This document shows, piece by piece, positions 1 through 40,707 of a stretch of DNA of 40,707 bases. The position numbers and the translations under genes were made by a program. The stretch is from contig JAFODZ010000058.1 of assembly GCA_017380435.1 (NCBI GenBank), positions 1-40,707 of the forward strand, given 5' to 3'. Origin of the DNA: Oscillospiraceae bacterium (GTDB lineage: Bacteria; Bacillota; Clostridia; Oscillospirales; Oscillospiraceae). The notes beneath the pieces were generated by a model. That model made no database searches. It was not told the DNA's origin and was given only the letters and a program-made list of their open reading frames with translations. The first letter of the stretch is position 1. Every line of letters begins with the position of its first letter.

Positions 1-1212
1 GAGATTGCCGTGATAAAAGTTGCTAAGCGCTTCATCAAACTTCAACCATCCATTCCATCCCAAGTGCATGACATCACAAAGGAAGTACTGCTCATACTCT
101 CCTCCGGTGAGGTCGCACAGGGTAACATTGTCATATTCTCCCACGATCTCGCGGACATTGTCATAATACTCGTTTCGCCGATCGGTGCTGAACTGCGTAT
201 AATCACTCCACTGACCGTGCAGCGGCACGTGTGCAAACATGATCTCCAGACCCTTTTCCCGGCACACATCCAGCAATAACCGCAGGTCGTCATATTCCTC
301 CGATACGGAGTAAGACAGGTTCTTCTCTTTTCCCGCCTGCAGTTTTAGCTTTGTGCCGATATATCGGTTGTAGTAATCTTTCAGCATACCGAAATCGTTG
401 TTATCGGTCATCGGCTTTGCAGCTTCCACGGCAGCCAGACGTTCAGCAGTCCAGTCGATCACCGTTTTATTGCCGGCTTGGTTGCTGTCTGCATTGCCTT
501 CTTTACGCAGCAGCGTGGCTGCATCAAAAAGATCCCGTAGCTCCAGCAGATAATTCTGCAGCGCATAGCCGGGTTTCAGCAGCGCCAAAGCCACGTCGGA
601 AATAAAGTTGCCGCTATTATACAAACGGGTATACAGCAAAACGTCATCATAGCCGCCATAGCTGCCAAACTCAGCCTTATACTCTTCCAGCAGTTCCTCG
701 GTGCGCTGGCTCAATCTGGACTTTACGCTATCGCTGACAGAGGAGTCGCCCATAATGGTAAGGAAATGCTGCTTGGAGAAGTTGGCCAGGAACATATCCG
801 GGGTGATACCTTCCTTCACATAGCTCTGGGGAGAGGTGATCAGCACGACCTTTTTGCCGGAAAGGCTATCGCCGGAAGCAGCCACGCTTAATGCGTGGAT
901 GATGCTTTGGCAAGAACCGCGGCCCACGATATTCACCTGGAAGCCGTCCCGCTTATCGGCAAAAAAGTTTACCGGGTGTGTGGAAATTTCAAAGGTGCGC
1001 AGTTCACTGGAACCGTAAACGATCACATTATCCTCACGCTGTGCAGATGCTTTCAGCAGAGTCAGACCATACAGTTTCTCATTATGGTTGTCGTTTCCCA
1101 GATTGTCGGCATACTCCGGCATGGTGGTGCGAAGCACGACACCGGCGCCCCACAAGATCAAGGTAACAGCAACCAACAGCAAAGCTGCGGCCTGGAATAC
1201 TTTCTTTTTCAT
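1..1212 (-). CDS. dltD: DltD, D-alanine transfer protein (partial, 3' end cut by window)
   Basis: DltD is an extracytoplasmic, membrane-anchored SGNH-like esterase that takes part in the last step of D-alanylation of teichoic acids. The frame is open from the ATG at 1212 to the window edge: 404 codons, close to the usual family length of about 400-420, so only a little of the C-terminus is missing. An N-terminal hydrophobic anchor lies at about residues 5-27. The GSSE motif (residues 67-70) holds the catalytic serine region, and a C-terminal D-x-M-H-L-G-W motif (H383) supplies the catalytic histidine of the family. It starts 6 nt after dltC stops, so it is the last visible gene of the dlt operon. 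The function is taken from these family motifs and the gene order. Confidence 0.95.
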   Translation of the reverse strand, partial: MKKKVFQAAALLLVAVTLILWGAGVVLRTTMPEYADNLGNDNHNEKLYGLTLLKASAQREDNVIVYGSSELRTFEISTHPVNFFADKRDGFQVNIVGRGSCQSIIHALSVAASGDSLSGKKVVLITSPQSYVKEGITPDMFLANFSKQHFLTIMGDSSVSDSVKSRLSQRTEELLEEYKAEFGSYGGYDDVLLYTRLYNSGNFISDVALALLKPGYALQNYLLELRDLFDAATLLRKEGNADSNQAGNKTVIDWTAERLAAVEAAKPMTDNNDFGMLKDYYNRYIGTKLKLQAGKEKNLSYSVSEEYDDLRLLLDVCREKGLEIMFAHVPLHGQWSDYTQFSTDRRNEYYDNVREIVGEYDNVTLCDLTGGEYEQYFLCDVMHLGWNGWLKFDEALSNFYHGNL

Positions 1213-1218
1213 GACAGC

Positions 1219-1458
1219 TTACAGCTTCTCCAGAACAAAGGCTACCAGCTTATCGGGAGTAGAAATCACGCTGCGCTCCACTTCAGTGGGGTCCAGCTTC
1301 ACACCGAAGATGCTTTCCAGCTCTACAAAGAGAGAAATAACACCAAAGGAGTCCAGAAGACCTTCTTCGAACAGCTCCATATCACCTTCCAGGTCTTCAG
1401 GCTCTGCACCGCAAATTTCGCACAGTGCTTCAATAATCTTTGTTTCTTCCATCTTCAT
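1219..1458 (-). CDS. dltC: D-alanyl carrier protein DltC
   Basis: This small acidic carrier protein (79 aa) receives D-alanine from DltA on a 4'-phosphopantetheine arm. The attachment serine is Ser37 in the L-L-D-S-F-G motif. An in-frame ATG at 1467 lies directly against the AAGGAG ribosome site (1468-1473), leaving no spacing. The ATG at 1458 has 9 nt of spacing and gives the normal family length, so it is the better start. The gene follows dltB by 17 nt and precedes dltD by 6 nt. Confidence 0.96.
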   Translation of the reverse strand: MKMEETKIIEALCEICGAEPEDLEGDMELFEEGLLDSFGVISLFVELESIFGVKLDPTEVERSVISTPDKLVAFVLEKL

Positions 1459-1475
1459 AACAAACATCTCCTTTA

Positions 1476-2615
1476 TCAGAATATTCTGCCGGAAAATACC
1501 AGCAGACCAAAACTAACGATGTGGAACGTGATCAGTACCAGCACGGGCTCCCAAACGGGATCCTTCTTCAGCTTTTTGAATCGCTTCCACTTGTTATCCA
1601 ACACATCATTCAGGCACATCAGCAAGCCGTGATATGCACCGTAAAACAAATATCTGGCATCCAATCCATGCCACACGCCCATAGTCATCATAGTCAGCAC
1701 ATAGCCGATATAGGAACCGGTGTGGCGATCTTTAAACCACTTTTTCCGCAGAGACTCCCGTACAAACCGGGTATAAACATAGTCGCGCAACCAAGTGGAC
1801 AAAGAAATATGCCAACGTGCCCAGAAGTCCTTCAAGTCATGGCTGAGGAAGGGCATATTGAAGTTCTCCGGCATCCGAACGCCCAAAATATAACCGGCAC
1901 CGATGGCCATTTTACTGTAACCCGCAAAATTGAAGAACAGGAAGACCGTGTAGCCGTACATATATCCCCAGTTGCCCAAAAAGGTTTCCGGAAGCACAGC
2001 CAGCACATACTGCTGCAGCAGGCCTGCAATTACAAAATTGTACAGCGCACCGGTAAACAACCGACGCACGCCGGCCTGCAGGCTCTCCCAGTATTCTTCC
2101 TTGGTCTGCACACCGTTGATGTCGCCCAAGAAACGGCGGTAACGATCCACGGGGCCGGAAGAAACCGAGGGGAAGAACAACAGAAAGTATGTAAAGTCCA
2201 AAATCTTTACATTCGTTGTAAATCCATCGCGAATCTCAATAAGCAGCTGAACTGCACGGAAGGTCATATAAGAAACGCCCAAAAACTCCAGATGGAGGCC
2301 CAGCAAACCATTCAGTTTTGCCAGAACAATGGGGCTGACAGACAAGACCACGTACAGCGCCAACAAATACGGCAGCCATTTCTCACTGACTTTATTCCGG
2401 ATGGCCAAAAAGCTCATCACCAAAAGCAACTGCAGGATATAAAACCCTATGATAAACGCAGCTTTTCCGGGAGTGGAAAACACCATAACGGTAAACGCCA
2501 GCGTTACGGCAAAGCCGTACCACTTGAGTTTCTTCCCCATCAGGCCCAAAACAGCCGCAGGGATCAGCAGCAATATCAACACATAAAAAAACAAAAATCC
2601 GCTAAACAGGTTCAT
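1476..2615 (-). CDS. dltB: DltB, MBOAT-family D-alanine O-acyltransferase
   Basis: This polytopic membrane protein (379 aa) moves the D-alanyl group from DltC across or at the membrane toward (lipo)teichoic acid. The sequence is rich in hydrophobic segments. It carries the MBOAT signature F-W-x-R-W-H-I-S-L-S-T-W (residues 264-275) and the conserved catalytic His316 in G-V-W-H-G. It is slightly shorter than the roughly 400-aa homologues of bacilli. It lies 20 nt downstream of dltA in the order A-B-C-D. Identification is firm from motifs plus context. Confidence 0.96.
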   Translation of the reverse strand: MNLFSGFLFFYVLILLLIPAAVLGLMGKKLKWYGFAVTLAFTVMVFSTPGKAAFIIGFYILQLLLVMSFLAIRNKVSEKWLPYLLALYVVLSVSPIVLAKLNGLLGLHLEFLGVSYMTFRAVQLLIEIRDGFTTNVKILDFTYFLLFFPSVSSGPVDRYRRFLGDINGVQTKEEYWESLQAGVRRLFTGALYNFVIAGLLQQYVLAVLPETFLGNWGYMYGYTVFLFFNFAGYSKMAIGAGYILGVRMPENFNMPFLSHDLKDFWARWHISLSTWLRDYVYTRFVRESLRKKWFKDRHTGSYIGYVLTMMTMGVWHGLDARYLFYGAYHGLLMCLNDVLDNKWKRFKKLKKDPVWEPVLVLITFHIVSFGLLVFSGRIF

Positions 2616-2635
2616 GTTTCAATCTCCGTCTTTTC

Positions 2636-4171
2636 TTATTTCAGTTCCAAAGCCAGCTGCTTGCGATCAACCTTGCCATTCGTATTGATGGGGAAGCTTT
2701 CACGCAAAACGATCTTGCGAGGGATCATATAAGAAGGCAGATATTGCTTTAGCTCTTCCTTGATGGCCAGACCGGTCTTCAGGGCGCTAAGCTGACTGGG
2801 ACTCTGCAGCATTACAAATGCCACAAGGTGGTCGATCTTTTCTTCCTTGCTGACAGGCAGTACCACAGCACGTGCCACATTGGTGACGCGCATCATATTG
2901 TTTTCGATATCTTCAAGCTCAATGCGATAACCGTTCAGTTTCACCTGGAAGTCAATACGACCGCAGAAATAGTAATACTGACCCAGACGATAAACTGCAT
3001 CACCGGTACGATAGCCGCGCTTTACGCAGCCCTCACCCTTCCACTCAAGGAAACGCTGTGCAGTCAAATCAGGCCGCCCAAAATAGCCCGCCGATACGCT
3101 GTCACTGATGATCAGCAGTTCGCCGGTCTCACCTTCGGGCAATTCATTTCCGGCTTCATCCACAATGGCAAAGCGAACTTCATTCAGCGGAATACCAATG
3201 GGGATGGGACGGGTATCTTCCAGCATAGCCTGGGTCACTTCCATCGCCGTTACCAGAACAGTTGCTTCTGTGGGGCCATATGTATTGACAACAGCCCGTC
3301 CGGGGAAACGTGCAAACAGAGTTTCCGTCAGCTTATGGGTCAGCACCTCACCACAGAAAATAAACCGTTCCATTTGCGGCAACAGGTTTGCATCCAATCG
3401 GGGCGAAACCACGCACATCTCTGCAAAAGAGGGTGTGGATACCCACACAGCAATTTGTGAGGTTGCCAGTTTTTCATACAGTTCGGGCAGATTTTCCATC
3501 ATGCCCTTGTCAATGGTATAGAGGGTCTTACCCAGCGCCATGCCCACATAAACCGACACCACGGAAACGTCAAAGGAGTAAGAGATCTGATTCATGATGA
3601 CATCGCCTTTGGCATCTGCCACCCATGCAGAAAACTCCCGATACAGATTATCCAGGTTGGCCTTGCTGATGGGCACACCTTTGGGTTTTCCGGTGCTGCC
3701 GGAGGTGAACAGGATATAGCAGGGGTCCGCATCCTGTACCCAATGAGATGCATCAGGCTTTTGTCCGGCATACTCCGCAAAAATCTGCTGCACTGCCGCA
3801 GTATCCACGCGCTGTCCATACAGGTCTGCCGGGATTTCGCCGCCGGAACAAATATCAGCCAGGTCGATGAAAAGTTTCGGCTTTACGGTATCCAAAATAT
3901 CCCGCACCCGATCGGCAGGCACGGTAATATCCACCGGAACATAGGCGCGGCCTGCCTTCAAAGCACCGTACATACAAGGCAGCATCTCGGTCTGCTTATG
4001 ACCATAGATCACAACCGGTGTGCGATCTTCTGCACCAAACTGCGCCAACAAACATGCCGCAACTGCATCGGAATATGCATCCATTTGCGCAAAGGTCAAC
4101 CGTTCATTCCGGTTGATCAGCGCCACCCGGTCAGTTTTGGCATATTCAGCTATCTTCTCCAGAATAAACAT
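2636..4171 (-). CDS. dltA: D-alanine--D-alanyl carrier protein ligase DltA
   Basis: This adenylate-forming enzyme (511 aa) activates D-alanine with ATP and loads it on DltC in the cytoplasm. Visible motifs are the ATP loop Y-I-L-F-T-S-G-S-T-G-K-P-K-G (152-165), N-T-Y-G-P-T-E (296-302), Y-R-T-G-D (387-391) and the C-terminal catalytic Lys500 in N-T-N-G-K-V-D-R. A GGAGGG site lies 7 nt before the ATG. It follows the transglutaminase-like lipoprotein by 22 nt without a visible terminator, so it is probably read from the promoter at about 5671-5699. No dltX-like small gene fits in that gap. Confidence 0.97.
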   Translation of the reverse strand: MFILEKIAEYAKTDRVALINRNERLTFAQMDAYSDAVAACLLAQFGAEDRTPVVIYGHKQTEMLPCMYGALKAGRAYVPVDITVPADRVRDILDTVKPKLFIDLADICSGGEIPADLYGQRVDTAAVQQIFAEYAGQKPDASHWVQDADPCYILFTSGSTGKPKGVPISKANLDNLYREFSAWVADAKGDVIMNQISYSFDVSVVSVYVGMALGKTLYTIDKGMMENLPELYEKLATSQIAVWVSTPSFAEMCVVSPRLDANLLPQMERFIFCGEVLTHKLTETLFARFPGRAVVNTYGPTEATVLVTAMEVTQAMLEDTRPIPIGIPLNEVRFAIVDEAGNELPEGETGELLIISDSVSAGYFGRPDLTAQRFLEWKGEGCVKRGYRTGDAVYRLGQYYYFCGRIDFQVKLNGYRIELEDIENNMMRVTNVARAVVLPVSKEEKIDHLVAFVMLQSPSQLSALKTGLAIKEELKQYLPSYMIPRKIVLRESFPINTNGKVDRKQLALELK

Positions 4172-4193
4172 TCCGGAACCCTCCTTTTATCCT

Positions 4194-5051
4194 TCAGGGA
4201 CACGCCGGATATTGGGATGCATCCCACTTGTGGTGTGCCTGCATTTCCGCATCGGTTTTCATAAAGCTGCGGAAGGTGTCTCCCTGATGATTTTTACCGT
4301 ACAGGCCGTCAAAATGATAATAACGGCCCTCGTATTCCATAATGACCCAGGCGTGTTCTCCCCACACCTTATTTACCGTATCCCAGCGTTCACCGGTGAC
4401 CATAATGGGCTTGTAGGCCGGATCCAGCCGCTGGAAGAGCAGTGCCACGGTTGTTGCATAATGTTCGCAACTGGCGCGGCGATATTTCAGAAAATACTGA
4501 GTCAGTTCGATCTTTAATGCCTCGGTATAGCCCTGGGACAGGTCAACCGCAACAGCGCGGTAACGGAAGTTATCCGCAACCCACTTGTATACAGATTGAA
4601 GCTGCTTCAGTTTGGTATCCTTTCCGTCGGTAACGCTATCAATGATCTTCTTCAGATCCCGGTCAAGACTGTCAACACCGGTCAGAGTGCCCACTGCGGC
4701 GGATGTGTTATCCTGCAGCGGACGATCGGTATTATTGCCAGAGTTCTCGTTGCCGGTATTCTCGTTGCCGGTGTTTTCGTTGCCGGTATTCTCGTTGCCG
4801 GTGTTTTCGTTGCCGGTGTTCTCGTTGCCGGTGTTCTCATTGCCGGTATTTTCGTTGCCGGTGTTCTCATTGCCGGTATTTTCGTTGCCGGTGTTCTCAT
4901 TGCCGGTGTTCTCGTTGCCGCCACCGTTTTGAACACCGCCCTGTGCGGGATCGTTGCCATCAGGCGTATTCACAGGAGCACAGGCTGCCAGACCCAAAAG
5001 CAAAGAACCCACCAACATCAGCGCCAACAGACGCATAAAGGTTTTACGCAT
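4194..5051 (-). CDS. Transglutaminase-like lipoprotein with NENTG repeat linker
   Basis: The 285-aa protein has a lipoprotein signal peptide with lipobox L-A-A-C (Cys24). A low-complexity linker of twelve 5-residue units follows (residues 46-105: eleven NENTG and one NENSG). The C-terminal domain is of the transglutaminase-like cysteine protease fold, with a candidate triad of Cys195 (in R-A-S-C-E-H-Y), His233 (G-E-H-A-W) and Asp248 (H-F-D-G). It is predicted to be anchored outside the membrane, with the domain held off by a flexible Asn/Glu-rich stalk. It lies 18 nt after an upstream lipoprotein gene and 22 nt before dltA, so it probably belongs to the dlt transcription unit. Its substrate is unknown; action on cell-wall peptides or proteins is inference. 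Confidence 0.85.
   Translation of the reverse strand: MRKTFMRLLALMLVGSLLLGLAACAPVNTPDGNDPAQGGVQNGGGNENTGNENTGNENTGNENTGNENTGNENTGNENTGNENTGNENTGNENTGNENTGNENSGNNTDRPLQDNTSAAVGTLTGVDSLDRDLKKIIDSVTDGKDTKLKQLQSVYKWVADNFRYRAVAVDLSQGYTEALKIELTQYFLKYRRASCEHYATTVALLFQRLDPAYKPIMVTGERWDTVNKVWGEHAWVIMEYEGRYYHFDGLYGKNHQGDTFRSFMKTDAEMQAHHKWDASQYPACP
4735..4914 (-). repeat. 15-bp tandem repeat, 12 units, in frame
   Basis: Twelve back-to-back 15-bp units encode NENTG (the end unit NENSG). Units differ only at third positions (g/a and c/t alternations), so the array is imperfect at DNA level but perfect at protein level over eleven units. Unit gain or loss would change linker length without breaking the frame. 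Confidence 0.97.
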
Positions 5052-5069
5052 AACCGCATTCCCCTTTCT

Positions 5070-5579
5070 TTATTCGAAGGAGCCCTCACCCGTAATGCCA
5101 AAGCTGATAACGGTGTTGCCATCCATCACGAAATACAACATGGGTGCAACGGTATCGGCTGCATCATTGGTCTTGTTGTAGTACAACAATGCGCCGTCTT
5201 CGAAATACTTTTCGCCGTAAGCCTTGATTACATCTTCACGGCTGCTGCCGATCTTAATGCCCTTGCCGGTGGCATAGTCACCGCCAAGCACTTCAACTTC
5301 CAGCACATAATCCTTATCACCATCGGGATAGGTGTACAGGCTGAAGTCTTCGTAGGCATAGATCTTGTCCATGCCATCATAGGCGCAGCTAATGGACTCA
5401 GAGTATTGATAATCACTGCCCAGCTTGTCCAGATAGGGCTTTACGGGCTGATTGCCCTGCATAACAACGCCTTCGATCGTGAGAGAATAGATATTCTCTT
5501 TTTCACCACCGCCGCAGGCAACCAACATGGTCAGCATCAGCGCACACACCAAAACCAATGCAATTTTTGTATGTTTCAT
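5070..5579 (-). CDS. Small lipoprotein of unknown function
   Basis: The 169-aa protein starts with a signal peptide and lipobox L-V-A-C (Cys22), followed by G-G-G and a soluble domain of about 140 residues with many aromatic residues. A segment around K-I-G-S-S-R-E-D-V-I-K-A-Y-G resembles the helix-turn found in small SmpA/BamE-like lipoprotein domains, but I cannot assign a family with confidence. It is the first gene of the unit leading into the transglutaminase lipoprotein (18 nt away) and dltABCD. An in-frame TAA blocks any start upstream, so the ATG at 5579 is the start even though the strong AAGGAGG (5610-5616) lies 30 nt away, across a perfect hairpin. Confidence 0.8.
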   Translation of the reverse strand: MKHTKIALVLVCALMLTMLVACGGGEKENIYSLTIEGVVMQGNQPVKPYLDKLGSDYQYSESISCAYDGMDKIYAYEDFSLYTYPDGDKDYVLEVEVLGGDYATGKGIKIGSSREDVIKAYGEKYFEDGALLYYNKTNDAADTVAPMLYFVMDGNTVISFGITGEGSFE

Positions 5580-5588
5580 ATTGTTTTT

Positions 5589-5616
5589 ACCGATTTAACA
5601 ATCGGTTTTCCTCCTT
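5589..5616 (-). promoter_or_regulatory. Shine-Dalgarno separated from start codon by a hairpin
   Basis: On the minus strand, AAGGAGG (5610-5616) is followed by a perfect 7-bp inverted repeat, ACCGATT-GTTA-AATCGGT (5589-5606), and then the ATG at 5579. The linear spacing is 30 nt. With the 18-nt hairpin folded out it becomes 12 nt. The structure could set translation efficiency of the first gene of the dlt unit. Confidence 0.6.
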
Positions 5617-5670
5617 TTTAAACCATTTTTCAAAAAATACACAGAAAACCCATAGTATCTATTCTAAGTC

Positions 5671-5699
5671 AATATACCATAAAATCACGTTTATTTCAA
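5671..5699 (-). promoter_or_regulatory. Sigma-A promoter of the lipoprotein-dlt unit
   Basis: TTGAAA (-35, 5694-5699), 17 bp, TATATT (-10, 5671-5676) on the minus strand. No other strong promoter or terminator is seen between the two lipoprotein genes and dltA, so it probably drives all six genes. Confidence 0.7.
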
Positions 5700-5750
5700 T
5701 AGCTTTTAACCGGAGACCGTCATTTTCCTGCAGAAAGCTTGCCGGATTGT

Positions 5751-5789
5751 CAAAGAAAAGCACCATTCCCCGTTCTTGGGGAATGGTGC
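5751..5789 (-). terminator. Terminator of ABC exporter gene
   Basis: A 12-bp perfect stem (5760-5771 with 5778-5789) with a 6-nt loop, followed on the minus strand by TTTTCTTT, directly after the ABC gene stop. Confidence 0.9.
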
Positions 5790-5795
5790 CAATGT

Positions 5796-7526
5796 TTATA
5801 CACGGAACTGATATCGGTACAGAGCGGCATACATGCCGTCTTTTTCCAGCAGCTGCTCATGATTACCACGTTCCTGAATGCCGTCTCGGGTAATAACCAC
5901 AATTTCATCAGCCTTTTTAATGGTAGACAGGCGGTGCGCCACTACCAACACGGTGCGACCCTTGCCCAACTGCTCCAGGGATTCCTGAATCAGCATTTCG
6001 GTAGCATTGTCCAGCGCCGAAGTTGCCTCATCCAAAATCAGGATGGGGGGATTCTTCAGGAAAACGCGAGCAATGGAGATACGCTGTTTCTGGCCGCCGG
6101 ACAGTTTGATACCGCGCTCACCTACCTGGGTATCGTAACCTTGCTCCAAAGTCATGATATAGTCATGGATATTCGCCTTCTTGGCGGCCTCGATGATTGC
6201 CTCTTCACTGGCACTCAGATTACCGTATGCAATATTCTCGCGGATAGTGCCGTCAAACAGGAACACATCCTGGGCTACCATACCGATATTCTTGCGCAAC
6301 GCGCTACGCTGCAGCGTGGTAAGATCCATACCGTCGATGGTGATTTTGCCGCCATCCAGCTCATAGAACCGAGGAATCAGGTGACACAGAGTCGTTTTAC
6401 CGCCGCCGCTGGGACCCACAAGAGCCACAGTTTTGCCTGCGGGGATTTCCAGAGAAATGTGGTCGATGACCTGGCGCTTACCCTCCGCTTCATCACTGTT
6501 ATCATAACGGAAGGACACATCTTCGAACCGGATATGACCGGACAGCGTGCCGGGGTCTACGGCATTGGCATCCTCTGCCTCCGTAGCCTGCTCCATGATT
6601 TCACGGAAGCGGGAGAAGCCGGTCATACCATCCTGCAGCTGCTCCAGCAAAGAAGCCAAGCGGTTTACGGGCTTCAGGAAGATATTGATATACAGCAGAT
6701 ATGCGGCAAAGTCACCGGTATTGATGTGGCCATAGAAAAAGAACAGGCCACCGGCCACCAGCACCACCAGATACAGCATATCGGAGAAGAGCTGCATGCC
6801 GGAATGGAAGATACCCATGGATTTATAGGCACGCGCACGGGCGGCTACATATCCTTTATTGGCCTCGTTAAACTTCGCCGTTTCATATTCGCCGGCGGTG
6901 TAGGCACGGGACACGCGAACACCGGAGATTGCAGTCTCTACGTTGGCATTGACCTTACCGGTCTCAACACGGGTGTCACGAAACGCTTTGGTCATCATAC
7001 CGCGAGTCTTGATGGCAAAGAAGATCATCAGCGGCAGCACCAGGAACACCAGAACAGTCAGGTAAATATTGATACTGCCCAGCATAATAAATGCGCCCAC
7101 CAGCGTAATGGTGGAAATCAGCAGGTCCTCGGGGCCGTGATGTGCCAGCTCAGATACGTTCTGCAGATCGTTGATCATACGGGACATAATGACGCCGGTC
7201 TTGTTCTCATCAAAGAAGGCAAACGGCAGTTTCTGCAGTTTGGTGAACATATCCCGGCGCATATCAGCCTGCATCCGCACGCCGACGATATGGCCCCAGT
7301 ACTGAACCACAAAGTTCAGGCAGGCCTTTGCCACATAGATCAGCAGCATGACCACAGACCAAGTGATCAGCAACTGAAGCTGTTTATTGGGCACATATAC
7401 ATTGATGATGTTACGGGTAATGATGGGATAAAATAAATCACAAATTGCCACCAGCAAACCGCAAAACATATCCAGCGCGAACAATTTGCGATGCGGGCGA
7501 TAATAAGAAATAAACTTTTTGAACAT
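5796..7526 (-). CDS. ABC exporter (fused membrane and ATPase domains)
   Basis: This 576-aa half-transporter of the multidrug/lipid exporter type has six predicted membrane helices (about residues 15-300) and a C-terminal ATPase. The ATPase carries Walker A G-P-S-G-G-G-K-T-T (371-379), the signature L-S-G-G-Q (475-479), Walker B I-L-I-L-D-E (495-500) and switch His531. The start at 7526 is chosen because AAAGGGGA precedes it at the right distance; the frame is open much further upstream, but without a ribosome site. It is monocistronic, with its own promoter and terminator. It presumably acts as a homodimer because no partner half-transporter is adjacent. The substrate cannot be told from sequence. 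Confidence 0.92.
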   Translation of the reverse strand: MFKKFISYYRPHRKLFALDMFCGLLVAICDLFYPIITRNIINVYVPNKQLQLLITWSVVMLLIYVAKACLNFVVQYWGHIVGVRMQADMRRDMFTKLQKLPFAFFDENKTGVIMSRMINDLQNVSELAHHGPEDLLISTITLVGAFIMLGSINIYLTVLVFLVLPLMIFFAIKTRGMMTKAFRDTRVETGKVNANVETAISGVRVSRAYTAGEYETAKFNEANKGYVAARARAYKSMGIFHSGMQLFSDMLYLVVLVAGGLFFFYGHINTGDFAAYLLYINIFLKPVNRLASLLEQLQDGMTGFSRFREIMEQATEAEDANAVDPGTLSGHIRFEDVSFRYDNSDEAEGKRQVIDHISLEIPAGKTVALVGPSGGGKTTLCHLIPRFYELDGGKITIDGMDLTTLQRSALRKNIGMVAQDVFLFDGTIRENIAYGNLSASEEAIIEAAKKANIHDYIMTLEQGYDTQVGERGIKLSGGQKQRISIARVFLKNPPILILDEATSALDNATEMLIQESLEQLGKGRTVLVVAHRLSTIKKADEIVVITRDGIQERGNHEQLLEKDGMYAALYRYQFRV

Positions 7527-7569
7527 AGAATCCCCTTTCCGTCCGGCAAAGTCGCACAGACTATTTTTT

Positions 7570-7598
7570 ATTATACAAGAAGCCACATAAATTGACAA
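7570..7598 (-). promoter_or_regulatory. Sigma-A promoter of ABC exporter
   Basis: TTGTCA (7593-7598), 17 bp, TATAAT (7570-7575) on the minus strand, upstream of the start at 7526. Confidence 0.8.
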
Positions 7599-7610
7599 GT
7601 ATTTCCTTTG

Positions 7611-7639
7611 TTGCATTTTTCGTTTGTATATGCTATCAT
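7611..7639 (+). promoter_or_regulatory. Sigma-A promoter of zinc-ribbon membrane protein
   Basis: TTGCAT (7611-7616), 17 bp, TATCAT (7634-7639), diverging from the ABC exporter promoter only 13 bp away. Confidence 0.7.
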
Positions 7640-7662
7640 TAATCAAAGAAAGAAGGTGTCGT

Positions 7663-7932
7663 ATGCGCCCTGTTAAGATTATGTTTACAGCTGCATTTAT
7701 GCTACTGTGGGCCATTTTGCTGGCCTGTATGGATGACGGTAATTTTGAAATTGCCTCTTATTTAGCCTTTGCTGCAAGCGCAGTATTCCTAGTCGGACTT
7801 TTGGACAACGGCAGCAAGACACCTGCCAAGGATGATCGTCTGCCTCAAAAAAGATGCCCCAAATGCGATCGGTTGCACGATTTTGATTATCCAAAATGTC
7901 CACACTGCGGTCACGACTATACGGCACAATAA
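7663..7932 (+). CDS. Small membrane protein with C-terminal zinc ribbon
   Basis: The 89-aa protein has two predicted membrane helices (about residues 5-22 and 29-47), a short polar linker and a C-terminal C-x2-C...C-x2-C zinc ribbon (Cys65, 68, 79, 82). The ATG at 7663 is preferred over an upstream in-frame ATG at 7624, because AGAAGGTG lies just before 7663 and the 7624 start would overlap the promoter. Two-helix proteins with a cytoplasmic zinc ribbon are common in Firmicutes and mostly uncharacterised, so no function is assigned. It is followed by a strong terminator and is monocistronic. Confidence 0.8.
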   Translation: MRPVKIMFTAAFMLLWAILLACMDDGNFEIASYLAFAASAVFLVGLLDNGSKTPAKDDRLPQKRCPKCDRLHDFDYPKCPHCGHDYTAQ

Positions 7933-7941
7933 GTTCACATT

Positions 7942-7974
7942 AAACGGGCGGAATGATCTGCCCGTTTTTTATTT
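7942..7974 (+). terminator. Rho-independent terminator
   Basis: AAACGGGC (7942-7949) pairs with GCCCGTTT (7960-7967), followed by a T-run. Confidence 0.85.
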
Positions 7975-8007
7975 TCGGAATTTCTTTTTGTTTATCGGAC
8001 CCAGTAG

Positions 8008-8036
8008 TTGCGAAAACACACGATTTCTGTTATATT
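8008..8036 (+). promoter_or_regulatory. Sigma-A promoter of DUF1576 gene
   Basis: TTGCGA (8008-8013), 17 bp, TATATT (8031-8036), 48 nt before the ATG. Confidence 0.65.
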
Positions 8037-8084
8037 AAATTGTTAGAGACTCATTCAAATCACTACTGAAGAAAGTGTGACGAA

Positions 8085-9467
8085 ATGGAAAATCGTATTA
8101 CGTTAAACGACCGGCTCATCCGACGATTCTGCCTGTGGACTTCCATCGGGCTTTTATTGGCAGCTGCCGCTGCCTGCACCATTTACGGAGAATGGAATGT
8201 GGTACTTCCTCAACTTCTCCACATCATCACCTCCCCCGCAAAGCTGCTGACCGACTATTATTCATTGGGCGGTTTGGGCTGTGCACTGCTGAATGCCGGT
8301 CTGTGCGGACTGGCAGTTTGGTTCGTGCTGTGCTTGATGCACAATGCCATCACCACCTCTTCGGTACTGGCCGGATATTTTTTGGTGATTGCACACGGAT
8401 TTTACGGTCTGAACATTCTCAACATCTGGCCTTGTTTTTTTGGCGTGCTGCTGTATGCCAAGGTGCGCAAACAATCCTTTGCCGCCCTGTTGCCCATCGC
8501 GCTGTTCGCCACTTCCCTGGCACCCTTTATCAGCGAGCTACTCTTCCGCTACACTACACCGGACACCTTTGACCCCGCTGCACCCCAGACCACGGTGTTG
8601 GGCATCGTTCTCTCTGTGTTGTTTGCGGTTGGCACCGGCTTTTTGGTACCGCCTATGATCCCCGGCGTACGCGCCATGCATAAAGGTTATAATCTTTACA
8701 ACGCAGGTATTACCATTAGTTTGCTGGCTTTTTTGCTGAAGTGTTTGTTTTATCCCACAATGGGTTTCTCTGTGCCCGATGCTTTAAAGGGCGACAATGC
8801 CGTATATCTTGAAAACGGCGGCGCATTTAATGCGTTTTCCATTGTGGCGTTCACGATTTTCTTCGCAGCATGCCTATTTTACGGATGGCGCCTGAACGGC
8901 TACAGTTTTCGTGGTTACGGCGCGCTTTTGGCATCCAACGGACACAACGATGATTTTGCCGATGAGTACGGCATGCCGCTTTGCCTGATCAATTTGGGCT
9001 TCCACGGTTTTTCCGTACTGGCCTATATGGCGTTGATGATTGCCTTTACGGACGGCGCAGGCTTTACCGGCCCCACCTGCGGCGCTTTGCTGGCTGCACT
9101 GAGTTTCTTTGCCATCGGACAACATCCGCGCATCGTTTGGCCTATTTTTGTGGGATACGGTTTATTGTTTGCCTTTGCACAAGTAACCGGCGGCATCGGT
9201 GGCTTTGATCCCGGCTGGACATTGTCTACGCAGGCCTATCTTAACGGTTTGGCTTTTGCCACCGGCCTCTGCCCCATCGCCGGCAGATTCGGCTGGAAGA
9301 GCGGCGTGCTTGCCGGTGCGGCTTGCGCTGCCATGTGTTCTTCCACCAGCGTGATTCACGGTGGTTTTTGTCTGTACAACGGCGGTTTTACTGCCGGCAT
9401 CACTTGTTTTATTCTGGTGCCCATTCTGGAGCATTACGTGAAAGCCAAGGACAAGGCCTCTGTTTAA
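8085..9467 (+). CDS. DUF1576 family multi-pass membrane protein
   Basis: The 460-aa protein is almost entirely hydrophobic, with about 11-12 predicted membrane helices. It matches what I know of the DUF1576 family of Firmicutes membrane proteins: glycine-rich helices, repeated N-A-G and Y-N-G/Y-N-A-G motifs around residues 200-215 and 425-440, and a repeated half-structure. The function of the family is not established; a transport role is inference from topology. It is preceded by its own promoter. Ribosome-site complementarity is weak (GAAAG). A short GGCCT/AGGCC dyad spans the stop codon and may act as a weak terminator. Confidence 0.8.
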   Translation: MENRITLNDRLIRRFCLWTSIGLLLAAAAACTIYGEWNVVLPQLLHIITSPAKLLTDYYSLGGLGCALLNAGLCGLAVWFVLCLMHNAITTSSVLAGYFLVIAHGFYGLNILNIWPCFFGVLLYAKVRKQSFAALLPIALFATSLAPFISELLFRYTTPDTFDPAAPQTTVLGIVLSVLFAVGTGFLVPPMIPGVRAMHKGYNLYNAGITISLLAFLLKCLFYPTMGFSVPDALKGDNAVYLENGGAFNAFSIVAFTIFFAACLFYGWRLNGYSFRGYGALLASNGHNDDFADEYGMPLCLINLGFHGFSVLAYMALMIAFTDGAGFTGPTCGALLAALSFFAIGQHPRIVWPIFVGYGLLFAFAQVTGGIGGFDPGWTLSTQAYLNGLAFATGLCPIAGRFGWKSGVLAGAACAAMCSSTSVIHGGFCLYNGGFTAGITCFILVPILEHYVKAKDKASV

Positions 9468-9492
9468 GGCCGATTTTCTTTCCAAAAAACAC

Positions 9493-9521
9493 TTGCTTTT
9501 TCCTGCCCTGTGTGCTATAGT
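9493..9521 (+). promoter_or_regulatory. Sigma-A promoter of tRNA-Leu
   Basis: TTGCTT (9493-9498), 17 bp, TATAGT (9516-9521), 20 nt before the mature tRNA. Confidence 0.7.
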
Positions 9522-9540
9522 AGTATAGCAGTTTTCCCAT

Positions 9541-9627
9541 GCGGTCATGGCGGAATCGGCAGACGCGCAAGCTTGAGGTGCTTGTGGGAGTAATCCTGTG
9601 GGGGTTCAAGTCCCCCTGACCGCACCA
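9541..9627 (+). tRNA. tRNA-Leu, anticodon GAG
   Basis: The acceptor GCGGTCA (9541-9547) pairs with TGACCGC (9617-9623), followed by A and an encoded CCA. The anticodon arm CAAGC-TTGAGGT-GCTTG gives anticodon GAG. The T arm is GGGGG-TTCAAGT-CCCCC. The long variable arm fits a class II tRNA-Leu. It is a single-tRNA transcription unit with its own promoter and terminator. Confidence 0.97.
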
Positions 9628-9664
9628 AAAAACGCACATCTCGCAAGAGATGTGCGTTTTTTCT
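9627..9664. terminator. Bidirectional terminator, tRNA-Leu / rhodanese
   Basis: A 12-bp stem (9631-9642 with 9647-9658) capped by a GCAA tetraloop. A T-run follows on the plus strand and an A-run precedes it, so it can end both the tRNA transcript and the convergent rhodanese operon. Confidence 0.93.
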
Positions 9665-9670
9665 TTTTAT

Positions 9671-10060
9671 TTAATTTCCACTGACCGTTTCGCCGGGCCA
9701 ATCACGGATGCCACCAAACTCCACCACATTGGTGTAACCCATCTTTGCAAGCTTTTCCGAAGCCTGCTTGCTGCGATTTCCACTGCGGCAATACACCAGG
9801 ATCAGCTGGCTTTTATCCGGAAATTGCGCCGGAGGCGTCGTGCCGATACTTTCATTCGGGACACACACAGCGCCGGGGATATGCGCGGTTTCATATTCTT
9901 CCTGCGTCCGCACGTCCAAAATGATATAGCCGGTTTGCGTATTCATCATATTGATTGCTTCCTGCATGGAAACCTGACGGTAAGCGGCTTCTGCACCGGA
10001 GGGTTTGCCGCAACCGGTCAGCAGCAAAAGCAGCATCAGGGGCAAAAATTTACGTTTCAT
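9671..10060 (-). CDS. Rhodanese-like lipoprotein
   Basis: The 129-aa protein has a lipoprotein signal (L-L-T-G-C, Cys17) and a single rhodanese domain. The active-site loop C-R-S-G-N-R-S has the catalytic Cys91, and the domain also shows D-V-R-T-Q-E-E-Y and H-I-P-G-A. It should sit on the outer face of the membrane. The loop is six residues plus Cys, as in sulfurtransferases rather than Cdc25-type phosphatases. It lies 18 nt downstream of a Cys-rich membrane protein gene in the same operon, which suggests a shared sulfur or redox task (inference). Confidence 0.9.
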   Translation of the reverse strand: MKRKFLPLMLLLLLTGCGKPSGAEAAYRQVSMQEAINMMNTQTGYIILDVRTQEEYETAHIPGAVCVPNESIGTTPPAQFPDKSQLILVYCRSGNRSKQASEKLAKMGYTNVVEFGGIRDWPGETVSGN

Positions 10061-10078
10061 TGAGCCATTTTCCTCCTA

Positions 10079-10867
10079 TCACTGTGCGTTCCGGTCGCCT
10101 TTAAAGAGAAAGTTTCCTTCTGTGTGCAATCTGGCCGCATTTCGCTTAATAAATCGCTGCAGCTGCTTTTTGTGGTGACACAGTTTTTCCTGACATTGGG
10201 CACAGGCAAGACAAGCATTGGTATTTTCGGAAAAACGCTCGGGATGCAGGCGCAACAGCACTTCCCACTTGATGAGCAAAGCCAGGGAGATGAGCACCAG
10301 CGTTTGTGCATAGCCATTGCGCACGAAAATCAAGGGCGTGAACATCATCGCAAAATCCCAGTTATAGATGCGGCAAGTGGCGCAGCAACGATTTTTCATA
10401 AACCAAGTCTGGAAGGGGCAGAAGAATAAAATGCAGATCATGTCGCAGACGGAATAAGCCAGTGCGATGAGCAGCATAATTCCGGCATCAAAAATACCCG
10501 CCAGGTACAATGCGCCAAAGATGCCGTTCAGCGCGACCCAAGCCAAAAATACAGCAGCAGTGCGTTTCCAGGACTGCAGGCGCACCTCTTCCCTGCCGGT
10601 GGGTCTATAGTTTTTGGCAAACTGCTTTTGGCAACCCATGCTTTCAATACCGGAAGGAAAAAAACGCAGTACCATCTCCACGGCAAAGATGATCCAAATG
10701 ACGCTTAGCAGCAAAGAATTGCGCTCAAATCCGCCAAAAAGCTCGCCGGTATGATGGATGCGGTTATATACATAGGTGATTCCTGCCGCCAAAAACAGCA
10801 TGGATCGAAACACCAATTTCCAATAATGCAAAAGAAACGTCTTGGACCAGCGCAAAGGGGTTTTCAT
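10079..10867 (-). CDS. Cys-rich multi-pass membrane protein of unknown function
   Basis: The 262-aa protein has about six predicted membrane helices. There are two cysteine clusters: R-C-C-A-T-C (161, 162, 165) beside the segment R-I-Y-N-W-D, and a C-terminal cytosol-like C-x2-C-x2-C-x4-C (219, 222, 225, 230), which could hold an Fe-S centre or metal. The start at 10867 has AGGAGA with 9-nt spacing; an in-frame ATG at 10912 lacks a site. It is co-transcribed with the rhodanese lipoprotein. I do not recognise a named family; a redox or electron-transfer role is inference from the cysteines and the neighbour. Confidence 0.75.
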   Translation of the reverse strand: MKTPLRWSKTFLLHYWKLVFRSMLFLAAGITYVYNRIHHTGELFGGFERNSLLLSVIWIIFAVEMVLRFFPSGIESMGCQKQFAKNYRPTGREEVRLQSWKRTAAVFLAWVALNGIFGALYLAGIFDAGIMLLIALAYSVCDMICILFFCPFQTWFMKNRCCATCRIYNWDFAMMFTPLIFVRNGYAQTLVLISLALLIKWEVLLRLHPERFSENTNACLACAQCQEKLCHHKKQLQRFIKRNAARLHTEGNFLFKGDRNAQ

Positions 10868-10916
10868 TGTAATGGGTCTCCTATTCTGTGCCCGAAGGCA
10901 AAATTGCTTCAATCAC

Positions 10917-10945
10917 AGTATAATCCAAAACAAGTTTGGCTTCAA
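10917..10945 (-). promoter_or_regulatory. Sigma-A promoter of the Cys-rich/rhodanese operon
   Basis: TTGAAG (10940-10945), 17 bp, TATACT (10917-10922) on the minus strand. Confidence 0.7.
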
Positions 10946-10981
10946 TAGCTTTTACAAAGTTTCGATCCATCAAACAGAGAC

Positions 10982-11011
10982 AAAAAAACCGCCCCGGTCG
11001 GGGCGGTTTTT
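10982..11011 (-). terminator. Terminator of nhaC-type gene
   Basis: A GC-rich perfect stem AAACCGCCCC-GGTC-GGGGCGGTTT (core 10986-11009), flanked by an A-run on the plus strand that gives T7 on the minus strand, just after the antiporter stop. Confidence 0.9.
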
Positions 11012-11028
11012 CAGTAAGTATGGTTTAC

Positions 11029-12699
11029 TTATTTGGCAGCGGCAGCAGTCTTGCCAACAGCCATCTTCAGCAGGAACATGGTGCCGATCATCAGAGCAAC
11101 AGCGATGATGAGGCAGATGATGACATTCTGGATGAAACCAGCGATCAGGTAAGCCACGCAGGAAACAGCGGCACAAGTCAGTGCATAAGGCAGCTGAGTA
11201 TTGACGTGGTTGATATGGTTACACTGAGCACCGGCAGATGCCATGATGGTGGTATCGGAGATGGGGCTGCAGTGGTCGCCGCAGACAGCGCCGGCCAAGC
11301 AGGCAGCGATACCGATGGTCTGAATGGAGCTGCCGAACTCGGGGAATACGGCCATAACGATGGGGATCAGGATGCCGAAGGTACCCCAGGAAGTACCGGT
11401 AGCGAAAGAGATGCCGACAGCGATCAGGAAGATCACGGCGGGCAGGACAGCTTCCAGGCTCGCAGCAGCGCCGCCAACTACGGATTCAACAAATGCAGTG
11501 CTGCCCAGGGAGTCGGTCATGCTCTTCAGAGTCCAGGCCAGAGCCAGGATCAGAATAGCGGGAACCATTGCCTTAAAGCCTTCGGGGATACAATCCATAG
11601 CGCCCTTGAAGGTCAGGCTGCGGCGCAGCAGATAGTAAACGATGGTGAATACCAGGCCAACGAAGGAACCCAGCATCAAGCTGACGGAAGCATCACAGTT
11701 GGAGAATGCATCCACAAAGTTTTCACCAGCAAAGCCACCACCGGTGTAAATCATGGCCACCATGCAGGAAAGAACCAGAACGATAACGGGCAGCAACAGA
11801 TCCATGACCTTTGCCTTGGGGAAGTCGTTGTCATCCACTACATCAGCGCTGTACTCACGGGCATCACCGCTGAACAGATCGCCATGCAGACGAGCATTGT
11901 CCTCATGCTTCTTCATGGGGCCAAAGTCAAAGTCCATGACCACCAGGCAGACCATCATGACCAGAGTCAGCAGGGCATAATAGTTGTAGGGGATGGTGCG
12001 GATGAACAGTGCGATACCGCTCACACCGGACTCAGCGGGAACAAAGCCGGAAACGGCAGCGGCCCAGGAGGAGATGGGAGCAATGATACAGACGGGAGCA
12101 GCGGTAGCGTCGATTAGGTAAGACAGCTTAGCACGGGAGATCTTGTGCTTGTCGGTGACGGGACGCATAACGGAGCCAACGGTCAGACAGTTGAAATAGT
12201 CGTCCACAAAGATCAGGCAGCCCAGACCCATGGTGCACAGAGAGGCACCGATGCGGCCCTTGATCTTCTTGCCGGCCCAACGGCCGAAAGCGGCGGAGCC
12301 GCCGGAACGGTTCAGCATGGCGACGATGGCGCCCAGGAACACGTCGAAGATCAGGATGCCCATGTTGTAGGGATCGGTCAGGGTACCGGAGATGGTTTCA
12401 ACCTCACCATAAGTGCCGGCAAAGCCATCAATAAAGATGTGCTCAACAGCACCCAGCAAGTTGCCCTGGCTGTACAGCAGAGCGCCAATGGCGATACCGA
12501 TGAACAGAGAGGAATAAACTTCCTTGGTGATCAGCGCAAGGCCGATAGCCACGATGGGGGGAAGCAGGGACCAGAAAGTTCCGTAGAAGGGATTGGCACC
12601 GGAACCATCTTCTGCAGATGCAACAACAGCAATGGATGCCACAACTGCAACTACCAGCATGATAGCCAGCAGCATACGAGTTTTGTTCGTGCGTTTCAT
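11029..12699 (-). CDS. NhaC-family Na+/H+ antiporter
   Basis: This 556-aa polytopic membrane protein has a cleavable-looking or first hydrophobic segment and about a dozen further helices. Motifs typical of the NhaC/ion-transporter family are present: F-A-T-G-T-S-W-G-T-F-G in the second half and G-D-H-C-S-P-I-S-D-T-T near residue 470, plus F-V-D-D-Y-F-N in the first half. It is predicted to exchange Na+ (or an organic substrate) for H+. Some family members move malate/lactate or amino acids, so the substrate is open. AAAGGAGCG precedes the ATG. It is monocistronic, with its own promoter and terminator. Confidence 0.88.
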   Translation of the reverse strand: MKRTNKTRMLLAIMLVVAVVASIAVVASAEDGSGANPFYGTFWSLLPPIVAIGLALITKEVYSSLFIGIAIGALLYSQGNLLGAVEHIFIDGFAGTYGEVETISGTLTDPYNMGILIFDVFLGAIVAMLNRSGGSAAFGRWAGKKIKGRIGASLCTMGLGCLIFVDDYFNCLTVGSVMRPVTDKHKISRAKLSYLIDATAAPVCIIAPISSWAAAVSGFVPAESGVSGIALFIRTIPYNYYALLTLVMMVCLVVMDFDFGPMKKHEDNARLHGDLFSGDAREYSADVVDDNDFPKAKVMDLLLPVIVLVLSCMVAMIYTGGGFAGENFVDAFSNCDASVSLMLGSFVGLVFTIVYYLLRRSLTFKGAMDCIPEGFKAMVPAILILALAWTLKSMTDSLGSTAFVESVVGGAAASLEAVLPAVIFLIAVGISFATGTSWGTFGILIPIVMAVFPEFGSSIQTIGIAACLAGAVCGDHCSPISDTTIMASAGAQCNHINHVNTQLPYALTCAAVSCVAYLIAGFIQNVIICLIIAVALMIGTMFLLKMAVGKTAAAAK

Positions 12700-12734
12700 G
12701 AGTCTACGCTCCTTTACGAATAGATTATGGTTAA

Positions 12735-12763
12735 ATTATATCAAATTGTTTCGAGTTTGTAAA
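12735..12763 (-). promoter_or_regulatory. Sigma-A promoter of antiporter
   Basis: TTTACA (12758-12763), 17 bp, TATAAT (12735-12740) on the minus strand. Confidence 0.8.
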
Positions 12764-12816
12764 TGAACCTTTTCGGGATTTAAACCGCCCGCATGTACAA
12801 AATATTTCCATTTTTC

Positions 12817-12831
12817 TGTGCAACTTGCACA
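12817..12831. promoter_or_regulatory. Perfect 15-bp dyad upstream of antiporter promoter
   Basis: TGTGCAA-C-TTGCACA, a perfect odd palindrome about 54 bp upstream of the antiporter -35 box. It has the form of a regulator binding site; no cognate regulator is apparent nearby. Confidence 0.5.
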
Positions 12832-12862
12832 ACTCGCAGGCATTTTTTACAAATTTGGGATG

Positions 12863-12905
12863 AAAAAAGCGTCTCATCTGCACATTTTGTGTAAATGAGA
12901 CGCTT
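12863..12905 (-). terminator. Terminator of rpe
   Basis: An 11-bp perfect stem (12867-12877 with 12895-12905), extended by an inner CACA/TGTG pairing, with an A-run at 12863-12868 that is a T-run on the minus strand. Confidence 0.9.
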
Positions 12906-12934
12906 ACATTTATATAAATTTGTCCGTAATTCGC

Positions 12935-13582
12935 TTACAGAGCCTTGAAATCGGCAACACGCTGCTCCAAGTTCTCGGCACCGTAGACAGAAGAACCCGC
13001 CACCAACACGGTTGCACCGGCCTGGATCAGTTCGGGGGCGTTCTCCAGATTGACGCCGCCATCCACCTCGATTTCACACTGCAAGCCGCGGGCTTCCAGC
13101 TCTGCTTTGATGGCACGGATCTTGGGGAAACAGCCGGGCATAAACTTTTGTCCGCCGAAGCCGGGCTCTACGCTCATAACCAGGATCATATCGCACAGCT
13201 CCAGATAAGGGAACACTTCCTCTGCAGGGGTGCCGGGCTTGATGGTCAGAGCGCTCATCTTGCCTGCTGCGCGAATCTTCTGCAGCATTTCGGCCATATC
13301 GCCCTCTGCCTCTACATGGATATTGACCAGATCGGCACCTGCCTTGATGAAAGCGTCGATGTACTTTTCGGGCTGAGAGATCATCAGATGCACATCCAAA
13401 AATCCGTCACAGCACTGACGCAGTGCTTTTACCACAGGTACACCGATGGAAATATTGGGGACAAAATGTCCGTCCATCACATCTACATGCACCCAATCTG
13501 CGCCGGCATCCAAAATGCGCTGCACATCACGCTGCAGGTTTGCAAAATCTGCAGATAAAATCGAAGGGGCCAACTTTGCCAT
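12935..13582 (-). CDS. rpe: Ribulose-phosphate 3-epimerase
   Basis: This 215-aa TIM-barrel enzyme interconverts ribulose-5-phosphate and xylulose-5-phosphate (pentose phosphate pathway). Characteristic segments are L-A-P-S-I-L-S-A-D-F at the N-terminus, H-V-D-V-M-D-G-H-F-V-P-N, H-L-M-I (metal His), S-V-E-P-G-F-G-G-Q-K-F and E-V-D-G-G-V-N, covering the metal ligands and the catalytic Asp residues. The start at 13582 has GGGAGG at 9 nt. The frame extends 93 codons further upstream, but that part lies in the leader. It stands alone with a long structured 5' leader. Confidence 0.96.
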   Translation of the reverse strand: MAKLAPSILSADFANLQRDVQRILDAGADWVHVDVMDGHFVPNISIGVPVVKALRQCCDGFLDVHLMISQPEKYIDAFIKAGADLVNIHVEAEGDMAEMLQKIRAAGKMSALTIKPGTPAEEVFPYLELCDMILVMSVEPGFGGQKFMPGCFPKIRAIKAELEARGLQCEIEVDGGVNLENAPELIQAGATVLVAGSSVYGAENLEQRVADFKAL

Positions 13583-13765
13583 AGTTCCGTTCCTCCCGGT
13601 CATAATAAAACTTTTTACAAACGCCGCTTGCGGCCTCTTCCCTGCCCGGCACTGAACAAGCCTCACCCTGCATAGGATGATGGCATCGGCAGACCGTTTT
13701 GCTCGCAGGCGGCCATTGTCGTTGATATAGGGGAGCTGTCGAAAGATGGCTCCCCATCTGATTTT
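13583..13765 (-). promoter_or_regulatory. Long structured 5' leader of rpe (unidentified RNA)
   Basis: A TATAAT at 13766-13771 (minus) places a likely transcript start near 13759, giving about 175 nt of leader. It begins with two mutually exclusive hairpins: GATGG/CCATC (13745-13758) and a 7-bp GGGGAGC/GCTCCCC (13749-13755 with 13730-13736). A rod-like region follows in which ttgctc (13699-13704) pairs with gaacaa (13654-13659), with flanking pairings. A riboswitch-like leader or a separate small RNA (6S-like rod) are both possible; I cannot name a class. The rest of the 324-bp rpe-spoIVB gap holds nothing else I can support, and no convincing sigma-G promoter for spoIVB. Confidence 0.45.
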
Positions 13766-13906
13766 ATTATACTGATTTTTTTGAGAAAAGAAAGCAATTT
13801 GTAAAACTTTTTCCCTTCCGCGAGAAATTTGTATGTGCTGGAAAAAACATCGTTTCATCATCCGCCCTTTTTCACAAACAATAAATCAGAAAGAAAGGAG
13901 GCGCAA

Positions 13907-15016
13907 ATGAAACGATTTTTTCGCAGTTCAAATGTAAAGGCAGCCAGCCGCGCACTATACGCCTTTTGCGTCGCGTGGGCTTTTTTGTTGGTAGTGTCTC
14001 CGGTGCAGCAACCGGCACTGCCCGCCAACGGAGCAGCAACCGAGCTGACGGCACAGCAACAGGCGGCCGCCGACCTTTGTCAAATTGACACCGGGCGACG
14101 GCTGATCCCCTTGGGGCGCACCACCGGCATCAAATTGTATTCCAAGGGCACTATGCTGGTAGGTTTTTCCGATCTGGATTGCTGCGGCTACTCCCCTGCC
14201 CAACAAGCCGGCCTGCGGGAAGGCGACATCATCCTTGCTCTGAACGGCTGCGAGATCGGCAGCAACGAGGCGCTGGCCGCTGCGCTGAAGGCGGCTGAGA
14301 GTCCCTCTATGACCTTGACGGTGCTGCGGGATGACACCACCCGGGAAGTGCGGGTGCGGGCAGTATATGACGAGGCATTGGGATATTACCGCATTGGAGC
14401 TTGGATCCGGGACAGCATTGCGGGCATCGGCACGATTACCTTTGTAGATCCCGACACGGGTGCATTCGGTGCGCTTGGACACGGAATTTGCGACACCGAT
14501 ACCGGCGATCTGGTGGTATTGGACAGCGGCAGCGTGATGGAAAGCATTGTTACCGATGTGATTCCCGGAAAATCCGGCACACCCGGGCAATTGACCGGAC
14601 AGTTTAATTTGAAAGAGGATCAGGGCATTTTGGTAAAAAATACCGACGCGGGGATTTTCGGCAAGTTGGACAATGCCGGATTATATGCAAATCAGGCGGC
14701 GTTGCCATTGGCGGAGGCGGATGAGATCAAGACCGGAGATGCTTATATTTTGTCCAATGTGGATGGCATCACCACCGAACGGTATGCGATTCGGATTGTA
14801 AAAGTGTTCCGAGACAAGGAGAACCGACGGGATATGCTCATCGAGGTCACAGATTCCAAACTGCTGCAGGCCACCGGCGGCATCGTGCAGGGCATGTCAG
14901 GTTCACCCATTATCCAAAACGGCAAACTCATCGGTGCAGTGACCCATGTGCTGGTAAATGATCCGACAAGAGGGTACGGAATATTTATAGAAAACATGCT
15001 GGATGCGGCTGGATAA
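13907..15016 (+). CDS. spoIVB: SpoIVB serine peptidase (S55), sigma-K checkpoint protease
   Basis: The 369-aa protein has an N-terminal membrane/signal segment (about residues 13-32), a PDZ domain (about 75-150, with A-G-L-R-E-G-D-I-I-L) and an S55 peptidase domain. The peptidase has His192 in G-H-G and nucleophile Ser331 in G-M-S-G-S-P. In Bacillus the protein is made in the forespore and secreted into the inter-membrane space, where it triggers pro-sigma-K processing. AAAGGAGG supports the start at 13907. The gene is intact, but its final 39 codons plus terminator are repeated twice downstream. The present 3' end differs from those copies at about 23 of 120 positions with only two amino-acid changes, so the tail was probably brought in by a cassette. 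Confidence 0.95.
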   Translation: MKRFFRSSNVKAASRALYAFCVAWAFLLVVSPVQQPALPANGAATELTAQQQAAADLCQIDTGRRLIPLGRTTGIKLYSKGTMLVGFSDLDCCGYSPAQQAGLREGDIILALNGCEIGSNEALAAALKAAESPSMTLTVLRDDTTREVRVRAVYDEALGYYRIGAWIRDSIAGIGTITFVDPDTGAFGALGHGICDTDTGDLVVLDSGSVMESIVTDVIPGKSGTPGQLTGQFNLKEDQGILVKNTDAGIFGKLDNAGLYANQAALPLAEADEIKTGDAYILSNVDGITTERYAIRIVKVFRDKENRRDMLIEVTDSKLLQATGGIVQGMSGSPIIQNGKLIGAVTHVLVNDPTRGYGIFIENMLDAAG

Positions 15017-15054
15017 ATGATTTAGGCAGGGGCGGTTTGCCCCTGTCTTTTTTT
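14897..15054 (+). repeat. spoIVB 3'-end repeat, copy 1 (in the intact gene)
   Basis: Runs from the catalytic Ser331 codon (TCA, 14897) through the stop (15014-15016) to the terminator CAGGGGC-GGTTT-GCCCCTG plus T-run (15027-15054). Copies 2 and 3 begin at the equivalent serine codon and have the same 39-codon length. Confidence 0.95.
15027..15054 (+). terminator. Terminator of spoIVB (copy 1)
   Basis: CAGGGGC (15027-15033), GGTTT loop, GCCCCTG (15039-15045), then a T-run. Confidence 0.9.
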
Positions 15055-15078
15055 CGCTGTTTTTGATAAAATGAAATT

Positions 15079-15150
15079 GCAACTTCAAGTTGCGAATGTG
15101 CAAAAGCAGGTTGGTAGCATTTATATGCTTTCTGCCTTAAAGTTAAGGCA
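15079..15150 (+). promoter_or_regulatory. Operator/promoter region of cassette XRE gene
   Basis: Three dyads precede the gene. GCAAC-TTCAA-GTTGC (15079-15093) overlaps a TTGCGA -35-like box. AGCAT-TTAT-ATGCT (15116-15129) covers a likely extended -10 (TGGTAGCAT). TGCCTTAA-AG-TTAAGGCA (15133-15150) lies just before the ribosome site. The first dyad and a GTTGGTAG box 17 nt after it recur at the same spacing upstream of the XRE gene at 30589, which points to an autoregulatory operator. Confidence 0.6.
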
Positions 15151-15167
15151 CCAAAGGAGGTGCTCAT

Positions 15168-15707
15168 ATGAGCTTTTCGGAAAATTTAAAACAAATTAGA
15201 AAGGAACATCATTTATCACAGGAAGAACTGGCTGAACTTTTGGATGTCAGCCGACAGGCTGTTTCCAAATGGGAACAAGACCAGGGATACCCGGAAGTGG
15301 AAAAACTATTGTTGCTTTCCAAGAAATTAAACATTTCTTTGGATACGCTTATGTCCAATGAGATCGGCTACGATTGTGGCTCAAACTGCACAAGCGTAAC
15401 GGGCTCAATTACTATTACATCTCCTCATGAGAATGTAATTGCAAACTGCTACAAGGTAGTAGCATCCGGTAAAATGCGAGGGGGAAAAGCTTCCCCACAG
15501 TATGCATTGTTTGGTATGGATAGAGGTGGCTCCAGTTTTTGGGGAGAACCGACTACGTTTCTGGGGTGGTATGCCAGCGAAGAACAGATATCAAAAGAAA
15601 TTGCACAGATCTACAACGCAATTTCAAAAGGAATTCCGACTTATACGCTGCAATTTAGCGCAAAAACGCAGCGCCGTTGGGCGAGTATAAAGATGGTTGA
15701 GGAATGA
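15168..15707 (+). CDS. XRE-family regulator with C-terminal sensor-like domain (cassette cargo)
   Basis: The 179-aa protein has an N-terminal XRE helix-turn-helix (residues 6-61, recognition helix S-R-Q-A-V-S-K-W-E at 28-36). The C-terminal region of about 110 residues has G-S-I-T-I-T-S-P-H-E-N, F-W-G-E-P-T-T-F-L-G-W-Y and R-R-W-A-S-I-K-M motifs; I know this type of tail from Firmicutes XRE proteins but can give it no function. AAAGGAGG lies 7 nt before the ATG. The coding sequence is visibly more A/T-rich than spoIVB. Its stop codon is 7 nt from the shared 27-nt motif, so the gene fills the space between two spoIVB tail copies exactly. Confidence 0.88.
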   Translation: MSFSENLKQIRKEHHLSQEELAELLDVSRQAVSKWEQDQGYPEVEKLLLLSKKLNISLDTLMSNEIGYDCGSNCTSVTGSITITSPHENVIANCYKVVASGKMRGGKASPQYALFGMDRGGSSFWGEPTTFLGWYASEEQISKEIAQIYNAISKGIPTYTLQFSAKTQRRWASIKMVEE

Positions 15708-15714
15708 CAAAAAA

Positions 15715-15741
15715 TGTTGTCCCTAATGGCAATCACTTGTG
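15715..15741 (+). other. Candidate recombination site, copy 1 (27-nt cassette end)
   Basis: TGTTGTCCCTAATG followed by GCAATCACTTGTG, abutting the AGC serine codon of spoIVB tail copy 2. It is identical to the site at 16436 except at two positions. It has no similarity to the sequence preceding Ser331 in intact spoIVB, so it belongs to the inserted unit. Confidence 0.55.
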
Positions 15742-15898
15742 AGCGGCAGTCCGATTATTCAAGACGGCAAACTGGTGGGTGCGGTGACCCACGTGCTTGT
15801 GAATGACCCGACGAGAGGGTACGGGATTTTTATAGAAAACATGCTGGATGCAGCCGGATAAATGATTTAGACAGGGGCGGTATGCCTCTGTCTTTTTC
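15742..15898 (+). repeat. spoIVB 3'-end repeat, copy 2 (displaced remnant)
   Basis: An open frame of 39 codons, S-G-S-P-I-I-Q-D-G through D-A-A-G, with stop at 15859-15861, then terminator GACAGGGGC-GGTAT-GCCTCTGTC with T-run (15870-15898). It has no start codon or 5' part, so it is a gene remnant. It differs from copy 3 at about 10 of 120 positions, all synonymous. Confidence 0.93.
15870..15898 (+). terminator. Terminator after spoIVB tail copy 2
   Basis: GACAGGGGC (15870-15878) pairs with GCCTCTGTC (15884-15892, one G-T pair), followed by TTTTT. Confidence 0.8.
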
Positions 15899-15940
15899 AT
15901 GCGAACCATGCTATAATTAGGAAAATGGGGGAGGGTTCGT

Positions 15941-16432
15941 ATGAATAGATTGGCTGAAGTGGCACAGCAGGAGGCTTGTAAATCTTTCCACGGGAAAATC
16001 ATGGGTACAGAATCGAATATCCATGAAATTGTTAAACCGTTTCCGAAATGGAGTGTGGAAGAGGCCGATGCCCTGTGGTGTGCTGCATTTGTCCTTTATT
16101 GCTGCAAAAAAGCAGGTATGTGTATTCCATATAAGCCGACAGAGTGCTCCCTGTCCTTGGCGGCTTGTCCGGCATGGGAGGAATGGGCAAAGGCAGACCA
16201 ACGTATAACTTATGTGTCGGCAAATGACGAACCGCAATCCGGAGACATAGTCATCTTCGACCATGTGTTTTGCGATTCGCCACACGATCATATGGGCATA
16301 GTGATTAAGGTAAAAAAGGATATTCTTTTGGTTGCTGAAGGTAATTTTAACAATGTATCATGTGTTGTTGAACGAAAAAGAGATACGCATATTCGCTGTT
16401 ACATCAGAATACCGGTGGATTTTAGGTATTAA
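15941..16432 (+). CDS. CHAP-domain (cysteine peptidase/amidase) protein, cassette cargo
   Basis: The 163-aa protein matches the CHAP/NlpC-like papain fold. Cys47 lies in L-W-C-A-A-F-V at the start of a helix, His117 in D-H-M-G-I-V-I, and a polar residue follows in A-E-G-N (E133/N135). These folds cleave peptidoglycan peptides or amide bonds. There is no signal peptide or wall-binding domain, so it would act in the cytoplasm or need lysis or another route out. An extended -10 (TGCTATAAT near 15911) and a GGGGGAGGG ribosome site precede it. Its stop codon is 3 nt from the 27-nt terminal motif. It is A/T-richer than its neighbours. Confidence 0.8.
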   Translation: MNRLAEVAQQEACKSFHGKIMGTESNIHEIVKPFPKWSVEEADALWCAAFVLYCCKKAGMCIPYKPTECSLSLAACPAWEEWAKADQRITYVSANDEPQSGDIVIFDHVFCDSPHDHMGIVIKVKKDILLVAEGNFNNVSCVVERKRDTHIRCYIRIPVDFRY

Positions 16433-16435
16433 AAC

Positions 16436-16462
16436 TGTTGTCCCTAATGACAATCACTCGTG
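16436..16462 (+). other. Candidate recombination site, copy 2 (27-nt cassette end)
   Basis: TGTTGTCCCTAATG followed by ACAATCACTCGTG, abutting the AGC codon of spoIVB tail copy 3. It matches the 15715 site at 25 of 27 positions. Confidence 0.55.
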
Positions 16463-16616
16463 AGCGGCAGTCCGATTATTCAAGACGGCAAACTGGTGGG
16501 TGCGGTGACCCACGTGCTGGTAAATGATCCCACGCGAGGATACGGGATTTTTATCGAAAATATGCTGGATGCGGCGGGATAAACGATTTGACAGGGGCGA
16601 ATGCCCCTGTTATTTT
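16463..16616 (+). repeat. spoIVB 3'-end repeat, copy 3 (probable original chromosomal tail)
   Basis: 39 codons plus stop (16580-16582), encoding the same peptide as copy 2, followed by terminator ACAGGGGC-GAAT-GCCCCTGT (16591-16610) with a T-rich tail. In a serial-insertion model this is the original end of spoIVB. Confidence 0.93.
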
Positions 16617-16618
16617 TT
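16591..16618 (+). terminator. Terminator after spoIVB tail copy 3
   Basis: An 8-bp perfect stem (16591-16598 with 16603-16610) with a GAAT loop, then TATTTTTT. Confidence 0.85.
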
Positions 16619-16654
16619 GTCATTATATGATAAGATATAGAGCAGAAAGCAACC

Positions 16655-16720
16655 TGTTACGGAACGTAACACGACTGTTACACCTCATTTCTTGCAAGAT
16701 AACCGGGATCGTTTTATGAT
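16655..16720 (+). promoter_or_regulatory. Promoter and dyad operator of XRE gene 16753
   Basis: TTGCAA (16692-16697), 17 bp, TATGAT (16715-16720). Upstream lies a perfect dyad TGTTACG-GAA-CGTAACA (16655-16671), unlike the GCAAC/GTTGC operator of the other XRE genes, with a further half site (TGTTAC) at about 16676. Confidence 0.65.
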
Positions 16721-16752
16721 GGACTCATCAGAATAACGAGGAGGAAGACAAT

Positions 16753-17343
16753 ATGACATTCGGAGAAAAAATAAAAGAAGCCAGACGCAACGCCAGACTG
16801 TCTCAGGATGAATTGGCTATGAAGCTCAGCGTATCCAGATCCGCCATCGCAAAGTGGGAATCCGACAAAGGAATGCCCGATATCCAGAATCTTAAGAGTC
16901 TGGCTGCGGTTTTAAATATCAGTTTGGATTATTTGCTGAATGACGGAACAAAGTTGGATTTGACGGTAACCCGGGAGCCTATTGACCTGAAGCAATACGG
17001 AAAGGGTATGAAAAAGGTTCTGAAAGATCGGATCGTTCGCAAGAAGTACCCTGATGCAGAAATCATGACCTTGCTGGCAGAAGAAAAACTGACTGCGCCG
17101 GAACATACCGTCAATTTTTTGACCGGAATGCTGACATTACTTTTTAATGTATTTCCTTTCGCCAAAGCGTTAAACAATTTGGACAAAGAGTTCTACCTTG
17201 TGAACAGCAAGGGCAGACAATACCTTGTCATGATCACAAACGAATTTCTGGAATCCCGCGAATTGGCAGAGGCAAAAAACGAACGGAAATTTCACGTAGG
17301 AAAGTACAAGTTTACCAACTGCGGCCCCATTGTTAATGCATAA
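16753..17343 (+). CDS. XRE-family regulator
   Basis: The 196-aa protein has an XRE helix-turn-helix (residues 5-60, recognition helix S-R-S-A-I-A-K-W-E) and a C-terminal region of about 130 residues. That region contains a hydrophobic stretch (V-N-F-L-T-G-M-L-T-L-L-F-N-V-F near 118-132) and an F-Y-L-V-N-S-K-G-R-Q-Y-L-V segment. I do not recognise the C-terminal family. GAGGAGG precedes the ATG. A dyad in its promoter suggests autoregulation. It is the first gene after the spoIVB array and may head a unit with the GrpB-like and methyltransferase genes. Confidence 0.85.
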   Translation: MTFGEKIKEARRNARLSQDELAMKLSVSRSAIAKWESDKGMPDIQNLKSLAAVLNISLDYLLNDGTKLDLTVTREPIDLKQYGKGMKKVLKDRIVRKKYPDAEIMTLLAEEKLTAPEHTVNFLTGMLTLLFNVFPFAKALNNLDKEFYLVNSKGRQYLVMITNEFLESRELAEAKNERKFHVGKYKFTNCGPIVNA

Positions 17344-17392
17344 ATAATATGTGCTGCAATGCGTTCTCAGCAAATGTTTGGCGGTGATTGAT

Positions 17393-17911
17393 ATGCGTAC
17401 AACCAAAGTAATTGTTCTCCCCTATGACGAAGCCTGGAGTTCTGATTTTGAAACAATCAAAGATGAACTCGAACACGCCATCGGAGATTTTATAGTTGGG
17501 ATCGAACACGTGGGAAGCACCTCGGTGGAAGGAATGTCTGCAAAACCTTGCATTGACATCGACGTAATCATCCCGGATTATGCGGTCTTTGATGCGGTTG
17601 TTGCCGGACTTCGAACCATTGGCTATATCCACGAGGGAGACTTGGGCATCAAGGGTCGGGAAGCCTTCAAGTATACAGACAAGCCCCATTTGAAAACACA
17701 TCATCTATATGTATGCCCGCAGGATTCCGCGGAACTGCATCGGCACATCACATTCCGCGATTTTTTACGAAGCAACCCGGAGGCGGTGCAGCAATACAGC
17801 CGGGTCAAAGAATCGGCCGCGCGGCTTTTTCCGGATGACATTGAAAAATATATTGCATATAAATCACCCTGCATCGAAGCACTGTATCAGTTATGCGGCC
17901 TGCAGGATTGA
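17393..17911 (+). CDS. GrpB/UPF0157-family nucleotidyltransferase-like protein
   Basis: The 172-aa protein has the family signature G-S-T-S-V-E-G-M...K-P-C-I-D-I-D-V (residues 41-58), in which the glycine/serine turn and the two aspartates correspond to a nucleotidyltransferase-fold active site. A later R-D-F-L-R-S-N-P-E segment and C-terminal helices are also typical. The physiological role of the family is not known. The start at 17393 follows a weak GGCGGTG site. It lies 12 nt before the methyltransferase gene, so the two are probably co-transcribed. Confidence 0.85.
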   Translation: MRTTKVIVLPYDEAWSSDFETIKDELEHAIGDFIVGIEHVGSTSVEGMSAKPCIDIDVIIPDYAVFDAVVAGLRTIGYIHEGDLGIKGREAFKYTDKPHLKTHHLYVCPQDSAELHRHITFRDFLRSNPEAVQQYSRVKESAARLFPDDIEKYIAYKSPCIEALYQLCGLQD

Positions 17912-17923
17912 CAGAGGTATACC

Positions 17924-18550
17924 ATGACAGATCACGAAATGAATTGGGATAACCGGCTGCAAATCACCACAGCCGGCCTGGATGATTCCAGCGCCGATCC
18001 GTACCGGTTTCGGTATGAACCCACCCCCTATTGCGTTTTGGAGCGTTTGCTGGACAGCGGACTCATCCGCAAGGATGATACGGTTCTGGACTACGGTTGC
18101 GGAAAAGGACGCGTGGATTTTTTTCTGTCTGCGCAAGCACAGGCAAACACCATCGGAATTGAATATGATGACCGGATTTATCGGGATGCAACCGAAAATC
18201 AAAAAACGGCTGTTGCAGGTGCAAATACTGTCTTTATCCTGATGCGAGCAGAGGCATACACCATCCCCCCTGCTGTCAACCGATGTTATTTCTTCAACCC
18301 CTTTTCGGTGGAGATCCTGCACAAAGTGCTGGCAAGGATTCTGGAATCGTATTACGAAAATCCGCGGGAAATTTTTTTATTCTTTTACTATCCCTCAGAG
18401 GAATATATTTCCTATTTGATGACGGTAAGCGAGCTGGAATTTTACGGCGAGATTCCTTGCGGAGATTTATTCGAAGAACCGGACAAGCGGGAACGGATTA
18501 TGATTTTTTCATTGCCCGGTTATGATGGTTTGGAAGAAACCGAAGGTTAA
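17924..18550 (+). CDS. SAM-dependent methyltransferase
   Basis: The 208-aa protein has Rossmann methyltransferase motif I, V-L-D-Y-G-C-G-K-G (54-62), then I-G-I-E-Y-D (motif II acidic residue). The motif IV position has F-F-N-P-F in place of the usual D/N-P-P-Y, as seen in a group of small-molecule or protein methyltransferases of Firmicutes. The substrate is unknown. AGAGG precedes the ATG. It is the second gene after the GrpB-like gene. Confidence 0.82.
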   Translation: MTDHEMNWDNRLQITTAGLDDSSADPYRFRYEPTPYCVLERLLDSGLIRKDDTVLDYGCGKGRVDFFLSAQAQANTIGIEYDDRIYRDATENQKTAVAGANTVFILMRAEAYTIPPAVNRCYFFNPFSVEILHKVLARILESYYENPREIFLFFYYPSEEYISYLMTVSELEFYGEIPCGDLFEEPDKRERIMIFSLPGYDGLEETEG

Positions 18551-18603
18551 AGCGGGCTCTACTTCCGCTAAACCAACGGTCGAGAGAGGTAAACTTCAGG
18601 TCG

Positions 18604-18651
18604 GTTGAGTGTTTTTGCGGCAAATGTTAAAGTAAAACCGTAAAACTCAAC
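18604..18651 (+). promoter_or_regulatory. Promoter with long imperfect hairpin before XRE gene 18669
   Basis: GTTGAGT (18604-18610) pairs with ACTCAAC (18645-18651). TTTGCGG and CCGTAAA extend the stem after a 2-nt bulge. A possible promoter, TTGAGT-17-TAAAGT (18605-18633), lies inside the dyad. Confidence 0.45.
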
Positions 18652-18668
18652 TACGAAAGGAAACAAAC

Positions 18669-19064
18669 ATGATGAAAAAGACACTTGGCACTATGATTGC
18701 AGATTTGAGAAAGCAACACGGAATGACCCAATTGGAACTGGCTGAGAAAATGAATGTTACCGATAAAGCCGTATCTAAGTGGGAACGAGACTTATCTTGT
18801 CCGGATATCAATTCTCTTCCAAAGCTGGCTGAGATTCTCGGCGTATCCGTGGAGGAATTGATGCAGGTTAAAACAGAAGCAGGATCACCCACAAGCAAGG
18901 CATCTGAAATTCTCGCCATCGCACCGAAGGCGATTGCGATGGCAATGGGTATCGCGGTAACTGCCTTGACAATTCTGGACGCACTGGATATGAAATCCGG
19001 TATGATTATGCTGGGCATCGGTCTTGCTTGCGTAGGAATCTCTTTGATGAATGAGAAGAAATAA
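18669..19064 (+). CDS. XRE-family regulator with C-terminal membrane helices
   Basis: The 131-aa protein has an N-terminal XRE domain (residues 8-63, with T-D-K-A-V-S-K-W-E as recognition helix), a short linker and two predicted membrane helices (about residues 85-103 and 109-126). Membrane-tethered XRE proteins of this kind are common in Clostridia. AAAGGAA precedes the ATG at the right spacing. It ends just before a strong bidirectional terminator and is convergent with the ABC-GNAT gene. Confidence 0.85.
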   Translation: MMKKTLGTMIADLRKQHGMTQLELAEKMNVTDKAVSKWERDLSCPDINSLPKLAEILGVSVEELMQVKTEAGSPTSKASEILAIAPKAIAMAMGIAVTALTILDALDMKSGMIMLGIGLACVGISLMNEKK

Positions 19065-19073
19065 AATGATATC

Positions 19074-19119
19074 ATAAAAAAACAGCCATACAAAGAACTC
19101 TTTGTATGGCTGTTTAATT
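19074..19119. terminator. Bidirectional terminator between XRE and ABC-GNAT genes
   Basis: A 16-bp perfect stem (19080-19095 with 19100-19115) with an AACT loop, flanked by an A-run (T-run on minus) and by AATTT on plus. Confidence 0.93.
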
Positions 19120-19138
19120 TCAATGACAGAAACGAGGA

Positions 19139-21463
19139 TTAGATTGTTCTTGTAAAATGAATCCGCGCATCCTCTTTTTCCACGCCTTGGAAGCCTTGCG
19201 ATTGCCAGAAAGCAACGGCTTCTTTATTTTCCTTTTCACAGAACAAAGACAGGAAATCATACCCCTGACCGGCCATTGCCGCACGCACATCCGCAAAAAT
19301 CTGTGATCCGATGCCTCGGCGCTGCAACTGCCCCGCCACTATAAACCAACCGATAAAGGCGTCATTCTTTTCAGGGTACCCGGTGATCAGTTCCAACACA
19401 GACACCAAGTGATCTCCGTCATAAAAACCGACAAAGTGCTTGTCATTGGCCCCAGCCCCCTCCGGCACACGCGTGATGATCTCGGTGAGGCTTTCTACCG
19501 TGGGTGCAGCATTGGTGTACTGATAGTACTTTTGATTGGACTTGCACAGGGCATACACATCGGAAATATCCGCCTGCGTGATGCGGCGCACCTGGTGCGC
19601 TGTGCTCAAAGACTCAATATCCAAAGTAGGCTTTGTCTCATAATCGATAGCCTGACGGAACTGGGTCTCGAACAGTTCGCGGTAGGTTCCACCCAGCGCC
19701 AGCAATTCTTCATGCGTTCCCTGTTCGGAAATCACGCCATCCTTTACCACCAAAATCCGATCTGCCTTCAGAATGGTAGACAGGCGATGCGCAATGACGA
19801 TGCTGGTTCGGTTCTGCATCATGGCTTCCAGCGCATCCTGAATGGCATTTTCCGAAATGGAGTCCAGTGCGCTGGTCGCCTCGTCAAGAATCAGGATCTT
19901 GGGATCTTTCAGAATGGTTCGTGCCAGCGAGATTCGCTGCTTTTCACCGCCGGAAAGCTTAAGGCCTCGGTTGCCTACCTGTGTATGATAACCGTCGGGC
20001 TGTTTGGAAATAAACTCATGGATATTGGCAATGCGGCAGGCTGCCTCGATTTCTTCCATAGTGGCATCCTCTTTGGCATAGCGCAGATTTTCAAGAATGG
20101 TGCCGTTAAAAAGATATGTCTCCTGTGTCACTACGCCAATGCATTGCCGCAAATACTGCAGATCAAACTCCCGGACATCCACACCTGCAATGGTGACGCT
20201 TCCGCCCAGCACATCATAAAGACGGGGGATCATATTTACCACTGTAGACTTACCGGAACCGGAGGGACCCACAATGGCATACATTTTTCCGCCGGGAACC
20301 GTAAAGTTCACATCGGTTAGCAAAGGTTTGGTTGCATCATAGCTGAACACCACATGATGATATTCAATAGGCTGCAACTCTACATCCGGCTTTTTGCCGT
20401 TTTCGGGAGAAACGATGGTGTTTTCACGGTCAAAATAGTCGAAAATGCGCGTAAAGAGAGCTAAGGACCGGGTGAAGTCTACCTGCAGGTTCATCAGGGA
20501 CTCCACAGGACGATACAGCCGATTAATCAAGGAAACGGTGGCGGTAATGGTACCAACGGAAAGTGCTGTATCCCACCGATTAATAATCAGTAAGCCGCCC
20601 ACAAAATAAATCAGCAGCGGGCCGATCTGGCTGAAAATGCCCATCACGACCATAAACCATTTTCCGCTGCGGCGCTCTTTCAAGGCAATTTCCGTAGCTT
20701 CGCTGTTGACTTTTACGAACTTCTCGTATTCTTTCTCCTCACGGGTAAAGATCTTCACCAGCATAGAGCCGCTGACCGACAACGTCTCATTAATGACCTG
20801 GTTCATTTCATCATTTTTGACCTGACTTTCGCTCAGCAGTTTCCAGCGGGTCTTGCCGGCGCTTCTTGTGGGCAAAATCAACGAGGGAATAATGGCAATT
20901 CCAACCAACGAAAGCTGCCAGCTCATGGAAAACAATGCCACCAATGTGGTGATGACGGTAGCCGTATTGCTGACAATGCTGGAGAGCGTGCCGCTGATCA
21001 CGGAACTGACACCGCTGATATCGGTGTTCATACGCGTGATAATATCACCCTGCTTCTCTGTGGTAAAGAAGGAGTGCGGCATATACTGCAGATGGTGATA
21101 CATCTGGTTTTTCATATCAAAAATGATGCGTTGAGAGATCCAGGAATTGATGTAGCTTTCCAGCACACCGATCAGCTGACTGACAGCAAGGGCGCAAAAT
21201 GCCATAATCAGCAGCCGTACCAGCAACGCCAGATCTTCGCCCACCAGCGCCTGGTCTACGATACGCCCGGTAATGATTGCCGGCAGCAAACCAACCGTTG
21301 CCGAAAGCAGAATGGCCACAAACACAAAAAGGAACTGCAGCCAATACGGACGCAGATAAGACAAAATGCGCAGCAAAAGCGCTTTTGTCACTTTCGGCAT
21401 ATTCTGCTTTTCCTCCTCCGTCAGAAAACCTTTTGGACCCATTGCACGTCTGTTACCGGCCAC
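19139..21463 (-). CDS. ABC exporter fused to a C-terminal GNAT acetyltransferase domain
   Basis: The 774-aa protein consists of six membrane helices (about 35-330) and an ATPase with Walker A G-P-S-G-S-G-K-S-T (399-407), L-S-G-G-E (503-507), D-E-A-T-S (527-531) and switch His559. After a short linker it continues into a GNAT domain (about 625-774) with the acetyl-CoA loop Q-R-R-G-I-G-S (714-720) and a C-terminal F-W-Q-S-Q-G-F. The frame is continuous, without slippage signals. The GTG at 21463 is the best start (AGGGGA with about 8-nt spacing). GNAT fusions to half-transporters are unusual. The domain would lie in the cytoplasm beside the ATPase and could acetylate the exported compound (inference). 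Confidence 0.9.
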   Translation of the reverse strand: MAGNRRAMGPKGFLTEEEKQNMPKVTKALLLRILSYLRPYWLQFLFVFVAILLSATVGLLPAIITGRIVDQALVGEDLALLVRLLIMAFCALAVSQLIGVLESYINSWISQRIIFDMKNQMYHHLQYMPHSFFTTEKQGDIITRMNTDISGVSSVISGTLSSIVSNTATVITTLVALFSMSWQLSLVGIAIIPSLILPTRSAGKTRWKLLSESQVKNDEMNQVINETLSVSGSMLVKIFTREEKEYEKFVKVNSEATEIALKERRSGKWFMVVMGIFSQIGPLLIYFVGGLLIINRWDTALSVGTITATVSLINRLYRPVESLMNLQVDFTRSLALFTRIFDYFDRENTIVSPENGKKPDVELQPIEYHHVVFSYDATKPLLTDVNFTVPGGKMYAIVGPSGSGKSTVVNMIPRLYDVLGGSVTIAGVDVREFDLQYLRQCIGVVTQETYLFNGTILENLRYAKEDATMEEIEAACRIANIHEFISKQPDGYHTQVGNRGLKLSGGEKQRISLARTILKDPKILILDEATSALDSISENAIQDALEAMMQNRTSIVIAHRLSTILKADRILVVKDGVISEQGTHEELLALGGTYRELFETQFRQAIDYETKPTLDIESLSTAHQVRRITQADISDVYALCKSNQKYYQYTNAAPTVESLTEIITRVPEGAGANDKHFVGFYDGDHLVSVLELITGYPEKNDAFIGWFIVAGQLQRRGIGSQIFADVRAAMAGQGYDFLSLFCEKENKEAVAFWQSQGFQGVEKEDARIHFTRTI

Positions 21464-21507
21464 GATCCTCTCCCCTTTCTGATTCGATGCGGTTTTGTGA
21501 TATTTTT

Positions 21508-21536
21508 ATTGTAACAATATTGGGAAAATATGTAAA
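21508..21536 (-). promoter_or_regulatory. Sigma-A promoter of ABC-GNAT gene
   Basis: TTTACA (21531-21536), 17 bp, TACAAT (21508-21513) on the minus strand. Confidence 0.75.
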
Positions 21537-21580
21537 GAACCAATATGGAGGGAACCCACATAAATCCAACGAATAATCTC

Positions 21581-21608
21581 TTGTATTTTTCCTCTGAATT
21601 GATATAAT
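21581..21608 (+). promoter_or_regulatory. Sigma-A promoter of DUF1292 gene
   Basis: TTGTAT (21581-21586), 16 bp, TATAAT (21603-21608). Confidence 0.7.
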
Positions 21609-21642
21609 AAAGAAAACATAGTTGAAAGGTTGGTATCATATT

Positions 21643-21891
21643 ATGGATGAAAATAAGATCACTCTGGAATTTGATGACGGCGGCGTTGTAGATTGCGAAA
21701 TTCTGGGTTTGTTTGACGTAAAAGGCGTAGAGTATATCGCCATTGCAGAACTCGAAGGTGACGATGTGTATCTTTATCGCTATGTCGCCGGCGAAAACGA
21801 AGATGATTTTGAAATGGTGGATATTCCCGATGATGAGTTCGAGATGGTCGCCAAAGAGTTTGACGCCATCATGGAGCAGCTGGAAGGCTAA
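21643..21891 (+). CDS. DUF1292 domain protein (YrzB-like)
   Basis: This small, very acidic protein (82 aa) has the DUF1292 pattern: I-T-L-E-F-D-D-G, then E-Y-I-A-I-A-E-L and V-Y-L-Y-R-Y, and an acidic E-D-D-F-E-M-V-D-I-P-D-D-E-F tail. The role of this conserved Firmicutes family is unknown. An in-frame ATG 21 nt upstream is less likely, because GAAAGG (21624-21629) would lie inside it. Here it is separated from the ruvX/alaS neighbours it often has in other Firmicutes. Monocistronic. Confidence 0.88.
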   Translation: MDENKITLEFDDGGVVDCEILGLFDVKGVEYIAIAELEGDDVYLYRYVAGENEDDFEMVDIPDDEFEMVAKEFDAIMEQLEG

Positions 21892-21908
21892 TTTTTCACA
21901 AACCGCAA

Positions 21909-21936
21909 GACAGGGGCAAACAGCCCCTGTCTTTTT
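21909..21936 (+). terminator. Terminator of DUF1292 gene
   Basis: GACAGGGGC (21909-21917) pairs with GCCCCTGTC (21923-21931), then TTTT. The stem closely resembles the spoIVB-tail terminators. Confidence 0.9.
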
Positions 21937-21956
21937 GTATTCAGGTTCGGCAAAAT

Positions 21957-21986
21957 AAAAAAGCGAGGATGTCTCCTCGCTTTTTT
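21957..21986. terminator. Bidirectional terminator before gene 21989
   Basis: A 13-bp stem AAAAAAGCGAGGA-TGTC-TCCTCGCTTTTTT, symmetric in A and T runs. It mainly serves the minus-strand gene ending at 21989. Confidence 0.9.
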
Positions 21987-21988
21987 AT

Positions 21989-22864
21989 TTAAACAGGTTT
22001 TCCCACAATTTCACACGCTTTGGCATCACGGAGTTCGCTTTCTTTGAAGTGGGGAATCAGCTCTCCCTCTACCGGAATGGTGCAGCAATCATCCGCTTGC
22101 ATCAGATCATCCATCCTCCGCATTTCAGAGAGGAGTTCTTCATAAGTCTCTCGCATGGTCTTTACCTTTTTCTGATAATCCAGAAAGTGCCGGCCCATAT
22201 CTAAGATACTCATAAATATCGACAGGATGATCATGTCACCAAAAGCGCTCATATCAATATGGAACACATCCGTCAAGAAATAAAGATATGATACCCAGAC
22301 CAAAATCAGATCTACAATCGGCTGGTCTTTCCCCTCACCTGCCAAACTTCCGGAAAGACAAGCATAAAAGATATCTTCCCGCAATTTGGCTTTCTGCCGA
22401 AACTCGCTCATATGGTCGTCAATCTTCAGTTTATCCAACAGTCTAAATTCTTTGGACAACGTCTTATACGGAATACGTTTTTTACCTTCCAGCCATTCTT
22501 TCGCAGTGGGGTACTGTGTCTCACAAGATTCACCATAAATGCCCAGCCGTACCAGCAAACTTATCACAGACTCGTATCGCAGCGCTTTCGCTGCCAATCG
22601 ATAAATCTCGTGAAAACGGTCTCTTGTCTCTGCATACAGCAGCAAATATGCCCGCTTGATTTTAATCAAACGCTCGTCAGATGCAAGAAAACTCTCTTCC
22701 ATTCCTGCAAAAACTTTCGTCTGAACCAAAAGCAATACGCCTGCCAAAATATAACCCTTAATGCGATCAGGATCACCAAGGATCAGGTGACGATACTCTA
22801 CAGCGAGAAAAAACAGCACCGCCAGTGCCGTAAAGATTACAGTTACTCTCATTTCTTTTCGCAT
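21989..22864 (-). CDS. Membrane-anchored protein of unknown function
   Basis: The 291-aa protein has two predicted N-terminal membrane helices (about residues 6-22 and 38-54). A long soluble, mostly helical region with many charged residues follows, then another hydrophobic pair near residues 185-225 and a coiled-coil-like segment (about 225-260). I recognise no family. The start at 22864 has GGGAGG at 8 nt; the frame is open a further 28 codons, but those overlap the -10-like TATAAT sequences. The gene is A/T-richer than its surroundings and stands alone between terminators, which may indicate acquisition. Confidence 0.7.
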   Translation of the reverse strand: MRKEMRVTVIFTALAVLFFLAVEYRHLILGDPDRIKGYILAGVLLLVQTKVFAGMEESFLASDERLIKIKRAYLLLYAETRDRFHEIYRLAAKALRYESVISLLVRLGIYGESCETQYPTAKEWLEGKKRIPYKTLSKEFRLLDKLKIDDHMSEFRQKAKLREDIFYACLSGSLAGEGKDQPIVDLILVWVSYLYFLTDVFHIDMSAFGDMIILSIFMSILDMGRHFLDYQKKVKTMRETYEELLSEMRRMDDLMQADDCCTIPVEGELIPHFKESELRDAKACEIVGKPV

Positions 22865-23053
22865 TCGATATTCCTCCCCATTTTCGGGATTATAATACGG
22901 TTTGATTATATCATAGTCACGCAAGATTTTCCAGCCGGATTTCGACACGGTCTTCTTTCACGCTGTCTTTTTTTGTAAAATGTGCTATAATGAAGTAAAA
23001 TGCGAAAGAAAAGCAAAAGGATTTCATCAAAATCCCGCAAGGAGGCTGGCAAG

Positions 23054-23767
23054 ATGTTTGACTTTACAGGCAAAGTAGCAGTTGTTACCGGAGGTGCAAG
23101 AGGTATCGGTGCAGAGGTCTGCGACGCATTTCGTCGCGCCGGAGCTTCCGTCTGTGTCATCGATTTGCTGGAGAATGATTACTTTATCGGAGATCTGGCA
23201 AAGAAAGAGGATTTGGAGCGATTCGCACGCAAAGTGATTCAGGAACACGGACGGGTGGATTACCTGATCAACAATGCCGCACCCATCTCCTGTGGTATCA
23301 CAACTGGCGGCTACGAAGAGTTTGAATATGCCCTGAAGGTGGGGGTCACCGCACCCTTTTATCTTTCCAAGCTATTCCTCCCCCACTTTACTTCCGGCGC
23401 AGCGATTATCAACATTTCTTCCTCCCGAGACCGCATGAGTCAACCGGAAACCGAAAGCTACACCGCGGCAAAAGGCGGCATTGCTGCCCTGACCCACGCT
23501 TTGGCGGTCAGCCTTGGAGGAGCGGTGCGGGTCAACAGCATCTCTCCCGGTTGGATCGATACCCATGGCAATCGGTTTGCCGGATCCGATGTTGCACAAC
23601 ATCCCGCCGGCAGAGTAGGTGTGCCGGCTGACATTGCCAACATGGTATTATATCTTTGCTCTGATTTGGCAGGATTCATCACCGGTGAAAACATCTGCAT
23701 TGACGGCGGCATGACCCGACAGATGATCTATCACGGGGATTGCGGTTGGACTTTGGAACAGCTTTGA
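23054..23767 (+). CDS. Short-chain dehydrogenase/reductase
   Basis: This 237-aa classical SDR has a nucleotide-binding T-G-G-A-R-G-I-G (12-19), N-N-A-A (73-76, in place of N-N-A-G), catalytic serine near 122-124, and Y136-T-A-A-K140. The C-terminal I-D-G-G-M motif is typical. It uses NAD(P)H; the substrate is unknown. AAGGAGG (23038-23044) fixes the start at 23054 rather than the in-frame ATG at 23000. An extended -10 (TGCTATAAT near 22986) lies upstream. It is monocistronic or a leader to the YjiH gene, which has its own promoter. Confidence 0.9.
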   Translation: MFDFTGKVAVVTGGARGIGAEVCDAFRRAGASVCVIDLLENDYFIGDLAKKEDLERFARKVIQEHGRVDYLINNAAPISCGITTGGYEEFEYALKVGVTAPFYLSKLFLPHFTSGAAIINISSSRDRMSQPETESYTAAKGGIAALTHALAVSLGGAVRVNSISPGWIDTHGNRFAGSDVAQHPAGRVGVPADIANMVLYLCSDLAGFITGENICIDGGMTRQMIYHGDCGWTLEQL

Positions 23768-23806
23768 TTTTTTAGATTTATATCCGCATTATTTTTGCAT
23801 TTACTC

Positions 23807-23835
23807 TTGCTTTTTCGGCAAGAATCGTGTAAAAT
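23807..23835 (+). promoter_or_regulatory. Sigma-A promoter of YjiH-family gene
   Basis: TTGCTT (23807-23812), 17 bp, TAAAAT (23830-23835). Confidence 0.65.
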
Positions 23836-23887
23836 TAAATGGTTTTTTGCATATCTATGCAGAAAACCATTATTTTTTTGTAAGGGA

Positions 23888-25228
23888 ATGTTATCACGCT
23901 TGAAAAACAAACTGTTTCTCCGCTTTTTGATCCCCTCTCTGATCGGTGCGTTTCTGTTTGTCACGCCCATTAATCAGGATGGCAATCTGACGATCCCCAT
24001 CGCGGTGGCTGCAAACGCGCTGCTGGATTTCATGGGAGACCATGCCGACACTGTGATCTGGCTGCTGATTTCTCTCAGTGCTGTTCTCACCATTCTGCAT
24101 AAGACTGTGGGTATCGGTCTGCTGAAGCGGAATCCTAAGCTGAACAACCTGTTTGATGTAAAGGGTTTTTGGCTGATTGTTCGTATCATCGGCTTTGTAT
24201 TTGTCAATATGATTTATTTTGGAATCGGTCCCGACATCATTATTGGTGACCTGACCGGTAGTGTGGTTATGGGCGATCTGCTTCCCATTCTGGTTTGCGT
24301 ATTTCTGCTGGCCGGTCTGCTGTTGGCGTTGCTGCTGAACTACGGCCTGCTGGACTTTTTGGGCGCGCTGATGATCAAGCTGATGCGACCTGTCTTTAAT
24401 CTGCCCGGCCGCAGTGCTTTGGACTGTGTTGCTTCCTGGCTGGGAGACGGTTCCATCGGTGTATTGCTCACCAGCAAGCAGTACGAAGAAGGCTTCTATT
24501 CCAAACGTGAAGCCACCGTCATCGCCACCACTTTCTCCGCCGTCAGTATTACCTTTAGTTTGGTTGTCATCAGCGAAGTTGGTCTGGAGCATATGTTCCT
24601 GCCCTTCTACGGTGTGGTTTCCTTTGCCGGCATTGTGGCCGCAATCATTGTGCCTAAGCTTCGTCCGCTGTCCAAGGTGCCCGACAGTTATTACACCGAA
24701 ACACCCCATCGGGAAGATATTCCCCAGGGAATGTCCGCCGCCCGGTACGGCATGCAGCTGGCACTGAAAAAGGCCGAAAAAGCCCCCGGTATCAAGGCAT
24801 TTTTCCTGGAAGGCGCAGAAAATGTCTTTGAAATGTGGTTCGGCACGTTGCCCGTGATTCTGGCAATGGGTACCATTGCGCTGATCATTGCCGAGTTCAC
24901 CCCCGTCTTCAAGATTCTTGGCCTGCCCTTTATCCTGCTGTACAAGCTGCTGCAGATTCCCGAGGCAGAACTGGCAAGTCAGACGGTCATCGTGGGCTTT
25001 GCGGATATGTTCCTGCCCAGTGTCATCGGCAGTTCCATCCAGAGCGAACTGACCCGCTTTGTGATTGCCGCCACCAGTGTGACCCAGCTGATTTACATGT
25101 CTGAGATCGGCAGTATCATTATGGGCAGCAAGATCCCCGTCTCGCTGAAGGATCTGTTTATCATCTTCCTGCAGCGCACCGTGGTTACTTTGCCCGTTAT
25201 CGCAATTTTCGCACATCTGCTTTTCTAA
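23888..25228 (+). CDS. YjiH-family membrane transporter (nucleoside-recognition GATE domain)
   Basis: The 446-aa polytopic protein has about ten helices and matches the YjiH family, with two segments of the nucleoside-recognition/GATE type: around G-R-S-A-L-D-C-V-A-S-W-L-G-D-G-S-I-G-V-L near 175-195, and a second, F-A-D-M-F-L-P-S-V-I-G near 378-390. The transported substrate is not established. The start is uncertain: AAGGGA abuts the ATG at 23888, and a TTG at 23900 would have better spacing. A strong terminator follows. Confidence 0.87.
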   Translation: MLSRLKNKLFLRFLIPSLIGAFLFVTPINQDGNLTIPIAVAANALLDFMGDHADTVIWLLISLSAVLTILHKTVGIGLLKRNPKLNNLFDVKGFWLIVRIIGFVFVNMIYFGIGPDIIIGDLTGSVVMGDLLPILVCVFLLAGLLLALLLNYGLLDFLGALMIKLMRPVFNLPGRSALDCVASWLGDGSIGVLLTSKQYEEGFYSKREATVIATTFSAVSITFSLVVISEVGLEHMFLPFYGVVSFAGIVAAIIVPKLRPLSKVPDSYYTETPHREDIPQGMSAARYGMQLALKKAEKAPGIKAFFLEGAENVFEMWFGTLPVILAMGTIALIIAEFTPVFKILGLPFILLYKLLQIPEAELASQTVIVGFADMFLPSVIGSSIQSELTRFVIAATSVTQLIYMSEIGSIIMGSKIPVSLKDLFIIFLQRTVVTLPVIAIFAHLLF

Positions 25229-25249
25229 ACGAGACGCACAGCAAAATAT

Positions 25250-25281
25250 AAGCAGCAGGGTTTGCCCCTGCTGCTTTTTTG
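25250..25281 (+). terminator. Terminator of YjiH gene, overlapping the next promoter
   Basis: AGCAGCAGGG (25251-25260) pairs with CCCTGCTGCT (25266-25275), then T6. Confidence 0.9.
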
Positions 25282-25290
25282 TGCTATGAT
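25262..25290 (+). promoter_or_regulatory. Promoter of cyclase gene, embedded in terminator
   Basis: TTGCCC (25262-25267, in the terminator loop and 3' arm), 17 bp, extended -10 TGCTATGAT (TATGAT at 25285-25290). Confidence 0.6.
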
Positions 25291-25325
25291 TAAAAAAGAG
25301 TTTCACAAGAAAGGAGTGTCCTCAA

Positions 25326-25931
25326 ATGAAGCTTTATGATATTTCGCAGGAAGTATTTTCCTGCGCTGTCTACCCCGGCGACCCTGCGCCGAAGCGCGAG
25401 GCTCTGTGCCGAATGGAGAACGGGGAGCTGTATAATCTAACCGCATTTCAGATGTGCGCCCACAACGGCACGCATTTAGACGCGCCTTTTCATTTCTTTC
25501 GGGATGGCAAGACGGTGGAACAAATCTCGCTGGACGCCTGTATTGGCCCTTGTTTTGTAGCAGAGCATACCGGAGAACTGACCGAAGCGGATGCGCTTGC
25601 CATTCTGCTGCAGGCAAAGCAAGCCTATCCGGATGCCGCCAGACGGATTTTACTCAAAGGCGAGTCGCTGGTCACCGAGGCCGCCTCCCGAATCTTTTCT
25701 GATGCCGCTATTTTGCTGCTGGGTGTGGAATCTCAAAGCGTGGGCCCGGAAGATGCCCCCATGGCCGTTCATCAAATTCTGCTGGCTGCAGAGGTCGTGC
25801 TGTTGGAAGGATTGCGATTAGCAGAAGTTCCGGAAGGGGTTTATCTGCTTTCCGCCGCGCCTTTGAATCTTGGCGGCTGTGACGGTGCACCCTGTCGTGC
25901 TGTGCTGATGGACCTACCCCGGATTTTATAA
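25326..25931 (+). CDS. Cyclase-family metal hydrolase (kynurenine formamidase-like)
   Basis: The 201-aa protein has the family metal-binding motif H-N-G-T-H-L-D-A-P-F-H (His46, His50, Asp52, His56) and an N-terminal Y-D-I-S/Y-P-G-D-P segment. This fold includes arylformamidase (KynB), isatin hydrolase and putative cyclases; no kynurenine pathway gene is nearby, so the substrate is open. AAAGGAG supports the start at 25326. Monocistronic between terminators. Confidence 0.9.
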   Translation: MKLYDISQEVFSCAVYPGDPAPKREALCRMENGELYNLTAFQMCAHNGTHLDAPFHFFRDGKTVEQISLDACIGPCFVAEHTGELTEADALAILLQAKQAYPDAARRILLKGESLVTEAASRIFSDAAILLLGVESQSVGPEDAPMAVHQILLAAEVVLLEGLRLAEVPEGVYLLSAAPLNLGGCDGAPCRAVLMDLPRIL

Positions 25932-25939
25932 ATAAACAA

Positions 25940-25972
25940 AAAAACAGCGTGTGCATACACACGCTGTTTTTG
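25940..25972. terminator. Bidirectional terminator, cyclase / SpoU methyltransferase
   Basis: A 13-bp stem AAAACAGCGTGTG-CATA-CACACGCTGTTTT (25941-25970), shared by two convergent genes. Confidence 0.93.
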
Positions 25973-25975
25973 CTT

Positions 25976-26809
25976 TTAGACTTCGTTATTTCCCAACTGC
26001 CAAAAGGCTACGGCGCTGGCCGCCGCTACATTCAAGGAATCTACGCCATGGCTCATAGGGATCTTCACAGTGTAGTCGCAACGTTCCACAGTGCTGCTTG
26101 CCAAGCCGTCACCCTCGGTGCCCAACACAACGGCCAATTTTTCTTCCTGCTGCAAACGAGGATCCCGAATGGAAATGCTGTCATCACTCAGCGCCATTGC
26201 GGCCGTTTTAAATCCCAATTCTTTCAGCACAGATAGATCGGATGCTGCATAGCCCTTGCCGGAAGCCGGGAGATAGGCCCAAGGCACCTGAAACACCGTG
26301 CCCATGCTGACGCGGATGGCCCGACGATACAACGGGTCACTGCAGGCGGGCGTCAGCAGAACCGCATCCATATTCAGTGCAGCTGCAGAACGAAAGATCG
26401 CACCTATATTGGTAGGATTCATTACGTTTTCCAGCACCGCTACCCGGCGGGCCTTGCTGCAGAGTTCTTTGACATTTCGAGGTGCGGGACGGCGCATGGC
26501 GCATAGCAATCCTCGGGTCAATTGAAATCCGGTAAGCTGCGTCAGGACGGCAAGCGGCGCGGTATAAACAGGCACGTCACCGCCCAGTTCCAGCACCTGC
26601 TGCGTTTCTTCATCGGTTGCCTTTTCCTCCACCAGAAAAGACAAAGGTTGATATCCGGCATCCAGGGCCCGCTTGATCACCTTGGGACTTTCTGCAATAA
26701 AGACACCTTCTTCGGGGTGCTCTCGGTTGATCAATTGATTTTCCGTCAGTCTGGCATAAACATCCAGCTGCGGATCTGCGAAATCAGCAATGGGGATCCG
26801 TCTGTTCAT
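25976..26809 (-). CDS. SpoU/TrmH-family RNA 2'-O-methyltransferase
   Basis: The 277-aa protein has an N-terminal substrate-binding L7Ae-like domain and a C-terminal SPOUT domain, with the three knot motifs: N-P-T-N-I-G-A-I-F-R-S-A (motif 1), L-G-T-E-G-D-G-L (motif 2) and I-P-M-S-H-G-V-D-S-L-N-V-A-A-A (motif 3). It methylates ribose in tRNA or rRNA; the exact site cannot be told. The ATG at 26809 has AGGAG at 7 nt, whereas a GTG two codons upstream has no room. Confidence 0.92.
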   Translation of the reverse strand: MNRRIPIADFADPQLDVYARLTENQLINREHPEEGVFIAESPKVIKRALDAGYQPLSFLVEEKATDEETQQVLELGGDVPVYTAPLAVLTQLTGFQLTRGLLCAMRRPAPRNVKELCSKARRVAVLENVMNPTNIGAIFRSAAALNMDAVLLTPACSDPLYRRAIRVSMGTVFQVPWAYLPASGKGYAASDLSVLKELGFKTAAMALSDDSISIRDPRLQQEEKLAVVLGTEGDGLASSTVERCDYTVKIPMSHGVDSLNVAAASAVAFWQLGNNEV

Positions 26810-26842
26810 AGGCACACTCCTGCTTAAAGTTCCATTTCCGTT

Positions 26843-26871
26843 ATTATAATGGATATTCCTCCAAATGGCAA
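26843..26871 (-). promoter_or_regulatory. Sigma-A promoter of SpoU methyltransferase gene
   Basis: TTGCCA (26866-26871), 17 bp, TATAAT (26843-26848) on the minus strand. Confidence 0.75.
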
Positions 26872-26946
26872 CTTCCCTTTCCGCAGCTTTTTCTCACGCT
26901 ATTTGTAAACTTATTCCAAACATTTTCTTTTTTCGTGAAAAGTTGT

Positions 26947-26998
26947 TTGTTTCTGCAAAGAATTATGTTATACTATACCAATAATCTGTCAGATTATT
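26947..26998 (+). promoter_or_regulatory. Promoter of degV-type gene with dyad at transcript start
   Basis: TTGTTT (26947-26952), 16 bp, TATACT (26969-26974). A perfect 8-bp dyad AATAATCT-GTC-AGATTATT (26980-26998) covers the predicted start of transcription. Confidence 0.55.
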
Positions 26999-27026
26999 TC
27001 ACTCCAAACAAGGAGGTTTCACCGAT

Positions 27027-27905
27027 ATGCACAAGTCAACTTCCTCTGTCGCAATCCTTACAGACTCCAACTGTGACCTGCCACAGGAATATTTTGACCG
27101 ATATCCGTTGTTTAAATTACCGCTGATCATCAATGATGCCACCCGTTCTTACCGGGATGAGATCGAGATCACTGTAGAAGAAGTACACGCACGGCAAAAA
27201 GACGAGACCTTCAAAACCAGTCTGCCGCGCATGGATGATATTGAATCTGCCCTTGCCAAAATCAAAGCCGCCGGCTACAAAAAGGTCATCGTACTGATTC
27301 TGTCCGATGCACTGTCCAGCGCCTCCAATCTGCTGCGTCTCACCGCACAGGGCTACGATGGTCTGGATATCCGCGTATTTAACTCCAAAAGCGGCAGCGT
27401 GGGTGTGGGTGCCTTGGCTTTGCGCACCGCAATGTACGCCGCTGCCGGCATGCCCTTCAGCGAGCTTTTGGACCTGGTACCCCGACTGATTGCCGGCAAC
27501 AAAGTGTTTTTCGCCATCAACACTATGGAATATCTTCAGCGGGGTGGACGCATTGGTCGCGCAACCGCTGTAATGGGCGGTTTGCTGGACATTAAGCCCA
27601 TTCTCACGTTTGATGCTGACGGAGTCATTTCCACTGCTGCCAAAATCCGTGGACGGAAAGCCATTCACGCCAATTTGGTTAAGCTGGTAACAGAATACGC
27701 CGCACAGCGCCCCGGTTGTCCTTGTGATCTTTTGGTCTGTGACGGTGGTGCTCCGGAAGAAGCAGACGCACTGGAAGCTGCGCTGAAAGAAGCCCTGCCC
27801 AATGTCCGCAGTGTATTGCGAGGTACCCTGTCTGCAACCCTGACGGTGCACCTTGGCCCTTATATGCTGGGCGCCGGCATTCAGTTCCTCCCGGAAGATC
27901 AATAA
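27027..27905 (+). CDS. DegV-family fatty-acid-binding protein
   Basis: The 292-aa protein matches DegV/FakB: an N-terminal I-L-T-D-S-N-C-D-L-P motif, the T-S/L-P-R segment near 64-68, I-L-S-D-A-L-S-S-A lipid-binding loop, and a C-terminal L-Q-R-G-G-R-I domain. FakB-type proteins bind fatty acids for phosphorylation by FakA; no fakA is in the window. AAGGAGG precedes the ATG at about 10 nt. It ends at a strong terminator. Confidence 0.92.
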   Translation: MHKSTSSVAILTDSNCDLPQEYFDRYPLFKLPLIINDATRSYRDEIEITVEEVHARQKDETFKTSLPRMDDIESALAKIKAAGYKKVIVLILSDALSSASNLLRLTAQGYDGLDIRVFNSKSGSVGVGALALRTAMYAAAGMPFSELLDLVPRLIAGNKVFFAINTMEYLQRGGRIGRATAVMGGLLDIKPILTFDADGVISTAAKIRGRKAIHANLVKLVTEYAAQRPGCPCDLLVCDGGAPEEADALEAALKEALPNVRSVLRGTLSATLTVHLGPYMLGAGIQFLPEDQ

Positions 27906-27917
27906 CCAAGTTATATT

Positions 27918-27949
27918 CCCGGCTCTGCAGCAGAGCCGGGTTTCTTTTT
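27918..27949 (+). terminator. Terminator of degV-type gene
   Basis: CCCGGCTCTG (27918-27927) pairs with CAGAGCCGGG (27931-27940), then TTTCTTTTT. Confidence 0.92.
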
Positions 27950-28141
27950 CCCATTTGTGCAAATTTGACGGAAGACAAAATCAGTTTTTTATTTTTGGAG
28001 CGCAAACAGCAGTAAACCTGCACAAAATTGAAAAAGTAGCCGTTTTTTTGCAAAAACCACTTTATTTTCCACAATATTTGTAGTAAAATCATTGTGTTGG
28101 AAATACCATTCACACAATACAATATATGGAGGATGATGGTT

Positions 28142-28825
28142 ATGAAGAAAGTATATCAGGGTAAGACCAAGGATGTTTACGAGCTGGAAAACGGCAATGT
28201 ACTGCTGAAGTTTAAAGACGACTGTACCGGCAAGGACGGCGTTTTTGATCCCGGCGAGAACACCGTTGGCCTGACCATTGAAGGTATCGGCCGCGCCAAT
28301 CTGGAAACCTCCATCTACTACTTTGAACTGCTGAAGGAACAGGGCGTTAAGACTCACTATGTCTCCGCTAACCTGGACGAGGCCACCATGGAAGTTCTTC
28401 CCGCTACCGTTTTCGGCAAGGGTCTGGAAGTCATCTGCCGCCTGAAGGCTACCGGCAGCTTCATCCGCCGCTACGGTGCCTACATCGCTGACGGCACTCC
28501 TCTGGTGGGCGGCTATGTTGAAACCACTCTGAAGGATGACGCCAAGGGCGATCCCCTGGTCACCTCCGAAGGTCTGGCTGCTCTGGGCATCATGAGCCAG
28601 GAAATGTTCAACGACATGAAGGCTCAGACCCTGAAGATCACCCAGGTTGTTGCTGATGATCTGGCCAAGAAGGGTCTGGATCTGTACGACATCAAGTTTG
28701 AGTTTGGCTACAACAAGGACGAAGTCATTCTGATCGACGAAATCGCCAGCGGCAACATGCGCGTCTACAAGGACGGCGTGATCGTAGATCCCATGGAGCT
28801 GACCAAGCTGATCCTGGCAAAATAA
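28142..28825 (+). CDS. purC: SAICAR synthetase PurC
   Basis: This 227-aa enzyme of de novo purine synthesis joins CAIR and aspartate. Recognisable parts are Y-Q-G-K-T-K-D-V-Y (N-terminal ATP-binding strand), [14 protein letters not shown] (substrate binding), D-I-K-F-E-F-G and [11 protein letters not shown] (metal/ATP aspartate). GGAGG lies 9 nt before the ATG at 28142; ATGs at 28133 and 28136 are too close. The usual next gene purF/purM is absent here, so it is a lone pur gene. Codon use is strongly biased (GCT, CTG, AAG), as in highly expressed genes. I see no purine riboswitch in the gap of about 190 bp before it. Confidence 0.95.
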
Positions 28826-28837
28826 GTTTTGCAAGAC

Positions 28838-28874
28838 AAAACCCGCCGGAGCACATGCCCCGGCGGGTTTTTAC
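28838..28874 (+). terminator. Terminator of purC
   Basis: A 12-bp perfect stem (28838-28849 with 28860-28871) and T-run. Confidence 0.92.
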
Positions 28875-28897
28875 TAAAATAAACAACGGAGATTCCT

Positions 28898-29137
28898 ATG
28901 ACCAAAGAAACACTGAAAAAGCTGGAGCGCATTACCTTTTACGCAATGACTCTTCTTCTACTGCTGACATTGGTTGCACTCTTTTTGTCCTTCAAAAAGA
29001 TCATCGGCATTGGCCTCAGCGGTTTTTTTGCTTTGGCTGCCCTGATTTGCAGCGCACTGCACCGTGCCTGTATGAATCGGATCACCGGCAGAAGTCTCTT
29101 CGGTAAAAAGCTGGGCGAGAAAAAGCGTAAAAAATAA
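28898..29137 (+). CDS. Small two-helix membrane protein
   Basis: The 79-aa protein has two predicted membrane helices (about residues 12-33 and 36-55) and a lysine-rich C-terminal tail ending G-E-K-K-R-K-K, which should stay in the cytoplasm. CGGAGA precedes the ATG. No family is recognised. It lies between the purC terminator and its own strong terminator; a clear promoter is not visible, so it may depend on read-through. Confidence 0.65.
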   Translation: MTKETLKKLERITFYAMTLLLLLTLVALFLSFKKIIGIGLSGFFALAALICSALHRACMNRITGRSLFGKKLGEKKRKK

Positions 29138-29148
29138 TCGCAAAACCG

Positions 29149-29182
29149 ACTCCCTTGCAGCAACGCTGCAAGGGAGTTTTTA
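29149..29182 (+). terminator. Terminator of small membrane protein gene
   Basis: A 13-bp perfect stem (29149-29161 with 29165-29177), then TTTTT. Confidence 0.92.
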
Positions 29183-29197
29183 CATCTCACACCGCTC

Positions 29198-29226
29198 TTG
29201 CGCAAGTACCTGCCGAGTGGTACAAT
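29198..29226 (+). promoter_or_regulatory. Sigma-A promoter of DUF5714-Nudix operon
   Basis: TTGCGC (29198-29203), 17 bp, TACAAT (29221-29226). Confidence 0.7.
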
Positions 29227-29263
29227 ATCATTAGTACAATCAATTTGGGTTTGAGGTGAATGT

Positions 29264-29959
29264 ATGGAAAAAGAATGTTTGGTCTGTGGCGCACCGCTGG
29301 AATATTTAGGCCACAGTGAACCTATGGAGTGTGTCTTTTGCCATAAAATCATGCAAAGCACAGCACGATGCATCCATGGTCATTTTGTTTGTGACGAATG
29401 TCATACCCAAGGGATCGATCATATTATCGCCCTCTGCCTGCGCGAAACCTCAAAAAATCCGTTTGAAATTTTCGACAAGCTAATTGCCTTGCCAACCTGT
29501 CATATGCATGGGCCGGAGCATCATGTCATTGTTGGTGCAAGCTTGCTGACCGCCTATCATAACGCCGGCGGCGCACTGGATCTGCCCAAGGCGCTGGATG
29601 TGATGCAGGAGCGCGGCCGACAGGTTCCCGGCGGGATTTGCGGCTTTTGGGGATCTTGCGGTGCAGCCGTCAGCAGCGGCATTTTTGTCTCCATTGTCAC
29701 CGGCGCTACTCCACTGACAGAAGAAAGTTGGGGACTGTGCAACGAGATGACTTCTCGCACATTGGCTTCCGTTGCCAAAATCGGCGGGCCCCGATGCTGT
29801 AAGCGAAACGGCAGATTGGCGATTTTGCAAGGCATTGCATTTGCAAAAGAGAAGCTGGGTGTCCAGATGGAATGTGCGCCTGTAACCTGCCATCACACAC
29901 AGCAAAACAACCAATGCTTAGGCAGCAAATGTCCCTTTTATTTCAAAGAAAAGGAGTAA
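29264..29959 (+). CDS. DUF5714 cysteine-rich protein
   Basis: The 231-aa protein has an N-terminal zinc-ribbon-like module (C5-x2-C8, C23-x2-C26, then C-x6-C-x2-C), a central H-x2-G-P-E-H-H segment, and a C-terminal region with paired cysteines (R-C-C-K-R, C-A-P-V-T-C, C-L-G-S-K-C). This matches the DUF5714 family as I know it from Clostridia and methanogens; the function is not established. The many conserved Cys and His suggest bound metal or Fe-S. It overlaps operonically with the Nudix gene (4 nt apart). Confidence 0.82.
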   Translation: MEKECLVCGAPLEYLGHSEPMECVFCHKIMQSTARCIHGHFVCDECHTQGIDHIIALCLRETSKNPFEIFDKLIALPTCHMHGPEHHVIVGASLLTAYHNAGGALDLPKALDVMQERGRQVPGGICGFWGSCGAAVSSGIFVSIVTGATPLTEESWGLCNEMTSRTLASVAKIGGPRCCKRNGRLAILQGIAFAKEKLGVQMECAPVTCHHTQQNNQCLGSKCPFYFKEKE

Positions 29960-29963
29960 TGTT

Positions 29964-30488
29964 ATGAATCAGCCTGTCTCGTTTGAGCGATGGGATTTGT
30001 ATGATGCAGATCGCTGTCTGACCGGAGAAAGTCATATCCGCGGCCAACAAATCCCCGACGGTCGCTATCACATTGCCGTCCACGTGTGGATTTATAACAG
30101 CAAAGGCCAGTTTCTCATTTCTCAGCGTGCGGCATCCCGTCCTGTATATCCGCTCTTTTGGGAAACCACCGGTGGGTCTGTCACACAGGGTGAAGATAGC
30201 TTGACCGGCGCCATTCGGGAAGCTATGGAAGAAGTAGGCGTGACACTGGATTCTGCGCAAGGCCGTCTGTTGGAAAGCCGCCGCCGGGACCATTATCGGG
30301 ACTTTTTGGATATTTGGATCTTTCCTTGCAATGACGGACCGCATTTGGATCGTGCCGAGACCCCCGATGAAGTGGCTGACTGCCGCTGGATGACACCGGA
30401 AGAAATCGGTGCGCTTTGTGACGCAGGCAAGTTTGTCCACAGCAAGCAGGAATTTTTCGACCTGATTTTGCCCGCCTCCCACGGTTGA
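29964..30488 (+). CDS. Nudix hydrolase (IDI-like)
   Basis: The 174-aa protein carries a complete Nudix box, G71-x5-E77-x7-R85-E86-x2-E89-E90-x-G92, and the N-terminal W-D-L-Y-D segment plus I-S-Q-R-A of the isopentenyl-diphosphate-isomerase-like Nudix group, which also includes nucleotide-sugar and CoA-type hydrolases. AAGGAG overlaps the end of the DUF5714 gene, so translation is probably coupled. The substrate is unknown. Confidence 0.92.
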   Translation: MNQPVSFERWDLYDADRCLTGESHIRGQQIPDGRYHIAVHVWIYNSKGQFLISQRAASRPVYPLFWETTGGSVTQGEDSLTGAIREAMEEVGVTLDSAQGRLLESRRRDHYRDFLDIWIFPCNDGPHLDRAETPDEVADCRWMTPEEIGALCDAGKFVHSKQEFFDLILPASHG

Positions 30489-30497
30489 TTTTCAGTT

Positions 30498-30562
30498 GCA
30501 ACCACAGGTTGCGGTAATTCCTATCGTTGTTGGTAGACCTATTTCCTATTACCCGCTATACT
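30498..30562 (+). promoter_or_regulatory. Operator/promoter region of XRE gene 30589
   Basis: Dyad GCAAC-CACAG-GTTGC (30498-30512), with GTTGGTAG at 30529-30536 (17 nt after the dyad), as in the cassette XRE gene. A TATACT -10 candidate lies at 30557-30562 with a poor -35. Confidence 0.5.
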
Positions 30563-30588
30563 GAGACCAAAGTAAAGGAGGGATTTTG

Positions 30589-31293
30589 ATGCTGTTTTAC
30601 GAACAACTTGCCGCCCTGCGCCGTGCCAAGGGCATTTCTCAGGAAACACTGGCAGAACAGTTAGGCGTTTCCCGTCAGGCCGTATCCAAATGGGAGACCG
30701 GCACCGCCAAGCCGGAACTGGACAACATTTTGGCCCTGTGCCGCATTTTGGAGGTCTCTCCCAATGAATTACTGGGGGACACTACCCAACCTATCAACGA
30801 ACTGGCGCCTTCTGTCACCGTTGAATCGTTAAAGGAAGCCAACGTTACCGCTTCTGCCGACCGAAAAAAGCTTTTGCGCGGCATCGTGATCTGGATCGCC
30901 TGTATCATTCTGCTGATCATTTTGGGCATCAGCCTGCGAAACAGTATTGACCGCGGCGAAGCACCCAAGATCGAAAGCTGCCGCATCTATGAGACCCGCT
31001 CTTTGGAAAATGCACGGGAGTTTACCCTGCAGATCACCTATAATTTTCTGCCGGAAGGTCAGCCAAATGAAATTATCCTGCGGATCAGCCCCCATGTGCA
31101 AGATATTTACAAGCACGAGCAACCCGTCACGGTAAAAGGCAAAGTGGGTTATGTTACCTTTGTCCTCCCCTACGGCTCTGAATGCACGGTTCAGCATCAA
31201 AGCAAAGCCAAAGGGATGCATTATCAACAGGATATTCTCAAAATAACAAGCTGCACCAAAGAAGATTACAGCCAGGAGTTTTTGATAGAATAA
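30589..31293 (+). CDS. XRE-family regulator with membrane helix and extracytoplasmic domain
   Basis: The 234-aa protein has an XRE helix-turn-helix (residues 5-60) with recognition helix S-R-Q-A-V-S-K-W-E (28-36), identical to that of the cassette regulator at 15168. A linker, one membrane helix (about 95-115) and an extracytoplasmic beta-rich domain of about 115 residues without a recognised family follow. The ATG at 30589 has AAAGGAGG at 7 nt; the preceding TTG is not needed. It probably senses something at the membrane and autoregulates (inference). Confidence 0.85.
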   Translation: MLFYEQLAALRRAKGISQETLAEQLGVSRQAVSKWETGTAKPELDNILALCRILEVSPNELLGDTTQPINELAPSVTVESLKEANVTASADRKKLLRGIVIWIACIILLIILGISLRNSIDRGEAPKIESCRIYETRSLENAREFTLQITYNFLPEGQPNEIILRISPHVQDIYKHEQPVTVKGKVGYVTFVLPYGSECTVQHQSKAKGMHYQQDILKITSCTKEDYSQEFLIE

Positions 31294-31302
31294 GCATATA
31301 AC

Positions 31303-31338
31303 AACACCCTTCGCAGCCACGCTGCGAAGGGTGTTTTC
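31303..31338 (+). terminator. Terminator of XRE gene 30589
   Basis: A 15-bp perfect stem (31303-31317 with 31321-31335) with a CAC loop and a short T-run. It can also end the convergent gene. Confidence 0.9.
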
Positions 31339-31340
31339 TG

Positions 31341-31775
31341 TTACAGATACTTTCGAATTTCTACCGCCAGCTGAGCCTCCAGATGGATCAGCCGCTTGGC
31401 GATGTCCTTGGACACCTCGTCCGCCGCCTCATACTTATTCAGGTACTTGCTCAGGGATTTAACGCCCATGTTGCAGCCATCGGTCATCAGGTCGGCAACG
31501 GTTTTATCAGAGTCCTCCATATTCAGCTTCATCTCGGTCTTCATCCAGGACATACCCTTGGCGATGGGGTTGGGCTCCTTGCCGTCGTCATGGTATTTGT
31601 CCAGCAGCTTATCGATTTCCTGCTGAAGGGTTTGGTGTTCCTTCTTGCAATTTACCAATTTCTCACGAAAGGTCTTCTCCTTTACATGGTCAACCACATC
31701 TTCGATAGAGCTTACTCCCATCTTGATGCCCGCGTCACATTCCCGCAATAATTTGATCGTATCCTGTTCCACCAT
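31341..31775 (-). CDS. Four-helix-bundle protein (DUF2383/ferritin-like), candidate forespore gene
   Basis: The 144-aa all-helical protein has four predicted amphipathic helices, no signal peptide, and regularly placed Glu, His and Asp, as in ferritin-like or DUF2383-type bundles. The match to a named family is tentative. AGGAGG sits 1 nt before an upstream ATG but 10 nt before the ATG at 31775, so the latter is the start. Upstream is a sequence closely matching a sigma-G promoter, so the protein may be made in the forespore. Confidence 0.7.
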   Translation of the reverse strand: MVEQDTIKLLRECDAGIKMGVSSIEDVVDHVKEKTFREKLVNCKKEHQTLQQEIDKLLDKYHDDGKEPNPIAKGMSWMKTEMKLNMEDSDKTVADLMTDGCNMGVKSLSKYLNKYEAADEVSKDIAKRLIHLEAQLAVEIRKYL

Positions 31776-31804
31776 ACTGTCCATACCTCCTGTTCAGATA
31801 TGGG

Positions 31805-31834
31805 TAGTATGGCCGCTTTTTCCGTTTTTACACA
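31805..31834 (-). promoter_or_regulatory. Sigma-G-like promoter of four-helix gene
   Basis: On the minus strand TGTGTA (31829-31834), 17 bp, CATACTA (31805-31811). The -10 box matches the known sigma-G consensus exactly. The predicted transcript starts about 20 nt before the start codon. Confidence 0.55.
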
Positions 31835-32620
31835 TCAACCGAAACATTCTGCCGCGGCAATGACCCGAAGCAGCTCCGGCTGCAGTACATCCCGCCCGTA
31901 GGCATCCAAAAAACGCTCACGATACGCATCTGTTCCGAAATTGAAATATAGCGTCCAGATGCCCCAGAATACATCCACGTGCCGGTCACCTATGCCGCCG
32001 TGGTCCAAATCGATGAACCCACTAAAACGCCAATCGTCCAATATAATATTAGGCAGGCAATAATCGCCATGCAGCAAAGTATCGGTTTGAAGCAGATGCT
32101 TGTGTGCCTGCAAGTGCTGCCAAGCCTCTTCTCTTCCGGAAAAATTCCATTCCGGCGTAAACAAATGCGTGTCAAACAAACCCGTCCGATTATTCTGTTC
32201 TGCCGTGGCCAGATAACCCGCCGTATGGTCCGGCACAGGACAACCGGCAGGATCGACCTCATGCAATTTGCGCAAAAGTGTTGCTGTGGTATCGCAAAGT
32301 CGCTTGGGATCTGCCAGATAGTTCGCATGGATACAATCTTCTCCCGGTACACGACGGGTCAGCAACCAATCTTGTTCCTGACTGGAATAATGCAGCACCT
32401 CGGCAGCCATCCCCTTATTGTAAAAAAATCGGGTCATTACCGCTTCCCGCTCCAGCGCCCCCTTGGGAGCCGACTTGAGGAAAAGACCGCCTTCCTTCTC
32501 CAGATATACCACCCGGGCCTCTTTTGAGCAACTGCTGTCAAAAGCCGGCGCGCCTTCCGCAATCGGGCGGATATCATCCGGCAAGCGATTCAAATCTAAC
32601 AAAACAGGGATTCGTTTCAT
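31835..32620 (-). CDS. Aminoglycoside phosphotransferase-like kinase (APH(3')-like)
   Basis: The 261-aa protein has the length and motifs of the APH family: H184-G-D-Y-C-L-P-N191 (catalytic Asp186, metal Asn191), F-I-D-L-D (metal Asp204) and an N-terminal phosphate-binding region ending in L-F-L-K. It would phosphorylate a hydroxyl of a small molecule in the cytoplasm. Chromosomal members often have unknown substrates, so resistance is not implied. The start at 32620 has GAGG at 5 nt; the frame extends 22 codons further upstream without a ribosome site. Confidence 0.87.
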   Translation of the reverse strand: MKRIPVLLDLNRLPDDIRPIAEGAPAFDSSCSKEARVVYLEKEGGLFLKSAPKGALEREAVMTRFFYNKGMAAEVLHYSSQEQDWLLTRRVPGEDCIHANYLADPKRLCDTTATLLRKLHEVDPAGCPVPDHTAGYLATAEQNNRTGLFDTHLFTPEWNFSGREEAWQHLQAHKHLLQTDTLLHGDYCLPNIILDDWRFSGFIDLDHGGIGDRHVDVFWGIWTLYFNFGTDAYRERFLDAYGRDVLQPELLRVIAAAECFG

Positions 32621-32673
32621 AGAAACCTCACATAAAAGGGCTTTTTTCTGCATCATAGCAAGGAAAAGAACTA

Positions 32674-32702
32674 TTGTCAATTCCATAAAGGTATGCTATA
32701 AT
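32674..32702 (+). promoter_or_regulatory. Sigma-A promoter of tRNA-Pro-glyS
   Basis: TTGTCA (32674-32679), 17 bp, TATAAT (32697-32702), 20 nt before the tRNA. It is near consensus. Confidence 0.85.
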
Positions 32703-32722
32703 AATAAAGTTCAATTTCACAT

Positions 32723-32798
32723 CCGGGTGTGGCGCAGTTGGTAGCGCGCGTGGTTTGGGACCACGATGCCGCAGGTTCGAATCCTGTCACTCGGACCA
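32723..32798 (+). tRNA. tRNA-Pro, anticodon TGG
   Basis: The acceptor CCGGGTG (32723-32729) pairs with CACTCGG (32788-32794), followed by A and an encoded CCA. The anticodon arm GTGG-TTTGGGA-CCAC gives anticodon TGG. The T arm is CAGG-TTCGAAT-CCTG. Only 26 nt separate it from glyS with no terminator, so both are probably on one transcript. Confidence 0.96.
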
Positions 32799-32824
32799 TA
32801 TTAAAACAATGGAGGAAACTTCCA

Positions 32825-34249
32825 ATGAAAAACAGCGAAAAGACCATGGATAAGATCGTTGCTCTTTGTAAGGGCCGCGGCTTTGTCTTCCCCGGCAGCG
32901 AGATTTATGGCGGTCTGGCCAACACTTGGGACTACGGTCCTCTGGGCGTTGAGCTGAAGAACAACGTTAAGCGCGCCTGGTGGAAGAAGTTTGTCCAGGA
33001 AAACCCCTACAACGTCGGTTTGGATGCTGCGATCCTGATGAACCCTCAGGTTTGGGTTGCTTCCGGTCACGTGGGCGGCTTCTCTGATCCTCTGATGGAC
33101 TGTAAGGAGTGCAAGGAGCGTTTCCGCGCCGATAAAATTATTGAAGAATGGTGCCTGGAAAACAGTTTTGCACTGGACAAGGCTGTTGATGCCATGTCTC
33201 AGGACGAAATGAAGGCATTCATTGACGAGCACAACATCCCCTGCCCCAGCTGCGGTAAGCACAACTTCACCGACATCCGCAAGTTTAATTTGATGTTCAA
33301 GACCTTCCAGGGCGTTACCGAAGATGCAAAGAACACCGTGTATCTGCGTCCCGAAACTGCACAGGGTATTTTTGTAAACTTCCAGAACGTGCAGCGCACC
33401 ACCCGTAAGAAGCTGCCCTTTGGTATCTGCCAGATCGGTAAGTCTTTCCGTAATGAGATCACTCCCGGCAACTTCACCTTCCGTACCCGTGAGTTTGAGC
33501 AGATGGAGCTGGAGTTCTTCTGCAAGCCCGGCACCGAGCTGGAGTGGTTTGCCTACTGGAAGAACTTCTGCCATCAGTGGCTGCTGAATCTGGGCATTCA
33601 GGAGGAGAATCTGCGCCTGCGTGATCATGATCCCGAGGAGCTGAGCCATTACTCCAACGCTACCACCGACTTTGAGTTCGCCTTCCCCTTCACCGATTGG
33701 GGCGAGCTGTGGGGCGTGGCTTCCCGTACCAACTTTGACCTGAGCGCTCACCAGAACACCTCCGGCAAGGATATGACCTACTTTGATCAGGAGACCAACA
33801 CCCGCTACATCCCCTATGTCATCGAGCCCTCTCTGGGTGCTGACCGTGTTGTGCTGGCTTTCCTGTGCAATGCTTACGACGAAGAAGTTGTCGATGCTGA
33901 AAAGAACGACACCCGCGTTGTCATGCATCTGCATCCCGCACTGGCTCCCTTTAAGTGCGCCATTCTGCCTCTGAGCAAGAAGCTGGCTGCCAAGGGTCAG
34001 GAGATCTATGCCGAGCTGGCAAAGGACTTCATGGTAGACTATGACGATGCCGGCTCTATCGGTAAGCGTTATCGCCGTCAGGATGAGATCGGTACTCCCT
34101 TCTGCATCACAGTTGACTTCGAGACCGTTGGCGATGAGAACACCCCCGCCGACAACTGCGTCACCGTCCGTGACCGTGACACTATGGAACAGGTTCGTAT
34201 GCCCATCAGCGAGCTGAAGGCTTACATCCAGTCCAAGATGGAGTTCTAA
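32825..34249 (+). CDS. glyS: Glycyl-tRNA synthetase (dimeric class II type)
   Basis: The 474-aa protein is of the single-chain alpha2 type (glyQS, as in Bacillus-independent lineages and eukaryotes). It has [12 protein letters not shown] near the N-terminus, motif 2 around [17 protein letters not shown], motif 3 near P-S-L-G-A-D-R, and a C-terminal anticodon-binding domain (A-P-F-K...[12 protein letters not shown]). GGAGG precedes the ATG at 32825; the frame opens further upstream, but through the tRNA-Pro gene. No T-box leader is present. Codon use is strongly biased, as in purC. Confidence 0.96.
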
Positions 34250-34262
34250 TTAAAACACATAC

Positions 34263-34296
34263 AAAAACCCCGCTGCTGTTGCAGCGGGGTTTTTTA
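34263..34296. terminator. Bidirectional terminator, glyS / PBP
   Basis: A 14-bp perfect stem (34263-34276 with 34281-34294), TGTT loop, T-runs on both strands. Confidence 0.94.
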
Positions 34297-34306
34297 TCGT
34301 TTTGAT

Positions 34307-36856
34307 TTAGCCGAACAAATTGTCCAGCAGGTCATTGACCCATCCGTTTCCGTTACCGGACTCGGTGCCGGATTCATTTCCGCCATTACCTTCGTTCCCG
34401 GTTTCACCGTCCGGCTGGGTTCCCCCATCAGGATCGGGTTCCGGCTTAGGCTTATTGGCATTGTTCAGATGGTTATGAACCGTGCAGGAGCCAAAGGTTG
34501 CATTTTCTGCAGCAAACATACCCGGAGTCGTCACCATATAGGGCAGGCAATACTGCTGATCTCCAATGGCGATCTTGTCATAGGGGTATTCCCGGCGCAG
34601 ATTCAACAGGCCAACCACCTTAACGTGATCAGGATCACAGTAGCCAGTAGAAAGCTTACCGCTTTCGCCGCAAACTTCTGCACCCATATGGCAGTCACAA
34701 ACCTGTGTGGGCACATCTTCAGGGGCTACCTCTGCAGTCAACAGGCGAGATCCGCGGACATCCTTTTCACACCACTCATTGGCCAGCAGACCACTGTCCA
34801 TACAGTAGGTCACGGTGGTCATTTCGGTTTTCAGCTCAAAGGTGGCCTCCGGCAGATTCTTATGCACTTTGGACATGACCTTCTCCCACAGTACCGTGGA
34901 GGGATTTACGGAGAACTTACCCAAGTTCTGCGGCATATCGTAACCAAACCAAACGGCAGCGGTATAATAAGGCGTGATGCCGGTAAACCAACGGTCATTA
35001 TCAGAGCTGGTAGTACCGGTCTTGCCGCCTACCTCAATTCCCTTCAGGGCAGCTTTCTGTGCTGTACCGTTTTTGACAACGCCGGTGAGCAGCTGGATCA
35101 TATAATCTCGGGTCTTCTGCTCCATAGCAATGGTGGTGACCGCCTTGTTTTCATAGATCAGCTGATCGTTGGTATCATACACAGCGGTGTACAGTACCGG
35201 CGTGGTGTACTGTCCGTCATTGACAAATGCACCGTATGCAGCCGTCAATTCCAGCACAGTAATACCGTCTGTCAAGGAACCCATGGCCAAAGGACTGGTG
35301 TCACGGTCGCTCTTTGTATCTACACGGCCGTCAGACAGTTCGATTTCCTTTTTCAACACCAGATTGGTCATACCCAGATTGTTATAAGCGAAGTTAAAGG
35401 AACGATCCAAGCCCAGCTTTTGCACCAGATCCACGGCCACCGTATTGAAGGATTTTGCAATACCGGTATAAATGGTAGTGCGTCCGCTGTATTTACGATT
35501 TTCATTCCAGGGCCAGCCGCTGGCACGCACATCAAAATCCTTGGGGGCGTCATCTACGACAGAAATGGGCGTGATCAGACCATACTCCAGCGCCGGTGCA
35601 TAAACGGAAACCGGCTTAATGCAAGAACCGGGGCTGCGCTTGGACTGCGTAGCGCGGTTCAATACGCGGTTGCCGTCCTTTTCACCGCGGCCTCCATACA
35701 GAGCAACTACATGACCGGTATAGGGATCCATAACGGTAATGGCCGCTTCGGGATAAGTGCCGTCACTGCCCAGCACGCCGGGGAAGTTCTTTTCATCGGT
35801 AAACACTTCATCTACGCAGGCCTGCACATCAGGATCCAGCGTGGTAATGATCTTAAGGCCGCCGCAGTACAGCAGCGTCTTTGCATTACCATAGCTATAG
35901 CCCAGTTTTTCCTGCATATCCGCAATGACAGATTCGATCACGGCATCCACAAAGTAGCTTTGATACTGGCCGCTTTCATCCTCATGGGGCACGTACTTCA
36001 CATCTTCCGCCATAGCTGCATCATACTCTTCCCGCGTGATGTTGCCGTACTCCAGCATGGTCAGCAGAACGGTTTCTTTGCGCTCTTTATTCTTTTCGGG
36101 GAAGCGCTTCAGATCGTAGCCATAGGGGTTTTTGACGATACCGGCCAAAGCTGCACATTCGCCAATGGTCAGTTCGCTCATGCTCTTATTGAAGTAAGTC
36201 TCTGCGGCGACCTTGACGCCGTAAGCACCCTGACCGAAGTAAATGGTGTTCAAGTACATCTCCAGGATATCTTCTTTTTCGTACTTTTTCTCCAGTTCCA
36301 AAGCGCGCAGGATCTCCTGGATCTTACGCTTAACAGAAGTCTCGGACTCACCGGTCAGATTCTTAATCAACTGCTGCGTGATGGTAGAACCGCCGCCAAA
36401 GCCGCTGCGGAAGGGCACAATATAGTTCAGAGTAGCACCAATGGTACGTTTCCAGTTGACGCCGTCATGGGCATAAAAGGAATTATCCTCTACCGAAATA
36501 AATGCCAGTTGCAGCATCTTGGGGATTTCATCCAGATCAGCCCATTCACGGTCTTCCGTACCGTGCAGTGCCTCGAACTCCTTATACTCACCGGTCTTTT
36601 TATCCACATAGTACAAGTGGCTCGTTTCATTCAGACGATAGCTGTCCAGATAAATATCCACATCATGGCTGACGTAGTTTTTGATATAAAACGCAAAAGC
36701 CGTCACGCAGATGCTTCCGGTGGTAAGACCCACCAAAAGCAATGACATCAGCGTCATCAGGATCTTGCGGCCTGCGCCCTTTTTCTTGGTTTTAGGCTTT
36801 TTTTCGCCCTGTTGCTTTTTCAAGAAGGAAAGCAATTTCTCCTTGTCCAGTTTCAA
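34307..36856 (-). CDS. Class A penicillin-binding protein (PBP1A-type)
   Basis: This 849-aa bifunctional peptidoglycan synthase has a basic cytoplasmic tail, one membrane helix (about 31-57) and a GT51 glycosyltransferase domain with E123-D-N-S-F and G-G-S-T-I-T-Q-Q-L (155-163). The transpeptidase domain has S411-x-x-K414, S469-F-N and K612-T-G. A Cys-rich region (about 685-760) and a low-complexity Gly/Asn/Glu tail follow. A TTG at 36856 is the start, with GAGGAG 8 nt before it; there is no in-frame ATG near. It is monocistronic, with an extended -10 (TGTTATAAT at 36935-36940, minus). Confidence 0.95.
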   Translation of the reverse strand: MKLDKEKLLSFLKKQQGEKKPKTKKKGAGRKILMTLMSLLLVGLTTGSICVTAFAFYIKNYVSHDVDIYLDSYRLNETSHLYYVDKKTGEYKEFEALHGTEDREWADLDEIPKMLQLAFISVEDNSFYAHDGVNWKRTIGATLNYIVPFRSGFGGGSTITQQLIKNLTGESETSVKRKIQEILRALELEKKYEKEDILEMYLNTIYFGQGAYGVKVAAETYFNKSMSELTIGECAALAGIVKNPYGYDLKRFPEKNKERKETVLLTMLEYGNITREEYDAAMAEDVKYVPHEDESGQYQSYFVDAVIESVIADMQEKLGYSYGNAKTLLYCGGLKIITTLDPDVQACVDEVFTDEKNFPGVLGSDGTYPEAAITVMDPYTGHVVALYGGRGEKDGNRVLNRATQSKRSPGSCIKPVSVYAPALEYGLITPISVVDDAPKDFDVRASGWPWNENRKYSGRTTIYTGIAKSFNTVAVDLVQKLGLDRSFNFAYNNLGMTNLVLKKEIELSDGRVDTKSDRDTSPLAMGSLTDGITVLELTAAYGAFVNDGQYTTPVLYTAVYDTNDQLIYENKAVTTIAMEQKTRDYMIQLLTGVVKNGTAQKAALKGIEVGGKTGTTSSDNDRWFTGITPYYTAAVWFGYDMPQNLGKFSVNPSTVLWEKVMSKVHKNLPEATFELKTEMTTVTYCMDSGLLANEWCEKDVRGSRLLTAEVAPEDVPTQVCDCHMGAEVCGESGKLSTGYCDPDHVKVVGLLNLRREYPYDKIAIGDQQYCLPYMVTTPGMFAAENATFGSCTVHNHLNNANKPKPEPDPDGGTQPDGETGNEGNGGNESGTESGNGNGWVNDLLDNLFG

Positions 36857-36934
36857 TGTATTCGCTCCTCTCTTTAGGCGATGAGGTAGTTCATCTTGCT
36901 TCGTTGCATATTACACCAGTTTAATCTTCTCCTT

Positions 36935-36963
36935 ATTATAACACATCTTTGAAAAAATTCCAC
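36935..36963 (-). promoter_or_regulatory. Promoter of PBP gene
   Basis: GTGGAA (36958-36963, weak -35), 17 bp, extended -10 TGTTATAAT (TATAAT at 36935-36940) on the minus strand. Confidence 0.6.
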
Positions 36964-36991
36964 TATGAAATATGCCGCAAATGTAAACTTT

Positions 36992-37020
36992 GTATGCCAC
37001 AGGCAAAACCGGACACACTA
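36992..37020 (+). promoter_or_regulatory. Sigma-G-like promoter of BofC-like gene
   Basis: GTATG (36992-36996), 17 bp, CACACTA (37014-37020). This is one mismatch from the CATACTA consensus and has the same spacing as the sigma-G-like site at 31805. Confidence 0.5.
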
Positions 37021-37047
37021 ATTAAAAACAAGTGAAAGGAGCCGCTT

Positions 37048-37371
37048 ATGTCTTCTATGTCGGTCCGCCGTGTTATTCTGATTGCCTGTCTGATCCTTGC
37101 CGGATTCTCTCTGATCCTTGCCCTTTTATATTCGCCGCCTGCGCGGCCTTCTGTTCCCGCCGCACATCAGCAGGATGGCACAACCCTTTATATCGTCAAA
37201 TCTTATCAGGATCATGTAGCGGTCTTCTCCAAAACATCGGAAGATCCCCTGCAAGTCACCGGCATTCGAGTCTCTATGCTGCCTTTGCAAGATCAGTTAG
37301 AGTTGGCAGAAGGAATCGCCGTGCAATCGGAAGCCGCTCTGTCGGCGCTGTTGGAAGATTACGGAAACTGA
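37048..37371 (+). CDS. BofC-like sporulation protein
   Basis: The 107-aa protein has one N-terminal membrane helix or signal (about residues 8-28) and a domain matching the BofC C-terminal fold: Y-I-V-K-S-Y-Q-D-H-V-A-V-F, then a beta segment to L-P-L-Q-D-Q-L-E-L-A-E-G-I-A-V and L-S-A-L-L-E-D-Y. In Bacillus, BofC is a forespore product that modulates SpoIVB; spoIVB lies in this same window about 22 kb away. AAAGGAGC precedes the ATG and a sigma-G-like promoter precedes that. BofC-domain proteins also occur with other roles, so the gene name is not assigned. Confidence 0.75.
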   Translation: MSSMSVRRVILIACLILAGFSLILALLYSPPARPSVPAAHQQDGTTLYIVKSYQDHVAVFSKTSEDPLQVTGIRVSMLPLQDQLELAEGIAVQSEAALSALLEDYGN

Positions 37372-37383
37372 GTTAAGTTTCTC

Positions 37384-37412
37384 TTGCGAAAGTGCAAAAA
37401 GCGTCGTATACT
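37384..37412 (+). promoter_or_regulatory. Sigma-A promoter of beta-lactamase-fold gene
   Basis: TTGCGA (37384-37389), 17 bp, TATACT (37407-37412). Confidence 0.7.
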
Positions 37413-37444
37413 GATGGCAACATCTTTTCTATAGGAGATCTGCC

Positions 37445-38461
37445 ATGAAAATCAAATCCGCCTATCTTGAAAATCCGCAGGCTATTACTGCTTTCATCGA
37501 AGCACAAATGGCACAGCATCATATTCCCGGTGCCACCGCAGCGCTTCTGCACAATGGCGAAATTATCTACACCAACGCCTTTGGCACCCGTACACCTGCC
37601 GGCGCGCCTATGACCGATCATACACTCTTTGAGGCTGCTTCTCTGACCAAGACGCTTTTCGGCACTTTGGCCATGCGGTTGGTGCAGGAAGGAAAACTTG
37701 ATTTAGACGAACCGATTATGGACAAGCTGCAGGACACCCCCTGGTCCAACGATCCCAGATTTGTCGGAATTACGCCTCGTCACTGTCTTTCCCACGGATG
37801 CGGCTTGCCCAACTGGCAGAAAAAGCCCATGGATATGCTCTTTGATCCCGGTACCCGATACAGTTATTCCGGCGAGGGATACTTTCTGCTGCAGCGCTTG
37901 ATCGAGCAGATCTGCGGCAAGGATCTGAATACGCTGTTGAAAGAGTATTTCCTGGAGCCGCTGGGTATGGATATTTCCACCGCTACCTGGACCCCTGAGG
38001 TTTACGCGGCCTTTTCTGCCGGCTTTGGCAAAGATGGCAAGGTTGTGAAGATCCGCTCCGCACGCCGAGTTATCGGCAACGCACCCGAGCCCAACGCCGC
38101 TTGGTCGCTGTACTCCAATGCATTCCAAATGGTAAAGTTTCAGCAGTATATGATCAAACATCACGGCGGTCTGAATGACACATTCTATCGGGAAATGGTG
38201 CAGGAGAACAACCGCCCCACCGACCATATTGCATGGGGTCTGGGCTGGGGTCTTTGTGACGAAGAACCCAACCTCCGCTGGCATTGGGGCGATAACGACG
38301 GATTCAAATCGTTGTCCGCTTGGGATGACACCACCGGCGATGCCATCTGTATTTTCTCCAACAATGACAACGGTATGGAGTTTTGGCAGGATATTGCCAA
38401 AGAACTCACCGGCGGAGAGGTTTGGGACCATATCGTAGATTTTATCCGCATCGCCGAATAA
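37445..38461 (+). CDS. Serine hydrolase of beta-lactamase/PBP fold (class C-like)
   Basis: The 338-aa protein has the class C-type motifs S66-L-T-K69, Y141-S-G and a late H-W-G-D-N (in place of K-T-G). There is no signal peptide, so it is predicted to be cytoplasmic. That argues against a resistance beta-lactamase and for an esterase, amidase or D-peptidase role. AGGAGA precedes the ATG. Such proteins are widespread and mostly uncharacterised. Confidence 0.88.
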   Translation: MKIKSAYLENPQAITAFIEAQMAQHHIPGATAALLHNGEIIYTNAFGTRTPAGAPMTDHTLFEAASLTKTLFGTLAMRLVQEGKLDLDEPIMDKLQDTPWSNDPRFVGITPRHCLSHGCGLPNWQKKPMDMLFDPGTRYSYSGEGYFLLQRLIEQICGKDLNTLLKEYFLEPLGMDISTATWTPEVYAAFSAGFGKDGKVVKIRSARRVIGNAPEPNAAWSLYSNAFQMVKFQQYMIKHHGGLNDTFYREMVQENNRPTDHIAWGLGWGLCDEEPNLRWHWGDNDGFKSLSAWDDTTGDAICIFSNNDNGMEFWQDIAKELTGGEVWDHIVDFIRIAE

Positions 38462-38512
38462 TGCACATAACCTTCACCTTTGCAGCATAGGTTCTACTGC
38501 GGAGGTGAATCT

Positions 38513-38977
38513 ATGAACATTTATACGATACGATTATCCAAAAAACTGTTGTTTCTTGTTGGTGGGATCGCTGCTGCGCTCATCATTGGTTTGATCCTGC
38601 TGCTATCCGGAAAAGACCCTGCACCAACAGGAGCGGCCATCGATGGAATTCGGGACAAATGGGATCAGGTAGAATATCTGGAGCAGTTGGGCTATGAAGT
38701 AGACCAAGGCAGCCGAACCAGCAAAAAGGTTACCATTCCCCAGCAATTTGATGACGTTTACCTGACCTATAATCAGCTGCAACAGGAATGTGGCTTTGAT
38801 TTGCTGCATTATACCGGGAAAAAGGTAGACCTGGTGACCTATTCCATCACCAATTATCCCACCGGAGAAGAAGTGTTGGCCGACCTTCTTCTTTACGGTG
38901 ACAAATTGATCGGCGGTGCTATTTACACCACTGCCATCGACGGATTTATGCATGGTCTGCGGTCCGCTGACAAATAG
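38513..38977 (+). CDS. DUF4830 membrane-anchored protein
   Basis: The 154-aa protein has a membrane anchor (about residues 12-33) and an extracytoplasmic domain with the DUF4830 pattern: Y-L-E-Q-L-G-Y-E-V, T-I-P-Q-Q-F-D-D-V-Y-L-T-Y-N-Q-L-Q, F-D-L-L-H-Y-T-G-K and a C-terminal L-I-G-G-A-I-Y-T...G-F-M-H-G-L. The function is unknown. The ATG at 38513 follows GGAGGTG; an in-frame ATG at 38480 has none. It ends 4 nt before the next promoter. Confidence 0.83.
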   Translation: MNIYTIRLSKKLLFLVGGIAAALIIGLILLLSGKDPAPTGAAIDGIRDKWDQVEYLEQLGYEVDQGSRTSKKVTIPQQFDDVYLTYNQLQQECGFDLLHYTGKKVDLVTYSITNYPTGEEVLADLLLYGDKLIGGAIYTTAIDGFMHGLRSADK

Positions 38978-38980
38978 ACC

Positions 38981-39009
38981 TTGCAACCGGTTACAAACCG
39001 TAGTATACT
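38981..39009 (+). promoter_or_regulatory. Sigma-A promoter of nucleotidyltransferase gene, overlapping terminator
   Basis: TTGCAA (38981-38986), 17 bp, TATACT (39004-39009). The -10 box shares bases with the 5' arm of the terminator that follows. Confidence 0.75.
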
Positions 39010-39043
39010 AAGGGCGATGCACCTGCATCGCTCTTAGTTTTTT
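39008..39043 (+). terminator. Terminator between promoter and start codon of 39059
   Basis: A 13-bp stem with one G-T pair (39008-39020 with 39025-39037), ACCT loop, T6. It ends only 15 nt before the next start codon. RNA starting near 39016 would lack most of the 5' arm, so it should stop read-through from upstream but not the local transcript. Confidence 0.8.
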
Positions 39044-39058
39044 ACAGGAGGTATGGTT

Positions 39059-39958
39059 ATGAACAAACCGACTCTTTTGGTCATGGCTGCCGGTATGGGC
39101 AGCCGTTACGGCGGCTTAAAGCAAATCGATCCCCTGGGTCCGCAAGGCGAGATTATCATTGATTACTCCATTTATGATGCCATTCTGGCCGGTTTTGGCA
39201 AGGTGGTTTTTGTCATCAAGCGTGAACTGCTAGACACCTTTAAAGAGGTTATTGGTGACCGCATCGCCGAGAAGATCCCCGTGGAGTATGCCTTTCAGGA
39301 GCTGACCGATCTCCCTGCCGGTTTTTCCGTGCCGGAGGGCCGCGAAAAACCTTGGGGCACCGGACATGCCATTTATGCCGCGCGCAAGCATATCGACGGC
39401 GCATTTGGTATCATCGGTTCGGACGATTTCTTCGGACGAGATACTTTTATGCAGCTTGGCGCCTTTTGCGCTGAGCACTGTAAAGCCGACAAGCTTGCAA
39501 TGGTTGGTTTTCGTCTGCAAAACACGCTGACCGAAAACGGAACGGTTTCCCGCGGTGTTTGTCAGGTAGAAAACGGCTTTATGACCTCCGTCACTGAGCG
39601 CACCAAGATCTTCCGCGCGACTGACGGAAACACCTATTATACCGAAGCCGACGGCGATCATCCTGTGGATGAAAACGCGCCCGTTTCCATGAATGTTTGG
39701 GCCTTCCACAGCGATTTGTTCCCCCTGATGGAGGCTGACCTGACAGCATTCTTGCAGGAAAATCAGGGCGATCCTTTAAAGCGCGAATATTTCCTCCCCG
39801 CTTTCGTGGACAGGCTGGTACAGCACGGCAAGGTGACTGTACAGATGCTGGACACCTCTTCCCGTTGGTATGGCGTTACCCATCGGGCTGACCGCGATAG
39901 CATGATGACCTACCTGGCTTCTCTGCATCAAGATGGCGTCTACCCCCCGCTTCGATAA
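39059..39958 (+). CDS. Sugar-phosphate nucleotidyltransferase-like protein
   Basis: The 299-aa protein has the N-terminal nucleotide-binding signature A-A-G-M-G-S-R-Y-G-G-L-K-Q (10-22) and a G-T-G-H-A-I-Y-A segment, with an I-G-S-D-D-F-F-G metal-binding loop. It belongs to the NTP-transferase superfamily, near GlmU/GalU-type N-terminal domains; the sugar substrate is not clear and there is no left-handed-helix acetyltransferase part. AGGAGG leaves 7 nt to the ATG at 39059 but only 1 nt to the ATG at 39053. Confidence 0.87.
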   Translation: MNKPTLLVMAAGMGSRYGGLKQIDPLGPQGEIIIDYSIYDAILAGFGKVVFVIKRELLDTFKEVIGDRIAEKIPVEYAFQELTDLPAGFSVPEGREKPWGTGHAIYAARKHIDGAFGIIGSDDFFGRDTFMQLGAFCAEHCKADKLAMVGFRLQNTLTENGTVSRGVCQVENGFMTSVTERTKIFRATDGNTYYTEADGDHPVDENAPVSMNVWAFHSDLFPLMEADLTAFLQENQGDPLKREYFLPAFVDRLVQHGKVTVQMLDTSSRWYGVTHRADRDSMMTYLASLHQDGVYPPLR

Positions 39959-39968
39959 GTTCACACAA

Positions 39969-40009
39969 ACAAAACAGCCTTTCCGCGATCTGCGGAAAGG
40001 CTGTTTTTT
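39969..40009. terminator. Bidirectional terminator
   Basis: A 16-bp perfect stem (39971-39986 with 39992-40007), GATCT loop, T-run on plus and A-run before it, shared by convergent genes. Confidence 0.95.
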
Positions 40010-40025
40010 ATCAAGGTCGATTTCG

Positions 40026-40535
40026 TTACAGTTCAAGTTCAAAGCCAAAATATTCGGTATCGAACATATGGATTTCTCCCACCTGCCGGAAGCCCATGCT
40101 GCGATAGATCCGCAAGGGCGGCTCCATATGCTGGCTGGCCATATGATGGGTCATATCGTAGCCTTTCTCCCGGACGACTCGGCGAATTTCTTCTACCAGC
40201 ACCTGACCCAAGCCCTGTCCACGAGCTTCGGGATGCACACAAAGGCGAGCCAAACCCGCAGGCCGCTTGCAGGGACTCCAAAGGTCCATTGCATCCAGCT
40301 CCGGCCAATCGATTTGACTGACCGCACCCACAATGCGCCCGTCCTGGCACAAGACATACAATCCGTTTGCAGCCAAGTCCATTTCAATGGTCTGGGCGTT
40401 GGGATATTCTTCATCCCATTCGGTCTCTCCGGAAGCGGCCGCCGCACGGTAAAGTGCCAACACAGCTTCTGCTTCAGAAGCCTCCGCAAGGCGAAACACA
40501 AGATTATTGTTAGAAGTTACAGTCATTTGTTTCAT
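40026..40535 (-). CDS. GNAT-family N-acetyltransferase
   Basis: The 169-aa single GNAT domain has the acetyl-CoA loop R105-G-Q-G-L-G110 after L-C-V-H-P-E-A, and a Y-R-S-M-G-F C-terminal motif. The substrate is unknown. GGAG is about 8 nt before the ATG at 40535, and the start lies inside the end of the upstream PDZ gene (26-nt overlap), so translation is probably coupled. Confidence 0.9.
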   Translation of the reverse strand: MKQMTVTSNNNLVFRLAEASEAEAVLALYRAAAASGETEWDEEYPNAQTIEMDLAANGLYVLCQDGRIVGAVSQIDWPELDAMDLWSPCKRPAGLARLCVHPEARGQGLGQVLVEEIRRVVREKGYDMTHHMASQHMEPPLRIYRSMGFRQVGEIHMFDTEYFGFELEL

Positions 40536-40707
40536 TGGTTTGCTCCATCAGTTTCAGTTTTACAGTTCCTTCACCGTATCCTCTGCGATAAATGGTAACG
40601 GTGACGGTATCTCCCGCTTTCAATTCATTGCGCAGACTGACTCCACCATCCAGACCAATCACTGCAGTGCCATTGATTGCAGTAATAATATCTCCCGCCA
40701 CAATGCC
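40510..40707 (-). CDS. HtrA-like PDZ-domain protein, C-terminal end (partial, 5' cut)
   Basis: 66 codons are visible to the window edge. They encode the end of a PDZ domain with G-I-V-A-G-D-I-I-T-A-I-N-G, T-A-V, L-K-A-G-D-T-V-T-V-T-I-Y-R-R-G and V-K-L-K-L, as at the C-terminus of DegP/HtrA-type membrane serine proteases. The protease part would lie outside the window, so that identity is inferred from the PDZ end only. Confidence 0.75.
   Translation of the reverse strand, partial: GIVAGDIITAINGTAVIGLDGGVSLRNELKAGDTVTVTIYRRGYGEGTVKLKLMEQTNETNDCNF

Follow-up and report, generated by a model that had tools for sequence, protein, structure and literature searches.

We found three copies of the 3' end of the sporulation protease gene spoIVB on one contig of an Oscillospiraceae bacterium, separated by two small cassettes that a large serine recombinase supplied in trans likely inserted successively, at the TG dinucleotide immediately 5' of the codon for the catalytic serine. 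The window, i.e., the whole stretch of DNA analyzed (40,707 nucleotides of contig JAFODZ010000058.1), contains the following features, all on the forward strand.

13907..15016, +, intact spoIVB (PF05580, TIGR02860), with core TG at 14895-14896 and tail 1 from the Ser codon (14897-15016)
14895..15739, +, cassette unit 1, 845 bp by core-to-core spacing, comprising tail 1 with its terminator, the XRE gene, and a single attachment arm
15025..15054, +, terminator-like hairpin and T run 3' of tail 1, as read from the letters
15168..15707, +, XRE-family regulator, cargo of unit 1 (HTH_3, E 6e-17)
15715..15738, +, attachment arm P, 24 nt, right end of unit 1: TGTTGTCCCTAATGGCAATCACTT
15739..15861, +, displaced spoIVB tail 2, core TG at 15740-15741; GTG replaces ATG
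15740..16460, +, cassette unit 2, 721 bp by core-to-core spacing, comprising tail 2 with its terminator, the CHAP gene, and a single attachment arm
15941..16432, +, CHAP-domain protein, cargo of unit 2 (PF05257, E 7e-9)
16436..16459, +, attachment arm P, 24 nt, right end of unit 2: TGTTGTCCCTAATGACAATCACTC
16460..16582, +, displaced spoIVB tail 3, core TG at 16461-16462

The protein is SpoIVB by both models (PF05580, E 5e-81; TIGR02860, 340 bits versus a cutoff of 305), and its true end is the copy at 14894-15016. Each tail consists of 40 codons of spoIVB followed by a hairpin-T terminator, and the TG directly 5' of the Ser codon is common to all three; a repeat finder recovered them as a 159-nt family with spacings of 845 and 721. 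Over 123 nt, tails 1 and 2 share 99 positions, tails 1 and 3 share 98, and tails 2 and 3 share 113, including 61/63 over one 63-nt stretch; the idea that tail 2 is a clear mosaic was dropped, as its 3' part does not decide. The first-pass annotation had described one XRE and one CHAP cassette between three spoIVB ends, and this description holds, with the motif preceding tails 2 and 3. Each unit has a single gene, and genes resembling the window XRE occur near spoIVB tails in three other loci (L045, L094, and L130). There is also a single attachment arm per unit, the left boundary being the gene tail and not a left arm. Both arms belong to one P type, CCTAATGACAATCACTC, and are identical at 22/24 positions; with up to three mismatches, these are the only two sites in the genome (estimated 59% complete), and the best match elsewhere in the window has eight. 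A domain scan found no recombinase in the window units, in agreement with the first-pass annotation, so the tandem set of three large serine recombinase genes that marks a serine-integrase triplet element is lacking; the window can be no more than a non-autonomous derivative of such an element. The Rfam matches in the window are two tRNAs only.

In the available text of PMC12502668, the active-site residues of Bacillus subtilis SpoIVB are reported as His236, Asp363, Ser378, and Thr393. By motif position, the Ser of the window tails corresponds to Ser378, and Thr393-His394-Val395 of that numbering also falls inside the tail (PMC12502668). The insertion point thus divides the protease, leaving His236 and Asp363 on one side and Ser378 and Thr393 on the other (residues as in PMC12502668).

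The 24-nt motif represents one arm of the attachment site of a serine recombinase. Eleven other records contain an element that encodes large serine recombinases and terminates in such a motif, with a spoIVB tail joined to it; ten have three of these genes in tandem and one has at least the third. The triplet lies at one element end in ten relatives (L199-L202, L204-L206, L211, G660, and G690; domains tested for L204). The first-pass annotation had suggested looking for the motif beside spoIVB tails elsewhere and for a recombinase whose own element ends in it, and the latter turned out to be the serine-integrase triplet of these other elements. The L204 record is 36.9 kb long.

The right ends of the triplet elements (arm P) are joined to spoIVB tails at the core TG. 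An empty and an occupied site can be compared in L052 (Firmicutes CAG:176, empty) and L211 (fecal record MT836038, with the triplet, then P, then the tail), which on the tail side agree at 149/150 of the first 150 nt, the sole difference being nt 1, and at 97.8% over 3 kb; upstream of the junction, 7/60 positions match. One element end is found in different targets in L200 and L205 (300/300 before the junction, 49/72 after), and L202, L206, and L215 give 295-298/300 before and 50-63/72 after. The L052/L211 pair and the identical element ends in different spoIVB alleles locate the crossover to the TG that precedes the codon of the catalytic serine. TG was present in 40/40 junctions whose tail aligned from the first residue, a count that is partly the product of selection, since non-aligning starts such as L130 were left out. 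In G660 and G690, the spoIVB head stops at GGIVQGM and runs into an inverted arm P', and an orphan spoIVB tail lies behind P on another contig (in G660 with spo0A 3' of it). The two halves, each joined to one inverted-repeat element end, suggest that a single element cuts spoIVB in these genomes. Inverted arms with a very short core are clear in G690, whose arms share GAGTGTGTCA and AGGGACAACA exactly, and partial in G660. In the viral collection, we found no autonomous element that has the P type of the window; the nearest to it is L130, whose copy of this P type is located 0.5 kb beyond the 3' (C-terminal) end of a gene for a serine recombinase.

The 25 bounded cassette units of 0.5-4.0 kb, with one or a few genes each, carry diverse cargo (L297, on the same contig as L038, was left out of the bounded-unit, arm-junction, and cassette-end comparisons). 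They contain 38 cargo ORFs, with no recombinase domain in the 28 that were scanned and none by reading in the remainder, and as tandem units without recombinase or transfer genes (28/38 ORFs scanned), bounded by attachment sites, they have the layout of a cis-mobilizable element (CIME) array. Cassettes start with a spoIVB tail and terminate in P at one and the same nucleotide, and the junction is found again, beyond chance, in further genera and families. The cargo of L104 is a Septu PtuA and PtuB pair. Cargo is not always on the same strand as spoIVB, a rule that proved wrong for several units; a small inverted repeat of P, seen by eye, is not kept in all the junctions compared, and covariation of a short palindrome adjoining the core was considered by eye and dropped.

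In the mechanism that we propose, a cassette circle would consist of P joined to its own tail and would recombine at the TG with an intact spoIVB, so that the incoming tail becomes the new end of the gene and the resident tail moves downstream, to a position behind P. Since every resident tail would be displaced in this way, the newest unit would adjoin spoIVB, and tail 3 would be the oldest resident tail in the window. The gene would stay whole because cassettes begin with a spoIVB tail. The recombinase would be supplied by a visiting triplet element, displaced tails would decay over time, and homologous recombination between tails would remove units and mix tails. Such a reaction, between a P-tail site and a head-tail site, differs from the textbook attP x attB. 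Several observations speak against the model, beyond the failure to find an autonomous element with this P type or a close empty-site relative and the near-background tails of some shared cassettes: two viral records (L325 and L327) match the P-plus-core pattern without any spoIVB tail; a spoIVB-type third recombinase, used as a query, retrieved no cognate from 26 cassette-bearing genomes, 15 of them less than 90% complete or of unstated completeness (one match, E 1e-70, 33% identical); and displaced tails directly behind P are mostly intact (32/36, versus 3/21 without a clear P).

More tentatively, and with somewhat more doubt than confidence, the system might be a counterpart of the integron that works with serine recombinases. 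Here, spoIVB would be the fixed entry site, cassettes would bring an arm and a spare protease end, and visiting triplets would catalyze a reaction not seen before, in which a P-tail circle recombines with the intact gene; entry would renew the catalytic end, and regulators, enzymes, and phage-defence genes would move among gut Clostridia of several families. Integrons are likewise arrays of small units with diverse cargo whose cassettes lack the recombinase, but they depend on a tyrosine recombinase, encoded next to the array, and on attC sites that fold; no IntI-type integrase was seen beside the arrays described here.

The integration model of the first-pass annotation is therefore upheld in part. 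Site-specific insertion at the active-site codons is borne out by nucleotide-exact junctions, and cassette number and cargo do vary between relatives. An empty site is provided by the L052/L211 pair, but for the window itself no close relative with an empty site turned up (best head identity, 50%). That spoIVB is kept whole by the left-end tail agrees with the head-attached tail being intact in 27/27 loci that also hold displaced tails, heads being called by a GGIVQG-like motif, with those damaged there missed. In the same loci, 20/35 displaced tails are intact; these were found by similarity, which misses fully decayed ones, and the tables of tail integrity, junctions, and array variation leave out redundant sub-loci as well as most of the genus loci that were not retrieved a second time. 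The further claim that each unit supplies a whole replacement tail is not fully supported, because the tail falls close to background in 3/5 comparisons of shared cassettes, in which most cargo windows are >90% identical. In these pairs (L054/L076, L076/L311, and L054/L301), third-position identity is 0.46-0.51, against a far-pair mean of 0.40 in a background comparison that used 125/135 head loci. Near-background tails beside such cargo indicate that tails also exchange independently.

Such patchy tails, the unrelated tails beside some shared cargo, and the cognate recombinase missing from the 26 genomes would also fit an unlikely alternative, in which cassettes spread by ordinary homologous recombination via the ~120-bp tails and a recombinase made only the first P-tail junctions long ago. 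However, L094 and L328 are identical over cassette end and P (107/107 nt), yet their tails agree at only 77/117 positions, diverging from tail nt 6, which leaves no P-linked piece of tail. The same 45-nt tail start stands behind three different P sequences (L199, L303, and L304), and the arm is kept across unrelated cargo. In L060, a 27-nt stretch of its relative L076 is present in the displaced tail and absent from the head-attached one, although L076 itself has a cassette and its tail need not be native; with that reservation, this too argues against spread by homologous recombination.

Less probable still is that the units are immobile, i.e., remnants of full triplet elements that lost their recombinases and left end in place, with spoIVB repaired from outside. 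P is indeed the right end of the triplet elements, and nine cassettes of one P type have a right-end stretch of ~210 nt in common whatever their cargo. Against this, the same small cassettes lie behind unrelated spoIVB heads: one with an XRE-like and a membrane protein (by reading) follows the heads of L054, L076, and L311 and lies behind P in L301, and the L054 head has 37.8-38.3% amino acid identity to those of L076, L311, and L301. They also occur in different families (L329/L333, 98% over 99 nt, P 23/24, tails 91/117). Moreover, a left-arm scan of 17 window and array sequences, a limited test because its pattern fits only one arm type, gave two single-mismatch matches, one located a long way upstream of spoIVB. 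That the array arose by local tandem duplication of the spoIVB end, or as an assembly artefact, is very improbable: the copies are direct repeats on one contig and several contig ends fall at tails, but the two intervening genes are unrelated, P is not part of spoIVB, and many separate assemblies show the structure with different cargo.

Other recombinases were considered as movers. Tyrosine recombinase or XerCD was dropped once the triplets appeared; of 55 matches across 15 genomes, none was seen to adjoin an array, and among those assigned to a contig, one (G402) lies on the contig of the array, ~48 kb away. A single large serine recombinase common to every genome was rejected, being absent from 3/15. 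Those inside spoIVB of G042 (L120) and, as a remnant, in L024 involve other codons or fragments and are separate events, and the serine recombinase genes of G403 (L319 and L320) have no spoIVB tail. In L099, a tyrosine-recombinase-like ORF lies ~180 nt 3' of spoIVB, with no second tail there.

The architecture resembles known kinds, and it is the cassette reaction itself that we infer. The first-pass annotation knew of no described system of this kind, which holds for spoIVB in the literature searched (the available text of PMC5894183, from the search on spoIVB and mobile elements, concerns spoIVB expression only), but close architectural analogues have been published (PMC3146451, PMC4701971, and PMC6222049, as far as their available text goes). 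Streptococcal triplet ICEs likewise have a tandem set of three large serine integrases, alike in domain make-up, at one element end; these group by position, and the elements disrupt their target gene (mutT, traG, or hsdM) with direct repeats of 2-8 bp (PMC4701971). Recombinase-less cassettes, tail carriage, and tandem arrays are not described in the available part of that paper, and the target here is spoIVB, kept whole by the small cassettes. The ssrA islands of Dehalococcoides also lie in tandem next to a single-copy gene, flanked by repeats of the 3' end of that gene, with a serine recombinase, and 15/31 without an integration module were read as possible cis-mobilizable elements (PMC3146451, in the text available). 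They have a 20-bp repeat of an RNA gene and CcrB-like DsiB with a small partner (PMC3146451), whereas here the repeat is 120 bp of coding sequence with the catalytic serine, the units are 0.5-4 kb, and an arm is present on just one side. Like the present system, SCC and enterococcal cassette chromosome elements have large serine recombinases, insertion in the 3' part of a conserved gene, variable cargo, and multiple attR sites (in 16/32), but they use Ccr recombinases and rlmH, with 21-78 kb per enterococcal element (PMC6222049, available text). In the two third recombinases scanned here, NCBIfam Ccr models scored 52-79 bits versus cutoffs of 700-900, so that no CcrA, CcrB, or CcrC was found, and insertion is in spoIVB, not rlmH.

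If true, little-cultured gut sporeformers would have a cassette-collecting system docked on a sporulation gene, and this raises the question of whether a serine-integrase triplet can join an attR-type circle to attB. Cassettes that carry defence genes, such as the Septu pair, are so small that island finders may miss them. Since the protease is split between its active-site residues, integration would either break spoIVB, in the case of a full element, or give it a new active-site end, in the case of a cassette, and either outcome would link gene capture to sporulation.

The window's spoIVB gene, which encodes a sporulation protease, is followed by two displaced copies of its own end.

13907-15016, spoIVB (PF05580; TIGR02860 above cutoff)
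15739, start of the first displaced spoIVB tail
16460, start of the second displaced spoIVB tail

Each displaced tail consists of the last 40 codons, the stop codon and the terminator, and the pairwise identities of the three tails are 99/123 (first and second), 98/123 (first and third) and 113/123 (second and third). A 24-nt attachment arm (P) directly precedes both displaced tails, and these two copies are the only ones in the source genome (up to three mismatches; genome estimated to be 59% complete). The units so formed are 845 and 721 bp long, with a single gene in each and no recombinase, which bears out the first-pass annotation both in its threefold spoIVB end and in its compact, recombinase-free units. 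On the 3' side of the last tail (16753-19064) there are two further XRE regulators, a GrpB protein and a methyltransferase-like gene with no tails, which could be older cassettes whose boundaries have been lost. Compared with the spoIVB genes of the assigned genus, that of the window shows 42-49% identity (55% in one partial match), and the same bin contains a second, distant spoIVB on contig C54 (L113), with cassette arrays at both genes. As only the C54 copy clusters with the genus, this may be a mixed bin and the window contig may be mis-binned.

The search for the motif beside spoIVB tails elsewhere, proposed at first pass, shows the junction of P and tail well outside this contig. Among 400 family genomes, P (up to three mismatches) occurs at 15 places in 13 genomes, own genome counted, and at 11 of them P runs straight into a spoIVB tail, be it intact or damaged; the reversed-pattern controls gave none among the matches listed. 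P plus the TG core before the catalytic-serine codon (one mismatch) was found at 10 places in nine of 345 genomes of the order, the eight other than our own representing five other families and the tail being present in seven. A weaker point is that two viral records (L325, L327) matched a pattern of P plus core with the spoIVB tail absent. Tail pieces beyond an intact spoIVB or on other contigs were read from the match list in 12 of 41 genus genomes, own included, although one of the 12 (G373) possibly has a single gene split across contigs.

The crossover point can be placed closely. TG occupies tail nucleotides 2-3 in 40 junctions, counting only those with the tail aligned from its first residue. 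A locus without an element (L052) and one with it (L211) agree on the tail side at 149/150 nt, nucleotide 1 being the sole mismatch (97.8% over 3 kb), and upstream of the junction at 7/60. Elements present in different spoIVB alleles (one in L200/L205, likewise L202/L206/L215) share 295-300/300 nt before the junction and part within a few nucleotides after it. In genomes G660 and G690, the spoIVB head stops at GGIVQGM and continues into a left arm in the form of an inverted P, with GAGTGTGTCA and AGGGACAACA exactly common to both arms in G690. Since the head is on one contig and the tail on another, we infer insertion of the element within spoIVB from two matching halves. The orphan tail of G660 is followed by spo0A (TIGR02875). 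The two genes are at most 500 bp apart in 9 of 87 loci examined (spo0A further off in 14, not in the sequence examined in 63, out of order in one), and L115 reads spoIVB, cassette, P, tail, spo0A.

Cassettes appear to move independently of the gene they follow. One with an XRE-like and a membrane protein (by reading) follows the spoIVB head in L054, L076 and L311 and a copy of P in L301; the L054 cassette matches the others at 91.7-94.7%, whereas its head has only 37.8-38.3% amino acid identity to theirs. Similarly, the start of a Phd-type cassette is 83.5% alike in L104 and L116, with heads at 38%. The comparison of relatives for empty sites and differing cargo, proposed at first pass, gave examples of both: L038 has a cassette and L044 (88.6%) has none, a host ORF ending ~35 bp past spoIVB, while L060 and L076 have 91.5% identical heads and different cassettes. 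L094 and L328 share cassette end and P at 107/107 nt and tails at 77/117, the pattern expected if a cassette enters at TG ahead of resident tails that differ.

The 25 bounded units, with a tail at the start and a tail junction at the end, measure 514-4022 bp (median 985). Pfam scanning covered 28 of their 38 ORFs, nine of which matched no family at the cutoffs applied; the domains found in the rest include XRE, CHAP, DUF1275, GH32, SLFN_AlbA_2, Fic, Phd/YefM, cyclase, PHP, AraC-type and DUF4279, with a weak TetR-type match. One bounded cassette carries a Septu defence pair (L104, 11507-13473; PADLOC: PtuA, E 8e-147; PtuB, E 3e-86). Nine cassettes with a CTACTTGACATC-type P (right ends of L054, L113, L300-L304, L309, L310) have a right-end stretch of ~210 nt in common, irrespective of the cargo carried. 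It has TGTCGAAAA...TTTTCGACA arms and, as judged by eye, a P-like sequence in inverted orientation ~110 nt before P, and might act in regulation or in binding a helper.

A candidate for the trans-acting enzyme comes from the viral collection, where seven of nine matches to the tail (L199, L200, L201, L202, L204, L205, L206) show a tandem of three large serine recombinase ORFs, followed by a P-type motif and then a headless spoIVB tail. The same order is seen in fecal record MT836038 (L211) and in G660 and G690, which alone among 394 genomes of the order have a close third recombinase, and a 4-kb contig (L215) found through that gene has third recombinase, P and tail. All three L204 proteins have Resolvase, Recombinase and zinc-ribbon domains. 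Third-position recombinases are 46-62% identical among themselves but do not exceed 32% identity to those in first and second position, which agrees with the grouping by position of streptococcal triplet integrases (PMC4701971). More distant relatives of the third recombinase occur in 84 of 250 family genomes (at most 36% identical among the matches listed). A recombinase element ending in the motif, as sought at first pass, was found for the P-type motifs of these records; the viral collection yielded no triplet with the P type of the window itself. The nearest triplet (L201) has a P starting with TGTTGTCCCTAATG, as in the window, and in L130 (G067:C131, 1-860) a truncated window-like XRE cassette directly follows the C-terminal end of a serine recombinase gene, with the window's P type behind the fragment.

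Other recombinases were observed near spoIVB. In G042, a different, single large serine recombinase gene adjoins the broken gene (L120, C58, ~3448-5286; L121, C47, ~3809), the break being near the Thr-His-Val codons ~50 nt beyond TG and the rest of a tail on another contig; L024 has a remnant of a related recombinase beside spoIVB. L091 (5005-6720) has a single large serine recombinase gene a few kb upstream of its spoIVB match, and L099 (2800-3771) a tyrosine-recombinase-like ORF ~180 nt 3' of spoIVB, with no second tail. Directly behind the displaced tail and terminator of the L200 triplet lies another serine recombinase gene (6584-7873), possibly a recombinase-bearing cassette. In L214 (5500-5808), a triplet-clade recombinase precedes both arms, ~80 nt apart, with non-spoIVB sequence after P, either a secondary site or another target.

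The system works like SCC and the ssrA islands of Dehalococcoides, but neither the Ccr nor the rlmH test places it with SCC. Its relatives use the triplet module of streptococcal ICEs, whereas the window units do without a recombinase. In agreement with the initial claim of novelty, no report of such a system at spoIVB was found in the literature searched (preprints and most subscription papers being outside its coverage).

The rival to recombinase-driven entry at TG is homologous recombination through the tails, which stays a live one since a search of 26 cassette-bearing genomes did not turn up the cognate third recombinase; mobile elements are often lost from genome bins, so this absence is weak evidence. 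At loci with displaced tails, head-attached tails are intact in 27/27 cases and displaced ones in 20/35; over all loci, the figures are 130/132 for head-attached tails, 32/36 directly behind P and 3/21 for pieces without a clear P. Tails travel with their cargo in some comparisons but not clearly in others: L054/L311 reach a third-position identity of 0.69 (rank 9 of 7566 far pairs) and L104/L116 one of 0.59 (rank 191, with 0.75 over the 5' half), against 0.46-0.51 in three other shared-cargo comparisons. We read this mixture as pointing to entry at a specific site, with later homologous recombination among the direct-repeat tails.
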